Both the position numbers and the translations under genes were made by a program. The notes under the pieces are model-generated. The model saw only the letters and a program-made list of their open reading frames with translations. It made no database searches and had not been told where the DNA came from. From Methanobacteriales archaeon HGW-Methanobacteriales-1 (lineage in GTDB: Archaea > Methanobacteriota > Methanobacteria > Methanobacteriales > Methanobacteriaceae), in assembly GCA_002839705.1 (NCBI GenBank), contig PGYO01000001.1, forward strand, positions 186,001-250,000: a stretch of 64,000 nucleotides of DNA, read 5' to 3'. This document shows, piece by piece, positions 1-64,000 of the stretch (within the stretch, counting starts at the first letter, position 1; every line of letters begins with the position of its first letter).

Positions 1-685
1 TATATATGCCGTATGCTACTTTGGCCATGGTTGCTGGGGAAATTTTATGGGTTGCTATTAATTTAGTGTCATAATATCTTCCAGAGCTACTGGTAAGACT
101 TGGATAATTAGTGATTATATTGCTTATTGCATTGGCAATATATCGATTTTTGTAAGCCTGTGATTTACCTGCACAGTCAACATTGGGTTGTATGACCCAA
201 ACTCCAGCATGTCTTAAAAATATATATGGTGTTTTAATTCCTGCAAAATACATGTTGGAAAAGTTATCATCCCAAGCCCTTCTAATAATAGAAGTAGTTT
301 TTAAATTTAATTTGCCGGTATTGACAAAAATAACTCCTTTACTACTTGATGAAGCTAATTTGGCAACAACTTTCATGGTTCCAGGACAGCTGGCTGCCAT
401 GTAAACAGCTACACCTTTTGATTTTGCAGAATATACTGCTCTTTCACCTTCTCCAGGGTGAGGAGCTTTAGGATCTACGGTAACGTTTACTTTATTTTTT
501 AAAGTACCGTTTTCTATATATCCTTCAATGGAATGAAGATTAGAAACATCCTGCGAGCTGTTACCTGAAATACAATCTGAGGTAAGGAAAACGTCCGTCG
601 CACTGACTGTGTTTGTAAATAGGAAACAACACCCTAAAAGTAATAAAAATGATAAAGCCAATTTTTGATTTTTTAGATTATACAT
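1..685 (-). CDS. Secreted protein of unknown function, 3' end cut by window edge
   Basis: An open frame runs leftward from an ATG at 683-685 to the edge of the window (about 228 residues visible, stop not seen). The first 30 residues form a signal peptide: a short charged N-terminus (MYNLKNQK), a Leu-rich core with a Leu-Gly-Cys-Cys stretch, and a likely signal-peptidase site near SATD. The mature part has several cysteines (for example in AASCPG and NVDCAG). It is therefore exported or lipid-anchored. Methanobacteriales carry many adhesin-like and pseudomurein-associated exported proteins, and this may be one, but I do not recognise a specific family. TATA-like stretches lie just upstream at about 695-735. 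Confidence 0.75.
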   Translation of the reverse strand, partial: MYNLKNQKLALSFLLLLGCCFLFTNTVSATDVFLTSDCISGNSSQDVSNLHSIEGYIENGTLKNKVNVTVDPKAPHPGEGERAVYSAKSKGVAVYMAASCPGTMKVVAKLASSSSKGVIFVNTGKLNLKTTSIIRRAWDDNFSNMYFAGIKTPYIFLRHAGVWVIQPNVDCAGKSQAYKNRYIANAISNIITNYPSLTSSSGRYYDTKLIATHKISPATMAKVAYGIY

Positions 686-891
686 AATATCAATATAAAT
701 ATTACTTTTCTAATCGTTATAAATCTTGTTATAAAATTGGATGTTAATCATTATTTTAAATTTTCAACAATTTTTAATGACTAAATCTATGATTTAAATT
801 AAAATTCAAAAAAATAAGATAAGATAAAAGGATTTAATTAAATAATTGGAAGAAATGTGCGCTTAAAAATTAAATATTTAGGATTATTTAA

Positions 892-1881
892 TCATTTAAC
901 GTACTGTTTAACATTTTCTCTCACAATAGCAGATGCACCAAGAATTTTAATCTCTTTTAACATCTCTGGAAATTTATTTTTTGTAATTAGAACATTAAAT
1001 TGGGAAAAATTGCTACCTTTGGTTATGGTAGGTTCATCAGAACAGTAATCATTAGAGACAAGAAATGACTTAGTATCTTCTACTCTGTGATTAGCTATGT
1101 TAAATTTCACATCAAAATATTTTCTAGCTTTAATTGCACCAAATAATTGATCAAATATCATATGGGCCTTTTCTAACTTTTGCCCAGCACAAGCAGGGCC
1201 TGCATAAAGACCCGCACTTGATTCCATTATGGTATCAATAATTTTTAGGCCAGCTTTTCTCAAACTGCTTCCGGTTTGAGTATTATCTACAATTAAATCT
1301 GCTCCTTTTGCAATATAAACTTCTGTGGCACCGTCGGAATTTATTATTTGGACCAGGTCATTTTCCCCATCCCACAAACCTCTTATTTGGACCAGGGGAG
1401 TTTTGTCTCCAAAAATTTGCTGGTAACCTTCGTTTTCCATGAAAAATTGCTTTGTGAGGTTTGGATATTCTGTAAAACATAAAATTGGTGTTTTTTTATC
1501 TGAATTGGTCTGGAAAAACTCAGTAAGGGAATCATATGGGGCCTCATTTGGTACGGCAACAATTAATTTTGTTTGACCATAATCAAGATCTCCAATTTTT
1601 GTTATTAGATTCTCTTCAACATTTACAGATTCTTCACGCACCCAATCTTCACCAATGATTGATATATCCAGCATTCCTCTGTTTAATTCCACTGGGGCAC
1701 TTTGAGGGCGAGTTAAGTAGGACTTTATTTCAGAATCATTGGTAATGTCCATTTCGTTTTCTTCTTTACCAGGTTCATATCCTCTAACTTCGTATCCAGC
1801 ATCCACAAATAATTGATAAGTATTTCCCCTGTTTACATTGTTTAAGCTCCCTTTGGGGAGTCCGAGTACTATTTTCTCCAT
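892..1881 (-). CDS. HisG-like ATP phosphoribosyltransferase family protein
   Basis: 329 aa from the ATG at 1881; an in-frame TTG at 1893 gives four more residues but has no better ribosome site. The N-terminus (VLGLPKGSL), the [19 protein letters not shown] segment followed by IGEDW, and the phosphate-loop segment [13 protein letters not shown] near residue 205 match the periplasmic-binding-like catalytic fold of HisG, which joins ATP and PRPP in the first step of histidine synthesis. It is longer than the usual 285-290 aa long-form HisG and several positions are divergent (for instance AGPACAGQK in place of usual residues). No other his gene is nearby. It could be the functional HisG or a paralogue with another nucleotide substrate. 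Family is confident, the exact reaction is not. Confidence 0.7.
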
Positions 1882-2006
1882 AATTAAATGCAAATAAAAT
1901 TAGTATTTATATTTTTTGATATTTAGAAAAAAATAATAGCAATTGGAAGATATGTATTATTTTTATTAACTAATGTTCAAGTACCATTTATATTTTTAAA
2001 AAATAT

Positions 2007-3215
2007 TTATTTCATACCTAATGGGCTAATTTTTCTTAGATTTTCAACTACTTGTGCTAATGCATCAGCAACAGCATCCATTTCTTCCATTGTATTGAAT
2101 CGGCCTAAAGTTAACCTTACAGACCCATGTGCTCTTTCAGGATTTCCCCCAATTCCTAAAATCACATGACTCGGGTCTAAAGACCTACTAAAACAAGCAG
2201 AACCAGTACTAACGGCAAATCCCCTCATGTCCAGATGTAAGGTTATAGATTCGCCTTCAACATATTCAAAGGTTATATTTACATTTTGAGGGGTTCTATT
2301 TGTGGTATGTCCATTTAAAATAGTTTTTGGAACTTCATTTAATATTCTATCTATTAAATGATCTCTCATATTTAGTAAACGTTGATTTTCATCTTCATTT
2401 ACTAATTGGATTGCTTTAGCAAATCCAACAGCTCCAGGAATATTTTCTGTTCCTCCTCGTAGATTAAATTCTTGAAAACCACCATCCATCCATTTTAATA
2501 GCGGAGTACCTTTACGTATATATAATACACCAATTCCTGCAGGGCCATGAATGGTATGGGCTGAAATCGAAATAAGATCTGCAGGGATTTTATTTACATT
2601 AAGGGGAAGTCTGGTAAATGAATGAGTTGCATCAGTATGGAAAAGAACTCCTTTTTCTTTACAAATTTTTCCAATGGTTTCTAAATCTTGTAAAGTACCT
2701 ATTTCCTGATTAGCATGTTGAATAGATACTATTATGGTCTCATTGGTAATTGAATTTTTTAGATCTTCTGGATCAATAAAACCATCCGGATCGACATCAA
2801 GAAATTTAACTTGGAAACCTAGTTTTTCCAGGGATTTAGCTGTGTTAAGAACTGAAAAATCTTCTATTGATGTGGTAATAACATGATTTTTTATTTCGTT
2901 TTTTACATCGGGATTGTTTTCCATTTCACGCTTTTTTCTTTGAGCCCAGGCCATCACAGTTCCTTTTAAAGCAATATTACTGGATTCAGTATTTCCAGAA
3001 GTAAAGATTATTTCTTCTTTAGAAGCCCCTAATGTCTCTGCTACGATTTTTCGACTATTATCAAGTATTTCACGTGATTCAATACCCATTGAATATCCCG
3101 ATTCAGAGGTAGGAATAGCATAATTTTCAAAAAAGCATTTTTGCATCTCTTCCAATACTCTTTCATCGAGGCGGGTCATCGAGGCATTATCTAAATAGGT
3201 ATAATTGTTTAACAT
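2007..3215 (-). CDS. NifS/IscS-like aminotransferase-fold protein lacking the PLP lysine
   Basis: 402 aa from the ATG at 3215, preceded by GGTGAAAAG; a longer reading to 3281 has no ribosome site. The fold and many landmarks are those of cysteine desulfurases: YLDNAS near residue 7, SGNTESSN near 73, HTDAT near 193, GGTEN near 254, and the persulfide-forming loop STGSACFS with Cys341. The lysine that forms the Schiff base with PLP in the SxHK motif is replaced: SAHTIHGPAG gives Thr221. The PLP-stacking His is Asp119 (IEDFSV) and the usual Gln is His198. The Asp binding the pyridine nitrogen (Asp195) remains. It is the third gene of an apparent operon behind TusA-like and DsrE-like genes. A normal desulfurase mechanism looks unlikely; a scaffold or sulfur-relay role is inferred. 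Confidence 0.85.
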   Translation of the reverse strand: MLNNYTYLDNASMTRLDERVLEEMQKCFFENYAIPTSESGYSMGIESREILDNSRKIVAETLGASKEEIIFTSGNTESSNIALKGTVMAWAQRKKREMENNPDVKNEIKNHVITTSIEDFSVLNTAKSLEKLGFQVKFLDVDPDGFIDPEDLKNSITNETIIVSIQHANQEIGTLQDLETIGKICKEKGVLFHTDATHSFTRLPLNVNKIPADLISISAHTIHGPAGIGVLYIRKGTPLLKWMDGGFQEFNLRGGTENIPGAVGFAKAIQLVNEDENQRLLNMRDHLIDRILNEVPKTILNGHTTNRTPQNVNITFEYVEGESITLHLDMRGFAVSTGSACFSRSLDPSHVILGIGGNPERAHGSVRLTLGRFNTMEEMDAVADALAQVVENLRKISPLGMK

Positions 3216-3308
3216 CTTTTCACCTGATTTTAAACCTGAAATTATTTGATTTAATAAATATTTTATTAAACTAATTTCCATTTATTAGAAAAGCCATTTA
3301 TAATCTAA

Positions 3309-3728
3309 TTATATGAAAAGTGTTATTTCCGAGTCTCTGGCTTCTTGGATATAAGTACCTACTGCACCATATTCATCAATTAAGTCCTGCTGAAGACCTT
3401 CTTTTTCAATACCCATTATTTCCATGGTCATTTCACAAGCAATTATTTTTCCACCAAGATCTTTATAATCTGATATTAGTCGTTCTAATGATGCCACATT
3501 GGCTTTTTTCATTCGGCTTTTAATCATCCATTTACCCAGGCCTAAAAAATGCATTTTAGACAATGGTCCTTTTTCGAGACCTCCTTTTTTAAGGCGCTCT
3601 AAGCCCCAAAAAGTGAAGTAAAGCGAAGCTTCCATCCCCATGGAAAGAGCACCATTGGCAATAATTAAAGCACTATATATCTTATCCATATCTCCACTAT
3701 GGACTACTATTGTTGCTTTTTGATTCAT
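3309..3728 (-). CDS. DsrE-family sulfur carrier-like protein
   Basis: 139 aa. The sequence starts with a Rossmann-like strand (ATIVVHSGDMDKIYSALI), has the hydrophobic SLYFTFWGLERL segment, and carries a conserved-type cysteine in IIACEMTMEIMG near residue 98, typical of the DsrE2 branch of DsrE/F proteins. Family members carry sulfur as a persulfide on this Cys and often sit beside TusA. The gene starts 4 nt after the TusA-like stop and is followed 93 nt later by the NifS-like gene, so co-transcription is likely. Cytosolic; no transmembrane segment apart from a mildly hydrophobic helix. The sulfur donor and acceptor are not deducible. Confidence 0.85.
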   Translation of the reverse strand: MNQKATIVVHSGDMDKIYSALIIANGALSMGMEASLYFTFWGLERLKKGGLEKGPLSKMHFLGLGKWMIKSRMKKANVASLERLISDYKDLGGKIIACEMTMEIMGIEKEGLQQDLIDEYGAVGTYIQEARDSEITLFI

Positions 3729-3732
3729 AAAA

Positions 3733-3954
3733 TCACCTTTTGATTTTTATTTTCCATATCCCATCAGTTTCTTCCACACTAATCAATTCCATGCCTAGGG
3801 CTTCTACGGCCATTGGTATTTCTTTTTTGGAAGCTGGGTGTGTTCCGGTTATTTCTACAATGTCTCCAGTTGAAGCAGTTCTTAATGCTTTTCTGGCCTC
3901 AACCAGAGGTATGGGACATGTTTCCCCTTTAACATCTACTTTTAAGTTACTCAT
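3733..3954 (-). CDS. TusA/SirA-family sulfurtransferase
   Basis: 73 aa, a complete TusA fold. The signature Cys-Pro-x-Pro is present as ETCPIPLVEARKAL at residues 11-24; Cys13 would carry the persulfide. It heads the leftward group with the DsrE-like gene (4 nt gap) and NifS-like gene. TusA/DsrE pairs serve in tRNA thiolation, sulfur oxidation or selenium handling in other organisms; which applies here is unknown. The ATG at 3954 follows GGGGAGATTCT on the coding strand, a good ribosome site. Methanogens often lack free-cysteine-based routes and use sulfide, so a persulfide relay of unknown purpose is the safest description. Confidence 0.9.
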   Translation of the reverse strand: MSNLKVDVKGETCPIPLVEARKALRTASTGDIVEITGTHPASKKEIPMAVEALGMELISVEETDGIWKIKIKR

Positions 3955-4411
3955 AGAATCTCCCCTATTGTAATTAAAAATTCATATTAATATTATGTTT
4001 TTAGAATAATATTTAACTTCCGAAAAATAGCTATTTTTACTAATCTAAATATGGGATTAATGGAATTTTTTATATTCAAAATAAATTTATTATTATTAAT
4101 AGGATCAAACTTTATTAATTTTCAATATTATTTAGATTTTCAGAATATGCATTAAGGAGTGGGGGTAATTAGTTCTTAAAAATATTGCTGAATGCTATTT
4201 TAGAATACTATCAATTAATAATTTTAGGCAGATTTTCATCTTGAAATTAATTGAATCATAAGCATATTCTTTAATATCTATTTTTTTGGAGAGTAGTATC
4301 TACACATTTTAGCACATCTAATGGCTATTTACCATATTTAATTCTACTTGGTTTAGTGTAGATTTATTATTGGTTGTGTTTATCTACTCATTTTCCAACG
4401 CCTCTTTTATT

Positions 4412-4474
4412 TATCTTAATCGAATGTAAAACGGGTAGGATCAGCATTTTTGATCAAATCATTCGATTAAGATA
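4412..4474. repeat. Perfect 15-bp inverted repeat with 33-nt spacer
   Basis: The left arm TATCTTAATCGAATG (4412-4426) is the exact reverse complement of the right arm CATTCGATTAAGATA (4460-4474). A smaller GATCA...TGATC pairing lies inside the loop. The structure would form a strong hairpin in RNA from either strand, or could be a protein-binding or recombination site. It lies about 30 nt from the palindromes at 4501-4545. Confidence 0.75.
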
Positions 4475-4500
4475 TTATTTATCAGGGTAAACAACGATTT

Positions 4501-4562
4501 ATTATAACAATCGTTATAATTTTCCCTATTATAACAATTGTTATATTTGTATATAAATATTT
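4501..4562 (-). promoter_or_regulatory. Two ATAAC-GTTAT palindromes beside a TATA-like box
   Basis: Palindrome A is ATTATAACAATCGTTATAAT (4501-4520, 8-bp arms around AATC). Palindrome B is TATAACAATTGTTATA (4530-4545, fully symmetric). Their centres are 27 bp apart. Read leftward, an ATATTTATATAC box (4549-4560) sits immediately upstream of both, so a bound repressor would lie between TATA box and start site. The same core occurs at 5593-5612 before the NifX-like gene. Regulator unknown. Confidence 0.55.
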
Positions 4563-4631
4563 CGATTTAACGTATAAAATGAATTAGTAATTAATTTTTT
4601 TAGATCTTTAGAAATTAAATTAAAATTAGAG

Positions 4632-5153
4632 TTATTTTTTAGTTTTTACAGAATCAAAAGAACTTTTTATTGAATTCAACCAGGGTTTAATCATATTTTT
4701 TTGTTCTTTTTTTTCACCAAGTTCTTCTTTGTTATTGATAATGGGGTATTGATTATTTACAAAATTATCCAGCCAGTCTGCTAATTCATATTCTCCTAAA
4801 TCTTCGAAAAATACCCACGCATAACCTTCGTGTTCGTTACTTAATTTAAGTTCACCCTCAATTATATTACCGGACATAATTATATGAACGGCCCGTATAA
4901 CATGCAAATTTTGTTCTGAGACACCTACAACATGATCAAGGCCAATTTTTAAATTAGTTTCCTCATATACTTCTCTTAACAGTGCTTGATCAAAAGATTC
5001 CTCTGGATCTACTTTACCTCCTGGAAATTCCCATTTTCCAGGATTTGTTTTTGAATCCGTAGATCGTTTAATAATCAAAATTTTCCCGTCATCATCACTT
5101 AATAAAGCTCTAACGGCCAATCCATAAACGAGGTTTTGCATGATTCCTACCAT
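4632..5153 (-). CDS. Nudix hydrolase (MutT-like)
   Basis: 173 aa. A complete Nudix box (G-x5-E-x7-REUxEE) is visible: [20 protein letters not shown] then ET, residues about 44-66, preceded by the typical [10 protein letters not shown]. Such enzymes cleave nucleoside diphosphates linked to another group, for example oxidised dNTPs; the C-terminal 35 residues, Lys-rich and low in complexity, are extra to the domain. The start at 5153 follows AAAGGTTATAAA; a second ATG 4 codons in (5141) is also possible. It is transcribed away from the 17-bp triple repeat at 5213-5263, which may control it. Substrate not deducible. Confidence 0.9.
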
Positions 5154-5212
5154 TTTATAACCTTTTTTTATCTATACTAATATTATGGGTATTCATAAAA
5201 GTTAATATATAA

Positions 5213-5263
5213 CTATTCAAATGTTAAACCTATTCAAATTTTAAACCTATTCAAATATTAAAT
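5213..5263. repeat. Three tandem 17-bp direct repeats in a divergent promoter
   Basis: CTATTCAAATGTTAAAC (5213-5229), CTATTCAAATTTTAAAC (5230-5246) and CTATTCAAATATTAAAT (5247-5263) are head-to-tail with no spacer. They lie between the divergent Nudix gene and the 59-aa Cys-rich gene, upstream of plausible TATA boxes for both. Tandem sites on successive helical faces (17 bp) suggest cooperative binding of a regulator. Confidence 0.75.
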
Positions 5264-5322
5264 AAAAACTTTTATCTGTCAAATCTATAAGAATAACAGA
5301 ATATTTATTTATCGGTGATTAA

Positions 5323-5502
5323 ATGGAAAGCACTAAAATCTTTGATGTTCAGGAATTCAATATTATTTCTTCCAGTGAAAACTGTTATAAATGTAGATTT
5401 AAGTGTGAAATCATAATTGATGAGCAAAAAACAATTAATTTATACTGTAGACATCCCAGAGGCCCAGGAAAACCAGAACATTGTATTTATTTTAAGCCTT
5501 AG
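5323..5502 (+). CDS. Small Cys-rich putative metal-binding protein
   Basis: 59 aa, ATG at 5323 preceded by GGTGATTAA, an excellent local ribosome site, and ended by TAG at 5502. Five cysteines lie at 21, 24, 28, 42 and 54 with His44 and His53: C-x2-C-x3-C, then YCRHP and EHC. This spacing suggests a small zinc-ribbon-like or Fe-S binding unit. No membrane segment. It is driven from the promoter that holds the 17-bp triple repeat. No family is recognised; the coding call rests on the ribosome site, intact frame and ordered cysteines. Confidence 0.65.
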   Translation: MESTKIFDVQEFNIISSSENCYKCRFKCEIIIDEQKTINLYCRHPRGPGKPEHCIYFKP

Positions 5503-5592
5503 TAATTTTCATTTGTTTGTTTTTTTAATTTTCTATAGTTTAAAGTCATAAATTTTTATAATATTATTGCATAAACTTTAAATTTCATTATT

Positions 5593-5612
5593 TATATAAC
5601 AATTGTTATATA
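5593..5612 (+). promoter_or_regulatory. 20-bp perfect palindrome over the TATA box of the NifX-like gene
   Basis: TATATAACAATTGTTATATA is perfectly self-complementary. Its core ATAACAATTGTTAT is identical to palindrome B at 4530-4545. It overlaps a TTTATATAA box, so a bound protein would block TBP. The downstream NifX-like gene starts about 66 nt further. Confidence 0.6.
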
Positions 5613-5677
5613 ATTGGCTTATCCAATTAATCTTGAAATTATTAAATTTAATAAAACAAAAAAATAAAGGTGATAAT

Positions 5678-6061
5678 ATTTCATTTAAAGTAGCAATAGC
5701 AAGTGAAGACGGATTATTCATTGATGAACACTTTGGAAGGGCTCCTAAATTTTTAATATTCAATGTTCATGAAAATGGAAGTTTTGAATTGATTGAATCA
5801 CGAAAAAATATCCCTCCTGAGGAATATCTAAAAAATCATGATCAAGCATTAAATAAAATCATAAATAAAGTGGCAGATTGCAGATTTGTCCTGGCAGAAA
5901 AAATTGGGCCTGATGCCAAAGAAAAATTAAACTATAACCATATACGTGCTTATGAACTAAATAATTCTATTGAAGAAGCTTTAGAAAGACTTTCAGCTGT
6001 TGTATATAGAAATTATCTTTCTAATTTCTCAAAAAATCATTTTAAAGCATCAATTAAATAA
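5678..6061 (+). CDS. NifX/NifB-like dinitrogenase cofactor-domain protein
   Basis: About 127 aa. The domain core (FKVAIASEDG, then DEHFGRAPKFLIF near residue 20-32) is the RNase H-like fold of NifX, NafY and the NifB C-terminus, which bind iron-molybdenum cofactor precursors; stand-alone archaeal copies are of unknown role. The start is odd: the ribosome site AAAGGTGAT (5666-5674) is followed at the normal distance by ATT (5678), not ATG. The only earlier in-frame start, TTG at 5603, lies inside the palindromic operator and would add a 25-residue hydrophobic leader unlike the family. I therefore place the start at ATT, tentatively. No nif structural genes are in view. Confidence 0.7.
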   Translation: MSFKVAIASEDGLFIDEHFGRAPKFLIFNVHENGSFELIESRKNIPPEEYLKNHDQALNKIINKVADCRFVLAEKIGPDAKEKLNYNHIRAYELNNSIEEALERLSAVVYRNYLSNFSKNHFKASIK

Positions 6062-6218
6062 TATATAATTTATAATTCCCTAATTTAAGGATCTTTTTAT
6101 ATATTTCTTTTATTTTTTAAAAAATTATAATATATACCACAGTTATATAAAATACATAAATCTTCTGGGAGTAATATATAATTAGTAATGAATTATACAA
6201 TTTTATATGAGGTATCAA

Positions 6219-6449
6219 ATGGAATCCACTAAAAACAATTATTTTATAGCAGTTTTACTGGTATTTGTTGCAGCATATTATGCTTATACAAAAACTTACT
6301 ATAATGCATTAGGATGGCTTTTGCTTAGTATTACTATTTTTTTAGGAATTTATCTAACGAGTATTGGTGCTAGTAAAAAATATTTTTATATGGCAATTGG
6401 ATTAGCAGTTTTAGCAGTAATATGTTTTGTGTTAGAGATTTTTTATTAA
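6219..6449 (+). CDS. Small three-helix membrane protein
   Basis: 76 aa from the ATG at 6219, which sits 5 nt after TGAGGT (6208-6213); the ATG at 6207 overlaps this site and is less likely. Three hydrophobic segments are visible, around residues 8-22, 28-45 and 53-74, with a charged cytosolic N-terminus (MESTKNN). No conserved motif and no family recognised. It stands alone between the NifX-like gene and the HTH-CBS regulator. Hypothetical, but the ribosome site and clean topology support a real gene. Confidence 0.6.
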   Translation: MESTKNNYFIAVLLVFVAAYYAYTKTYYNALGWLLLSITIFLGIYLTSIGASKKYFYMAIGLAVLAVICFVLEIFY

Positions 6450-6792
6450 TCAATGGTTTATATCAATAAATAAAAGTTGGTTTAAAAATTTGATTCAATT
6501 AGATTTTATATTATATTTTATTCAATTTTTTCTAATAAATGTTTAAGTAGACATCTAGGCCAATATTATTATTTAATATTTGCTTATTTGTGGAGTTCAT
6601 TTGCATTAATTAATATAATTATTAGAAATTTAATTTAATACATTAGATATACGTTATTAATTACAAAAACAATATATACGATAATATTATATAAATAATG
6701 AGAAATAATTATAATTATTATTCGTAATAGATTATATTGAAAAAAATTAGTATTGATTATAATATTATTCATAAATTTAAAGGTGACGGGCC
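6450..6792. other. AT-rich intergenic interval
   Basis: About 340 nt of very AT-rich DNA. It should hold the promoter of the HTH-CBS gene (the region 6655-6775 has several TATA-like stretches and ATATACG twice). I see no gene or RNA in it. Confidence 0.4.
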
Positions 6793-7674
6793 ATGCTTAC
6801 ATCTGTTCAGAAGGAGATTTTACAAAGTTTGATTAATCTGTATCGTAATTCTAATGGTAAGTCCATAAAGGGCGAGGAAATTGCTGAAATAATGAATCGT
6901 AACCCTGGAACAATACGTAACCAGATGCAATCCCTAAGGAGTTTAGGCCTTGTAAAAGGTGTTCCTGGACCCCGAGGTGGTTATAAACCCACAATTAAAG
7001 CATACCATACTCTAAATATTTCTGCAACAGGTAAAGAAACATTAGTTCCGATTTATAGGGATGGAAAAGAATTGAATGATATTTCTGTTGCTAAAATTGA
7101 ATTTACAAGTATTCCTCATCCAGGTGAGTGTGAAGCTGCTATTAAAGCTGTTGGTAGCATAAAACAACTGGATTTGGGTGATAGAATTCGTGTAGGTCCT
7201 ACTCCTGTAAATAAATTGGTTATAAATGGTGTAATTGTTGGTAGGGACGATATGGATAATATTCTGCTTTTAGACACCACGGCCATTAGAAGTATTCCTA
7301 AAAAGACAGTTCTTGATGTGGCAACAAAGGAACTTATAACTTTGAATGCTGAATATGGTGTAAAAAAATCTGCAAAAGTTTTATCGGAAAAAGGGATTGA
7401 GGGAGCTCCTGTTATTAAGGATGGTAAAATTGTCGGAATACTAACCTTAAGTGACATTATTAAAGCTATTGCTCAAGGTAAAGAAGATCTAGAAATTAGT
7501 GAAATCATGTCCAGTGATATTATAACTGTTGAAGAAGACGTCATGATATCAGATGCTATTGAAATTATGAATAAAAAGAACATAGGCAGATTAATAGTAT
7601 TGGAGCATGATGGAACTCCAGTAGGAATCGTGACTAGAACAGATCTTTTAGATAATATTGCTGGATTAAAATAG
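6793..7674 (+). CDS. Winged-helix regulator with paired CBS domains
   Basis: 293 aa; ATG preceded by AAAGGTGACGGGCC. Residues 1-60 form a winged helix (GEEIAEIMNRNPGTIRNQMQ, then SLRSLGLVKGVPGPRGGYKP). Residues 60-165 form a middle region with a PHPGECEAAI segment. Two CBS motifs follow (about 175-230 and 235-293; KDGKIVGILTLSDIIKAI and HDGTPVGIVTRTDLLD). CBS pairs bind adenosine nucleotides or SAM, so this is probably a transcription regulator sensing such a ligand. This HTH plus CBS architecture is familiar from methanogens. The target is unknown; it lies upstream of the deoxyhypusine synthase gene but is separated by 294 nt. Confidence 0.85.
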   Translation: MLTSVQKEILQSLINLYRNSNGKSIKGEEIAEIMNRNPGTIRNQMQSLRSLGLVKGVPGPRGGYKPTIKAYHTLNISATGKETLVPIYRDGKELNDISVAKIEFTSIPHPGECEAAIKAVGSIKQLDLGDRIRVGPTPVNKLVINGVIVGRDDMDNILLLDTTAIRSIPKKTVLDVATKELITLNAEYGVKKSAKVLSEKGIEGAPVIKDGKIVGILTLSDIIKAIAQGKEDLEISEIMSSDIITVEEDVMISDAIEIMNKKNIGRLIVLEHDGTPVGIVTRTDLLDNIAGLK

Positions 7675-7693
7675 AGCATAGATTAAATAAATC

Positions 7694-7709
7694 TCTAAAA
7701 ATTTTTAGA
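7694..7709 (+). terminator. Possible terminator palindrome after the HTH-CBS gene
   Basis: TCTAAAAATTTTTAGA is a perfect 16-bp palindrome 19 nt beyond the stop, containing a run of five T. It may end transcription; in such AT-rich DNA a chance match is possible. Confidence 0.35.
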
Positions 7710-7968
7710 AATGAATTGAATTATAACTTAGAATATTAATAAATAAACTGGATTCATAAAAATCTAAAAATAAATTAATTTTTAAATAATACAAAAATTT
7801 ATAATATTTTTTGATTTATTAATTAAATTAAAATATAAATTTTTAATTAATTAATATTATTAATATTATAATTGCCTTAAATCAATCTTATTCAGTTATA
7901 ATTATTTTATTTTAGAATTTAACCATATATTTGCATATCATATATTGTATAAATAGGTTGTGTAATTT

Positions 7969-8913
7969 TTGAAAGATGATCATCAAGTGAAGCATGTTAA
8001 AATCTCCAAAGATATGAAAATATCCGATTTCATTGAAGAAATGGGGAATGCCGGGGTTTTAGGCGCTGGAAGAGTTTATAGGGCCACAAATTTACTTTCA
8101 GAAATGATAAAAGACCCAGAATTAAATATATTTCTAAGTGTAGCAGGGCCCATGGTTCCTGGCGGGATGCGGAGTATAATCGTTGATCTCATAAAAAATG
8201 GAATTATTAAGGTACTTATAACCAGTGGAGCAAACCTTACGCATGATCTTCTAGAATCCTTTGGTGGTTCTCATTATCGAAACTATGGATTTGATGATGA
8301 AAAACTTCATGATTCTGGTATGGGTCGTATAGGTGATATTTACACAAAATCTGAGGATTTTGAAATTTTTGAAAATGAAATAAATCATATATTAGAAAAA
8401 ATTGCAAGTGAAACTGAAATCACTTCCATTCAAGACTTTATTTACCATGTTGGGACACAAATAACCGATGAAAATTCTATTATAAAAGCTGCAGCGGATA
8501 ATAATGTTCCAATTTATGCCCCTGGAATTATTGATAGTATGCTGGGTCTTCAATTATGGATGTTCAATCAATCCAACAAGCTTGGTTTGGATGCAGTAGC
8601 CGACATGCACCAACTTTCAGACATAGTATTTGAGTCTGATAAAGTAGGGGTGGTTATTTTAGGTGGGGGCCTTCCAAAACATTATTCTTTAGCTTCTAAT
8701 CTTTTAAAAGGTGGTGTTGATGCCGCTATTCAAATAACCATGGATAGGAGTGAAACTGGAAGTTTAAGCGGCGCCCCCTTAGAAGAAGCCAAGTCTTGGG
8801 CCAAGGCCAAGGCCGGTTCTAATTTAGTAACAGTTGTTGGTGATGCTACAGTTCTTTTTCCACTTGTTTTGGCCGGAGCGCTGGATTTAGTAGATTCTGG
8901 GGAGAATGAATAA
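7969..8913 (+). CDS. dys: Deoxyhypusine synthase
   Basis: 314 aa, TTG start at 7969. The enzyme transfers the butylamine part of spermidine to a lysine of aIF5A using NAD. Family blocks seen: MVPGGMRSIIVDLI, TSGANLTHDLLESFGG, RIGDIY, VVILGGGLPKHYSLAS (with the His of the active site) and the C-terminal block SWAKAKAGSN, whose lysine corresponds to the one that carries the intermediate. Length is normal for archaeal enzymes. The following membrane-protein gene starts 15 nt after the stop and may be co-transcribed. Confidence 0.93.
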   Translation: MKDDHQVKHVKISKDMKISDFIEEMGNAGVLGAGRVYRATNLLSEMIKDPELNIFLSVAGPMVPGGMRSIIVDLIKNGIIKVLITSGANLTHDLLESFGGSHYRNYGFDDEKLHDSGMGRIGDIYTKSEDFEIFENEINHILEKIASETEITSIQDFIYHVGTQITDENSIIKAAADNNVPIYAPGIIDSMLGLQLWMFNQSNKLGLDAVADMHQLSDIVFESDKVGVVILGGGLPKHYSLASNLLKGGVDAAIQITMDRSETGSLSGAPLEEAKSWAKAKAGSNLVTVVGDATVLFPLVLAGALDLVDSGENE

Positions 8914-8928
8914 ATCATAGGTATTAAC

Positions 8929-9543
8929 ATGGAAATAATTGTACTAGCTCTTTTTTATATGCTTTCTGGATTTTTGATGAAATTTTCAGATGATGCATAT
9001 GATGAAATGGGAAATAAAAAACTTGCAGCTATAGTGGGAATCATTTGCGGCCTTTGCATTGGATTTTTAGTTGTTAATAGTGTGGATGCGACTTATATTT
9101 TCTTTGCAATTCTTTTAGGAACTTTATTTTCTAAAAAAATAGATGGTGTTCACCATATTTTGACTTTAGCAACATTTGTGCTGGTTGCATTTATTTATGG
9201 ATTTCCCCAGATTAGTATATTAACTTTGATTATATGTTCCATAGCTGCGTTTATTGATGAAATTGGTAATGATAATCAGAAACTTATTGAAAAAAACCAT
9301 TTTCTGGAAGTTTTCTTTAGATATAGGTTTGCTATGAAGATAACAATATTTTCACTGGCGTTTTTAGGGCTTTATCAATCATTAACTGGATTTGATATGT
9401 TGAATATGGAATTTTTAAGTTTCTCTGCATTCTTTTTATTCATTCTATTTGAAATTTCGTATGAATTTACTGGAAGATATTTTGAAAGAAGTTATAATTG
9501 GATCAAAAACTATTTTTTAACTAAAAATATTTTCATAGAATAA
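8929..9543 (+). CDS. Multi-pass membrane protein of unknown function
   Basis: 204 aa with six or so hydrophobic segments (around 1-16, 32-50, 53-68, 74-108, 136-152, 160-178). A short polar motif, MKFSDDAYDEMGNKK, follows the first segment and a second acidic motif, FIDEIGNDN, follows the fourth. The acidic pair on one membrane face is reminiscent of metal-dependent lipid transferases, but this is only a resemblance. It follows the deoxyhypusine synthase gene closely. No family recognised. Confidence 0.7.
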   Translation: MEIIVLALFYMLSGFLMKFSDDAYDEMGNKKLAAIVGIICGLCIGFLVVNSVDATYIFFAILLGTLFSKKIDGVHHILTLATFVLVAFIYGFPQISILTLIICSIAAFIDEIGNDNQKLIEKNHFLEVFFRYRFAMKITIFSLAFLGLYQSLTGFDMLNMEFLSFSAFFLFILFEISYEFTGRYFERSYNWIKNYFLTKNIFIE

Positions 9544-9601
9544 ATACTTGAAAGAAATGGTTTAATGAAATTTTAATATTTAAAAAATTAATTTTCATTG
9601 A

Positions 9602-10318
<717 letters not shown>

Positions 10319-10370
10319 TTATTATCAATTATATTTTAAAAATCAAGTAATTCTTATTTTAATTAAAAAT

Positions 10371-10494
10371 AAATTGAAAAGATTTAAATATTATTTAATT
10401 AAACTTTACTTTAATTATTATTAAGCTAAATTGAAAAGGTTTATATGAGATGTTATTCAAGTAAAGTTGAAAAGAATTAAAGGAGACTTGAAAA
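10371..10494 (+). promoter_or_regulatory. cbiM upstream region with repeated BRE/TATA-like boxes
   Basis: TTGAAAAG occurs three times (10374-10381, 10431-10438, 10467-10474). The first two are followed by ATTTAAATA and GTTTATATG, which read as BRE plus TATA box. The second would place the start site near 10465. An exact 10-bp inverted repeat, AACTTTACTT (10402-10411) and AAGTAAAGTT (10459-10468), brackets the second box and could be an operator. AAAGGAGACTTG just before the ATG is the ribosome site. I saw no B12-riboswitch features. Confidence 0.5.
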
Positions 10495-11181
10495 ATGCAT
10501 ATCATGGAAGGATTTTTACCCTGGCAATGGTGCCTCTTCTGGTATATTGTGGCCCTGCCAGTAGTTGCTTATGGTGTAATACAAATAAAAAAGATCACAG
10601 ACGAACATCCAGAATCTAAACCTCTTTTAGCAGTTTCAGGAGCATTTATATTTATTTTATCATCATTAAAACTCCCATCTGTTACCGGAAGTTGTTCTCA
10701 TCCTACTGGTACTGGTTTATCAGCCGTACTTTTTGGGCCAGCAGTTACCAGTGTTTTAGGTGCTATTGTACTGGTATTTCAAGCTTTACTTATAGCTCAT
10801 GGTGGAATAACAACTTTAGGAGCTAATATTTTCTCAATGGGTATTGTAGGTCCATTTACGGCCTGGTTGGTTTACAAAGGTGTCAAAAGAATTGGGTGGG
10901 GCCCTTCAATAGGAATATTTTGTGCAGCAGTTGTTGGTGACTGGTTAACCTATGTAACTACTGCTACTCAACTATCTTTAGCTTTTCCGGTTCCAACATT
11001 TGGAGCTGCATTTGCAAAGTTCATGGTAATTTTTGCTTACACTCAGGTGCCGCTAGCCATAGCTGAAGGTCTTTTAACTGTAGTAGTGTTTGATTATATA
11101 ATGAAACTAAGACCGGATATTCTGGTAAAATTAAAAGTTATCAGCCCTAAAGCAGAGGAAACTCCTAAGGCGGTGGCCTAA
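10495..11181 (+). CDS. cbiM: Cobalt ECF transporter substrate-binding subunit CbiM
   Basis: 228 aa. The N-terminus MHIMEGFLP is the metal-binding signature of CbiM: Met1, His2 and a downstream His coordinate cobalt after Met processing. Multiple membrane helices follow, with the conserved [17 protein letters not shown] segment near residue 62 that includes the second His. First gene of cbiMNQ, overlapping cbiN by one base (TAATG). The transporter brings in cobalt for corrinoids, needed by methyltransferases of methanogenesis. A strong AAAGGAGA ribosome site precedes it. Confidence 0.95.
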
Positions 11182-11492
11182 TGGTAGATAAAAAACCAAT
11201 TATTTTACTAGCATTGGTGGCCATACTTATTGCAGTTCCCATGATAATGTACAGTGGTATGGGTGAAGAAGAAGGATATTTCAGTGGAGCTGATTCTCAA
11301 GCAGGACCTGCTATTGAAGAAACAGGTTATCAACCATGGTTCAGCTCTATTTGGGAACCTCCCAGTGGGGAAATAGAAAGTCTTCTATTTGCTCTTCAAG
11401 CTGCAATTGGTGCTATAATAATTGGATATGTATTTGGATATTATAATGGCCAGGCCAAAGAGAGAAAACGAATAGAAGAAGAACAAAAATGA
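11181..11492 (+). CDS. cbiN: Cobalt ECF transporter subunit CbiN
   Basis: 103 aa. Two membrane helices (residues about 5-25 and 70-88) flank an extracytosolic loop with FSGADSQAGPAIEETGYQPW, typical of CbiN, which helps load cobalt into CbiM. The ATG overlaps the cbiM stop, indicating translational coupling. The C-terminus is charged and cytosolic (KERKRIEEEQK). Confidence 0.93.
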   Translation: MVDKKPIILLALVAILIAVPMIMYSGMGEEEGYFSGADSQAGPAIEETGYQPWFSSIWEPPSGEIESLLFALQAAIGAIIIGYVFGYYNGQAKERKRIEEEQK

Positions 11493-11539
11493 TATTTTAA
11501 GTGTATATGTCTATTAGATTGTATACTTGCAGGTGAAAA

Positions 11540-12319
11540 ATGTTTGAAAACACATTAGATAATTTTGCTCATCATAACGACCTTAGAGGAACAAATGTTT
11601 ACTTTAAAGTTTTATTTGCTCTTTTAACTATGTTAGTGAGCTTAATATCCACTTCACCTGTAGTTCCCATCATTATAACTTTTTTAATGTCATTTTTAAT
11701 TATTTTTAAGGCTAAAATCCCTTGGAAATTTTATCTGAAATTCCTAGCCATTCCATTTATTTTTGGGGTTTTAACCTTTGTTTTCATGGCTTTTTTCTTT
11801 GGAGTTGGAGTTACCATATTGGAATTAAATATTTTCAATATGGCAGTGACTGTTAATGGTTTTAATCTTGGTTTGCTTGTTTTTGCTAGAATTATGGGTG
11901 GATTTTCATGTATGGCCTTCTTAGCCCTTACTACTCCAATGACTGAACTTTTTTCCGTCTTGGAAACTTTTAAAATTCCTAAAATCGTTTTAGAAATTGC
12001 CATGATGATGTACCGTTATATTTTCGTGTTTTTAAATGAGGCCCTTAATATGTATCATGCTCAACAAACTAGATTGGGCTATCAAAGCATAAGATCTTCT
12101 TATAAATCCATGGGAATGCTGGCCAGTAATCTTTTTATAAGAACCTGGATCAAAGGTGAGCGTGTTTATGTTTCTATGGAATCTAGAGGATATAATGGAT
12201 CTTTATATATAAACAATTATCAAAACAGTATTGGGATTAAAAATTTAACTATTTTGGTTTTATTTGAATCTGTATTGATTTTAGGTGTGTACCTGAGTGG
12301 AAATTTTAGAGTATTTTAA
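11540..12319 (+). CDS. cbiQ: Cobalt ECF transporter transmembrane subunit CbiQ
   Basis: 259 aa with five to six membrane helices and the T-component motifs that couple to the ATPase (MMYRYIFVF, then AQQTRLGYQS and YVSMESRGYNG near residue 215). It starts 47 nt after cbiN with GCAGGTGAAAAATG as ribosome site. CbiQ links CbiM/CbiN to the CbiO ATPase. A run of eight T follows the stop. Confidence 0.94.
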   Translation: MFENTLDNFAHHNDLRGTNVYFKVLFALLTMLVSLISTSPVVPIIITFLMSFLIIFKAKIPWKFYLKFLAIPFIFGVLTFVFMAFFFGVGVTILELNIFNMAVTVNGFNLGLLVFARIMGGFSCMAFLALTTPMTELFSVLETFKIPKIVLEIAMMMYRYIFVFLNEALNMYHAQQTRLGYQSIRSSYKSMGMLASNLFIRTWIKGERVYVSMESRGYNGSLYINNYQNSIGIKNLTILVLFESVLILGVYLSGNFRVF

Positions 12320-12320
12320 T

Positions 12321-12330
12321 TTTTTTTATT
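12321..12330 (+). terminator. T-run terminator after cbiQ
   Basis: TTTTTTTATT directly after the cbiQ stop (the T run begins at 12320-12321). Archaeal termination typically needs only such a T-rich run. Together with the TATA box at 12468 it suggests that cbiO has its own promoter. Confidence 0.4.
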
Positions 12331-12465
12331 GTTATTTGCATTAATTTAGATTTATTATATCTCACCTTTTTTTAAGTTGATTATTGTATTAATTTATCGA
12401 ATTTTTTCGCTGCAATCATTTTAAATTAATTGACATCATTTTAGAAATTTTATGGATATTCTTAA

Positions 12466-12478
12466 ACTTATATAAACA
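12466..12478 (+). promoter_or_regulatory. TATA box of cbiO
   Basis: ACTTATATAAACA is a good archaeal TATA element. It lies about 90 nt before the cbiO start, giving a start site near 12500 and a leader of about 60 nt. cbiO thus seems separable from cbiMNQ. Confidence 0.45.
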
Positions 12479-12558
12479 ATTAAATCTATGAAATATATAT
12501 TAGATTTATATGAATTTTAATTTTATTCAAGTATCATTGATTTATGATGGGTGAAATA

Positions 12559-13413
12559 ATGAACATGATTGAGGCTAAGGAAATTACTTATGAATATCCT
12601 GATGGTACCAAGGCACTGCATGGTGTTAATTTTAATGTGGAACAAGGATCCATGGTGGCACTATTAGGTCCGAATGGTGCTGGTAAATCAACACTTTTTT
12701 TACATTTCAATGGAATTATACAGCCTAGTACTGGGCAGATTGAAATAGCAGAAGAAAAACTAGAATATAGTAAAGATGCTCTTAATAAAGTAAGGCAAAA
12801 AGTGGGAATCGTGTTCCAAAATCCGGATGACCAGTTATTTGCTCCAACAGTAGTGGAAGATGTTGCATTTGGCCCGTTAAATATGGGATTGCCTCGTGAT
12901 GAGGTGGAAAATAGGGTTTCTGAGGCTTTAAAAAAAGTGGGAATGGCTGGGTTTGAAAATAAAGCTCCCCATCACCTTAGTGGGGGCCAAAAAAAGAGAG
13001 TGGCCATAGCAGGAATACTGGCCATGAAACCTAAAATCATGGTTTTAGATGAACCTACTTCTGGCTTAGATCCGAAAGGAGCTTCTCAAATCTTAAAATT
13101 ATTATACAAACTCAATGAGGATGGTATGACTATAATTATATCCACCCATGACGTGGACATGGTGCCACTTTATGCTGATAAAATATATATAATTAGCAGT
13201 GGAGAAATAATTAAAGAAGGAAATCCTCATGATGTTTTTGAGGATGTAGAAACTATTAGAAAAGCTAATCTTAGACTTCCTAGAATAGCCCACCTAATGG
13301 AAATTCTAAAAAAAGAGGATAAATTATCATTTTCAGAAAAATATCCATTGACTATTGGGGAAGCACGCAAAAGTTTATTAGAGTACCTTGACATTGATTC
13401 TAATAATGGATAA
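12559..13413 (+). CDS. cbiO: Cobalt ECF transporter ATPase CbiO
   Basis: 284 aa from the ATG at 12559, which lies at normal distance from GGGTGA (12549-12554); ATGs at 12544 and 12547 precede that site. Walker A is GPNGAGKST (near residue 37), the signature is LSGGQKKR (near 137) and Walker B is MVLDEPTSGLDP, with the switch His in STHD. It powers cobalt uptake by CbiMNQ. A C-terminal extension beyond the ABC core (about residues 235-284) is usual for this branch. The gap of 240 nt from cbiQ with a T run and a TATA box suggests separate transcription. Confidence 0.95.
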   Translation: MNMIEAKEITYEYPDGTKALHGVNFNVEQGSMVALLGPNGAGKSTLFLHFNGIIQPSTGQIEIAEEKLEYSKDALNKVRQKVGIVFQNPDDQLFAPTVVEDVAFGPLNMGLPRDEVENRVSEALKKVGMAGFENKAPHHLSGGQKKRVAIAGILAMKPKIMVLDEPTSGLDPKGASQILKLLYKLNEDGMTIIISTHDVDMVPLYADKIYIISSGEIIKEGNPHDVFEDVETIRKANLRLPRIAHLMEILKKEDKLSFSEKYPLTIGEARKSLLEYLDIDSNNG

Positions 13414-13508
13414 CCTATTTTTGGTTTAATAATTTAATAGAATTATTTATTATTAATGAATTAAATTAACTATTAGTAAATTAATGAATATAATAAATTT
13501 ATTACTGA

Positions 13509-13991
<483 letters not shown>

Positions 13992-14139
13992 AGTTTAAAT
14001 TATTCCTTAGTTATTGAATAATATATGCTTATAATAAAACATATTATTGGCATTTATTTGTTCCATAATATTGTCTTGATGCTTTAAATTTGTATTAATG
14101 TGATTCATTTGTTATTTTCAAAATTATTGGAGTTTTATA

Positions 14140-14733
14140 ATGGTAAAGATAATTGGAATTGTGGGAAGTCCCAGAATAAAAGGAAACACAACTTTTTTGC
14201 TTAAAAAGGCTTTGGAATCTGCGGAAAGTTTAGGTGCAGAAACAGAACTAATTCATTTGGGTAAAATGGATATATCTCCATGTACTGCATGTAATATCTG
14301 TAAAAAAACCGGTGAATGTTCTATAAAAGATGATATGGGGCCTCTGTTGGAAAAAATTTCTGATGTTCATGGCCTGATTATTGGCAGTCCAGTGTATTTT
14401 GGTAATGTAACTGCTCAAACTAAAATATTCATGGATCGCTCACGTCCATTGAGAACAAATTTTTCACTACAAGATGTGGTTAGTGGAGCAATTTCTGTCG
14501 GCGCTTCAAGAAACGGGGGTCAAGAAACTACTTGTTCAGCAATACATGATTTCTTATTGATTCAAGATGCTATTCTGGTGGGTGATGGCGCTCCCACAGC
14601 CCATTATGGTGCTTGTGGAGTAGGTGGTGGAATTAAAGACTGTGAAAATGACGATATTGGATTGGCAACTGCAGAAAACCTTGGGAAAAGAGTTACTAAT
14701 CTAGCTATTAATTTGAACAGACCAAATGTTTAA
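14140..14733 (+). CDS. Iron-sulfur flavoprotein (Isf-like)
   Basis: 197 aa. N-terminal flavodoxin-like fold with the FMN phosphate loop [12 protein letters not shown], followed by the compact cluster motif C-x2-C-x2-C-x5-C ([13 protein letters not shown], near residues 48-60), as in the Methanosarcina iron-sulfur flavoprotein. Such proteins hold FMN and a 4Fe-4S cluster and pass electrons from ferredoxin; a role in reducing oxygen or peroxide is proposed for the family. [19 protein letters not shown] is the FMN-site block. Single gene with a GGAG ribosome site. Partner unknown. Confidence 0.9.
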
Positions 14734-14775
14734 TCACATTATCTCTTAATATTATAAATTTTAAAGGACCACATT

Positions 14776-15495
14776 ATGCAGAATCAAGCTTTTGGACATT
14801 ATAAATTAAATAAAGAACTATTTGTAGTGGTTCCTGCTTATAATGAAGAGAAAACTGTGGCCAAAGTGGTGACTGAGTTATGTGAAATGGGTTATATGGT
14901 TGTAGTGGTTGATGACGGTTCCCATGATAAAACTTATTCCATAGTAAAGGATTTGCAGGAAAAATATCCAAAACAGATTTCTATTTATAGCCATACTATT
15001 AATCGAGGATTAGGTGCGGCATTAAAAACAGGTCTGGAGGCATCTTTAAGAAAAGGAGCTAAATATATGGTTACATTTGATGCGGACTGTCAACATGATC
15101 CATATGATATAGATAATGTTTGTGAGCCTTTAAAACTTGATGAAGCAGATGTTGTTTTAGGTGATAGAAATTTTGATGATATGCCCCTTTCTAAAAAAAT
15201 AAGTAACCAAATCATGAATTTCATAACCCTATTATTTTATGGAGTCAAAGTAAAGGACTCACAATCGGGATTAAGAGCATTTAACTCCAAAACTACGCAA
15301 CTACTTGAACTCCAATCACGAGGATATGGTGTTTCATCAGAAATCGTGAGAGAAATAAAAAAAAATCATTTAAGACTTAAAGAAGTTCCTATTAAGACAA
15401 TTTATACGCCATATTCTATTTCAAAAGGAACTAATGCTACAATTGGTATTAAAATTCTGTTTAAAATGATAATTGATATATTAAAAAAATTTTAG
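14776..15495 (+). CDS. Family 2 glycosyltransferase (dolichyl-phosphate sugar type)
   Basis: 239 aa. VVPAYNEEKTV and VVVVDDGSHDKT form the nucleotide-binding start and TFDADCQHDP contains the metal-binding D-x-D (near residue 99). The C-terminal block SQSGLRAFNSK is typical for dolichyl-phosphate mannose/glucose synthases. There is no clear C-terminal membrane segment. The next gene encodes a DUF2304 membrane protein, a frequent partner in archaea and bacteria, so the two may act together in loading a sugar on a lipid carrier for surface glycans. Confidence 0.88.
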   Translation: MQNQAFGHYKLNKELFVVVPAYNEEKTVAKVVTELCEMGYMVVVVDDGSHDKTYSIVKDLQEKYPKQISIYSHTINRGLGAALKTGLEASLRKGAKYMVTFDADCQHDPYDIDNVCEPLKLDEADVVLGDRNFDDMPLSKKISNQIMNFITLLFYGVKVKDSQSGLRAFNSKTTQLLELQSRGYGVSSEIVREIKKNHLRLKEVPIKTIYTPYSISKGTNATIGIKILFKMIIDILKKF

Positions 15496-15608
15496 GTCAA
15501 ATAATAGCTATAATAAAATTGGATAATAGAAATACTTTGAAAATTCTATAATTATATGAATAAATAATCTATTAATTTATATGTCTTTTCATTAAAACAG
15601 GTGTAAAA

Positions 15609-15977
15609 ATGATATATCAATATTTGGGTGTAGTAATAGGGATATTAGCTGTGATAATAGCTATTATTCGCTTTAGAGATGGCAAAACATCTTCTGCTAT
15701 GTTAATTTTCTGGATAGTCATATGGTCAGTGATTAGTTTAGTATCTATATTTCCAGAAACAACCACGGTTTTCGCTAATTTATTTGGAATTGGTAGAGGG
15801 CTTGATTTAATTTTGATTTTAGGGCTTATAGCGTCTTACTACCTCATATTTAAACTGTACACTCTGATTGAAAAACTGGAAATGGAAATTACGGAACTAG
15901 TACGCCAAATTGCACTTAATCAGGAAGAAAATGAGACAAAAAAAGATATTAATGAAGATGAAGATCTTGAAGAATAA
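15609..15977 (+). CDS. DUF2304 membrane protein
   Basis: 122 aa. Three membrane helices (about residues 3-20, 30-46, 63-84) are followed by a charged, coiled-coil-like tail ending in an acidic stretch (KKDINEDEDLEE). The RFRDGKTS loop after the first helix and the FWIVIWSVI second helix fit DUF2304. Members are usually next to family 2 glycosyltransferases, as here. Function probably in sugar-lipid flipping or as a transferase anchor (inference). GTGTAAAAATG precedes the gene. Confidence 0.82.
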   Translation: MIYQYLGVVIGILAVIIAIIRFRDGKTSSAMLIFWIVIWSVISLVSIFPETTTVFANLFGIGRGLDLILILGLIASYYLIFKLYTLIEKLEMEITELVRQIALNQEENETKKDINEDEDLEE

Positions 15978-16086
15978 GAAGGCCTGAAAAAAATAAGATT
16001 ATTAATTAATAAAATTGTTTAATTATTTTAATCATTAATATTTTATTAATTATTAATTTAAAAAATTTATATAAAATGGTTTTATC

Positions 16087-17235
16087 ATGAGAATATGCAT
16101 TATCACAGAATACTTCCCCAAAAGCGAGAATTTTGAAGTTAAAGGTGGTGTAGAAGCTGCTGCCTATAATGAAGCTTATCAATTAGCAAAAAAGCATGAA
16201 GTAATAGTTTTAACTTCACTTGAGGAAGGAGTTCCTAATGAATATGAATTAAATGGAATTAAAGTGATTGGTTGTAGTAGGGAAAGATCTTATGTCCAAA
16301 CCGGATCCTTTAAAAACCGCTTGTCTTTTATGAAAGATGCATATAATCAAGGAAAAAAACTAGATATAGATTTAACAATTGGATATAATTTTATTACATA
16401 TCCTGTGGCTTGGAAAATTTCTCAAAAATTAAAAATACCTTGTGTTGCGCGATATATGGATGTATGGGTTGGGGAATGGACAAATAACATTGGAATCAGT
16501 GGTGTAGTAGGTGAAGTATTGGAAAGGTACGTCTTGTCGCGAAAATTTGATTTAATAATTTCTATATCAGATTATACTAGAAAAAAATTAGAAAGATATT
16601 TTCCTCCAGAAAAAATTACTGTGATTCCACCTATAGTTAATTTTCCCCCAGTAAACGCAGAAAAATATTCACAAACAACTATTTCCTGTGTTGCACGTCT
16701 GGTGGAATACAAAAAAGTTGATAATTTAATCAGAGCCATGCATATTCTAATCGAGGACTTCCCACAACTTCAATGTAAAATTGTAGGGACTGGCCCTAAA
16801 GACCATGATCTTAAAAATCTGGTTAAAAAGTTGAATCTAGAGAACAATATTGAGTTTTGTGGTTTTGTTGAAAAACACGAAGATGTATTAAAGATTATAA
16901 AGTCCTCACATATATTCTGTCTTCCCAGTAAAGTAGAAGGATTTGGAATAGTAGTCGTAGAAGCATTGGGATGTGGAGTTCCATTTGTTGCATCTAAAAT
17001 ACCACCTATAATGGAAGCCAGTGGTGAAAAAGGAGGATTATTCTTTGAACCAGAAAACTGGATGGAATTGTCTGAAAAGATAAAATATCTTTTGAATAAT
17101 CCTCAAATTTATGAGAAACTCCAGAATGAAGGCGCAGATCAATATAAAAAATATGAAGGGGTGCTTATTACTAATCAACTGGAAAAACTGTATATTGGTT
17201 TGTATGAACAGCAAAATAAGAATAAAAATGCTTAG
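16087..17235 (+). CDS. GT4-type glycosyltransferase
   Basis: 382 aa, GT-B fold. The N-terminal half has the acceptor side (EYFPKSENFEVKGGVEAAAY); the C-terminal half has the donor-site blocks ISCVARLVEYKKVDNLI and the E-x7-E motif within EGFGIVVVEALGCGVPFVAS (near residue 285). It likely adds a nucleotide-linked sugar to a surface glycan or glycolipid. It follows the GT2/DUF2304 pair by 110 nt with its own AT-rich leader. Donor and acceptor are not deducible. Confidence 0.88.
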   Translation: MRICIITEYFPKSENFEVKGGVEAAAYNEAYQLAKKHEVIVLTSLEEGVPNEYELNGIKVIGCSRERSYVQTGSFKNRLSFMKDAYNQGKKLDIDLTIGYNFITYPVAWKISQKLKIPCVARYMDVWVGEWTNNIGISGVVGEVLERYVLSRKFDLIISISDYTRKKLERYFPPEKITVIPPIVNFPPVNAEKYSQTTISCVARLVEYKKVDNLIRAMHILIEDFPQLQCKIVGTGPKDHDLKNLVKKLNLENNIEFCGFVEKHEDVLKIIKSSHIFCLPSKVEGFGIVVVEALGCGVPFVASKIPPIMEASGEKGGLFFEPENWMELSEKIKYLLNNPQIYEKLQNEGADQYKKYEGVLITNQLEKLYIGLYEQQNKNKNA

Positions 17236-17268
17236 AATCATATTTATTATCACATTATGGTGCAAAAA

Positions 17269-17949
17269 ATGATATACTTCAGGGGCTGTGTAGCCCGAGA
17301 AAAGCTGGGAAAAATATCTGAATCCACAGAGGTCATCTTAAAAAAAGCAGGTGTAGATTATCAAATTATTAAAGATGAAACTTGCTGTGGATCTATTCTT
17401 TTACGGACGGGCTTTGTAGATGAGGCCTCAGAACAAATGAAATTAACGGCCCAAATTTTAAAAGGAGAAACAATACTGGTTTCATGTGCTGGTTGTTACC
17501 GTACATTTAAAAAGGATTATAAAGAGTTATTGGGTGTGGATTTAGATGTGATTCATACCTCACAATTTTTCAGTGATTTAATCAGTAATGATAAAATTAC
17601 TCTAAATAAATTGTCATTAAAAAAAGTAACTTATCATGATTCCTGCCATTTAGGACGTCACTGTGGAGAATATGAATTTACTAGGGATGTTATAGAATCA
17701 TTTGCCACCTTAGTGGAAATGGAACATAATCATGAGAATGCCCTGTGTTGTGGTTCTGGTGGGGGAGTAAAATCTGCATTTCCGGAAATTGCAGATGAAA
17801 TATCATTGGAAAGATTAAAAGAAGCTAAAAAAACTGGAGCTGATGCTTTAATCACTGCTTGTCCATTTTGCAAATTAAACCTTGAAAAAGGCGATTTAGA
17901 AGTTTTAGATTTGTCAGAATTCATCATAAGGTGCATTAAGAATGAATAA
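17269..17949 (+). CDS. LutA/HdrD-like protein with two CCG domains
   Basis: 226 aa from the ATG at 17269, six bases after GGTG; an ATG at 17257 would precede that site. Two cysteine-rich CCG modules are visible: ETCCGSILLRTG with VSCAGCYRTFK, and HDSCHLGRHCGE with NALCCGSGGGVK then CPFCKLN. CCG domains bind unusual Fe-S clusters, as in HdrB/HdrD and LutA/GlpC. It overlaps the next gene by 8 nt. With the LUD/ferredoxin protein downstream it resembles the LutA-LutB pair of lactate oxidation. In a methanogen the electron donor may be different. Confidence 0.87.
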   Translation: MIYFRGCVAREKLGKISESTEVILKKAGVDYQIIKDETCCGSILLRTGFVDEASEQMKLTAQILKGETILVSCAGCYRTFKKDYKELLGVDLDVIHTSQFFSDLISNDKITLNKLSLKKVTYHDSCHLGRHCGEYEFTRDVIESFATLVEMEHNHENALCCGSGGGVKSAFPEIADEISLERLKEAKKTGADALITACPFCKLNLEKGDLEVLDLSEFIIRCIKNE

Positions 17950-19144
17950 AAGTGAATTAGAGACCATGAGGAATTCATTCAAAATACTGGATGAACGCAG
18001 AAGTGAAATTCTTCATGATCCCAAAATTAAAAAGCTACAGGAAAAGGTTAAACAGATTAGGGAAGAATCTATAGAAAACCTGGAAGAACTCGTGGAAACT
18101 GCACAAAAAAACTTTGAAGAGAATGATATTGAATTATTTTATGCAGAAGATTCAGAAATAGCCTGTGATCTTATTTATGATTTGATTAAAAATGAAAAAA
18201 TCGTTGCCAAATCAAAATCAAACACGGTGTTTGAAATCGCCTTAAGTGATTTTTTAAAGGAAAAAAATATTAATCTGGTAGAAACTGATTTAGGAGATAG
18301 GATTGTTCAGCTTAATACCCATGATAAAAGACCTGCACATCCTATTGGTCCAGCATTACATCTTAATGTGGAAAAAATTGCTGAAATAATTTCTGAAAGT
18401 ATGGATCAAGACATAGAACCACACCCACGAACTATTATGGAACTGGTTAAAGCAGATGTGTTGGACGAGCTAAATAAGTGTCAAGTTGGAATCACCGGTG
18501 CCAATTCTGTTGCCGCTGAAGATGGTTCTTTAGTAATGGTCCATAATGAAGGAAATATAAGTTTGTTGACTATGATGGACACGCATATAATTGTGGTGGG
18601 AATAGATAAACTGGTCAGTACAATTGAAGATGCTATTTCGGTAATAAAACTAGAGACTGCTTATGCTACAGGAACCAAAATACCTTCGTATATAAATGTT
18701 ATTTCTGCACCATCAAAAACAGCTGATATTGAAAAAAGACTATTAAAAGGCATGTACGGTGCCAAAAAAGTTGTAGTAATCTTATTGGATAATGGGCGGA
18801 GAGATGCATTAAAAGAATGCTTGTGGTGTATTGGTTGTGGTAGTTGTATTGTGGCTTGCCCGGTTTACAATGCAGTAGGCTATGAATTTGGATATAAAGG
18901 ATATTTGGGTGGCAGAGGGGTGGCCATGAGTAAATTTATTAAGGATGAAAAGACTAGTTTCGATTCTGGCCTTTATATGTGTACTCTTTGTGGATTATGT
19001 ACCTTAGAATGTCCTGTGAGTACACCCACTTTCGAAATAGTAGAAAAACTTCGACTAAATTCTCAAAAAGCGGGCTTCTATCCAAAAGCACATGGTGTTA
19101 TTAAAAAAAATATCAAATCCTCAGGTAATCCATTCAAATCTTGA
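17942..19144 (+). CDS. LutB-like LUD-domain protein with two 4Fe-4S motifs
   Basis: 400 aa. Residues 60-280 form a LUD domain (VAKSKSNTVFEIAL, then GITGANSVAAEDGSLVMVHN). C-terminal ferredoxin motifs follow: CLWCIGCGSCIVACP from Cys293 and CTLCGLCTLECP from Cys347. LutB proteins are about 470 aa, so this one has a shorter C-terminus. Together with the overlapping upstream CCG-domain gene it should form a soluble iron-sulfur oxidoreductase. No LutC or lactate permease gene is in view. Function inferred only by family. Confidence 0.87.
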   Translation: MNKSELETMRNSFKILDERRSEILHDPKIKKLQEKVKQIREESIENLEELVETAQKNFEENDIELFYAEDSEIACDLIYDLIKNEKIVAKSKSNTVFEIALSDFLKEKNINLVETDLGDRIVQLNTHDKRPAHPIGPALHLNVEKIAEIISESMDQDIEPHPRTIMELVKADVLDELNKCQVGITGANSVAAEDGSLVMVHNEGNISLLTMMDTHIIVVGIDKLVSTIEDAISVIKLETAYATGTKIPSYINVISAPSKTADIEKRLLKGMYGAKKVVVILLDNGRRDALKECLWCIGCGSCIVACPVYNAVGYEFGYKGYLGGRGVAMSKFIKDEKTSFDSGLYMCTLCGLCTLECPVSTPTFEIVEKLRLNSQKAGFYPKAHGVIKKNIKSSGNPFKS

Positions 19145-19681
19145 AATAAAATAAATGAAAATAATTTATAGAATGTGAAAATTATAGAATAGTGATATGG
19201 AATATGGATTTTAATAGTGAATACATGGAGTTCATACATCTAATCGATTGATTAGTAGAATTATATAAAAATTAGGGATAGATAATTCAAGCAATATATT
19301 AAGTATATCTCAAAACTAATCATAATAAAAATACTTTTAAATATAATATCATAAATTCTTAATTAAATATGCTTTAAAATTCTAAAAGTTTTTATAGGCT
19401 AATTCATCATATAATTAAAAAATACTTTAAAATACTAAAATTATTGCTTAGAATTTTTTTACTTAAAATTTTAATTTAAGTTATTGGTTAGAAAATATTA
19501 TAATTGTTTAAATGAAGCATATTTTGGTAATGCGCTTTTAAAGTTGCTTTTTAAATATTTAATTTGTTTGAAATGTTTTAAAGTTCCTTTAGGATAATTT
19601 TAATTCATAAATGTTTATTTAATAAATTAAATGCAAGTAAATGATAAAAATTATAAATTTTTAAGGTAGGAGGTATATGAA
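19145..19681. other. Long AT-rich intergenic interval
   Basis: About 540 nt without a supported gene. It holds a small palindrome CTAATCGATTGATTAG (19240-19255) and several imperfect copies of CTTTAAAATNCTAAAA or TTTTAAAGTT, which look like low-complexity drift. The right end must hold the mfnB promoter. No RNA gene recognised. Confidence 0.4.
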
Positions 19682-20398
19682 TTGCTTCTGTTAATCAGTC
19701 CAATTAATACAGAGGAAGCACTGGAGGCCATTGAGGGCGGTGCAGATATTGTTGACGTTAAAAATCCAAAAGAAGGATCATTGGGTGCTAGTTTCCCATG
19801 GATAATAAAAGGTGTTCGGGAAATGACTCCTGAAGATATGCTGGTGAGTGCTACTTTGGGTGATGTTCCATATAAACCTGGAACAGTTTCTTTGGCAGCT
19901 ATGGGGGCTTTAGTTTCTGGAGCAGACTATATAAAAGTGGGCCTGTATGGTACCAAAAATTATGATGAAGCACTGGAAGTAATGGAAAATGTGGTACGCA
20001 CTGTTCGGGAAAACAGCTCTGATGCAGTGATAGTGGCCTCAGGATATGCTGATGCTCATCGTGTGGGTGCTATTGATCCTATGGAAATTCCTAAAGTTGC
20101 TGCTGAAGCTGGTGCTGATCTGGCCATGGTTGATACTGCAGTTAAAGATGGAAAAACATTATTTGATTTTATGGATATGGATGTTTTGCAAAAATTTGTT
20201 AATGAAATTCATGACTACGGATTAAAATCAGCACTAGCGGGTTCCGTAAAAAAAGACCAGTTAAAACCACTATATGATATTAACTGTGATGTAGTAGGAG
20301 TTAGGGGTGCTGCATGCATTGGTGGCGATCGTAACACTGGAAAAATCCATCGTAGTGCTGTTGCTGAACTTAAAAATATGATAAATGATTTTGAGTAG
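19682..20398 (+). CDS. mfnB: (5-formylfuran-3-yl)methyl phosphate synthase
   Basis: 238 aa, TTG start right after TAGGAGGTATATGAA; the ATG at 19677 is out of frame. The TIM-barrel enzyme condenses two glyceraldehyde-3-phosphates to the furan precursor of methanofuran, the first C1 carrier of methanogenesis. Active-site blocks: GADIVDVKNPKEGSLGA (Lys near 26) and AMVDTAVKDGKTLFDF (Lys near 154), matching the two lysines known in the Methanocaldococcus enzyme. Found in methanogens and methylotrophs only. Single gene, upstream of guaB by 105 nt. Confidence 0.94.
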   Translation: MLLLISPINTEEALEAIEGGADIVDVKNPKEGSLGASFPWIIKGVREMTPEDMLVSATLGDVPYKPGTVSLAAMGALVSGADYIKVGLYGTKNYDEALEVMENVVRTVRENSSDAVIVASGYADAHRVGAIDPMEIPKVAAEAGADLAMVDTAVKDGKTLFDFMDMDVLQKFVNEIHDYGLKSALAGSVKKDQLKPLYDINCDVVGVRGAACIGGDRNTGKIHRSAVAELKNMINDFE

Positions 20399-20503
20399 CT
20401 AAACGGTGTTTTTGGAATGCTTTTGTAATAAATGTATATTTTTGCAAGTGTTTTCATTAAAAAAAGATTTTAAATTGAGATTAATTAGGGGGTAGGAGTT
20501 TTT

Positions 20504-21991
20504 ATGTATTCAAAAAAATTGAAAGAAGCTAAAACAGGATATACATTTGATGACTTTCTTTTAGTGCCAGGACCTTCAACTGTAGAATCAAAGGATGTGA
20601 TTACTAAAAGTAAAGTATCCCGAAACCATGAAATAACCACTCCAATTATAAGTTCTGCTATGGATACTGTCACAGAATTTGAAATGGCCATAGCTCTTGC
20701 TCAAGTTGGAGGTTTAGGTGTTATCCACCGAAACATGACTATTAAAGAGCAAATTCAACAAGTAAAAAAGGTTAAAAGGTCAGGTGACCTCACTATTCGT
20801 GATGTAATAACCATTGCTCCTGATTCTTCATTAAGGGAAGCACATCAAATTATGGATCAAGAAGAAATTAGTGGACTTCCTGTTGTTGAAAATGAGGAAG
20901 TTGTAGGTATTATAAGCCGACGTGATATAAAACCGATTCTTAATTCTGATGCACAAAGGAAGGTTAATGAAATAATGACCTCTGAGGTGGTCACGGTAGA
21001 TGAATCTATTACTCCGGGGGAAGCATTAGACATTGCCTATGAAAATAAAGTTGAAAGACTTCCTGTTGTTAAAGACAATAAGATTGTGGGAATTGTAACC
21101 ATAAAAGATATTTTAGAGCATAAAAAGTTTCCTAATGCTTCTCGTGATAGTAAAGGTCGATTCATGGTTGCTGCAGCCACAGGCCCATTTGATTTAGATC
21201 GTGCTATGGCATTGGACGAAGCAGGTGCAGAAATACTGGCTATTGATAGTGCACATGGCCACAACCTACATTTAGTTAAAAATTCTAAAGTTATAAAAGA
21301 TAACATTGATGCTGATTTAATTGTAGGAAATATTGCTACCAAACAAGCCGCGGAAGATTTAATTGCTCAGGGAGTGGATGGCCTTAAAGTTGGTATTGGG
21401 CCAGGATCCATGTGTACTACTCGTATTATTGCGGGTGTGGGTGTTCCTCAATTGACAGCCATATCTGAAGTTGCAGAAGTTGCAGAAGAATATGATGTTC
21501 CAATTATTGCTGATGGTGGCTTAAGATACTCTGGTGATATGGCCAAGGCTATTGCTGTTGGGGCCGATGCCGTAATGATGGGTAATCTTCTGGCAGGGAC
21601 TTATGAAGCTCCAGGAGAAGTTGTTGTAATGAATGGACGTAAATACAAACAATATCGTGGAATGGGATCATTAGGTGCCATGACTGGTGGAATTGGCGCC
21701 GGAACTGACAGATATTTCCAGACTCAAGAGTCCAAAGGGCCTATGAAACACACTAAGCTGGTGCCTGAAGGAGTGGAAGGTGTAGTTCCTTACCGAGGAA
21801 CGGTCAGTGAAGTTATATTCCAAATGGTTGGGGGCCTCAGGGCTTCTATGGGCTATTGTGGTGCTAAAACGATTAAAGATATGAAAGAAAAATCAAAACT
21901 GGTTAAAATAACTTCCAGTGGTATCAAAGAAAGCCATCCCCATGATCTTTTGATTACCAATGAAAGCCCGAACTATCCTACCTTAGAATAA
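20504..21991 (+). CDS. guaB: Inosine-5'-monophosphate dehydrogenase
   Basis: 495 aa, full length. It oxidises IMP to XMP with NAD, committing purines to GTP. The TIM barrel carries the catalytic loop [12 protein letters not shown] (Cys near 306), the IMP phosphate site [11 protein letters not shown], and the flap with RYFQ. Two CBS domains (about 95-205) are inserted, [18 protein letters not shown] being the second, for adenine/guanine nucleotide control. Strong GGGGGTAGGAG ribosome site. Followed by a hairpin terminator. Confidence 0.97.
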
Positions 21992-21999
21992 GGAATTAA

Positions 22000-22030
22000 A
22001 TGAAGAATTTATTTCTTCATATTTCTTAAA
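22000..22030 (+). terminator. Hairpin plus T-rich tail after guaB
   Basis: ATGAAGAA (22000-22007) pairs exactly with TTCTTCAT (22013-22020) around TTTAT, followed by ATTTCTTAAATAAATTTTT. It begins 9 nt after the guaB stop. Confidence 0.5.
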
Positions 22031-22148
22031 TAAATTTTTGGTCATTAAATATGTGGATTTAATGGAGCAGTTTTGATTATAAACTGAATTCCCTAATCCT
22101 TTTCAATATTATTCTTATTTTTAAAAATATTAAATTGAGGTTGTTAAA

Positions 22149-22778
22149 ATCCTAGAAAAGTCTTCAAGATCATTTATTATCCTTTGCGGCGGTTTGAGCA
22201 CTAGAATGGGTGAAGATAAGGGATTAATGAATTTTAAAGGAGAACCACTTATTTTAAATATTTTAAAAACAGTTAATAATTCTGCTGATGAAGTTTTACT
22301 CATTTTTAGGGATGATAATCAATTAAAAAAATATAAAAATACTATAATTGAGTTTATTGGTCTTGAGTTTTTTAATTTTGATTTAAAGTTTTTTGTTGAT
22401 GAATTTAAAGGAAAAGGTCCATTAGCCGGAATACTTGTGGGATTATCAAATATTAATAACGAATATGCTTTGGTATTACCCTGTGACTCACCTTTTGTAT
22501 CAGAATTTTTTATAAATTCGATATTTAGCAAAATGGAGATCTCTAATGAAGATCATGATTCAATTGTTCCTCAATGGAAAAACGGGGATTTAGAACCGTT
22601 GCATTCTATTTATACGGTAAAAACAAAAAATATTATTTTAAAAATGATTTCCAATGATAAAAGGGACGTTAAATCATTTATAGGTGAAATTAATTCGCTT
22701 ATGGTAGCATCGGAAATTCTTGATCCCACAGGAATGAGCTTTAAAAATTTTAATAAACCTGAGGATATTATAATCTAA
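22149..22778 (+). CDS. mobA: Molybdenum cofactor guanylyltransferase with unusual start
   Basis: About 209 aa. The nucleotide-binding N-terminus of MobA is present (SFIILCGGLSTRMGEDKGL, where relatives have LAGG-x-S-x-RMG), as is the PCDSPF metal site near residue 117. It links GMP to molybdopterin. The N-terminal strand needed for this fold lies upstream of the first usual start (TTG at 22194, which would remove it). From the in-frame stop at 22131 there is no ATG, GTG or TTG before it. GAGG (22137-22140) precedes ATC at 22149 at normal distance, so I place the start there tentatively. moaE is also in this window. Confidence 0.75.
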   Translation: MLEKSSRSFIILCGGLSTRMGEDKGLMNFKGEPLILNILKTVNNSADEVLLIFRDDNQLKKYKNTIIEFIGLEFFNFDLKFFVDEFKGKGPLAGILVGLSNINNEYALVLPCDSPFVSEFFINSIFSKMEISNEDHDSIVPQWKNGDLEPLHSIYTVKTKNIILKMISNDKRDVKSFIGEINSLMVASEILDPTGMSFKNFNKPEDIII

Positions 22779-23015
22779 CTTTACGGCTTAAAATAATACT
22801 TTCGAATAAATTATTAGATATTCAACAATCCTTTTAATAAACCATAAAGAAATATTTGTTTTCAATGATTAATTAATTTATTAAGTTAACTATTTAATTC
22901 AGCTCATTTAATAAAAAAAGTTTATTTAAACTAGATTCATGATTATATCAATAATTTTTCAACAAGATGTCTTAAAAAAGAATATAATTATAAAAAAGAT
23001 AACTAAAAACTTATA

Positions 23016-23219
23016 TTATGATTCTATTTCTACTGAACGTGGATTTCTTCTCATTTCCAGTATAAATTTATTCACGCGCTCAATCATGTCAATGTAGCTA
23101 TCTTTTTCAATTCTACATCCATCAACAATGGTGTATTCAGGCATTACGCCCTTTTGATTTTTGAATTCTATTATTTCATTAACCATTTCTCGATATTGTT
23201 CTAGACTTAAACTATCCAT
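23016..23219 (-). CDS. Stand-alone pseudomurein-binding repeat protein
   Basis: 67 aa from the ATG at 23219 (a TTG at 23228 is possible). Apart from a short lead, the protein is one repeat of the pseudomurein-binding type: YREMVNEIIEFKNQKGVMPE, then YTIVDGCRIEKDSYIDMIER. The pattern of aromatic/hydrophobic helix, G-x-MP-x-Y and a second helix fits PMBR. Normally such repeats occur in tandem on exported wall enzymes or adhesins. Here there is no signal peptide or second domain, so export is not evident. It stands alone between mobA and a membrane protein. Confidence 0.7.
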   Translation of the reverse strand: MDSLSLEQYREMVNEIIEFKNQKGVMPEYTIVDGCRIEKDSYIDMIERVNKFILEMRRNPRSVEIES

Positions 23220-23559
23220 CAATATCAACCAACTAAGTTTTTTTATACTTTATTCATCTAACTATATAAAAATAGTTGTTTTGTTTTTCCTTTTAAGCTT
23301 TTATGACTTATATTAATATATTTAATACAATAAACTTGTTGAACTTAAGTTAAAGATTTTAATAAAGGGTTAATTGAAGTTTTAGATCTCAAAACTAATT
23401 GCCAAAAACGAATTTTAATAAAAAGTGAAATCTAAAATTAAACAAATAATTCTATTTCATATCAGTGACTTCAAGAAACAGAAGTATACCTTACAATTTA
23501 AAAAAAGAAAAAGGAATCATGATTTTTAATAATAACTCCATTTTATTTTTGAAATATTT
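23220..23559. other. AT-rich intergenic interval
   Basis: About 340 nt. The left part is the promoter of the leftward PMBR gene (TATA-like TATATAGTT on the coding strand near 23262-23270). The rest carries the 3' end of the leftward DUF998 gene. I see no other gene or structure. Confidence 0.4.
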
Positions 23560-24225
23560 TCACCAGTAACCGTCGGTGAACCTGATTCTAACCCAATCTT
23601 CTCCCCTGCAGGTAAGATATCCTCCCAGTGCTGTGAGATAAATAATTATAGGGTATATAATCAACCTTTCGGAACCTCCCTTACCTATTAGTGCCCCTAG
23701 CGGGTTTGTAGCACCCATACCAAAAATTAATGGTGAAATAAGGGTTATAAGGGCTATTAATCCAAGTAAAATGGATATAATGGTCATTGGGATATTTATT
23801 CCAAGCCTGTAACTGAATATGAGTGCTAAGCTTCCGGATATGAAAGCTATCGTTGCGAAAGTTACATGGATTGCATGGGTGTATTCTGGGAATATCCCTA
23901 GTGCTGCGATACAAATGCCAAAAATAGCAAGGCATGATGAGAAAAGACGGCAACCTCCACTTTTGAGGATTAGATAAACTGCTATCACAATTAAAATTCC
24001 TAAGAGGATATTACTGAGGTTGAAGATGAGGGCAGCTGGTTCGACCAATGGTAATGATCCCCCAAGATCGCTCAAACTGTTTAAAGCAATGCTGTACTCT
24101 GGAAACATTGCCTCGGCAATGTTAACTGCTAGAATATATTGGACACATCCAACTAACAATAATATTCCTGCACTTTTATAATGGTTATTTTCCGGTTTGA
24201 AAATACTTCCTTTTTGATATTTCAT
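23560..24225 (-). CDS. DUF998 family membrane protein
   Basis: 221 aa with six membrane helices (about 20-38, 62-85, 92-108, 117-135, 145-165, 188-205). The first loop NSLSDLGG is the signature part of DUF998, and the helix with HAIHVTFA is also typical. Function of the family is unknown. GGAGAGAATTTTGAATG gives a good start. The gene follows the 255-aa two-helix membrane protein gene by 61 nt on the same strand and may be co-transcribed with it. Confidence 0.82.
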   Translation of the reverse strand: MKYQKGSIFKPENNHYKSAGILLLVGCVQYILAVNIAEAMFPEYSIALNSLSDLGGSLPLVEPAALIFNLSNILLGILIVIAVYLILKSGGCRLFSSCLAIFGICIAALGIFPEYTHAIHVTFATIAFISGSLALIFSYRLGINIPMTIISILLGLIALITLISPLIFGMGATNPLGALIGKGGSERLIIYPIIIYLTALGGYLTCRGEDWVRIRFTDGYW

Positions 24226-24286
24226 TCAAAATTCTCTCCTAATAACAGATTATCTATATGACATCAAGTGTCTAATTAGGTAATTT

Positions 24287-25054
24287 TTAATTAATCTCTA
24301 TTTTCGCATCTGGATCAAATGGATTGGTTCTCAAAGCCAGGGAGAATAGATAAGGATAATTATTCATTAGATGTTCCATGTAATGGAGCCATTCATAAAT
24401 TAAATAGGAATAAACCCTTTCAAGATCTATAGAAAGGTGCTGGTAATCAGAACTAGGTAATTTATTCAAATTATCTCTGTTTTCCAGCTCTTCAGTTAAA
24501 TGAAATGCAGCCCATAACATATCTGTAAAACTTTCATGTTCTAATAAATTGGGGTTTTCGAGTAATCCTAGCATAAACTGTCTTTTATCCAATAATAATG
24601 ATTTTAAACTTTTTAAAAGTAAAATCGAATTTTCATTATCCTCAGTTAATTGTATGGAATAATCATAATTTTTAATTATATGTGATGATTCAGAGAAATT
24701 TTTTTCTTCCCATTCCATATCAACTTTCAGGTTCTTTCTTATATTATCAATATCTGGATCAAATGAAGAAATTTCTTTCAGTAAATCTGTTCCTAATTCA
24801 CTAAAAAAAGCTCCAATAACCATATTGAGTTTTTCCATCATCATGGCCTTTTCTTTGTTGCTTATAACTCTTTCTATAACTAAAACTAAGATTAAAGCTT
24901 CTAAGGGAATGAATGCTAGGTCTATTCCAATGTAAAAGAAAACTGACTTGGCGTCGTGAAAAATCATATATACACAAAAATAGATCATGCTAGATATTAA
25001 AATTAAAACCAAGCCTGTTTTTATCTCCCAATTTAAATTTTTAAGTGAGCTCAT
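24287..25054 (-). CDS. Membrane-anchored helical protein of unknown function
   Basis: 255 aa. Two membrane helices occupy residues 12-31 and 38-62; the remaining 190 residues are polar, helical and presumably cytosolic, with FFSELGTDLLKEI, DKRQFMLGLLENPNLLEH and EWLHYMEHLMNNYPYLFSLA as distinctive segments. The long helices and the ...LRTNPFDPDA end recall an uncharacterised family that I believe occurs in other methanogens. Good GGAGATATCATG start. No catalytic motif visible; possibly a sensor or scaffold, unproven. Confidence 0.72.
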   Translation of the reverse strand: MSSLKNLNWEIKTGLVLILISSMIYFCVYMIFHDAKSVFFYIGIDLAFIPLEALILVLVIERVISNKEKAMMMEKLNMVIGAFFSELGTDLLKEISSFDPDIDNIRKNLKVDMEWEEKNFSESSHIIKNYDYSIQLTEDNENSILLLKSLKSLLLDKRQFMLGLLENPNLLEHESFTDMLWAAFHLTEELENRDNLNKLPSSDYQHLSIDLERVYSYLIYEWLHYMEHLMNNYPYLFSLALRTNPFDPDAKIEIN

Positions 25055-25097
25055 GATATCTCCAGTTTTATAGTTCTTTTAAATATTTATGGATTAA

Positions 25098-25655
25098 TTA
25101 AACAGTATAAATAATGGCTATGGGGTTTTGAGAGAACATCATGGTTCCGCGATCAATTATACGTCCTTTAGAGATATTTACTTCAATTATTTCCACTTCA
25201 AAACCTAATTCTTTAAGTTTTGATATGGATTGTGTTTTAGTTTCCATTAAAATTGCAGTAACTATTATTCTGCCGCCAGGATTCAGTTTTGTGTTGGCTT
25301 TTTCAATTATGGAATATAAATCTCCTCCACTTCCACCAATCATCAAAATGTCAAATTTTGTTATTGAATTAAGGACACTAAGAGCATCTTTTTCAAACAA
25401 TTTTACATTATCTATAAGTTCATGTTCTAAAAGATTCTCTCTAGTTAGTTTAACTGCGTTTGGATTTTTATCAATTGAATAAACTTGTTTTGATCTTTTT
25501 GCAAACTCTAAAGTCAAACCACCAGTTCCACATCCTATTTCTACTACAATATCATCTTTTTTTACTTTAGATTTACAAATTACAAGACATCTTATTTCTT
25601 CTTTGGTGGGACCAGGCACATCAGAGTTTGTTTTAAAATCTGAATCTCTAAACAT
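25098..25655 (-). CDS. cbiT: Cobalt-precorrin-6B C15-methyltransferase (decarboxylating)
   Basis: 185 aa, Rossmann methyltransferase. The CbiT N-terminal block DVPGPTKEEIRCL, the SAM loop VVEIGCGTGGLTLEFA and IGGSGGDLYSIIEKA are all present. It methylates C15 and removes the C12 acetate carboxyl of the corrin ring in anaerobic B12 synthesis. It connects with cobA, hemD and the cobalt transporter elsewhere in the window. Stand-alone gene. Confidence 0.93.
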   Translation of the reverse strand: MFRDSDFKTNSDVPGPTKEEIRCLVICKSKVKKDDIVVEIGCGTGGLTLEFAKRSKQVYSIDKNPNAVKLTRENLLEHELIDNVKLFEKDALSVLNSITKFDILMIGGSGGDLYSIIEKANTKLNPGGRIIVTAILMETKTQSISKLKELGFEVEIIEVNISKGRIIDRGTMMFSQNPIAIIYTV

Positions 25656-25820
25656 ATTTTAACCTTTAGATTTTAATATTTATTTAATAGTGTAATTGAT
25701 TTAATAAATGGGAATATCAATATCCTAAAATAATGAGTAAATATGGATTTTTTATTTCAATTAAGATATTATATTTGCTTAATTAAAGAAAAAATTTAAA
25801 AAGATAATATGGATTTTTTA

Positions 25821-26384
25821 TTATTTGATTTCATTACCGCTCCAGCGATTAAAAAGGTCATGATCAATTTCCAGAACATCTAAAACTTTTCCAGCAATAA
25901 AATTAGTTATATCATCTAAATTTTTAGGTTTATGGTAAAATCCCGGCATTGCAGGAAGAATTACTCCCCCTTCCTTACTAATTTTTAACATATTCTCCAA
26001 ATGGACAGAACGCAGTGGTGTTTCACGAGGAACAAGAACTAATTTTCTTCTTTCTTTCAATGATACATCTGCAGCCCGGGTAACGGCATTATTTGCATAG
26101 CCGTGAGCAATTGCAGAGAGAGTTTTCATGGTACAAGGAACAATTACCATACTTTCAAAAAGACAGGAACCACTATTGATAGAAGCAGTAAGGTCATTTG
26201 ATTCGTAATAATAAGTTGCAATATTTTTTAGATCTTCCAGTTGTATTCCTAATTCATAATCTAAAATAAGCTTAGCAGGTTCAGTAACAACTAGTCCAGT
26301 TTCTTTTCCACACTTTTTAAGAGATTCTAACACTTTTAAACCGTATGCAACACCACTTGCACCAGTTATGGCAACGATAATCAT
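25821..26384 (-). CDS. ubiX: Flavin prenyltransferase UbiX
   Basis: 187 aa. AITGASGVAYGLKVLESL (FMN loop), NNAVTRAADVSLKERRK and LVLVPRETPLR are the UbiX blocks. The enzyme makes prenylated FMN for UbiD-type decarboxylases. No ubiD is near. In archaea a prFMN enzyme is known to decarboxylate trans-anhydromevalonate phosphate, so this gene may support lipid (isoprenoid) synthesis; that link is inference. It sits 82 nt downstream of the HD-hydrolase gene and may share its transcript. Confidence 0.93.
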   Translation of the reverse strand: MIIVAITGASGVAYGLKVLESLKKCGKETGLVVTEPAKLILDYELGIQLEDLKNIATYYYESNDLTASINSGSCLFESMVIVPCTMKTLSAIAHGYANNAVTRAADVSLKERRKLVLVPRETPLRSVHLENMLKISKEGGVILPAMPGFYHKPKNLDDITNFIAGKVLDVLEIDHDLFNRWSGNEIK

Positions 26385-26465
26385 TTTATCACTTTTTTAA
26401 ATTAATTTTTTTTATTCATATCTTAATTTTCAGTATTTAACTTACATTATACTATTATAAAACTT

Positions 26466-27671
26466 TTATAATGGACTTATTAGTCGCATTTGTTTGTCAT
26501 GTCTGTTTTTTTGTTCAGGTAAGTTCAAATAATCGTAAAAATTGAAATCATGTAATTTTGATGTGTGTTCTTCAGGAACGTAAAGACAAAGATCCGCATG
26601 ATTAAATCTAGCATCTCTTAAAGCGCCCACAATGCTGGATATTTCACTTAATTTTATTATAGCATCTCCCACAGATACTAAAGTTCTCATTTCATCAAAT
26701 GATGGATATTCTGGCATGTTTATAATTAAATAATCTTCAGGAATATCTTTATCTTCAGCAATTTCTTTTTCAGCTTTTTTTAGCTCTTTCCTTTTAATCT
26801 TAAATGCCTGTTGTGGATCTTCAAGATCACTTAGTTTTAGAGAACTTATATTTTTTAATAAGTCCCGATTGTCTAATTTGTGCATCATCTCTCCTATGAA
26901 ACCTTCCTGGCCTCTGGAAAGTGTAATTATATCTGCATCATCGTATTGGTATATGTTTTTGGTGTCAATTTCTTTTTTTTCAATTAATTTTCTCAAACAA
27001 CGTCTAAACATAGCATTAACAATTCGAGTAGTATGGTGTTGATAAACACTGGGATACATGAAATAACGTGCTAATAGCGTTGACTCTGCTGCTTGAACTC
27101 CTTTTTTATCAAGTACTAGATTATTTTCTAGTTTCATATTATAAATGAGTCTTTCTATGTCTATTATTCCGTATGCAACACCAGTATAATGTGAATCACG
27201 TAACAGATAGTCCATTCTATCTACATCAAGTTCTCCAGATATGGCCTGACCTAATACTGTTTTCCCATTTATTATATCAATTATTTGATTAATATCAAAT
27301 TCTTCAGACAGTAATTCTCCAAGACTTGAGTTTTTGATGACCCTAGCAGTTAAAACTTCATGCTTTTCATCTAAAACTGCTTCAGAAACGTGAGAAAAGG
27401 GCCCATGTCCAGTATCATGTAAAAGGGCACATGCTCTTAAAATTCTTTTTTTCTCATTATCTAACTTTAAATGATCAGCTAATCTAGAAGCAAGATACAT
27501 GGTTCCAATGGAATGCTCAAAACGTGAATGATTTGCACCGGGATAAATTAAATTGGTAAATCCTAATTGCTTTATTCTTCTTAATCTTTGTATCTGTGGA
27601 GTATCAACTAATTTAAGCTCAAAATCGTCAATCTGGAGATTGCCATGAACACTATCCCTTATAAACTTCAA
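26466..27671 (-). CDS. HD-domain phosphohydrolase
   Basis: 401 aa. The HD metal site is complete: HSRFEHSIGTMYLA (first His) and ACALLHDTGHGPFSHVSE (HD), with DVDRMDYLLRDSHYTG carrying the last Asp near 180. This is the branch related to dGTP triphosphohydrolases and YwfO-like enzymes. Substrates of archaeal members are not established. The C-terminal 150 residues are helical with a Lys-rich stretch. Start ATG has GGGGTTTAATTTGAAG-type spacing. Possibly controls dNTP pools. Confidence 0.88.
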   Translation of the reverse strand: MKFIRDSVHGNLQIDDFELKLVDTPQIQRLRRIKQLGFTNLIYPGANHSRFEHSIGTMYLASRLADHLKLDNEKKRILRACALLHDTGHGPFSHVSEAVLDEKHEVLTARVIKNSSLGELLSEEFDINQIIDIINGKTVLGQAISGELDVDRMDYLLRDSHYTGVAYGIIDIERLIYNMKLENNLVLDKKGVQAAESTLLARYFMYPSVYQHHTTRIVNAMFRRCLRKLIEKKEIDTKNIYQYDDADIITLSRGQEGFIGEMMHKLDNRDLLKNISSLKLSDLEDPQQAFKIKRKELKKAEKEIAEDKDIPEDYLIINMPEYPSFDEMRTLVSVGDAIIKLSEISSIVGALRDARFNHADLCLYVPEEHTSKLHDFNFYDYLNLPEQKNRHDKQMRLISPL

Positions 27672-27801
27672 ATTAAACCCCCAATATGGATTTGCTAATT
27701 ATTTGCAGTTAAATATGTAATTAATAAAGATTAATTGGCTATTTTTAATAAATCTAATTGATAAAATTTATTTAAATCCGGCTTAATTTAAATTTAAAAT
27801 A

Positions 27802-28239
27802 TTAACCACCAGACATTATAATATTAGTGCCTTTATTACTTTGTTCATCTTTTTGAAAGTCCAGATCAAATTTTGTTCTTTCAATAACTTCTTTTAATGC
27901 ATCTAAAGTTTCGTGACGGTGTGCACCGGCCACAACAACTAAAAATAAAGGATCTCCTATGTAAAATTCACCTAAATAATGTACTACTGCTATTTCTGTA
28001 ACTGAATATTTGTCTTTAACTTCTCTAACAATTGATTCCAGACCTTTTTGGGTTTCAGTAATATTGGGAGTACTTAATATTAGCTTTTTAACTTCTAAAT
28101 CCTTTTCTTTTCCCCTCACTATTCCTTCAAAGGAAAATATTGCCCCGGATTCATCAATATATGGACTTTTTTTAACTTGATCAATGAGATCAGATATATT
28201 GATCTGCTCTTCGTCTTTTTTAATAATTTTAACTAGCAT
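27802..28239 (-). CDS. moaE: Molybdopterin synthase large subunit MoaE
   Basis: 145 aa. Landmarks: GAIFSFEGIVRGKEKD, VVHYLGEFYIGDPLFLVVVA, GAHRHETLDALKEVIERTKF with the lysine of the active site. MoaE accepts sulfur from MoaD-type carriers to make molybdopterin from precursor Z; formyl-methanofuran and formate dehydrogenases use the product. moaD is not nearby. The C-terminus (NKGTNIIMSGG) differs from the WKKE end of bacterial proteins. Confidence 0.9.
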   Translation of the reverse strand: MLVKIIKKDEEQINISDLIDQVKKSPYIDESGAIFSFEGIVRGKEKDLEVKKLILSTPNITETQKGLESIVREVKDKYSVTEIAVVHYLGEFYIGDPLFLVVVAGAHRHETLDALKEVIERTKFDLDFQKDEQSNKGTNIIMSGG

Positions 28240-28347
28240 AAAATCCTCTTTAAATGTCTTTATAATCTTTAATATCAGATAATATTAGGTTTTTAATAAT
28301 CCGATTATTTTGAGTTAATATAATTAATCATATTTGCCATCTTTTTA

Positions 28348-28872
<525 letters not shown>

Positions 28873-29209
28873 TTAATCACCAAATTAATTTTATTAATTC
28901 TATTTATTCACTTTCTATTAATTAAGATTTTTTAATTAGAAACCAAGAATTATTTAATAAAACTCATATCTATTAGGAACATTAATTGATTATTTGAATT
29001 TTAGAATGGAATTAAAGAAATGGAATAATCATATCATATACTTTTAAGTGTATAATCATAGAAAAAGAATTTCATTGTATTTAAAATATATTCACATAAT
29101 ACACAGGTTATATCCATATTTGATTTCTTAAAAAATTTTAAAGAAGTATTTTATAAAATTAAGATTAATGCACGTTTATTTACGGATTAATAATATATTG
29201 GTGATACAC
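28873..29209. other. Divergent promoter interval nadM/atwA
   Basis: About 340 nt of AT-rich DNA between divergent genes. TATA-like stretches occur near 29035-29055 and 29090-29115. No additional gene, palindrome or RNA recognised. Confidence 0.4.
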
Positions 29210-30907
29210 ATGATTGAAATTGAAAATCTTTCAAAAACTTATAAAATGGATAATGGAGCTGAAATTAAGGCCTTAGATAATATCAATCTTAAAGTTGAAT
29301 CTGGTGAAATATTAGGAATAATTGGGATGAGTGGGTCTGGTAAAACCACTCTTTTGAGGATTTTAAGAGGCGTAGAGCCATTTGATGAGGGAGACATTGT
29401 ATTGGATGATATCAAAGTTTCGCATGATTCAAACCCCTATTATTTCACAAAGCTCAAGAGGGCCACCGCTATTCATTTACAGAGATCATTCGGGCTCTGG
29501 GCAGAAACTGCGCTACAAAATGTAGTTAGAAAACTCTATGGTGCCAAGTATGGTGATGAATCCATGAGTGATAAAGAATATGCTTTTGATGAATTTGAGC
29601 AAGAGGCCATGGATTTATTAAAATTAGTGGGCTTAGAACATAAAGCACAGCATTTTGCACCAGTATTGAGTGGAGGGGAAAAACAGCGACTTATCATGGC
29701 CCGACAACTGGCTAAAAAACCAAAAGTTTTACTATTAGATGAACCCGCAACTATGTCTTGTCCTAAAACTAAACAGGAAATTTTTGATGCTATTAAAAAT
29801 ATAAATAAAGAACTGGGTGTTACTGTAGTTTTAGTATCCCACTTGCCAGAAATTCATCAATATCTTGCCGATAGATTAGTTTTAATGAAGAATGGGAAAG
29901 TTACCGATGAAGGTGAACCTAAAAAAATCATAAAAGAATTTTTAGAGGATTTAGAGCCTGAAGAAGAAGTAAAACTAGAAGCTACTCATGAAGAAATTAT
30001 AAACATTAAGGATATTGAGAAAAGATTCTTCCTGATAAAGGGAGGTTCTGTTCTGGATATTAAATCCATTAACTTTGAGGTCAATAAAGGAGAAATTATT
30101 TCTTTAATTGGTCCTAGTGGTGCTGGTAAAACAGTTCTGCTTAGGATTATTGCGGGATTAGACTTCCCGGATTCTGGATCAGTTCAGTTTAAAACTGATG
30201 GTGAATGGGTGGATATGCATGAGCCTGGAATTAAAAGAATGAAGGTCAGAAGTAATATGGGCTTTATGCATCAAGAATTTGCTTTGACTCACTATTCTAC
30301 TATTAAGGATCAAATTGCTTCTCGTTTGGGAATTAAGGGACAAAAAGTAGTTAGTCATGCTAAAAAAATTGCCGAAGAATTGGGTATTAGTGACCAAGTA
30401 TTGGATGTTTTGTATCAGCTTACTGATCTACCTGAAGCTGAGGCCAAGTCAAGATTGGAAAAAATAGGACTTTCTGCTGAAATTTTACATGAGTTATTCC
30501 CTAGCTTCCCGGATAATGAAGTTAAAAAGTTTGCAAAGCCAATTTTTGAGGCTCTTGATTTGTCTTTGGATATTCTTGATAGAAAATCATTTGAATTATC
30601 TGGTGGGCAGAAGGTAAGGGCCACCATGGCATTGGTATTAGCTTCACAACCAGAAGTTTTAATTTTGGATGAACCTTTTGGAGATTTGGATCCAATAACC
30701 TTGAGATCTGTTTCTAATTCTCTCAAAAGAATAAATAATGAATTTGAAACTACTATTTTAATGGTAAGTCATCATCTGGACTTCGTAGAAGAATTAAGTA
30801 CGCGTGCTATTTTAATAGATGATGGAAAATTCATAATGGATGGCATTCCCCAAGAGTTATGTTCTGAATTCATTAGACGAAGTGATGTGGATTATTTAAA
30901 GGATTAA
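29210..30907 (+). CDS. atwA: Methyl-coenzyme M reductase activation component A2
   Basis: 565 aa from the ATG at 29210, just after TTGGTGATACAC; an ATG at 29168 lies before this site. Two ABC ATPase domains are fused: Walker A GMSGSGKTT (39-47) and GPSGAGKTV, signatures LSGGEKQRL and LSGGQKVRA, Walker B LLLDEPATMS and LILDEPFGDLDP. This soluble twin ATPase is the A2 component that with ATP helps reduce the nickel of F430 in methyl-CoM reductase. First-domain switch region CPKTKQ replaces the usual D-loop, as in A2 proteins. Methanogen-specific. Confidence 0.92.
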   Translation: MIEIENLSKTYKMDNGAEIKALDNINLKVESGEILGIIGMSGSGKTTLLRILRGVEPFDEGDIVLDDIKVSHDSNPYYFTKLKRATAIHLQRSFGLWAETALQNVVRKLYGAKYGDESMSDKEYAFDEFEQEAMDLLKLVGLEHKAQHFAPVLSGGEKQRLIMARQLAKKPKVLLLDEPATMSCPKTKQEIFDAIKNINKELGVTVVLVSHLPEIHQYLADRLVLMKNGKVTDEGEPKKIIKEFLEDLEPEEEVKLEATHEEIINIKDIEKRFFLIKGGSVLDIKSINFEVNKGEIISLIGPSGAGKTVLLRIIAGLDFPDSGSVQFKTDGEWVDMHEPGIKRMKVRSNMGFMHQEFALTHYSTIKDQIASRLGIKGQKVVSHAKKIAEELGISDQVLDVLYQLTDLPEAEAKSRLEKIGLSAEILHELFPSFPDNEVKKFAKPIFEALDLSLDILDRKSFELSGGQKVRATMALVLASQPEVLILDEPFGDLDPITLRSVSNSLKRINNEFETTILMVSHHLDFVEELSTRAILIDDGKFIMDGIPQELCSEFIRRSDVDYLKD

Positions 30908-31126
30908 TAATTTAAGTGAGATTTGATGAGATATACCTTTATTTGGATTATCTCATCATAATTAATCATTAAATCCAAGCAGTTTAAAAAAAATTGTATA
31001 ATTGTTATTAAGTTTATAAATCAAAATATAAATTAATATAAAATTATATTCATTAAATAGTTTATTAAATTATATTATCAAATTAATTTAAAATTTAATA
31101 TACTAAATTAATTAAACGTGGTTAAA

Positions 31127-31678
31127 ATGAATTTTGAGGACTTTCCAGCAGAGAATGCGCACAGAATATTAGCTCCCAGACCTACGGTTATCATAACGAC
31201 AGTTAATTCTAAGGGAAAGATTAATGCAGCTCCATTTTCATTTGTAATGCCTGTTTCTATGGATCCACCAATTATAGCTTTCGCATCAGCCCCTAAACAT
31301 GATACTAACTTGAACATAAATGAAACCGGGGAGTTTGTGGTTAATCTTACTCCAGATAGCATTTTGCAGAAAATGTGGATTACAGGTGAAAAATTACCTT
31401 ATGGTGAAAATGAGCTTGAAAAAGCAGGATTGACATCTATACCTTCTAAAATTGTTTCTCCACCTAGAATTGTAGAATCCATGGCCCACTTAGAATGTGA
31501 GGTTCTAAGGGTAAATACGGTCGGTGATCACAATTTGATAACTGCCTATGTGGTTCATGCCTCTGTTCAGGAAAATTGCATGAAAGATGGCCTTTTAGAT
31601 GTTGAAAAAGTTAAACCTATTCTTCATTTAGGTGGAACTAGTTTCATTATTGGTGATAATCTCAAAAAAGTTGAATAG
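31127..31678 (+). CDS. Flavin reductase-like FMN-binding protein
   Basis: 183 aa from the ATG at 31127, after CGTGGTTAAA. Split-barrel FMN-binding fold: [36 protein letters not shown], and [17 protein letters not shown]. Members reduce free flavin or act as electron shuttles. A C-terminal block [12 protein letters not shown] is shared by anaerobe members. It precedes the UspA gene by 25 nt, suggesting one transcript, and lies upstream of the oxygen-defence island. Confidence 0.87.
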
Positions 31679-31703
31679 CTGTTTAAAGAGGGAGGGAGTT
31701 TTG

Positions 31704-32099
31704 ATGTTTAATAAAATAATGATACCGAGTGATGGATCCAAATTTGCCCAAAAAGCTGAAGATGTGGCCATTGATTTGGCTAAAAAACTGGAATCGACTG
31801 TAGTAGCTGTTCATATAATTGATGAAAAGCTCATTTATCCTTTTGATGTTATGGAAGATGAAGGAAATAAAATTTTATCTAAAATCCACGAAAAGGGAAA
31901 TGCTAATGATGTAAAAGTTGATGAGGTCCTTATTTTTGGAAATCCTAGGCATGATATGAAGAAAATCGCTGAAAAATCTCATGCAGATATGGTGGTTATC
32001 GGGTCCCATGGGCGTTCTGGTATTGAAAAAATTTTAATGGGTAGTGTGGCCGAAAATGCTTTAAAAACAGTTGATGTGCCTGTTTTACTTGTTAAATAA
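31704..32099 (+). CDS. Universal stress protein (UspA family)
   Basis: 131 aa from the ATG at 31704, after GGGAGGGAG. Residues MFNKIMIPSDGSKFAQKA begin the fold; the ATP-binding G-x2-G-x9-G-S motif is GSHGRSGIEKILMGS near residues 102-116. Binds ATP and probably dimerises. Role in stress resistance is known only for bacterial relatives. Likely co-transcribed with the upstream flavin reductase-like gene. Confidence 0.92.
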   Translation: MFNKIMIPSDGSKFAQKAEDVAIDLAKKLESTVVAVHIIDEKLIYPFDVMEDEGNKILSKIHEKGNANDVKVDEVLIFGNPRHDMKKIAEKSHADMVVIGSHGRSGIEKILMGSVAENALKTVDVPVLLVK

Positions 32100-32302
32100 T
32101 TCTTTTTAATTTTAATATTCTTTTTTAATCTGAATAGATATTCATAATAATATAATTTAAATATATTTACCTGTTTTTAAATAGTTTAATATATCCATAA
32201 TTGATATATCGAAAAATATAATATATAATGAATGCTAATAAATTACAGTATCCGTGATAATTAATTATTTAGAGAATTTGATTCATTAATATGGGTGTTT
32301 AT

Positions 32303-32491
32303 ATGAATAAAATAATAAATGGCATTAAAAACTATTTTTTAGATTGGAGAAATTGGCTTACGCACAGTTTAGTGGGAATTTTATTGCTAGCAATTGCAAT
32401 TTTTGCCCCAATTAGTATTTATCTTAAAATAGCGTTTATAATTTGTGTGGTTGGCTTTAATGTGTTTAGAATGAAATATTTTAGCAAATGA
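32303..32491 (+). CDS. Small two-helix membrane protein
   Basis: 62 aa from the ATG at 32303, after GGGTGTTTAT; the ATG at 32291 overlaps this site. An amphipathic start (MNKIINGIKNYFLDWRNW) leads into helices at about 20-37 and 42-56. No family recognised. It lies between uspA and the first rubredoxin and may belong to the stress island. Its ribosome site resembles that of rubredoxin 2 (AAGGGTGTTTAG). Confidence 0.55.
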   Translation: MNKIINGIKNYFLDWRNWLTHSLVGILLLAIAIFAPISIYLKIAFIICVVGFNVFRMKYFSK

Positions 32492-32659
32492 ACCGCTATT
32501 CAATTAATTATGAATTATTTTTATCCTTATTTAAAAACCAAGAATAAATACGAAAAATATTTTTAACCGATATTTATAAACATTTTAAATTCCAATATAG
32601 ATACATCTAAAAATTATATCTAATAAAATATTTTTTATTCACTAAGCTGAGGTAAAAAA

Positions 32660-32818
32660 ATGAGATATAAATGTCGAGTTTGTAAATATATTTATGATCC
32701 TGAATCTGGAGAAGTTCGTTCTGATGTTGGGCCTGGAACTGAATTTGACCAACTTCCTGATGATTGGCACTGCCCTAAATGTGGCGCGGGAAAATTAAGG
32801 TTCTTACCGATTAAATAA
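32660..32818 (+). CDS. Rubredoxin 1
   Basis: 52 aa. Iron ligands are Cys5, Cys8, Cys38 and Cys41: [12 protein letters not shown] and [11 protein letters not shown]. Unlike most rubredoxins the first hairpin has Lys, not Gly, after the second Cys (CRVCK), which could change the redox potential. GAGGTAAAAAA precedes the ATG. Single-electron carrier; its partner is probably the F420H2 oxidase or a peroxide reductase in this island. Own promoter likely (168 nt upstream gap). Confidence 0.93.
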
Positions 32819-32913
32819 ATTCATAAAATAAATATATGAAAGATAAATATGAATTTACAGATAATTCAATATAATTATTTATTAAATCAACTCAAGTAAA
32901 AAGGGTGTTTAGA

Positions 32914-33078
32914 TTGAAAAGATACAAATGTAAATTATGTGGCTATATATATGACCCCGAAAAAGGGGAACCCAGATCGAATATTGAACCTGGAACCTCT
33001 TTTGAAGATTTACCTGCTAATTGGAAGTGCCCATCTTGTGGAGCACCCAAAAGAATGTTTGTTGCTTTAAAAAACTAG
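32914..33078 (+). CDS. Rubredoxin 2
   Basis: 54 aa, TTG start at 32914 after AAGGGTGTTTAGA. Ligand pairs are [12 protein letters not shown] and [11 protein letters not shown]. The basic ends ([14 protein letters not shown]) set it apart from the acidic rubredoxin 3. Separated by 95 nt from rubredoxin 1 and 132 nt from rubredoxin 3, so each may have its own promoter. Confidence 0.93.
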
Positions 33079-33210
33079 TTAATATTTTAATTAACATAAA
33101 ACTAATTAATTGTTAATTAGTTCAATAATATTTCAATAAAAATTGAAATAAAATATTAAATTGATTTTTTAATCAAAAAATAGTTAATTTAAATTATTGG
33201 AGGCAAAAAT

Positions 33211-33372
33211 ATGGCTAAATATATCTGTGAAATGTGTGGTTACATTTACGATCCTGAAAATGGAGACCCAGACTCTGGTGTAGAGGCTGGAACTTCTTTT
33301 GAAGATATTCCTGATGAGTGGGTCTGCCCCATTTGTGGTGTAGGAAAAGATCAATTCAAAAAGATGGATTGA
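33211..33372 (+). CDS. Rubredoxin 3, coupled to fprA
   Basis: 53 aa. Ligand pairs are [12 protein letters not shown] and [11 protein letters not shown]; the chain is acidic. TTGGAGGCAAAAAT is a strong ribosome site. The stop lies one base before the fprA ATG, so the two are translated from one message. It is the best candidate for the direct electron partner of FprA, as rubredoxin is for the bacterial flavodiiron proteins. Confidence 0.95.
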
Positions 33373-33373
33373 A

Positions 33374-34543
33374 ATGGCTGTTAGAATTATAAAAAGTGGA
33401 ATTTACTCTGTTGGAGCTATTGACTGGGACAGGCAGCTGTTTGACGAGTTAATACCCCTTCCACAGGGTACTTCTTATAATTCTTATATTGTGGAGGGAA
33501 CAAATAAAACTGCATTAATTGATACAGTTGACCCTACCAAAACACAAGAATTATTGGATAACCTGGATGAAACAGGTTTAACTATAGATTATATTATTTC
33601 TAATCACGCTGAACAGGATCATTCTGGTTCTATTCCAGCAGTTCTGGAAAAATTTCCAGATGCTGTTATTGTAACTAATCCTCAGTGTGAAAAACTTCTT
33701 AAAAGCTTTTTTGAACTATCTAATGCAAAATTAAAAGTTATTGGGGATGGAGAAACCCTATCTTTAGGTGATAAAACTTTAAAATTTATTTTCACTCCTT
33801 GGGTGCACTGGCCAGATACTATGGTGACCTATGCAATAGAGGATGAAATTCTCTTTTCCTGTGATTTTTTTGGTTCACACCTGGCCACTAGTGAATTATT
33901 TGGTCCAGAAGACATGTCACGTTTAATTCCATCAAAAAGATATTATGCTGAAATCATGATGCCTTTCAGGCCTATGATATTGAATAATCTCAAAAAAATA
34001 GAAGGTCTAGAAATTGAAATCATTGGACCTTCGCATGGACCTTTAATTTCAAATCCTACTGAAATTATGAATTTATACGCAAAATGGGCTTCTAATGAAA
34101 CATCTAATCAAGTAGTTCTTCCTTATGTTTCTATGCATGGAAGCACGGAAATAATGGTCAAATATTTGATAGATGCTCTGATTAAAAGGGGCATTGAAGT
34201 AAAACCATTTAATCTGTCTAAGATGGATTTGGGGGAATTTTTAATAGATTTAGTGGATTCATCTACATTAGTTATTTCAGCACCTACTGTTTTGACTAAA
34301 CCACATCCTTTCATGGCTCAAATTCTTTATCTGGTAAATGTTTTAAGACCAAAACTTAAATATGGTGCGATTATTGGTTCTTATGGTTGGGGAACTATGA
34401 TGGAAGATGAAGTCAAGGGTTTATTAAATAATTTGAATATTAATTACCATGATACTCTATTAATAAAAGGTTTACCAAAAGAAGAAGACTTTAAAAAGTT
34501 AGATGATTTGGCAGATCAGATTTTAGAAACAATGGGGAATTAA
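33374..34543 (+). CDS. fprA: F420H2 oxidase (A-type flavodiiron protein)
   Basis: 389 aa. The metallo-beta-lactamase-like domain (1-245) has the diiron motif H-x-E-x-D-H (SNHAEQDHSG, near 79), PWVHWPDTMVTY and SCDFFGSH; the flavodoxin domain (250-389) binds FMN (SMHGSTEIMVKY). In Methanobacteriales FprA reduces O2 to water with F420H2. It is coupled to rubredoxin 3 with one base between. A T-rich terminator follows. Central member of the oxygen-defence island. Confidence 0.95.
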   Translation: MAVRIIKSGIYSVGAIDWDRQLFDELIPLPQGTSYNSYIVEGTNKTALIDTVDPTKTQELLDNLDETGLTIDYIISNHAEQDHSGSIPAVLEKFPDAVIVTNPQCEKLLKSFFELSNAKLKVIGDGETLSLGDKTLKFIFTPWVHWPDTMVTYAIEDEILFSCDFFGSHLATSELFGPEDMSRLIPSKRYYAEIMMPFRPMILNNLKKIEGLEIEIIGPSHGPLISNPTEIMNLYAKWASNETSNQVVLPYVSMHGSTEIMVKYLIDALIKRGIEVKPFNLSKMDLGEFLIDLVDSSTLVISAPTVLTKPHPFMAQILYLVNVLRPKLKYGAIIGSYGWGTMMEDEVKGLLNNLNINYHDTLLIKGLPKEEDFKKLDDLADQILETMGN

Positions 34544-34545
34544 AC

Positions 34546-34569
34546 ATCCATTTTTTTATTTAATTTTCT
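34546..34569 (+). terminator. T-rich terminator after fprA
   Basis: ATCCATTTTTTTATTT begins 2-3 nt after the stop. The same 16 bases follow the ACT-domain gene at 39117, which supports a functional archaeal terminator. Confidence 0.5.
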
Positions 34570-34710
34570 ATCTAATATTTTTTAATATTTTATTTGAATT
34601 CAAATAGTTCCATAATCAAAATTTTGAGTATATGTAAATGCTTGACGGATGTTTTTTAAAATTAGATTGGATTTAAATCAATATTAAGATTAATAAAAAG
34701 AGGAATTAAA

Positions 34711-35223
34711 ATGGTAAGTGAAAAAATGCAAGATGCTTTAAATGGACAGATGAATGCCGAAATGTATTCTGCTTATTTATATTTAGCCATGGCTGCTTAT
34801 TATGAGGATTCGGATTTACCGGGATTTGCTAACTGGATGAGAGTCCAGGCCCAGGAAGAAATGACTCATGCCATGAAATTCTATGATTATTTGGTGCAAA
34901 GAGGTGCTCGGGTTGCTTTAGACACAATTGAGAAACCTCCATTCGATTGGGAATCTCCTTTAGATGTTTCTGAACGTGTTTTGGAACATGAAAAAAAGGT
35001 TACCGGATTAATTAATAATTTAGTAAATCTGGCCATTGAAGAAAAAGATCATGCTACCAATAATTTTCTGCAATGGTACGTTGCTGAACAGGTAGAAGAA
35101 GAAGAATCTGTAGGTTCTGTACTTCAAAAAGTCCGTTTGGCAGGAAATTCCTCTAGTGGTCTTTTAATGGTTGATACTGAATTGGCTAATCGTGTCTTTA
35201 ATCCACCAGTAGCACAGAAATAG
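34711..35223 (+). CDS. Ferritin
   Basis: 170 aa, four-helix bundle. Ferroxidase residues are visible: [14 protein letters not shown] (Glu17), [16 protein letters not shown] (E-x2-H near 50), EHEKKV and [15 protein letters not shown] (Glu and Gln of the third metal site). Stores iron as a mineral in a 24-mer, limiting Fenton chemistry. Placed between fprA and the peroxiredoxin gene with its own gap of 167 nt. AGAGGAATTAAAATG is the ribosome site. Confidence 0.95.
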
Positions 35224-35421
35224 ATTAATTAAATATAAATTTTTTTATTTTAATATTTTAATTATTAAATTCTATAATTAATTCCTTTTTTTATTATCGC
35301 CCGGTTATCCTATTCTTAATCAAATTTCATTATAAATTTTGTAAATTTGATAAAAAACAAATTATAAATAAAAATAACGACAAATATATTATTTATATTA
35401 AACCATTAAAGGGGGCTTTAA

Positions 35422-36108
35422 ATGGGAGAAAAGGTATATGAATTAAGAAAAATTAAGAAAAAAGGTCGAGGAATGCCATTAATAGGAGATAAATTCCCAA
35501 AATTAGAGGTTCAAACAACACAGGGAATGATGAAACTTCCCAAAGCATTTAAGGGTAAATGGTTTATTTTATTTTCGCACCCCGCAGATTTTACACCAGT
35601 GTGTACCACGGAGTTTGTTGCATTCCAGAAGCGTTACGCGGAATTTAAAAAATTCAACTGTGAATTGATTGGCCTTAGCATTGATCAGATTTTTTCGCAT
35701 CTGAAATGGATTGAATGGATTGAAGACAATCTGGACACAGAAATCACTTTCCCAGTAATTGCGGATACTGGTAAAGTAGCAGATACATTGGGGTTGATTC
35801 ACCCTGCACGACCTACTAATACGGTTAGAGCAGTATTTATTATGGATCCTGAAGGTATAATACGCGCCATATTGTATTATCCTCAAGAATTAGGCCGGAA
35901 CATGGATGAAATTCTGCGTATGATTGAAGGATTTAATAACATTGAGGAAAAAGGGGTGGCCATACCTGCTAACTGGCCAAATAATGAGCTAATTGGTAAA
36001 GGTCTTATAATACCGCCGCCATCAGATGTAGAATCTGCAAAAAAACGAAAAGAGCAACATGCTTGTTATGACTGGTGGTTATGCCATAGAAATTATTATA
36101 AATGGTGA
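35422..36108 (+). CDS. Peroxiredoxin (Prx6-like)
   Basis: 228 aa. Peroxidatic cysteine in [13 protein letters not shown] (near residue 61), the Arg of the active site in [10 protein letters not shown], and a long C-terminal arm with the two Cys of [11 protein letters not shown], likely resolving. The N-terminus has an 18-residue basic lead (RKIKKKGRG) before MPLIGDKFP; the ATG at 35422 is well placed after AAAGGGGGC. Reduces H2O2; its electron source may be rubredoxin or a thioredoxin. Confidence 0.94.
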
Positions 36109-36117
36109 TTACGACCA

Positions 36118-36138
36118 CATATTTTTTTATTTTTAATT
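36118..36138 (+). terminator. T-rich terminator after the peroxiredoxin gene
   Basis: CATATTTTTTTATTTTTAATT, about 10 nt after the stop. Confidence 0.4.
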
Positions 36139-36249
36139 AAATGGTTTTAATTAATAACTCAACAGATCAAAGGTCAATCGTATCAGAACTCAATAAATTA
36201 GATTATTAATTAGTTTTAATAAATAATAAACGTGTACTGAGGAGTTAAA

Positions 36250-36870
36250 ATGGAAAAAAAATTTTACGAACTTCCCGAGCTTTCTTATAAATATAAAGAT
36301 TTAGAACCTTATATTTCTGAAGAACAATTATCTATTCATCATAAAAAGCATCACCAGGCCTATGTGGATGGAGCAAATGCATTATTAACGAAATTTGATG
36401 AAACTCGAGAAAAAGGTGAAGATTTTGATATAAAATCAGTTGCCAAGGAACTGTCATTTCATGTGGGAGGTTTTGTACTTCATAGATTATTCTGGGGGAA
36501 TTTAGGCCCTGCAGATAAGTTTGGAGGAGAACCAGGGGGTATACTGGCCAAGTATATTGAAAAAGATTTTGGAAGTTTTGAAAGGTTTAAAAAAGAATTT
36601 TCTCAAGCAGCAATTGGAGCAGAAGGATCTGGATGGGCAGCATTAACTCTTTGTCGTAGGACTGACCGTCTTTTTATTATGCAAATTGAAAAACACAATA
36701 TTAATGTTATTCCAAACTTCAGAATATTAATGGTTCTGGATGTATGGGAACATGCCTACTATCTGGACTATAAAAATGTCCGGCCGGACTTTGTAGCAGC
36801 TTTCTGGAATATTGTTAACTGGGAAGAGGTCAATAAAAGAACTGAAACCTGGTTGAATTCTCCTTTGTGA
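36250..36870 (+). CDS. Fe/Mn-type superoxide dismutase
   Basis: 206 aa. Metal ligands are seen in [33 protein letters not shown] and [27 protein letters not shown] is also typical. Methanobacterium enzymes of this type use iron. Converts superoxide to peroxide for the neighbouring peroxiredoxin. TGAGGAGTTAAAATG start. Last gene of the oxygen-defence island. Confidence 0.95.
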
Positions 36871-37209
36871 TTCATTAATTCTTTAATTTATTTTTAAAAA
36901 TGCTTTATTTATTTATTTTAGTTATTTTTTAGCTTTTTTGGATTAGTTAGCTAATAGTTAATGATTTTTGTTTTGATTTTATTATAAGAAACGTTTTAAT
37001 AGTTATTTGCACCTAAACATAATTTATTGAACAAATTAAGTTATTCATTTAAATAATCTTTAAAATCAAAATTTAATCAACATAAAATGTTATTGTGGTT
37101 ATATAGATTATTTGGATTATAGGAATAATATTAGCCGATTAAATTGTTAATGATTATATTTACTTAATAATGATTACAGCTATAATCGATTCAATCAGGA
37201 TTTGATAAA
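36871..37209. other. AT-rich intergenic interval
   Basis: About 340 nt between sod and the ligase gene. It has T-rich runs just after sod that could end transcription and TATA-like stretches near 37095-37120. No gene or RNA seen. Confidence 0.4.
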
Positions 37210-38511
37210 ATGGTCTGGAATGAAAAAGCAGAATGCATGTCTAGAGATGACTTAAATGAGCTACAACTGAAAAAATTACAGGATGTTGTCAAAAGAGCTT
37301 ATGAGAATGTTCCTTATTATAATAAAAAATTCCAAAATATGGGTGTTTTTCCAGAGGATATCCAATCTCTGGAAGATATTCAAAAGCTTCCTTTCACAAC
37401 TAAAGATGATTTAAGGCAAGTTTATCCCTTTGGAATGTTTGCAGTACCTAAAAAAGATATTATTGAAGTCCATACCTCTTCAGGAACTACTGGAAAACCG
37501 GTTGTATCTGGATACACCAGAGAAGACCTGGATTTATGGGCTGAGGTTATGGCTCGGGGACTGACCATGATGGGGGTTGATGATGAGGATATTATTCAAA
37601 ATACTCATGGGTATGGCCTATTTACTGGAGGATTCGGTGTTCATTATGGTGCACAGAAAATTGGGTCCACTGTTATTCCTATTTCTACTGGGCAAACCAG
37701 AAGACAGATTGAAATCATGACTGATTTTGGAACCACTGTAATGATTTTCACACCTTCTTATGGTCTTTATCTTTCAGAAGTTGCTGAAGAAGAAGGTTTT
37801 GATCCTGAAAATTCTCAATTAAAGGCCATTGGATTTGGAGCTGAGATGTGGACCAATGAAATGAGAAAGGAAATAGAAAAAAGATTTGGCGCACCTGCAT
37901 TTAACATATATGGTCTTACAGAGATTATGGGGCCGGGAGTGGCCATTGAGTGCAATCAACAGAATGGATTGCATATTTTTGAAGATCATTTTTACCCAGA
38001 GATCATAGATCCTAATAATTCTCAAAATTTGGATGCTGGAAATGCAGGGGAACTCGTTTTAACTACTTTGAGCCGTATTGGAATGCCGGTTATTCGTTTT
38101 ATAACTAAAGATATAACTTCACTTCGTTATGAGAAATGTGATTGTGGACGAAGTTTAGTTAAAATGGATAGAATAACTGGTCGTTCTGATGATATGTTAA
38201 AGGTCAAAGGTGTGGCGGTTTTCCCATCTCAAATTGAAAAAGCCCTTTTAAAAATTGAGGGAGTCGAACCACATTATCAAATTATTGTTACTAGACCGCA
38301 CAACCTTGATGAAATGGAAGTTCAGGTTGAAACTTCTGAAAGCCTATTCTCTGATGAAATAAAAGAAATGGTGGCCATTAGAAATAAAATTGCTAATTTC
38401 ATTGAAAATGAGATTGGGATACGTGTTAATGTTACTCTAGTGGAACCTAAAAGTTTACCTCGCAGTGAAGGTAAAGCAGTTAGAGTCATTGACAAACGAA
38501 ACATGTACTAA
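37210..38511 (+). CDS. PaaK-family adenylate-forming ligase (aryl-CoA ligase or F390 synthetase-like)
   Basis: 433 aa. ATP motif [12 protein letters not shown] near residue 93, [10 protein letters not shown] near 238, and a C-terminal [20 protein letters not shown]. The Cys pair KCDCGRS near 316 is common in this family. PaaK makes phenylacetyl-CoA; in Methanothermobacter three close homologues were named coenzyme F390 synthetases, which adenylate F420 when cells meet oxygen. The next gene is a double ACT protein, as often near aryl pyruvate oxidoreductases. Which activity applies cannot be told here. Confidence 0.87.
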
Positions 38512-38683
38512 ATTAATAATTTTTTATTTAATGATGGCTTCTTGATATTAAACCTATGTCAATTAATTTGGAGATTATTGAGCATGGTTGATAAAATTAT
38601 TATGGGAATTATTGGTTAATTGAAATATTTTATAAAATATTTTATTGGATTATTTAAATATTGGAATTCGATTAGGGGATAAA

Positions 38684-39115
38684 ATGAAAATAAAACAACT
38701 ATCTATTTTCCTAGAAAATAAAAAAGGAAGACTTTGGACGGCTTTAAATACTTTGGCCGATGGTGGAATAAATATACGAGCTTTATCAATAGCTGATACT
38801 TCAGATTTTGGTATTTTAAGGCTAATTGTTCCGGAACCTGAAAAAGCTAAGAAATTACTTGAGAAAAATAACTTTATAGTTAAAATGAAGGAAGTTGTTG
38901 CGGTTGAGTTATCTGATCAGCCTGGTGGGTTAGCATCAGTATTGAAAATGTTAAATGATTCAGATATTAATTTAGAATATCTTTATGCATTTGTTCATGA
39001 AAAAAAGGATAAAGCCATATTGCTTCTAAGTACTGATGATTTAGATATATTAATGGAAGTATTAAATGATGGTGGAGCCACTTTAGTACCTCCTGAAGAA
39101 GTTTACGACCTCTAA
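38684..39115 (+). CDS. Tandem ACT-domain protein
   Basis: 143 aa from the ATG at 38684 after GGGGATAAA. Two ACT domains: residues 1-68 (IFLENKKGRLWTALNTLADG) and 70-143 (AVELSDQPGGLASVLKMLND). ACT pairs bind amino acids and regulate. This gene follows the PaaK-like ligase by 172 nt, the same order seen with indolepyruvate oxidoreductase clusters in other methanogens (recalled, not checked). Likely aromatic amino acid sensing. Confidence 0.87.
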   Translation: MKIKQLSIFLENKKGRLWTALNTLADGGINIRALSIADTSDFGILRLIVPEPEKAKKLLEKNNFIVKMKEVVAVELSDQPGGLASVLKMLNDSDINLEYLYAFVHEKKDKAILLLSTDDLDILMEVLNDGGATLVPPEEVYDL

Positions 39116-39116
39116 A

Positions 39117-39140
39117 TATCCATTTTTTTATTTTATTTAA
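39117..39140 (+). terminator. T-rich terminator after the ACT gene
   Basis: ATCCATTTTTTTATTT, identical to the element after fprA, followed by TATTTAAG. Confidence 0.5.
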
Positions 39141-39270
39141 GTTTTCATTTACTTATTTTCTATTTATTTTCAGTTCTTTTTTAATAAGAAAAATTATTCT
39201 AATTTATACATAATAAGAAGTTTATGGATTAATTAATAAAAAAAGACATATATTTAATATAAAATTTAAA

Positions 39271-40059
39271 TTAAGCTTTAATAACATCTTCTAAAGTATA
39301 TGGTATTCCTTCTTCATCTAATCTACGAGTTATACTATTTTTCATTTTACCTACTGCAAATACCAGGATATCAAGGCCTCTTTTTGCTGCAGCAACGGTT
39401 GATTGTGGTGTTGCGAATTCAAAATCTGCATTTATTTCTAATTTATCAACAACTGCTCTAGAAACAGTCCCCATTATTCCAACACGATCGAATCCTTTTT
39501 CATAGATTTCAATGATCTTGTCCAGATTGGTTTCTTTGGAACCTCCTTGATTGATGGTTGGCAGGACCAATATAACTACATTCCCTGTTTTTAATTCAAT
39601 AGTACCGCCTAAACCTATTAAAGCAACATCTTCACCCGCCATGCTATCGGTTAAGACTTCTGCATGGGCTGGTGCGGTGTTATTTGAAGCATAGAGAGTT
39701 CCGTCTTTCATGAAAAGCCCAACTTCCGCTCCTGATTTAAGATTTTCCTCAGCAATGGCTGGCCAGATAGTTTTATAACTATTCATAGTATCCAATACTT
39801 CTTCTGAATACTTTCTAAGGGCCAGGGCTTCTTTTTTTATTCTCTCAATACCTTTTTTGGTTATTTTATATCTAAAACGACCTCCACCCGATTCAACATA
39901 ACCTTCTTCTACTAGGTTTTTCATGTTTTCTGAAACGGCCTGAATTGTTATGCCTAACTTATTGGCGATGTCCTTTTGTCTTAAGTGAGGCTCATTTCTA
40001 GCAATTTCACTAAGTATCTGAAAACGTGTTAATTCCCCTTTATTTTTGAAAATTTTCAT
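39271..40059 (-). CDS. Winged-helix transcription regulator with C-terminal sensor-like domain
   Basis: 262 aa from the ATG at 40059 after AAAGGGGTTAAA (a TTG at 40074 lies before this site). Residues 1-75 form a MarR-like winged helix ([32 protein letters not shown]). The rest holds a domain with [36 protein letters not shown] and [13 protein letters not shown], of unknown ligand. It resembles a conserved archaeal regulator family of unknown target. Divergent from the ACT gene end, leftward. Confidence 0.8.
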
Positions 40060-40179
40060 TTTAACCCCTTTCAACTTTTAAAACATTCTGGATACTTATT
40101 TAATACAATTTAGAATTATAAATTAACTTGCAATAATGATTATTCTATTAAATAAGCTTATTTCAACTTAAATTTTTTA

Positions 40180-41598
40180 CTAATTACTTATTTTATTATT
40201 TAAATAATCATTAAAAACATTTAAGAATTTTTCTTTACTATTTGGAGGTATGTAAGCTCCACAGGCCACAGAATGCCCTCCTCCACTCCCACCAACTTTT
40301 TCAGCCACTTTACGAATTATATGTCCAAAATGAATTCCGTCATATGCTAAAAGTCGAGAACAGCGAAGAGAGACTTTAATGCCACTATTTTCATCACTTA
40401 TCTGAGTAAAGCCAATAATGGGCTTTTTCCAATCTCCATAACTTAAGATCATTCCAGCTATGGTCCCTATAACCTCACTTTTGATACCATTACCTTCAAA
40501 GTACTGTAAATTTTCCATAGGAATTATCATATCTTCATTTTCAATGAATTCTATTTTCTGGGCCAAATATCTTCTATGTTCTTTAGATAAGATTTCCATT
40601 TCATCCATAGCTGTAGTTCGATTCCCTTTTAATATTTTTAATGCGACATCTGCTCTTTTATTCCTACTGCACGCATTTACTGCTGTAGAAAATTCGCTAG
40701 CATCTCTAAGGGGAGTATATTTTTCTTCATTTAAAAAATCATAAGATTCAGCAGAAACTAATTTAGGCACGTGCTTGATGTATTTTGCAGGCACTTCCTT
40801 CGATAACATTTTTACCAGTTCAGAAAACAATTTTCCTTTTTCTTCAGGGGTTAAATCACAAAGTGAACGCTGATTTTTACCATTTTTCTTTTCTATGCCT
40901 AATTTATTAAGCAATAAAATTGCTTCTGTTTTGTTATTAGTGATGGGGAGATTAACATCTCCAAAATAAGATAAAGCTACAAATAATGGTCTAGTTTGTC
41001 TACCATAAATTGAAATATCTTTTATAGAATCTACATATCCTTCATGAATACTTTCCTGTAGTATCATGCTATTTAAACCTTCTAATTTCCCTGAAAGGCT
41101 ATTTTGCATGTCTCCTACTCCAGATAGTACGCCCATCCAGCTTAAATCTGTATGGCCAAAGGCACGGGCCAATAGATATGACATTCCTCCTCCAGAAATT
41201 TCATTTGATCCTTCAATACCATAGAAAAGCGGATTTATTTCCAGGAATTTTCCCTGAATAGTGGAATTATTAAAATTAGGGCCTCTTAATGAGGGGTGAT
41301 GGTCTAAAATTAGTATTTTAGATGATGATGTTGATAATTTTTCGGTTTCCTGGCCAGATCCCAAATCAGAAAATATAGTGAGTTCATTTTCAAGTTTAAG
41401 TTCATCAATTTTATCTAAACTAATGAACTCTACTTCATGTTCTTTATCCATCCGATCAAGCATAGTTGATAGAATTGCGCCGGCAGTTATCCCATCACAA
41501 TCAATATGGCTATAAATTTTTATATCTTCTGCAGATTCTACCAATTTTTGGGCTTTAGTAAATTCTTTTTCCATAGGCAGGGGCACTTGTGTTTTCAA
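40180..41598 (-). CDS. DHH-family phosphoesterase (archaeal RecJ-like)
   Basis: 472 aa, TTG start after AGGAGAAATAAT. DHH motifs: [26 protein letters not shown]; the DHHA1 end [16 protein letters not shown]. The archaeal RecJ-like/GAN nucleases that join the GINS-CMG replisome have this layout and length. It probably degrades single-stranded nucleic acid. It follows srp19 at 167 nt. Exact nuclease direction is not deducible. Confidence 0.88.
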
Positions 41599-41765
41599 AT
41601 TATTTCTCCTAATTTTTTAGTGGGTGAATGATAATTTTTGAAAAATTAAAAGTTTAGCTAATTTTAAGTTATTTTCTGTTTTAGGATGTTATAACTTATT
41701 ATTTAATAAATAAAGAAATATTATAAGTGATACCATAAATTTATCATCCAAACCGATAATTTGAT

Positions 41766-42044
41766 TTAATTTGATCTGGTACCTTTAATCATATTACTAA
41801 TTTTTAAAAGAAGGTCTTTTTTTGAGATTTCTTCTCTTTCTACTACTATCCGACCTGTTGATTCCCACCAAAGGCCAGGATAAGACTTATCATTTTCCGT
41901 ATCTGGTTTTAAATCCAGTTTTCGCGCAGCTCTAGAAATTTCACCTAATCTAGGGGATGAAACACCATCTTTTTTGGATATTTTTCTTCCTTCTTTTTTG
42001 GTTCTTGTGGAATCTATATAAACTGGCCAAATAATTGTTTTCAT
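41766..42044 (-). CDS. srp19: Signal recognition particle 19 kDa protein
   Basis: 92 aa from the ATG at 42044 after TCTGGAGGATAAAT; an upstream in-frame reading lacks a ribosome site. [20 protein letters not shown] begins the RNA-binding fold, with [15 protein letters not shown] and ESTGRIVVE following. SRP19 binds helices 6 and 8 of 7S RNA and lets SRP54 join for membrane targeting. Length is normal for archaea. Confidence 0.94.
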
Positions 42045-42210
42045 ATTTATCCTCCAGATAATGGTTATTAATAAATATATTATTAACAATTCAGAGTATA
42101 TTCATTATTCAATATATTTTTTAATATAATTCTTTAATTATAAATTTTTATCACAGCTTTTACACAATTAATTGATTAAAGTTAATTATCAAGTAAAAAA
42201 TAGTTAGATG

Positions 42211-42993
42211 TTATAAATGATTAAACAATTTCAGCATCATATCGTTTACTGTGTACTTTTCGGGGATTAAAGCTTCAATTCCATATTTCTGTAATGTTTT
42301 CCCGGTTACTGGACCAATAGCTGCTACTAATACCTCTTTTTTGGATAATATTTCGATAAAATCTGTTTTTTCTTCTTTTTTTACTAAATTAAATAGATTA
42401 TTGACTGTCAATGGGCTGGTGAATGTAATTGCAGATACCTTTTTTTCGAGAATTTTCTTTATTAAATCTTCTATTAAATAAGTTTCTTCAGGAGCTATTG
42501 ATTCATAGGCCTCTGCTATGAAAACATGAGCACCCTTTTTGGTTAATTCCACGCTTAACATATCACGCGCGGCTAGAGTGCTAGGAATTCCGATTATTTT
42601 GTCTTTTAAATCATATGGTAGAAATGAATCTAGTAAACCCTCTGCAGTATATTCTGAGGGCATTATTTCTATACATAATCCTTTAGATTCTGCAATAAGT
42701 TTTGTTTTTGGTCCAATAACCGCAATTTTACACTGAGGGCTTATTTTTTCTTTTAGATCTGGACAAAAATTGAAAATAGATTCCAATGCGGCTGGAGAAG
42801 TGAATATTAGCCAGTCTAATTCTTTGACTTGTTTTAAAAGTCTCCTTAAAGTAGGTGTTAAAGTAAACTTTAATTCCAGTGTAGGAACCAATAGGGGAAC
42901 TCCTCCAAATTCTTTTACAATATTCGCTGCAAATTTAGATCGTTCTATGGGTCTAGTGATGACTATTACTTTATTATTTAAAGTTTTAGACAT
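42211..42993 (-). CDS. hemD: Uroporphyrinogen-III synthase
   Basis: 260 aa. Two alpha/beta lobes: VIVITRPIERSKFAANIV and DWLIFTSPAALESIF in the first half, SAITFTSPLTVNNLFNLV and VAAIGPVTGKTLQKYG in the second. It closes hydroxymethylbilane to uroporphyrinogen III, parent of F430 and corrinoids. cobA, using this product, lies 132 nt upstream on the same strand, so both are likely co-expressed. Confidence 0.92.
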   Translation of the reverse strand: MSKTLNNKVIVITRPIERSKFAANIVKEFGGVPLLVPTLELKFTLTPTLRRLLKQVKELDWLIFTSPAALESIFNFCPDLKEKISPQCKIAVIGPKTKLIAESKGLCIEIMPSEYTAEGLLDSFLPYDLKDKIIGIPSTLAARDMLSVELTKKGAHVFIAEAYESIAPEETYLIEDLIKKILEKKVSAITFTSPLTVNNLFNLVKKEEKTDFIEILSKKEVLVAAIGPVTGKTLQKYGIEALIPEKYTVNDMMLKLFNHL

Positions 42994-43125
42994 TTTATTC
43001 CTCTACAATTCGTTAAATGCTTATCAAATTAAAAATATTAAATTAAAAATAAATGGGTTGAATTAATTAATTAATTAAAATATAATTTTTAGGAAGATAG
43101 GAGTAATAAATAATGAAGTTTATGT

Positions 43126-43830
43126 TCATTTTTTTATTTTTTGGTAAACATCCACTACATTTCCTATAATTAAAATTGCGGGGGTGTTAATATCTTTTTC
43201 AGAGATGTTATCTAGCGTCCCAATTACTATTCTTTCCTTAGGAGTTGTACCATTTTCAATTACACATACAGGAGTTTTAGGGTCCCTATACTTCATCATT
43301 TCATGAGTATTTTCTTTTATTTGCCCAATTCCCATTAAAACAATAACTGTGTCTGCAGTATAATCCCATTTAACCTGTTTTTCTTTTTTAGTCGGGTCTT
43401 CATGGCCTGTTACTATCGTAAATGAAGTTGCAACACCTCGGTGGGTTACTGGAAGGCCAGCAGTAGTCGGAACTCCAATGGCGGATGTAACTCCGGGAAT
43501 CATATCTACGGATATTCCTTGCTCTTGCAGGGCCAGGACTTCTTCTCCTCCACGACCAAATACAAATGGGTCTCCGCCTTTTAGCCTTACAACCTCATCA
43601 TAAGCTTTTGCTTCATTAACTAGAATTTGATTTATTTCTTCCTGAGTTTTATAGTGTTCCCCTGCTTTTTTACCCACGTAAATTAATTTAGCATTAGGAG
43701 CATGCTTTAGAATTTCTTCATTGGCCAGTCGGTCATAGATTACAACTTCTGCTTTTTCTAATGCTTTGACCGCTTTAAGAGTGATTAATTCGGGGTCTCC
43801 TGGACCCGCACCTACTAAATGTACTACCAT
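43126..43830 (-). CDS. cobA: Uroporphyrinogen-III C-methyltransferase
   Basis: 234 aa, short CobA form without a CysG siroheme domain. Blocks: [52 protein letters not shown]. It methylates uroporphyrinogen III at C2 and C7 to precorrin-2, leading to B12, siroheme and F430. Followed by hemD, preceded by purQ, all leftward. Confidence 0.95.
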
Positions 43831-43987
43831 TTCTTCACCAGCTTTAATAAATGATATAATTTGACTTTTAATATTTTAAAAATTTTTTATTATTTGGTTA
43901 ATTTTTAATTTATAAATCTAACATTTTTTATTTAATAAAAATAGATTTTAATGGATTAATTATTGTTTTAAACTCAATAATCTAATT

Positions 43988-44638
43988 CTAATAATTAATG
44001 ATTCCTTTAAAGAATTTTAAACCATCATCTGATCCTAATATCATTTCAGAGGCCCTTTCTGGATGGGGCATTACTGCACAAACTCGCCCAGTTTCGTCAC
44101 AAACACCTGTGATTCCTTCCAGAGAACCATTAGGATTTTCTCCTTTGAATTGTAAAACAATCTGGTCATTGTCCTTAGCCATTTCCAGGTTTTCGTTAAA
44201 ATAACGGCCTTCTGCATGGGCCACCGGCATTTTTATAACTTCATTTTTATTATAAATGCTGGTAAATGGAGTCCTAGTGGTTTTAACCTTCATTTCACTC
44301 CACTGGCAATTAAATTTAGGATTTTCGTTCACGGTGAATACTCCAGGTACCAACCCAACTTCGGCTAGTATCTGAGCACCATTACATATGCCTAAAACGG
44401 GTTTTTCTTCTTTAGCCAGAGATTTTATTCCTTCAATTACTGGGGTTATAGCTGCTATTGCTCCAGCTCTTAAATAGTCTCCATAGGAAAATCCGCCGGG
44501 AATTACTGCTGCATCAACATTGGAGAGATCTTTTTGGTTCCACCAAATATATTCTGGTTCTCCACCGGCAAGTTCAAGCGCATGATAAACATCTCGATCA
44601 CAATTAGAGCCAGGAAACCTTATTACTCCTACTTTCAT
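43988..44638 (-). CDS. purQ: Phosphoribosylformylglycinamidine synthase subunit PurQ
   Basis: 216 aa glutamine amidotransferase. The nucleophile block is [19 protein letters not shown] and the His/Glu pair is in [27 protein letters not shown] is the other hallmark. It feeds ammonia to PurL, with PurS as third partner; purS lies upstream by 107 nt. purL is not in the window. Confidence 0.96.
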
Positions 44639-44745
44639 TATTTGTCCTCTTATTACTTAGTTAATTTGAATATAAGTATTCTAATATTTCTGTTCTTAAT
44701 TGAATCTTAAGGATTTGAAATTATATTCGTCATATACGATTCAGA

Positions 44746-44997
44746 TCAACTTAATGGAACTATCTGGATTTGGTAATCATGAATAACTGGATTACATAAC
44801 AAACGTTGACACATATCTTCTACCTCTTTTTCAACGTCTGCTTTATTTTCCTCGTCCATAGTGAATTTGACTATATCCACAGTATCTGTATCTTGAACTT
44901 CATATCCTAGAAGTGCAAGGGCACGTTGAATAGTAGATGCTTCTGGGTTTAACATTCCTTTCTTCAAACTTATTTTAACTTCTACGTTGTATTTCAT
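44746..44997 (-). CDS. purS: Phosphoribosylformylglycinamidine synthase subunit PurS
   Basis: 83 aa. [20 protein letters not shown] and [18 protein letters not shown] are the PurS blocks. The small dimer bridges PurL and PurQ. Located 49 nt after purC, same strand. Confidence 0.95.
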
Positions 44998-45046
44998 TAA
45001 ACCACCATTAAATAAATTTAATTATATTATTTTTTTAATTATAAGA

Positions 45047-45796
45047 TTAAATTTCTTTTAGTCCATACTTTTCAAGATCTTCGGGGTCTAGAATCATGGA
45101 AGCAACCTTTTTATAAGCGTCCATTACTCCAAATTCGCCTTTTCTAAATAAATCTTTATCAAGAACGTCACAGGTTTTAATATCCCAATAACGGCAAGTA
45201 TCTGGACTTATTTCGTCACCTAAGACTATATTTTGGTTTTCATCATAACCAAATTCAATTTTAAAGTCTACGAGACTGACTCCTTTATTTGCTAGGAATT
45301 CTTTCAAGGTTTTATTAATTTTTAGAGTTATTTCTCTAATCGCATCCAGCTCTTCTTTGGTAGCGAGATTTAAAGCTATGCTTATATCGTCATTTAACAT
45401 TGGATCATGAAATTCATCGTTTTTATAATCCATTTGTATAATTGGGGGTTCAAAAACTTGTTTATCTTCAAAAGGAAATTTCCTTAGCAAACTCCCGGCT
45501 GCTATATTCCGAGTGATTACCTCTAAAGGTATCATTTTCAGCTTGTGTGAAAGCATTTCACCAGGTTTAATCAGCTCAATGAACTGAGTTTTTATTCCTT
45601 CTCCTTCTAAAACTTCAAATAATTTAGAAGAGATAATAGAATTGTAATAACCCTTGAGTTGAAGACTATCCTTCTTTTCACCGTCCCCGGCAGTTATATC
45701 ATCTCTAAATTTAACAACTACTTTGTCAGAATGGTCAGTTTCATAAACGTCCTTCGCTTTACCACTGTAGATTAATTTTCCAACTTTTATACTCAT
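45047..45796 (-). CDS. purC: SAICAR synthetase
   Basis: 249 aa. Blocks: [75 protein letters not shown]. It ligates aspartate to CAIR in purine synthesis. First of purC-purS-purQ. The promoter region (45797 on) holds a TATA-like ATATATATAAG on its coding strand about 30 nt before the start. Confidence 0.97.
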
Positions 45797-46112
45797 ACTA
45801 TCTCCATTTTTCTATTTGTTCTCAAAGGCTTATATATATGTAAATCCAATTATAGAGATATATTGTGATTTAAGTAATATAATGATATCATTAAATAAAT
45901 TATAAAAAAAAATCAATATTAAATATTTTTACAATTATTTAATATAAAAAGCATATTAATATATTTATGATCCTTAAAGTGAGGAATGATTTTATATTAA
46001 TTAATGAATTTATTACATTTATATAGAATTTATTAATGAATAAAGATTTTTAAATTAATTAAATATAACATTAAAATTTTATGAGGCCAAAGATGCCTTT
46101 ACAGGTGAAATG
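45797..46112. other. Divergent promoter interval purC/glmS
   Basis: About 315 nt. A leftward TATA-like element (45829-45841) serves purC, and rightward TATA-like stretches near 46019-46025 may serve glmS. No further gene seen. Confidence 0.4.
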
Positions 46113-47891
46113 ATGTGTGGTATAGTTGGATGTATCTTAAAAGATGATGAAGCAGCTCCAGTACTTTTAGAATGTGTAAAAAAGTTAGAATACAGGGGTT
46201 ATGACTCTGTGGGCATTGCTACCCCATCTTCCAAGATCAATATCAGGAAAGATAAAGGAAAAATCAGTGAAGCTGAGAAGAATGTGAAACTTTCTGATTT
46301 ACCAGGAAATATGGGTATTGCACATGTAAGATGGGCTACTCATGGTATTCCTACTCAGAAGAATGCTCACCCTCACACAGATTGCAATGGTAAAATTGCA
46401 GTAGTTCACAATGGAATTATTGAAAATTATAAAGAATTAAAAAATAATTTAGAAGCAGAAGGCCATATATTCAAGTCAGATACGGATACCGAAGTTATTC
46501 CACACTTAATAGAAAAATTCATGAATCAAGATATTGATCTAGAAAGTGCAGTACGGAAAACTCTGGATATGATCCATGGTTCATATGCTCTTGCAGTTAT
46601 ATCTACTGATGAGCCAGGCAAAATTATAGGGGTTCGGAAAGAAAGTCCTTTAATTGTAGGAAAGGGTGATGGAGATTATTTCCTGGCCTCAGATGTGCCA
46701 GCCATATTAAAACACACTAATAACATTATTTACTTGGAAGACGGGGAAATGGTTATTTTAGATGCGGATGGTGTCACAGTTAAAAATGTTCTGGGTGAAA
46801 TCATTGAGAAAGAGATTCATATAATTGAATGGACACCAGATATGGCTGAAAAGGGTGGTTTTGACCATTTCATGATAAAAGAAATTCATGAACAGCCTGA
46901 CGCGGTTAGAGATACTCTTATGGAGTCATCCGAAATAGAAAAGATAGTTAATAATTTGGGTGACATTGAAAGAATCTGCTTTGTGGCTTGTGGTACATCT
47001 TATCATGCTTCTTTAATTGGAAAATATTTATTTGAAAGTTTAATGGGATTACCTACGGATGTAATCCTTGCTTCTGAATTCCAGTATTCTTCCAAGGCCA
47101 TGGGTGAAAAAACACTGGTAATATTTATCAGCCAGTCTGGAGAAACGGCAGACACTCTTAAAGCTCTTAGAACCGCTAAAAAAAGATCTGAAACATTGGT
47201 CATCGTCAATGTTGTAGGGAGTACTGCTACCCGGGAAGCTAAGCACGTTATTTTCACCAGAGCAGGGCCTGAAATTGGTGTAGCTGCTACTAAGACCTAT
47301 GTTAGTCAGCTAACATGTGTATATCTTTTAGCAGCTCATATGAGCAAAAGAATGGATTTGGTCGAAGAGCTACATAAAATTCCCAAATTCATGGTGGATG
47401 TTTTGGATAATGAGGATCATATTCATAGAATTGCTAAAAAATATAAAGATGTGCCTGATTTCTTCTTCATTGGAAGAGGGTTTTCTTACCCAACCGCTTT
47501 AGAAGGGGCTTTAAAACTAAAAGAAATTACTTATATTCATGGGGAAGGCTATGCTGCTGGAGAACTTAAGCACGGGCCGCTGGCTTTGATTGATGATGGA
47601 GTTCCTGTAGTTGCTGTTGCACCTCCAGGAAATATCCATGATAAAACTTTAAGCAATGTGGAAGAAGTAAGGGCCCGAGGAGCCCATGTAATTTCTGTAG
47701 GTTCTATTGATGATGAAATTTTAAAATCAGAATCAAAGGATATGATGGGAATGGATTCAGAGATTGATGAGTTGATTTCCCCTATTCCATATATAGTTCC
47801 TTTACAGTTACTTGCATATTATATAAGTATTGAAAAAGGTATAGATCCAGATAAACCAAAGAATTTGGCCAAGTGTGTTACTGTAGAGTAA
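46113..47891 (+). CDS. glmS: Glutamine-fructose-6-phosphate aminotransferase
   Basis: 592 aa. The start is placed at 46113 because Cys must follow Met directly (MCGIVGC) to serve as the N-terminal nucleophile, and it spaces well from GGTGA; an ATG at 46110 adjoins it. Glutaminase domain to about 235 ([17 protein letters not shown]), then two SIS domains ([14 protein letters not shown]) and the canonical end NLAKCVTVE. Makes glucosamine-6-phosphate for the amino sugars of pseudomurein and glycans. Confidence 0.96.
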
Positions 47892-48213
47892 ATCACAATG
47901 AAATAATAGTTAGATTTATATAATTAATTTAAATAATCCATTATTCTATTTTTAAAATTAATTAAACAAAAATCGAACTGTTTTCAAGTTTTTAGAAGTT
48001 TGAAGGCTTTTATATGTGAGATTTTTTGCTTTTGTTTTAATCTATTACTTGTAGGGGTGATTTTCTAGATTGAACTGTCTGTAACCACTGCAATATTGCA
48101 CATTGTCTAATAGTTTTATATTTTTTATAGTGTGACCATTACTTACTTTTCACTACTTTCTGCGCGGACATATACATTTTATATAGATTTCTCACAATAA
48201 TGTTTCATAATAC
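47892..48213. other. Intergenic interval before the glycan island
   Basis: About 320 nt between convergent genes glmS and a family 2 glycosyltransferase. It has ordinary AT-rich sequence with a slightly higher GC patch (CTTTCTGCGCGGACAT near 48158-48173). No gene or clear structure seen. Confidence 0.4.
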
Positions 48214-49251
48214 TCAATTAATATTAAAATTTTCTAAAGATTGGCCTGTTTTTGAGTATTTGTATTTTTTATACCACTCAAATGTATCAAAAATAAAGTT
48301 ATAAATGCCGATTTTCTCTGTAATTATAAAATATCTAAATTTAGGATCATTTAATGCATCCTTTAATAAATTATTATTTTTATTTTTAATAATCTCTAGT
48401 GCATTTTCATATTTATTTTTGTGAATAGCTTTAACAGTAGCCAAAGTTCCTTGAATAGATCTTTTTAAAATACGTTCTTCCCAGTTTTTTAATTCGTCAT
48501 CTGAAAAAATATTTAATTCTTGGGCTAGTAAATAAGGATTTATTAAATGATCTAATGAGTTAATAAGTAGTTCATAATCATTATTCACTTTATTAATCAA
48601 ATTATCAGAATGAAATACGTAAACGGAAACAAAATCTTTTATTACTCCTATTTTTCCATATAAACATATTTTAAGAAATAGTTCAGAGTCACAAGTCACA
48701 TCCTTGTCATTAGAAAATGCATTCAACTGTAATGCCATTTCACGATTGAATAAAACATTACATAATGTTAAATCTTGTGGAACAATTTTACCTCTACTTA
48801 AAAAAATTTTTTTACCCTCTTCAACATTATTAAATGGTAAAGACAGTTCATGAAATTTATTTAAAGACTTGTCTATAATATATCCATTTGCATAAACTGC
48901 TAAAATCTCAGGATTAGTATTAATAAGAGATACTGCCTTTGAAATATAGCTTTTGTCAATTAGATAATCATCATCTGAAAGGATTAAGAAAAAATCACCA
49001 TCTAAATAATTTTTCAATGCTTTTCTCCAGTTTCCAACCATCCCCAAATTTTTCTGATTTCTAAAATACTTGAAACGTTTGTTAGCCTTGTATTTTTTCA
49101 CGATTTCAGGAGTATCATCTTCAGAATGATTATCTGAAACTATAACATCTAAATTAGGATAATCCTGTTTTAAAGCGCTTTCAATAGCCTTTGGTAAAAA
49201 ATGGGATCTATTAAAAGTAGGTATAAATATATTGATCTTTAAATTCTTCAT
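48214..49251 (-). CDS. Family 2 glycosyltransferase
   Basis: 345 aa. IPTFNRSHFLPKAIESALKQ and VIVSDNHSEDDTPE start the GT-A fold; the metal motif is LILSDDDYLID near residue 95. The C-terminal 200 residues are helical and acceptor-specific. It is the last gene of a leftward run with rfbF, an epimerase, a cupin epimerase and rfbG, so it may transfer the CDP-deoxysugar made there. AAGGTGAATTC precedes the ATG. Confidence 0.88.
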   Translation of the reverse strand: MKNLKINIFIPTFNRSHFLPKAIESALKQDYPNLDVIVSDNHSEDDTPEIVKKYKANKRFKYFRNQKNLGMVGNWRKALKNYLDGDFFLILSDDDYLIDKSYISKAVSLINTNPEILAVYANGYIIDKSLNKFHELSLPFNNVEEGKKIFLSRGKIVPQDLTLCNVLFNREMALQLNAFSNDKDVTCDSELFLKICLYGKIGVIKDFVSVYVFHSDNLINKVNNDYELLINSLDHLINPYLLAQELNIFSDDELKNWEERILKRSIQGTLATVKAIHKNKYENALEIIKNKNNNLLKDALNDPKFRYFIITEKIGIYNFIFDTFEWYKKYKYSKTGQSLENFNIN

Positions 49252-49325
49252 GAATTCACCTTATTTACATTAAAAACGGTACTAAATATCGATACTTAGA
49301 TCAAAAATAATATTAAACTGTGATA

Positions 49326-50405
49326 TTAGCTTTTTTTTTGATATAAATTAATCTGATTAATAGTAAACTCCATCATATCCATATTATTTGAGTAATATGA
49401 TTTATACCAATCAATGGTACTTTGCAAAGATTCATCAATAGAAAGCACGGGTTTCCAATTTAATAAAAACATAGCCTTATTGATATCTAATTTTAATAAT
49501 GTAGCCTCATGAAGATTATCTGTCTTTTTTATGGCATATGTTCCGCTTCCCCAAAAATCAATGATTTTGTTAACTAATTCTTCTACAGATATTATATTGC
49601 CCTCGGTTGGCCCAAAATTCCATGCTTCATTAAACTTATCTCCTTGTTTCATCATGTGAATAGCTAATTTCAAATAACCATTAAGTGCATCTAAAACATG
49701 CTGCCATGGTCTAAGTGATCTTGGAGATCTTATAATAATTTCTTTATTTTCAACTAAAGACATTATACAATCAGGTAAAAGCCTATCTTCAGCCCAATCT
49801 CCACCACCAATTACATTTCCCGCCCTTACAGATGCTAAAGATACTTTATGAGTACTATAATTATCTTTATTAAAAAAAGAGTCCCTATAAGCTGCAGTTA
49901 CCAATTCAGAACAACCTTTACTGGAACTATATGGGTCATGACCACCCATAGGATCATTCTCCCTGTAACCATAATTCCATTCCTTATTTTCATAACACTT
50001 GTCACTTGTTATATTAATGATAGTTTTAATACTTTCTGTAGCCCTCACAGCTTCTAAAAGATTCACAGTACCCATTACATTAGTTTCATAAGTTTTAAGA
50101 GGTTCTAAATATGATTTCCTAACTAATGCTTGTGCTGCCATGTGAAAGACTATTTCTGGTTCATTGTATTCTATTGTATTTTTAAGAGAATTATAATCAC
50201 GAATATCCCCAGTTATGTGATTTATTTCATCTTTAAGCCCCAGTACTGAGAATATACTGGGCTTAGACGGGACATCCTCAGAATAACCGGTGATTTCAGC
50301 ACCAAGATTTTTGAGCCATAATGTTAACCATGACCCTTTAAAGCCAGTGTTTCCAGTTATAAGAACTTTTTTACCATTAAAATAATTTTTTAACTGATTA
50401 TTCAT
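49326..50405 (-). CDS. rfbG: CDP-glucose 4,6-dehydratase
   Basis: 359 aa short-chain dehydrogenase fold. LITGNTGFKGSWLTLWLKNL is the distinctive CDP-glucose dehydratase start with the NAD loop; the catalytic Y-x3-K is in YSSSKGCSEL, and NITSDKCYENKEWNYGYREN is typical. Produces CDP-4-keto-6-deoxyglucose from the RfbF product. Start overlaps the 3' end of the upstream cupin gene by 8 nt. Confidence 0.93.
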   Translation of the reverse strand: MNNQLKNYFNGKKVLITGNTGFKGSWLTLWLKNLGAEITGYSEDVPSKPSIFSVLGLKDEINHITGDIRDYNSLKNTIEYNEPEIVFHMAAQALVRKSYLEPLKTYETNVMGTVNLLEAVRATESIKTIINITSDKCYENKEWNYGYRENDPMGGHDPYSSSKGCSELVTAAYRDSFFNKDNYSTHKVSLASVRAGNVIGGGDWAEDRLLPDCIMSLVENKEIIIRSPRSLRPWQHVLDALNGYLKLAIHMMKQGDKFNEAWNFGPTEGNIISVEELVNKIIDFWGSGTYAIKKTDNLHEATLLKLDINKAMFLLNWKPVLSIDESLQSTIDWYKSYYSNNMDMMEFTINQINLYQKKS

Positions 50406-50898
50406 GCTTTATCATCCAGTCATAAGGTATGTCCTCAGTAAATGGATCTTTTCTAAATATTTCTTTTGGATCGTGGGCAATGGAAGAAAAATTAGCGACT
50501 ATAGCTTTTTTCTCACCAATTCCTTTGAAACCATTCCATATATGAGGTGGTATTTTTATCAGCATATAATTTTCTTCACCAACAAAAATTTCCATTATAT
50601 TTCCTTGTGTTTCAGAATCTTTTCGCTCGTCGTACAATACTAACTTAATCATACCGTCAATTACCGCGTAATTTAATGTCATTAATGTATGTAAATGCCA
50701 TCCTTTCACAACTTGAGGATGAACTGTCGAAAAATAAATCTCTCCAAAAGTTTTGAAGAATTCATCATCATTACGGAGCATGTGATATATTGTTCCTCTC
50801 TCGTCAGGTATTTTCCTCAACTTTTTTATTTCAATATCTGAAATATAATCTCCTTTAACTCCATCCAAATCCATAAGCTTATTATTTTTATAAATCAT
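50398..50898 (-). CDS. Cupin sugar 3,5-epimerase-like protein (RmlC family)
   Basis: 166 aa from the ATG at 50898, after CCGTGATAAAT; a GTG at 50907 is less likely. RmlC-type cupin: IPDERGTIYHMLR, VVKGWHLHTLMTLNYAVIDG, IKIPPHIWNGFKGIG. The family epimerises 4-keto-6-deoxy sugars at C3 or C5. Between the NAD epimerase and rfbG, it probably acts on the CDP-4-keto sugar. Overlaps both neighbours. Confidence 0.87.
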   Translation of the reverse strand: MIYKNNKLMDLDGVKGDYISDIEIKKLRKIPDERGTIYHMLRNDDEFFKTFGEIYFSTVHPQVVKGWHLHTLMTLNYAVIDGMIKLVLYDERKDSETQGNIMEIFVGEENYMLIKIPPHIWNGFKGIGEKKAIVANFSSIAHDPKEIFRKDPFTEDIPYDWMIKHE

Positions 50899-51811
50899 AT
50901 TTATCACGGTAGTATTTTATGGTTTCTGAAAGTCCTTGATGAATTGAAAAGCTTGGAGACCAGTCCAGCAATTCTTTGGTTTTATTAATATCCGAATAGA
51001 TAACACTGGGCTCTTCAAATAGGCTTCCCCATCTTTTATCTATTTCACAACCACTTAACTCTTCTATTATAGACACTATATCTCTAATACTATAAGGGAA
51101 TCCTCCACCAATATTAAATGTGTTATATTCATCGAAATTATTGATTAGTTCTACTGTTTTTAGATATGCATTGGCTATATCCATAACATATACAAAATCC
51201 AGCTTTTGCAAGCCCTGGGATAATTTAACACTATTATTTTTTAGAGCATTAATTATCAAATAGGGAATAATTTTCATTTCGTCATCCCGTGGCCCGTAAG
51301 GTGAAAATAGTCTTAAAGTAGCGGATTTGATATCATTATGAAAAGAATAAGTTTTTAAAATATTTTCGAATGAACCTTTGGTGGCAGAATATAAGTTACT
51401 AGGAATAATTTTTGAATTTTCATTGAGTGGAATTGGATTTTTTGCATATTCCGAAAAAGTTCCAGTATTAATGAAAAAATCAAGGTTATTTTCAGTAGCC
51501 AGATCAAGCAACTTACTCGGAAATTCTACATTAGACTGAATTAAAGGTGAAATATCATTAATAGAATGTTTTTTTGTATAATAAGTAGCTAAATGTAAAA
51601 TGCCGTCAATATCCTCATCTTTGAATGCGTCTTGCAAAGGAATTTTATCAATATCATAAGTTCTAATATCTTCTAAAAAGTTGTTAATTCGCCAGATATC
51701 AGAAAAACTTCTTTTAATCAAAATAACTTCATTTTTATTATTCAGAAGGCTTTCAATCACATGACTACCAATAAAACCTGTGCCACCAGTTATCATGACA
51801 GTTTTAGTCAT
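50888..51811 (-). CDS. NAD-dependent sugar epimerase/reductase
   Basis: 307 aa extended short-chain dehydrogenase. NAD loop ITGGTGFIGSHVIESLL; catalytic Y-x3-K in LYSATKGSFEN; sugar-site FSPYGPRDDEMKIIPY. In this order it is expected to reduce the 4-keto group or epimerise the CDP-sugar. Its start overlaps the rfbF end by 8 nt and its end overlaps the cupin gene. Confidence 0.88.
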   Translation of the reverse strand: MTKTVMITGGTGFIGSHVIESLLNNKNEVILIKRSFSDIWRINNFLEDIRTYDIDKIPLQDAFKDEDIDGILHLATYYTKKHSINDISPLIQSNVEFPSKLLDLATENNLDFFINTGTFSEYAKNPIPLNENSKIIPSNLYSATKGSFENILKTYSFHNDIKSATLRLFSPYGPRDDEMKIIPYLIINALKNNSVKLSQGLQKLDFVYVMDIANAYLKTVELINNFDEYNTFNIGGGFPYSIRDIVSIIEELSGCEIDKRWGSLFEEPSVIYSDINKTKELLDWSPSFSIHQGLSETIKYYRDKYDL

Positions 51812-52580
51812 TCCACACCCTCCAAAGTGCTTTTTTTGAATTCCAAAGGGATTCTAGCTCTATCTTATCTCTTAAAGTATCCATGGGCTTCCAAAAACCA
51901 TGATGTTGGTAAGACATGAGCTGATTATCATTTGCTAGATTTTCAAGAGGTTCTCTTTCCCAGTAAGTATGATCTCCATCAATATAATCAAATATAGATG
52001 GTTCCAAAACAAAAAAGCCACCATTAATCCATGAACCATCACCTTTTGGTTTTTCATGGAAATTTAATACACTACCCTCTTTACTAATATCTAATGCACC
52101 GAATCTCCCTAAAGGTTGTACTGATGTCAAAGTAGCATTTTTTTCATGGCTTTTATGGAATGCCAGCAACTTTTTAATATTGATATCTCCTAGACCATCT
52201 CCATAGGTCAACATGAATGTTTCATCATTAACATAGTTTTTAATTCGTTTAATTCGACCACCAGTCATAGTATTCTCGCCAGTATTCACCAGGGTTATTT
52301 TCCAAGGTTCTACTTTAGAATCATGAATTTCGACCTGATTTTTCCCTAGATTTATAGTTAAATCAGATTGATGAATAAAATAATTAGCAAAATACTCTTT
52401 TATCATGTAACCTTTATACCCAAGACATATCACAAAATCATTGAATCCATAATGAGAATATATCTTCATTATATGCCATAGCATAGGTTTTTCTCCTATT
52501 TCAACCATGGGTTTCGGTTTAATATCTGTTTCTTCACTTAAACGAGTACCAAACCCGCCTGCTAGAATTACAATCTTCAT
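51804..52580 (-). CDS. rfbF: Glucose-1-phosphate cytidylyltransferase
   Basis: 258 aa from the ATG at 52580 after AAAGGTGTGTCA (a GTG at 52586 is inside this site). VILAGGFGTRLSEETDIKPK, PMVEIGEKPMLWHIM, then GRFGALDI and NGGFFVLEP mark the CDP-glucose pyrophosphorylase branch. First enzyme of the CDP-deoxysugar route and first gene of the leftward operon. Divergent from the radical SAM gene. Confidence 0.94.
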   Translation of the reverse strand: MKIVILAGGFGTRLSEETDIKPKPMVEIGEKPMLWHIMKIYSHYGFNDFVICLGYKGYMIKEYFANYFIHQSDLTINLGKNQVEIHDSKVEPWKITLVNTGENTMTGGRIKRIKNYVNDETFMLTYGDGLGDINIKKLLAFHKSHEKNATLTSVQPLGRFGALDISKEGSVLNFHEKPKGDGSWINGGFFVLEPSIFDYIDGDHTYWEREPLENLANDNQLMSYQHHGFWKPMDTLRDKIELESLWNSKKALWRVWND

Positions 52581-52652
52581 TGACACACCTTTAATTAATA
52601 TATCTTATATCTATAAAAAACATTTATAAGTTTATTCATAAATAATAAGATC

Positions 52653-54005
52653 ATGGATCAGAAAAAAATAGCTTTAGTCTATCCTTCTTATGTTTCTTTC
52701 ACTAGTAAAAAGAGTCTTGAAGGAACCTGGATACATCATGGTATTAGTTCAATTATTTCTTATGCCAATAAGATGGGTCAAAAAGTTGATTTGATAGATT
52801 TAAGGCAATTATCTAATTGGACAGAATTTGAGAATGCTATTGTCCATTATGATATTGTGGGTTATAGTATACTTTCACAGGATTTAGAAATGGCTTTAAA
52901 GTCTATTAAAATAAATAAAGCTGTAAACCCTGATGCTAAAATAGTGGTTGGGGGAGTACATGTAACCGTCGATCCAGAAGAATTTATTAAAAAAGATTAT
53001 ATTGATTTTATTATAATTGGAGAAGGAGAAATAGCTTTTTCTAATATTATAACTGATTTAATGCATAATATCATCCCCAACAGAATTATTGAAGGCCAAA
53101 GACTAGATTTAGAGGAAATACCTTTTATTAAACGAGATTTATGGCCTGAGGAGATGGCTACTGAATTTCATGGTTTGGATGAACCTTTTTTTACATTAAT
53201 TGGTAGTAGGGCATGTATTTATAACTGTAGCTTTTGTCAACCTTGCACTAGAAAGATGTTTGGAAAAAAAGAGCGAATTCGTTCCCCAGGAAACCTTGTT
53301 GATGAAATTATTTATCTAAAAAAGAACTACAACTTAAAATCTTTCTTTATATTGGATGATAACGCATTTCAAAATAGAAAATGGCTTGAGGGCTTCATTG
53401 AAAAATTTGAAGAGAGTGGAATTGATTCTAGATTTATGATGTCTGGAAGAAGTGATAACATATATAAAAATAGGGATTTACTTCCAAATCTTAGAGAATT
53501 AGGCTTAAGCTATGTTTTTGTTGGTTTTGAGTCAGGTTCTCAGAAAATTTTAAAATATATTAAAAAAGGAACAACTGTCGAAATTAATGAAAAGGCTGCA
53601 GAAGAATTACAAAAAAATGGAATTGGTGTTTATGCTAATGTAATGTTTGGGTTTCCAATTGAAACTAAAGAAGATATAAAATTAACGGTGAAAATGATAA
53701 AAAAAATGAAACCAACTATTTTAAGCCCAACAACCTACACCCCATATCCTGGAAATTATTTATCTGATGAATATGAAAAAAAGGGATTGATATTTCAGAA
53801 TCTAGGTAATTTTACACGGTATCCAGATAGACCCAAGATAAAAGGAGTAAAATATCTTTATATCAACTGGACTATTTTTAAACTTCAGTTATATTTAGCA
53901 GATAGCTATTCAGATAAATTTAAAAAGCTAATTTTTTACTCTTATCTTCATTTAAATATAATAAAATTCTATTTATTAAATTATTTGAGGATTAATATAA
54001 ATTAA
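52653..54005 (+). CDS. B12-binding-domain radical SAM protein
   Basis: 450 aa. Residues 1-150 form a cobalamin-binding-like domain (VVGGVHVTVDPEEF, IGEGEIAFSNI); the 4Fe-4S motif C-x3-C-x2-C is SRACIYNCSFC near residue 190, followed by the TIM-barrel (FFILDDNAFQNRKW, MFGFPIETKEDI). Members methylate or rearrange unactivated carbons in lipids, peptides or sugars. The glycan context hints at methylating a sugar or lipid, unproven. Possible hydrophobic C-terminal helix. Confidence 0.88.
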   Translation: MDQKKIALVYPSYVSFTSKKSLEGTWIHHGISSIISYANKMGQKVDLIDLRQLSNWTEFENAIVHYDIVGYSILSQDLEMALKSIKINKAVNPDAKIVVGGVHVTVDPEEFIKKDYIDFIIIGEGEIAFSNIITDLMHNIIPNRIIEGQRLDLEEIPFIKRDLWPEEMATEFHGLDEPFFTLIGSRACIYNCSFCQPCTRKMFGKKERIRSPGNLVDEIIYLKKNYNLKSFFILDDNAFQNRKWLEGFIEKFEESGIDSRFMMSGRSDNIYKNRDLLPNLRELGLSYVFVGFESGSQKILKYIKKGTTVEINEKAAEELQKNGIGVYANVMFGFPIETKEDIKLTVKMIKKMKPTILSPTTYTPYPGNYLSDEYEKKGLIFQNLGNFTRYPDRPKIKGVKYLYINWTIFKLQLYLADSYSDKFKKLIFYSYLHLNIIKFYLLNYLRININ

Positions 54006-54076
54006 ATTATTTCATTTTGAAATCGGTGGTTTTATAGATCCTAATTATTAATTTAAATTTTTTTTGGAATGAAAAT

Positions 54077-55057
54077 TCAGGGCTTCCATTTGTAAATGAA
54101 CAATTTTTCTAAATCTTCAAATGGAACATTTTTTTTTATAGTTTTATATTTATTCATGAAGTGTCTAATCTCTTTGTAGGCATCCCATTTAGCTTTTAAT
54201 ATGATCGTCTTTCTTCTTACTAAGTTTATACTAATTTGGGCTACTTCAGAAGCAAATAATAGCGGAAATTTTTTAATAATATATCTTTTTGGAAGATTTT
54301 TGAATATGGTCCAAGTTGAATTTCTCCAGGTATGATATATAGTGAAATCGCTTAATGGTTCATTAGTACCCCCTCTATAATGATACATAACTGCCTTTGG
54401 GCAGTAGTAAGATTTCCAACCCGCTCTGCGAAGTCTTAATGCTAAGTCTGTATCTTCACAATATGCAAAAAAATCTTCATCAAAATATGTATTTTCATAT
54501 TCCACATCGGATAATGCTTTTTTTTTATAAAGACAACCTGCAGGAGAAGATCCCATTATTTCTTCTTCATTTTCATACTTATCCAAACTTTCATAAGCTC
54601 CTCTTTTAAAAGCTAATCCATTGATAGAATATTCAATTCCAACCACATCAATAAGGCTAGTATTTTGACCCCATATAATTTTTGACTGTATGCTACCTGC
54701 TTCAGGATGTTTTTTTGACATTAAAATTAGTTTTTCTAAAAAATCTTCTTTAATTTCAGTGTCATTGTTTAAACAAACAATAAACTCGCATTCAGAGTCT
54801 TTAAAACTCTCGTTTATCCCCTGGTTGTTTGCTTTAGCAAAACCATAGTTTTCAGGGTTTTTAATAATTTTGATTTTACCCGATTTCAGTTCATTATAAT
54901 AATTTTGATTAATATAATCAATAGAATCATTATTTGGTGAATTGTCTACAAATATTATCCTAAAACTTGAATAAGTCTGATTGAAAAGAGAAATAAAGTA
55001 TTTTTCTAAAAATTTCTTGCCATTATAATCCGGGGTGATAATATAAGTCTCTACCAT
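54077..55057 (-). CDS. Family 2 glycosyltransferase (rhamnosyl/galactofuranosyl type)
   Basis: 326 aa. PDYNGKKFLEKYFISLFNQ, IIFVDNSPNNDS, VCLNNDTEIKEDFLE (metal motif), and YFDEDFFAYCEDTDLALRLR with the ED-x-D-L acceptor block near 195. This is the rhamnosyltransferase-like GT2 branch. Follows a GT4 gene on the same strand by 12 nt, forming a pair that extends a surface glycan. Confidence 0.9.
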   Translation of the reverse strand: MVETYIITPDYNGKKFLEKYFISLFNQTYSSFRIIFVDNSPNNDSIDYINQNYYNELKSGKIKIIKNPENYGFAKANNQGINESFKDSECEFIVCLNNDTEIKEDFLEKLILMSKKHPEAGSIQSKIIWGQNTSLIDVVGIEYSINGLAFKRGAYESLDKYENEEEIMGSSPAGCLYKKKALSDVEYENTYFDEDFFAYCEDTDLALRLRRAGWKSYYCPKAVMYHYRGGTNEPLSDFTIYHTWRNSTWTIFKNLPKRYIIKKFPLLFASEVAQISINLVRRKTIILKAKWDAYKEIRHFMNKYKTIKKNVPFEDLEKLFIYKWKP

Positions 55058-55069
55058 TCAAATACTTCC

Positions 55070-56194
55070 TTAAATATGATTATAAATATTTAAAATGTCT
55101 TTAACAATTTTATCCCAGATGAAACTCTTTTCTACAATTTTTCGCCCATTTTCTCCTAAATTATTTCTTTTTAATGGATTTTTTAATATAGAATCTATTA
55201 CAACTTCTAATTTTTCTAAATCAAATGGTTCAACCAAATAACCATTCACTCCATTTTCAACAACCTCTATCACACCACCTGAAGCATAGGCCACAACAGG
55301 AATCCCACATGCATTAGCCTCTGCTAATACCATTCCAAAACCTTCTCGGGTAGAAGGTAAGACTAACACATTAGATTTTTTCATTTCACCCATCAGTTCG
55401 TTATAATCTAAATTATCCAAAAATTGAATATTATCTCGAAGATCATATTCTTTAGTCATTGAAATTAAATTTTCTTTCTCAACACCATTTCCAACTATCA
55501 GTAAATTAATATCTGAAATTTCTTTTTTCAGAGATTTAACAACTTTCAATAAATGATCAACATGTTTATGTGGTGCTAGTCTGCCTACGAAGATTATAGT
55601 ATTTTCATATTTCTCATTAACTTTAACAGAATCTATTAATTCCAAATCCACACCAGCGTAAACCACAGAAACTCTATTTTTCTGGACCCCATAATATTTA
55701 ACCAGAGATTTTTTAGTTTCATTACTTACAGTAATTATTTTATCATATGGGAATCTAACCAAAATTTTTTCAGCCAAAGCAGCAATTTTAGATGATTGGA
55801 TCCATTGATCATCATCTTCAGTGCTCACATCATATATTGTTCCAATAATTGGGGTTTTTTTCAATTTAGCACCAAAAAAAGCAGGTATAAGTGGAGAATA
55901 AGCTTGAGCATCAATTATATCATAATTATGGGTCATAATCCACTTAAATACTGCAAATATGAAATTTATAAAATTTGATGAACTTCTGTGAGGAGGTTTA
56001 TCAATGATAGGGCCAATATGATGAACATTGATTCCTTCAATTTCTTCTTGATTGGTTACACCTGCTATTTTCATACAAATAACATCAACTTGATGGCCTT
56101 TTTTCACCAGACGTTTGGCAATTTCATAATAACGCCTTTCGCCACCGCCGTGATAGTGAGGAATAAAAAAATCACATACTATACATATTTTCAT
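55070..56194 (-). CDS. GT4-type glycosyltransferase
   Basis: 374 aa GT-B enzyme. IPHYHGGGERRYYEIAKRLV at the start, IIFVGRLAPHKHVDHLLKVV, and the E-x7-E donor motif within REGFGMVLAEANACGIPVVA near residue 272. Transcribed with the downstream GT2. Donor unknown, possibly a hexose. Confidence 0.9.
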   Translation of the reverse strand: MKICIVCDFFIPHYHGGGERRYYEIAKRLVKKGHQVDVICMKIAGVTNQEEIEGINVHHIGPIIDKPPHRSSSNFINFIFAVFKWIMTHNYDIIDAQAYSPLIPAFFGAKLKKTPIIGTIYDVSTEDDDQWIQSSKIAALAEKILVRFPYDKIITVSNETKKSLVKYYGVQKNRVSVVYAGVDLELIDSVKVNEKYENTIIFVGRLAPHKHVDHLLKVVKSLKKEISDINLLIVGNGVEKENLISMTKEYDLRDNIQFLDNLDYNELMGEMKKSNVLVLPSTREGFGMVLAEANACGIPVVAYASGGVIEVVENGVNGYLVEPFDLEKLEVVIDSILKNPLKRNNLGENGRKIVEKSFIWDKIVKDILNIYNHI

Positions 56195-56301
56195 AATCGT
56201 CCTCTTTATTTATTGATTTGAATATTTTAGTAGTAATTAGATTTAATTAGATTTAAATTTATATTTATTTAAGAAATTTTATTTAAATTAGAGTGATAAA
56301 C

Positions 56302-57528
56302 ATGAATTATAACCCTTCTGAATCATTAACTCCTCAAAAAGAAGCAATATCTCTAATAAATTATTATTTTAAAAAAGAGCGCCAAAATGATCGTAATGCG
56401 CGAGATCAGGTCAAGAAAAGATTTTTAAAATATCTAATAAAAACTGAGGATGGTTCATATACTCTAAAATCTGATGAAGTTAATAGTGATTCTGAAACCA
56501 TGCATACAAATAAAGGAGCCATCACAGAATCTCTGGAAAAATTTGTAAAACCATCTAACCTGAATAATAAGAACAATATTAAAGTTTTAGATACATGCAG
56601 TGGTTTTGGTTATAATTCAGCCACATTAATCGATTATTTAGGGGCTGATTCAAATACTGATATTGATTTAAGCTTAGATTTGATTGAAATTTCCATTGAA
56701 ACTCTTGCGGGAGGATTATTAGTACCAGTTCCTTTAGCAACACACAATATAGTTAAAAAAGCCATTGAGGAAAAATTAATTAAAGAAAATTATGCTAAAT
56801 TCAGCTTTGAAAATGGGACGATCCCAAAAAATATTCAATTTAATATTTATTCTAAAGATGCACGGGAAGTAGTCCAAAATCTTGATTCAGATTATTATGA
56901 TGCTATCTTTCTAGACCCATTCAGCCCTTCAAAGGCTCCGGAACTATACACGGTTGAATTTTTCAAAGAATTAAAACGAATTATAAAAAATGATGGTGTT
57001 CTAGCCACATACACCTCTGCCGCCCCGGTCAGAAGTGCCTTGGTCGAAGCAGGGTTTCATATTGGTGAAGGCCCTATTTTTGGCCGTAAATCAGGGGGAA
57101 CAATTGCTTCTCTTTCTTTAAGTAATATTAAAAAAGACATTTCCCTTGCTGATGAGAGAATGATTGCTCTTTCAGATGTGGGTATTCCTTTTAGAGATCC
57201 TTTTTTAGATTTATCTGATGTTGAAATCTTTAAAAATCGTTCAACTGCTAGAAAAAATGCTAGAGGAACATATAAATTTTCTTCGGCAGCTAAAGCACCT
57301 ATTTTTCTTGGTAAAGAAATTGAAATGGATAGATGGGGCCGCAAAGTTATAAGAAATATTAATCAGCTACATATTGATGATTTAAAATCGAAAAATGCGT
57401 TATATTTGGTTTGCTGTCAAAATGAATCATGTTATTGTGGTTGTAATATTAATAGAATATCTAATTCTAGAGATAGAATAAAAAAAATGTCTGAACGGCT
57501 TTCTAATCTAAGGAAGACACAAGAATAG
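56302..57528 (+). CDS. MnmC-like methyltransferase with cysteine-rich C-terminus
   Basis: 408 aa from the ATG at 56302 after GAGTGATAAAC (GTG at 56293 is less likely). SAM fold: VLDTCSGFGYNSATLIDYLG, then DAIFLDPFSPSKAPELYTVE, the MnmC-type signature near residue 218. The C-terminal 130 residues are unlike bacterial MnmC and end with LVCCQNESCYCGCNINRI, five Cys in a tight cluster, possibly a metal site. Bacterial MnmC acts on wobble uridine in tRNA; archaeal targets are unknown. tgtA, another tRNA modification gene, follows. Confidence 0.8.
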   Translation: MNYNPSESLTPQKEAISLINYYFKKERQNDRNARDQVKKRFLKYLIKTEDGSYTLKSDEVNSDSETMHTNKGAITESLEKFVKPSNLNNKNNIKVLDTCSGFGYNSATLIDYLGADSNTDIDLSLDLIEISIETLAGGLLVPVPLATHNIVKKAIEEKLIKENYAKFSFENGTIPKNIQFNIYSKDAREVVQNLDSDYYDAIFLDPFSPSKAPELYTVEFFKELKRIIKNDGVLATYTSAAPVRSALVEAGFHIGEGPIFGRKSGGTIASLSLSNIKKDISLADERMIALSDVGIPFRDPFLDLSDVEIFKNRSTARKNARGTYKFSSAAKAPIFLGKEIEMDRWGRKVIRNINQLHIDDLKSKNALYLVCCQNESCYCGCNINRISNSRDRIKKMSERLSNLRKTQE

Positions 57529-57922
57529 TTCATTTTAAGGATATAAATATTATATTGTTCATGAGTATGAATATTGTTCTGAAATGGAAGAATTGTGCTT
57601 AAAATTGGCTATTGACTTCTATATTGAATATTTAGCTCAAGTATCAAGAAAAATTTAAATAGTATTAATATTAATTTCACTATGTATTAGTATGATTACT
57701 AATATGATATGGAACTGGGGGACTTCTAAATCTACATAAAAAATAGTATTTTTACTTTACTAGCAATCAACTTTAATATCTATAAAATTCTGATAAGTTT
57801 TATAAAGAAATATTTGAATCTTTTTTTCTTATTAAGATTGCAACTATATTAACTGAATAAATTTATAATAATCGTAGATTCACATCCATATAGAGGATCT
57901 TCCATAAAAAGGAGACAGATAA
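57529..57922. other. Intergenic interval before tgtA
   Basis: About 390 nt. Holds only a 24-codon frame without ribosome site (57584-57658), judged not a gene, and TATA-like stretches near 57845-57870 for tgtA. GGAGACAG precedes the tgtA ATG. Otherwise nothing recognised. Confidence 0.4.
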
Positions 57923-59887
57923 ATGTTCGAAATAAAATTAAAAGATAATCTAGGAAGAACCGGAATTATTAAAACTAAACATGGCGAAATCAGGACACCT
58001 GCTCTAATGCCAGTGATTCACCCGGGAAAGCAATCTATTGATGTTAAATCTTTAGGTGCTGAAATAGTAATTACTAATGCATATATCATTTATAAAAATG
58101 AAGAATTAAAAGAAAAAGCTTCAAAAGAAGGCGTACATTCTTTAATAAACTTCGATGGCCCAGTGATGACGGATTCTGGTTCTTTTCAACTTTCAGAATA
58201 TGGTGATGTTGATATAAATAATCAGGAAGTTATTGAATTCCAGGAACTAATAGGTTCAGATATAGGAACTTCACTTGATATTCCCACGCCACCTTATGTA
58301 AGTAGGGGTCGGGCTGAAAGAGAACTGGAAACAACACTGGAACGGGCCAAAGAATCTTTAAAATATAGAAAAGATATTTTGTTAAATTCTGTTGTTCAGG
58401 GATCGACTTTCCCTGATTTAAGATCAAAATGTGCTGATGAACTGGGTAAAATGGACTTTGAACTTCATCCCATAGGGGCGGTGGTTCCTTTAATGGAAAG
58501 ATATCAGTACAAAGACTTGGTAGATGTAGTAATAGCTTCAGTTTCGCATTTACCAGATTCTCGGCCTAGACACTTAATGGGTGCAGGTCACCCTATGATT
58601 TTTGCCTTAGCAGTAGCTATGGGTTGTGATTTATTTGATTCAGCAGCATATATCCTTTATGCTGAAGATGATAGATTTTTAACAGTTTCTGGAACTTACA
58701 AACTGGAGAATCTTGTTGAAATGCCATGTTCATGTCCGGTTTGTATTGAATACACTCCAGATGACTTAAGAAAAATGGAAAAGAGCGAGAGAAAGGTTTT
58801 AATCGCTCAACACAACTTAAATGTGAGTTTTGCAGAGATAAGGATGATCAAACAAGCCATTGCTGAAGGTAGTTTGATGGAACTTGTTGAAACCCGATGC
58901 CGAGCACATCCTCGTCTTTTAGATGCATACCGTCAACTAGGAAATTATATGGATGTAATGGAAAAATACGATCCCGCTTCTAAAAAATCTGCTTTCTTTT
59001 ATAGTGGTCCCGAATCACTAAAAAGGGTGGAAGTATACCGGCATCTTGAAAAAATGGGCCAAATGCCAAAAAAGAGCAGAATAATGCTGTTACCATCTAA
59101 TAGAAAACCTTACCATAAATATTTACCTCAAGAATTAGGAGAATTTTACAGTATAGGTTCATCTGAAAAAACAGGTCTAGATGATCTTCAAATTATGATA
59201 GTAGATGTTCCTTTTGGCCTGATACCTCTTGAATTGGATGAGGTATATCCTCTGGCTCAAAATGATGCTCCTAAAATACTAGACCTGGATTCCATAGAAT
59301 TTATCAAAGAAATTGTGGAAGGACTATTTGATAAATATGAAGAAGTAATTGTCAGTGAAGATATTTTAAAACAATTTAAATTATGCTTGTATTCCAAGTA
59401 TTCTCTTCCAGAATCATTTAAAATAAAAATAGATGATCAGCAAAAAATAATTATGGTAGCGGATTACCAATTTGGACATGGGGCGGGTGAAGCACTTTTT
59501 GCAGGCAACTTGGAAATTGTGAGAAGTAAAAAAACAGGAAAAATAAGGCACATATATTATGGAAAAGAGCTAATAGCCACTATGAGGGCATCAGATGGTT
59601 TTTTTGTTCTCAGCAAAGAAGGTGCTAGGCGACTTCATTCTAGAATGGAATTTCCTAAAAATAGGGTTGTGGTGAATGCAGACTCTGAACCATATGCTCG
59701 TGAGGGAAAAAGTATATTTGCTAAATTTGTTATAGAATGTGATAAGAATATAAAATCTAATGAAGAGGTTTTAATTGTAAATGAAAATGATGATTTACTG
59801 GCCTTTGGTAAGGCACTTTTAAATAGTGCTGAAATTATGGATTTCCAAGTGGGTCAAGCAATTAAAACCAGAAAAGGAGGATTATAA
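57923..59887 (+). CDS. tgtA: tRNA-guanine(15) transglycosylase
   Basis: 654 aa, full-length archaeal enzyme. It swaps guanine-15 for preQ0 in the archaeosine pathway. Catalytic block GPVMTDSGSFQLSEYGD (Asp near 88); substrate blocks HLMGAGHPMIFALA and LFDSAAYILYAEDDRFL; zinc site CSCPVC with a later His (IAQHNL). C-terminal half carries the archaea-specific domains, ending in a PUA fold (about 570-650) that grips tRNA. Its stop overlaps nac by one base. Confidence 0.96.
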   Translation: MFEIKLKDNLGRTGIIKTKHGEIRTPALMPVIHPGKQSIDVKSLGAEIVITNAYIIYKNEELKEKASKEGVHSLINFDGPVMTDSGSFQLSEYGDVDINNQEVIEFQELIGSDIGTSLDIPTPPYVSRGRAERELETTLERAKESLKYRKDILLNSVVQGSTFPDLRSKCADELGKMDFELHPIGAVVPLMERYQYKDLVDVVIASVSHLPDSRPRHLMGAGHPMIFALAVAMGCDLFDSAAYILYAEDDRFLTVSGTYKLENLVEMPCSCPVCIEYTPDDLRKMEKSERKVLIAQHNLNVSFAEIRMIKQAIAEGSLMELVETRCRAHPRLLDAYRQLGNYMDVMEKYDPASKKSAFFYSGPESLKRVEVYRHLEKMGQMPKKSRIMLLPSNRKPYHKYLPQELGEFYSIGSSEKTGLDDLQIMIVDVPFGLIPLELDEVYPLAQNDAPKILDLDSIEFIKEIVEGLFDKYEEVIVSEDILKQFKLCLYSKYSLPESFKIKIDDQQKIIMVADYQFGHGAGEALFAGNLEIVRSKKTGKIRHIYYGKELIATMRASDGFFVLSKEGARRLHSRMEFPKNRVVVNADSEPYAREGKSIFAKFVIECDKNIKSNEEVLIVNENDDLLAFGKALLNSAEIMDFQVGQAIKTRKGGL

Positions 59888-60240
59888 TGATACCTGGAGC
59901 AGGAATGAACCCTAAACAACTTAAACAGATGCAGCGTAGCATGAAACAAATGGGCATGGACATGAAAGAAGTTCATGGTGCCACAGAAGTTATTATAAAA
60001 CTAAAAAACAAGGAAATTATCATTAAAAATCCTAAAGTAAACATAATGGACTTCATGGGACAGCAAACTTATCAAATAACTGGAAAATCTAAAGAAAAAG
60101 CTATTGAAACTGAACTGGTTATTCCTAATGATGATATTGAACTGGTTGCTACTCAAACTGGTGTTAGTAAAGAAGATGCAGAAAAGGCACTAAAAGAAAC
60201 TAAGGGAGATTTGGCGGAAGCTATTATGAGGTTGAGCTAG
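59887..60240 (+). CDS. nac: Archaeal nascent polypeptide-associated complex protein
   Basis: 117 aa. NAC domain (VIIKLKNKEIIIKNPKVNI, MGQQTYQITGKS) and a C-terminal UBA domain (TGVSKEDAEKALKETKGDLA). Binds ribosomes and new chains as a homodimer. The start overlaps tgtA (TAATG). The DNA of its last ten codons is repeated right after its stop. Confidence 0.95.
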   Translation: MIPGAGMNPKQLKQMQRSMKQMGMDMKEVHGATEVIIKLKNKEIIIKNPKVNIMDFMGQQTYQITGKSKEKAIETELVIPNDDIELVATQTGVSKEDAEKALKETKGDLAEAIMRLS

Positions 60241-60292
60241 ATGTTTGTACATTTAGCGGAAGTTATTATGAGGTTAAGTTAATGGTTGTAAT
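60209..60292 (+). repeat. Tandem duplication of the nac/phosphoesterase junction
   Basis: 60209-60240 and 60251-60282 align over 32 bases with 27 identities, period 42. All five differences are G to A or C to T. The copy would encode MFVHLAEVIMRLS from an ATG at 60241, mimicking the nac end LAEAIMRLS, and the base of the second copy merges with the next gene's start (GTTAATGGTTGTA against GCTAGATGTTTGTA). Confidence 0.8.
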
Positions 60293-61031
60293 TGCTCATT
60301 TATCTGATCTTCATGTTGGTGCTCACAATCATGTAGAAAAAACCCTCCTAGATGCCATAGATCAGGTAAATAATTTAAATCCTGATTTAGTTGTTTTGAC
60401 CGGGGATTTGACAGATAATGGTTATTATTTGGAGTTTTTAAAGGTTAATGAGTATCTTGAGTTGTTTGAAAATCCAGTAATGGTGGTTCCAGGCAATCAT
60501 GATGCTCGTCACGTAGGTAATGAAACATTTGAAGAGATTTTTCACGATCTTAGCGGCACATTAAGTAATGATACTGGTGATTTAACTGTAATTGGTCTGG
60601 ATAGCAGTGAACCAGATCTTGATTATGGTAAAGTGGGCCGTCCTCAACAAATCTGGATGGAAGATGAATTATTAAAGGCCCAAAACAATAATCAATATCA
60701 AATTATTGCTCTTCACCACCATATAATTCCGGTTCCGAAAACAGGCAGAGAAAGAAATGTTTTGGCCGATGCAGGTGATATTCTTCATTCTTTAACTAAT
60801 AATAATGTTGATTTGGTTATTTCTGGCCATAAACATGTCCCACATGTATGGGAATTGCAGAAAACTGTTTTTGTAACTGCAGGAACAGTTTCTTCTCTTA
60901 AACTCAGAGGCAAGGACCTTAATTCTTTCAACACATATAATATAGAAAAAAATGCACTTGAAATAAATTTAAATCAAGTATATGGAAAAAATCATTTGAT
61001 GGCTAAATTTGAAAATAAATGTTCTATCTAA
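60282..61031 (+). CDS. Calcineurin-like metallophosphoesterase
   Basis: 249 aa. All metal motifs: LSDLHVGAH, VVLTGDLTDNG, VVPGNHDARHVG, HHHIIP and SGHKHVPHVWE. Similar to Icc/CpdA-type or nuclease-type phosphoesterases; substrate unknown. The start lies inside the second copy of the duplicated nac junction, where ATGAGGTTAAG provides the ribosome site. Co-transcribed with tgtA and nac by spacing. Confidence 0.9.
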   Translation: MVVIAHLSDLHVGAHNHVEKTLLDAIDQVNNLNPDLVVLTGDLTDNGYYLEFLKVNEYLELFENPVMVVPGNHDARHVGNETFEEIFHDLSGTLSNDTGDLTVIGLDSSEPDLDYGKVGRPQQIWMEDELLKAQNNNQYQIIALHHHIIPVPKTGRERNVLADAGDILHSLTNNNVDLVISGHKHVPHVWELQKTVFVTAGTVSSLKLRGKDLNSFNTYNIEKNALEINLNQVYGKNHLMAKFENKCSI

Positions 61032-61414
61032 TTATTGCTAATATATTAAATTATTTTAATTATTATTATATTTTTTATATATTTTACTAGTTACTTGGGT
61101 TATTAATATTAACTAACTTCATTTTCCCTAATTATTTATATATTTTAATTATATATTTTAATATAGTATACTTGATATCTGAATACTTATAAACTAAAAT
61201 TTAGAGAGTATTTCTTTATTATCAGATAATATTATTAACTAAATAGATTAATTAATAACTGATTGGTGTTAATATAATATATTTAGTAATATAAATAAAT
61301 TATAAATTGAATCATTTCTTAGATAAAAAATTGAATCGTTGAATAGGTATAAATTAATTCCAAATTATATTTTAAGTTAAGAATATCTATAATTAGTTGG
61401 CTATAGGTGGTTAA
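61032..61414. other. AT-rich intergenic interval
   Basis: About 380 nt of very AT-rich DNA. It should contain the promoter of the cluster that starts at 61415 (TATA-like stretches near 61265-61310). No gene or RNA recognised. Confidence 0.4.
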
Positions 61415-62440
61415 TTGAAAGTTATTATAGATGCATCGAATGTGGCCCATTATGGGAAAGGAAAAGATGAAAAACCTCTTTTGAAGAATATATTGAGTTC
61501 AATAGAATCTTTAAAGAAATTGGGTTATGAACCGGTAATCATTGCAGATGCATCCCTACGTCATGAAATTGATAATAAAGAATCATTTAATAAGTATTTG
61601 CAGGATGGTGAGTTTCATCAAGTTCCTTCTGGAACTACGGCTGATCATTACATTCTGAAATTGGCTGAAGAAGATGATGCTAAAATACTTTCTAATGATA
61701 ACTTTAGAGAGTATTTTGATGAATTTCAAGATATTAATAGTCGAAGAATACCATTCACTTTAAAAGATGGTGAAATTGATATTGGAACCTCTTCCAAACC
61801 AAAGAAAATAAAGAATATTCTACAAAAAATTTCTTCGGAAACTCTTTCTCAGTTTGAAAAGAAGAATATGGACTCTTACAGAATTAAAAAAGGTAAGAAA
61901 CTTAGTGGGATAGCTATTGCTAAGGAAGCAATTGATAGAATCACTAAAAGCAAAGAAGAGGGTATCGAACCTAAATTAGAGGGACTTTTCATGAAGATTC
62001 CTCTTTTTGAAAAAGTTATGAGCATGGTGGAAGAAGCTGAAAAAACCAGTGATTTCATTATCTTTGTTCTGGTACATCCCAAAGACTACAAGGACGCTGT
62101 AAAGAATGCAGGTAACATTGCAGTTACTGTTGGAGATAGATTGAAACTGGATCACGCGCCATTGGTTGCGGTTCGTAATGATCTTTTCACGAGACCAGGT
62201 AGCTTTGAATTAAATATAATATACTCCGATGAGATTTTAGAAGAATCTCCTTATAATGTAAATATAACTATTAATGATCATGACTATTCCTTTGTAAAAA
62301 AGAACTCCCGAAACATTGCCAGTACCATAGCTGCTAGACTTGGAACCTGGAAATTTCCTATAGTATCTGTAAAACCCAGTATGCTCATGGAAAAACCAGG
62401 ACAGTTTGATATAATCTTAGAAAAGGGAGGAAATGATTAA
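61415..62440 (+). CDS. Regnase-like NYN/PIN RNase with a duplicated C-terminal domain
   Basis: 341 aa, TTG start after GGTGGTTAA. Residues 1-120 match the Zc3h12a (Regnase) type NYN fold: VIIDASNVAHYGKG (Asp6, Asn9), VIIADASLRHE (Asp45), TTADHYILKLA (Asp77) and KILSNDNFREYFDEF (Asp95), the acidic set that binds Mg in RNases. Residues 213-271 and 279-336 are two copies of one unit (DYKDAVKNAGNIAVTVGDRL and DYSFVKKNSRNIASTIAARL), fold unknown. The stop overlaps the GGDD-protein start (TAATG). Endoribonuclease is the likely activity; targets unknown. Confidence 0.82.
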   Translation: MKVIIDASNVAHYGKGKDEKPLLKNILSSIESLKKLGYEPVIIADASLRHEIDNKESFNKYLQDGEFHQVPSGTTADHYILKLAEEDDAKILSNDNFREYFDEFQDINSRRIPFTLKDGEIDIGTSSKPKKIKNILQKISSETLSQFEKKNMDSYRIKKGKKLSGIAIAKEAIDRITKSKEEGIEPKLEGLFMKIPLFEKVMSMVEEAEKTSDFIIFVLVHPKDYKDAVKNAGNIAVTVGDRLKLDHAPLVAVRNDLFTRPGSFELNIIYSDEILEESPYNVNITINDHDYSFVKKNSRNIASTIAARLGTWKFPIVSVKPSMLMEKPGQFDIILEKGGND

Positions 62441-63645
62441 TGGTAGCAGACTATTTTTTAAGGGCGCTATCTGGGTTTTTTCTCAAACATAAGGTACTGA
62501 GTATAGGCACTAAGTATTATCCCACGAATAATACCGAAAGGGAATACGTGGAAATGATAAACTACACTCAGACTATGCTTATAGAGATAGAAAAAGCCAA
62601 TATTACTACTAATAAGATTTTTGAAAACCTTATTAGTGAGGTTGGGAAGGAAAATATTCCTGATAACAAAAGATTCATTGAAATAAAGCCTGCAGAGGAT
62701 CGAGTGGATGAATATGCTCTTTTAAGTAATATTATCATGGGCAGTGATCGTTACTTGTATGTGGAAGTTTTTAATAAAGGACGTATAGTGCAGGAATTTG
62801 CAGACATTATTAAACGAGAAAATGGTACTATTGTTGAACAGAGCTTGAGTGAGATTGTTGCTAAGTTGCTTTCTAAAAATGATGCAATAAGAGTAGCTAT
62901 TGATCTCATTAGGGTAGGTAACAATAAGGATATTAGTGTTAGGGCCGCTGTGGGAATGACCGGTGCAGCATCCATTGAAAGATCCATCAATTTAAATAGA
63001 GAAATAGGTGAAGTTTCTGGGGTTGGATTTACGAAACTGGGGGGAGAATTTGCTGTTGTTTTTCCTTCAAAATTCTCTAAACTCAAAGGTGAACCTCTTT
63101 TATATGATAACTATCTTTTTATCGATGTTATTGATTCCACTAAATTTATTGATGAAAAAGGTAGAGATCATTTAGTGGAAATAATGAATGACATTAAAGC
63201 ATTCATTGAAAAAGAGTGTAAAGGAAAGATTGAAGGTTATAGGGAAGGTGGTGATGATCTTATAGCTAATTTCCCTACAAAAGATTTGGCTTTAAAAGCA
63301 GGAATTGATTCTGCCTGGCATGCTCTTAATAATGGTGCTAAAATTAGGGCAGGTATAGGTAAAAGTCGAAGAGAGGCTGGTGAAAGAGCTCAGCTTGCTG
63401 ATGGTATCAAACTATGGAATCCTAGTTCATTGATTGTATTTGATGTAGCAGATGGAGTATATGGTTATTTTATTCCATCAGAATTTGCAAGATCAATTAT
63501 GGATTTTGTTTTGCATAAAAAATCAAAAGCATTTTTAATATTCTTGCTGGTATTCTTTGCTACAGTTATAGGTTGGAATATAGGATATTGGCAGTTTGGA
63601 ATAGTAGCAATTTTCCTAGCTGTACTCTACGCTATTACTACCTAA
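62440..63645 (+). CDS. Membrane-anchored palm-domain protein with GGDD motif
   Basis: 401 aa. Residues 222-335 resemble the palm fold of nucleotidyl cyclases, GGDEF proteins and Cas10: NYLFIDVIDSTKFID (Asp229, Asp232) and EGYREGGDDLIANF with GGDD at 270-273, then IRAGIGKSRREAGERAQLA. Two membrane helices end the protein (about 363-380 and 386-400). The N-terminal half is unassigned but contains LGGEFAVVFP (200-209), echoing a GGDEF strand. It could make a cyclic or oligo-nucleotide signal. Translationally coupled to the RNase gene. Palm assignment is by motif only. Confidence 0.7.
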   Translation: MVADYFLRALSGFFLKHKVLSIGTKYYPTNNTEREYVEMINYTQTMLIEIEKANITTNKIFENLISEVGKENIPDNKRFIEIKPAEDRVDEYALLSNIIMGSDRYLYVEVFNKGRIVQEFADIIKRENGTIVEQSLSEIVAKLLSKNDAIRVAIDLIRVGNNKDISVRAAVGMTGAASIERSINLNREIGEVSGVGFTKLGGEFAVVFPSKFSKLKGEPLLYDNYLFIDVIDSTKFIDEKGRDHLVEIMNDIKAFIEKECKGKIEGYREGGDDLIANFPTKDLALKAGIDSAWHALNNGAKIRAGIGKSRREAGERAQLADGIKLWNPSSLIVFDVADGVYGYFIPSEFARSIMDFVLHKKSKAFLIFLLVFFATVIGWNIGYWQFGIVAIFLAVLYAITT

Positions 63646-63694
63646 AGGTAACCTTTTTAAGGAGATAAATACAAAATTTATATATGGAGGTAGC

Positions 63695-64000
63695 ATGAGG
63701 CCCGAGACTGAAGGAAAAATAATTGTTGGTTTAATAATTTCCTTGATTGCATTTGGTTGTGGCTCTGGTGTGGGCATAGTGATAGGTATTTCTCAAAATG
63801 ATACCAATTCTCCTTTTTCACTCAATTACAGTCAGCCAAACAGCTCTGATTTTCCAACAACAACCACTAAATCTACAGATATTTCAAACAATTCCCCATC
63901 ACAAGATTCTCAGAGTAGTGATTCTGAAGTGGTTTATGTAAGCAAATCTGGTAGTAACAGTGGGAATAACAATGGAAATACTAATGGGAATAACAAGGAA
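63695..64000 (+). CDS. Signal-anchored Ser/Asn-rich protein, 3' end cut by window edge
   Basis: 102 codons visible from the ATG at 63695, preceded by TATGGAGGTAGC; no stop before the edge. One hydrophobic segment (IIVGLIISLIAFGCGSGVGI, residues 9-28) anchors or exports it. The part beyond is rich in Ser, Thr, Asn and Gly (FPTTTTKSTDIS, then SNSGNNNGNTNGNN) and resembles a linker before a folded domain that is off the edge. It starts 49 nt after the GGDD protein and may belong to the same operon. Confidence 0.75.
   Translation, partial: MRPETEGKIIVGLIISLIAFGCGSGVGIVIGISQNDTNSPFSLNYSQPNSSDFPTTTTKSTDISNNSPSQDSQSSDSEVVYVSKSGSNSGNNNGNTNGNNKE

Follow-up and report, generated by a model that had tools for sequence, protein, structure and literature searches.

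In a conserved clade of IscS/NifS homologues that spans archaea and bacteria, the PLP-binding lysine and several further PLP contacts have been lost throughout, and linkage to the sulfur carrier genes tusA and dsrE was exclusive to lysine-less IscS in our sample. We propose, at a rough probability of 0.55, that the member of this clade studied here is a PLP-free protein of IscS fold that relays persulfide from TusA/DsrE to an Fe-S scaffold. Its gene lies in a 64,000-nucleotide stretch of the genome of the archaeon HGW-Methanobacteriales-1, and this whole stretch is called the window below.

Sulfur supply to Fe-S clusters in anaerobes living on sulfide is an open question. Loss of the lysine has been published. 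A literature search, outside which most subscription journals lay, returned no description of the breadth of the clade over two domains, the remade pocket, the operon of tusA, dsrE2, lysine-less iscS and iscU/DUF59, or the generality of the TusA/DsrE linkage.

Loss of the PLP lysine in an IscS-type protein

The 402-aa product of the gene matched PF00266 (E = 1.7e-67) and TIGR03402 (E = 2.7e-127), and was placed by Pfam and NCBIfam among the class-V aminotransferases of NifS/IscS type. It missed the NCBIfam equivalog cut-off, scoring 424.7 bits against 530.75 for NifS, and stayed under the cut-offs of all listed IscS, SufS and DndA models. Identity to archaeal canonical IscS copies was 44-47%. 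The predicted structure (pLDDT 85, pTM 0.87), in which two loops close to the active site were of low confidence, matched human Nfs1, E. coli IscS and A. fulgidus IscS in Foldseek with TM of about 0.85-0.9, and PDB 4eb5 was among the fold matches.

The PLP-contacting residues of E. coli IscS are established from IscS structures. The window protein was aligned to E. coli IscS for residue equivalences, and the gene and its relevant codons are as follows.

2007..3215, minus strand: homologue of IscS/NifS without the PLP lysine, 402 aa, T-type clade; profile matches, and NifS/IscS/Nfs1 fold by predicted structure
2193..2195, minus strand: codon of Cys341, which carries sulfur on the mobile loop (STGSACFSRSL); Cys in all types
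2547..2549, minus strand: codon of His223 by alignment; invariant in the clade, Asn, Tyr or His in canonical enzymes
2553..2555, minus strand: codon of Thr221, by alignment the site of the PLP-binding Lys206 of E. coli
2622..2624, minus strand: codon of His198, site of Gln183; His in 104/104 of the clade, Gln in 67/67 canonical enzymes
2706..2708, minus strand: codon of Gln170, site of Asn155; Gln in 104/104 of the clade, Asn in 67/67 canonical enzymes
2859..2861, minus strand: codon of Asp119, site of the PLP-stacking His104; Asp in 104/104 of the clade, His in 67/67 canonical enzymes

At position 221, lysine was found in all 67 canonical enzymes and in none of the 104 clade members, which had threonine (97), leucine (6) or alanine (1). 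Asp119, Gln166, Gln170, His198, His223, Cys341 and Phe342, the residue next to the loop cysteine, were each found in 104 of 104 distinct sequences of the clade; in the 67 canonical enzymes, position 119 was His, 166 Met or Ile, 170 Asn, 198 Gln and 221 Lys. Several E. coli residues were retained in the window protein (Asp180 as Asp195, Ser203 as Ser218, His205 as His220, Thr243 as Thr256, and Cys328 as Cys341). RGGTEN occupies residues 253-258. The PLP-phosphate threonine is Thr in the window genus and mostly Leu, Val or Ile across the remaining clade, so the earlier statement that GGTEN is intact holds for the genus and fails for the rest. An acidic residue, Asp or Glu, was present at phosphate-loop position 75 in 34 of the 104 members. 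Two lysines, Lys84 and Lys241, were invariant in the clade; Lys241 was specific to it, and Lys84 was also present in 84% of canonical enzymes.

The initial annotation, made from the window alone, had reported Thr221, Asp119, His198 and the Cys341 loop in a NifS/IscS homologue, and the reading frame, strand and residues agreed with our alignment. The Thr221 codon had been placed at 2564-2566, which straddles codons 217 and 218; it is at 2553-2555. The active-site changes that had been named were correct, and the replacement of Asn155 by Gln170 had been overlooked. A sequencing error at the lysine codon, which had been named as a possible objection, was excluded by the same residues in two other assemblies of the window genus (L010 and L011) and by distant homologues, all of which lack the lysine. 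An isolated loss in one archaeon was rejected by the absence of lysine throughout the clade.

Cysteine desulfuration by the lysine-less protein is unlikely as judged from its sequence, because the lysine is gone and most PLP contacts are changed. The earlier argument that no internal aldimine could form was strengthened by the clade-wide absence of lysine, the replacement of several PLP contacts and the acidic position 75 in 34 of 104 members, and PLP would probably be absent from the protein. The gene is under purifying selection in the window genus, with dN/dS of 0.11-0.16.

Distribution and relatives of the clade

The 104 distinct homologues, all without lysine at position 221, were collected from archaea and bacteria as 80 loci of a bacterial and archaeal genome scan, with more from whole-genome searches. 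Lysine-less T-type sequences formed a single clade (branch SH-aLRT 99-100) in which methanogen and bacterial copies fell together. The archaeal hosts were Methanobacteriaceae, Methanosarcinaceae, Methanothrix, Methanofastidiosa, Thermoplasmata, Theionarchaea, Altiarchaeales and Heimdallarchaeota, and the bacterial hosts were Chloroflexota (Dehalococcoidia and Anaerolineae), Syntrophales and other 'deltaproteobacteria', Atribacteria, Nitrospirota and Neomarinimicrobiota, many hosts being metagenome-assembled genomes. Members were rare, occurring in 5 of 152 genomes sampled from the window's phylum and 8 of 400 from Chloroflexota; the phylum that includes Methanolobus had them more often, in 56 of 394 (identity about 61% or more). 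No other IscS or SufS was seen in three genomes bearing the T-type gene (G153, G155 and G156), which are metagenome-assembled and may be incomplete.

According to PMC7585200, IscS1 of M. acetivorans (MA0808) is without the PLP lysine, and so is A. fulgidus IscS; the comparison with the Asp-bearing Archaeoglobus protein, made at the outset, was thus right. M. acetivorans IscS1 combines the missing lysine with the cysteine loop STGSACFS, as in the window clade, and by motif the window protein is in the same group. The same paper describes a large IscU1 (MA0807, 24.2 kDa), which is consistent with the IscU–DUF59 fusion of relatives, and places IscS1 in a cluster with four genes whose function is unknown; in the part of it consulted, TusA and DsrE are not named for the cluster, IscS1 is uncharacterised, and its expression gave inclusion bodies. 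The window genome differs from M. acetivorans in having no IscU1-type partner (IscU–DUF59 of about 24 kDa).

The best sequence match in the PDB was A. fulgidus IscS2 (4eb5 and 4hvk; D199K mutant 4r5f). Like the window protein, it has lost the lysine and kept the cysteine loop, and its homologues stand beside tusA/dsrE and iscU. Unlike the window protein, it has Asp at the lysine site, keeps the stacking His and the phosphate Thr/Ser, has changed Gln to Ala and His to Asn, goes with an ordinary IscU without DUF59, and belongs to a separate branch in the free tree, where the Asp-type (Archaeoglobus) and T-type sequences were apart. A single lysine-less clade of both types was nevertheless compatible with AU tests (p = 0.45 and 0.43). 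The initial annotation had suggested that the loss may recur in archaea; the window clade extends to bacterial phyla, and the trees are compatible with repeated loss and with one origin.

A third lysine-less variant, with the motif SGNQVHGP, was found at 2935-4158 (+) of locus L203 and branches as the sister group of the window clade. It keeps the His, has Ala for Gln and Gln for Lys, carries a Cys-Tyr loop, and has tusA downstream of iscU. In an Anaerolineae/Chloroflexota sub-branch (L077, L080, L092, L106, L115 and L118), position 221 is leucine and tusA has moved to a place downstream of iscU–DUF59.

Linkage to tusA and dsrE

Two carrier genes lie immediately upstream of the lysine-less gene of the window, on the same strand.

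3309..3728, minus strand: DsrE2-type sulfur carrier, 139 aa, with conserved Cys98 (PF13686, DrsE_2)
3733..3954, minus strand: TusA, 73 aa, with conserved Cys13 of the CPxP motif (PF01206)

The usual layout in relatives is a four-gene operon of tusA, dsrE2, lysine-less iscS and iscU fused to DUF59, an order also found at locus L202; the scaffold fusion combines PF01592 with PF01883 (DUF59/FeS_assembly_P). In the genome scan, tusA was present on the same strand at 72 of the 80 loci, dsrE2 at 69, a downstream iscU–DUF59 at 75, and all three at 63. TusA C13, DsrE2 C98 and IscU C36, C63 and C107 were conserved in essentially all copies across the operon loci.

Linkage was tested by searching with iterated TusA and DsrE HMMs and counting genes on the same strand at most 1.6 kb away. 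A tusA and/or dsrE gene was near 96 of 106 T-type genes, all 30 Asp-type genes (the kind of A. fulgidus IscS2, sampled at 30 loci) and the one Gln variant (L203), or 127 of 137 lysine-less genes, as compared with 0 of 71 canonical genes; these counts are phylogenetically non-independent, and most of the canonical controls belong to two phyla of archaea. The idea that canonical IscS is equally near tusA was rejected by the same HMM search. Ten T-type genes lacked a nearby carrier gene, some of them being at contig ends and some in Methanococcoides with full flanks. The DsrE of Asp-type loci scored best to PF02635 and that of T-type loci to PF13686, indicating that the pairing occurs again with another subfamily of carriers. 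Since one lysine-less origin fits the AU tests, the association is not yet countable as independent events. The link to TusA and DsrE-like carriers noticed at first in the window is thus real and far more general, and the carriers there amount to one TusA and one DsrE2-type protein. The TusA gene at 3733-3954 is the sole gene with a TusA domain in the window genome.

Neither the three genomes of the window genus nor the next relative (G011) carried the scaffold gene of the usual operon, which was present in G008. In the window genome, a canonical IscS is encoded at C6:66809-67948 with a short IscU adjoining, and a SufS-like protein is encoded as well. As a scaffold partner elsewhere in this genome we found just the short housekeeping IscU beside canonical IscS.

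A proposed persulfide relay and competing explanations

The fold and the mobile cysteine loop are kept and the carrier genes are adjacent, which favours a relay from TusA/DsrE2 through Cys341 to IscU. Cysteine would no longer be desulfurated, and the protein would act as a sulfur-relay adaptor together with TusA and DsrE2. TusA, once loaded, and DsrE2 would hold sulfur as persulfide on Cys13 and Cys98, respectively, and hand it to Cys341, whose loop would pass it on to a scaffold for Fe-S clusters. For most relatives this scaffold would be the co-encoded IscU–DUF59. In the window genus, the acceptor may be the housekeeping IscU encoded elsewhere, which is the obvious candidate, or another protein. 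This presumed direction is the reverse of that in E. coli, where sulfur passes from IscS to TusA. In the TusA-binding patch of the E. coli enzyme, two of the three Arg have no clear counterpart in the window protein, and canonical archaeal IscS proteins miss one too. In E. coli, IscU and TusA each bind to IscS and can share one dimer in mixed complexes (PMC11302665), and the fold can therefore bridge both. A PLP-independent relay through Cys341 had been suggested in the initial annotation, and among the readings considered it remains the one best supported by the sequences; the usual acceptor, IscU–DUF59, and its absence from the window genus had not been considered there.

The known systems differ from such a relay in various ways. 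Canonical IscS/NifS, represented by the E. coli enzyme and the archaeon's own copy, has the fold (TM about 0.85) and the cysteine loop in common with the window protein, in which the Lys, His, Gln and Asn of the PLP site are gone; the window protein has tusA/dsrE neighbours and the canonical genes only iscU. The two-protein SUF/SMS systems of methanogens (SmsCB, PMC12192291; SufB2C2, PMC12584684) are alike in assembling Fe-S clusters in sulfide-rich anaerobes with the cysteine desulfurase dispensable, but they use an unrelated SufBC ABC-type scaffold, with no IscS fold and no TusA/DsrE. TusA and DsrE-family proteins are persulfide carriers in sulfur oxidation by Allochromatium vinosum as well (PMC3397948); there they serve a dissimilatory pathway, whereas here their genes accompany one for a protein of IscS fold and, in most cases, one for an Fe-S scaffold.

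The main rival, which we consider possible if unlikely, is that Cys341 ligates the nascent cluster on IscU, that the sulfur comes from free sulfide, and that TusA/DsrE belong to another pathway or act as a buffer. A. fulgidus IscS, as cited in PMC7585200, has no lysine and no desulfurase activity, and in its structure with IscU its cysteine coordinates the [2Fe-2S] cluster; such a role is suggested as a possibility for IscS1 in the same paper, and sulfide is usable by the M. jannaschii SMS (PMC12192291). This leaves unexplained why all lysine-less classes and zero canonical copies are beside tusA/dsrE, and the genomes of the window genus have no co-encoded scaffold. With the relay, the puzzle of an A. 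fulgidus IscS unable to desulfurate cysteine would have a simple and testable answer, namely that sulfur is handed over by carriers and does not come from cysteine, and this idea extends to a clade that crosses the divide between archaea and bacteria. For such genomes, the annotation 'cysteine desulfurase', and any conclusion from it that an archaeon can use cysteine, can mislead.

The invariance of several new polar residues at PLP-contact positions (104 of 104) is above what mere loss of a cofactor would lead one to expect. It is rather improbable, though conceivable, that the clade is a new NifS-fold enzyme whose PLP site has been converted (Asp119, Gln166, Gln170, His198 and His223, for example for a metal) and which forms, with TusA, DsrE2 and IscU–DUF59, a distinct cysteine-desulfurase-independent machinery for Fe-S assembly or sulfur delivery in anaerobic archaea and bacteria. 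Similarly improbable is that the emptied pocket is a new site for a metal ion or other ligand, formed by Asp119, Gln166, Asp195, His198, His220 and His223, at which a different step such as iron delivery or persulfide reduction is catalysed or regulated; ferritin genes between the lysine-less gene and iscU in some Chloroflexota would agree with this, but the two low-confidence loops of the predicted model are near this very pocket.

Continued use of a pyridoxal cofactor, as PMP, as PLP lacking its normal Schiff base, or by way of a different lysine (such as Lys84 or Lys241), in a desulfurase or transaminase-like reaction, appears very unlikely. Asp195, which would face the pyridine N, His220, Ser218 and Thr76 are mostly retained, both lysines are invariant in the clade, and A. 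fulgidus IscS was reportedly isolated with PMP. Against these stand the replaced stacking His, Gln and Asn, the phosphate Thr replaced in most members, and the acidic position 75 in a third of the clade (34/104); Lys84, being common in canonical enzymes, is not a new catalytic lysine. That the gene is a dead, decaying paralogue is scarcely credible and was rejected, even though the genus lacks the dedicated scaffold gene and has a canonical IscS-IscU pair in the same genome, since the low dN/dS, the residues invariant over two domains of life and the conserved operon all speak against decay.

Other genes were noted around the operon. A ferritin gene (PF00210) lies between lysine-less iscS and iscU–DUF59 in the Chloroflexota loci L044, L092 and L118, which hints at a connection with iron, and genes for heavy-metal P-type ATPases lie close to the operon in a number of Dehalococcoidia and relatives (L043, L045, L055 and L075). 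Directly downstream of the operon in the window, at 892-1881 (-), is a second, divergent homologue of HisG (ATP phosphoribosyltransferase), another and better-scoring HisG being encoded on contig C13. The divergent HisG is paired with the operon again in L039 and, at a distance, in L040, so this paralogue may have another role. A NifX/NafY-like protein with a dinitrogenase iron-molybdenum cofactor domain (PF02579) is encoded near the operon on the opposite strand, at 5603-6061 (+).
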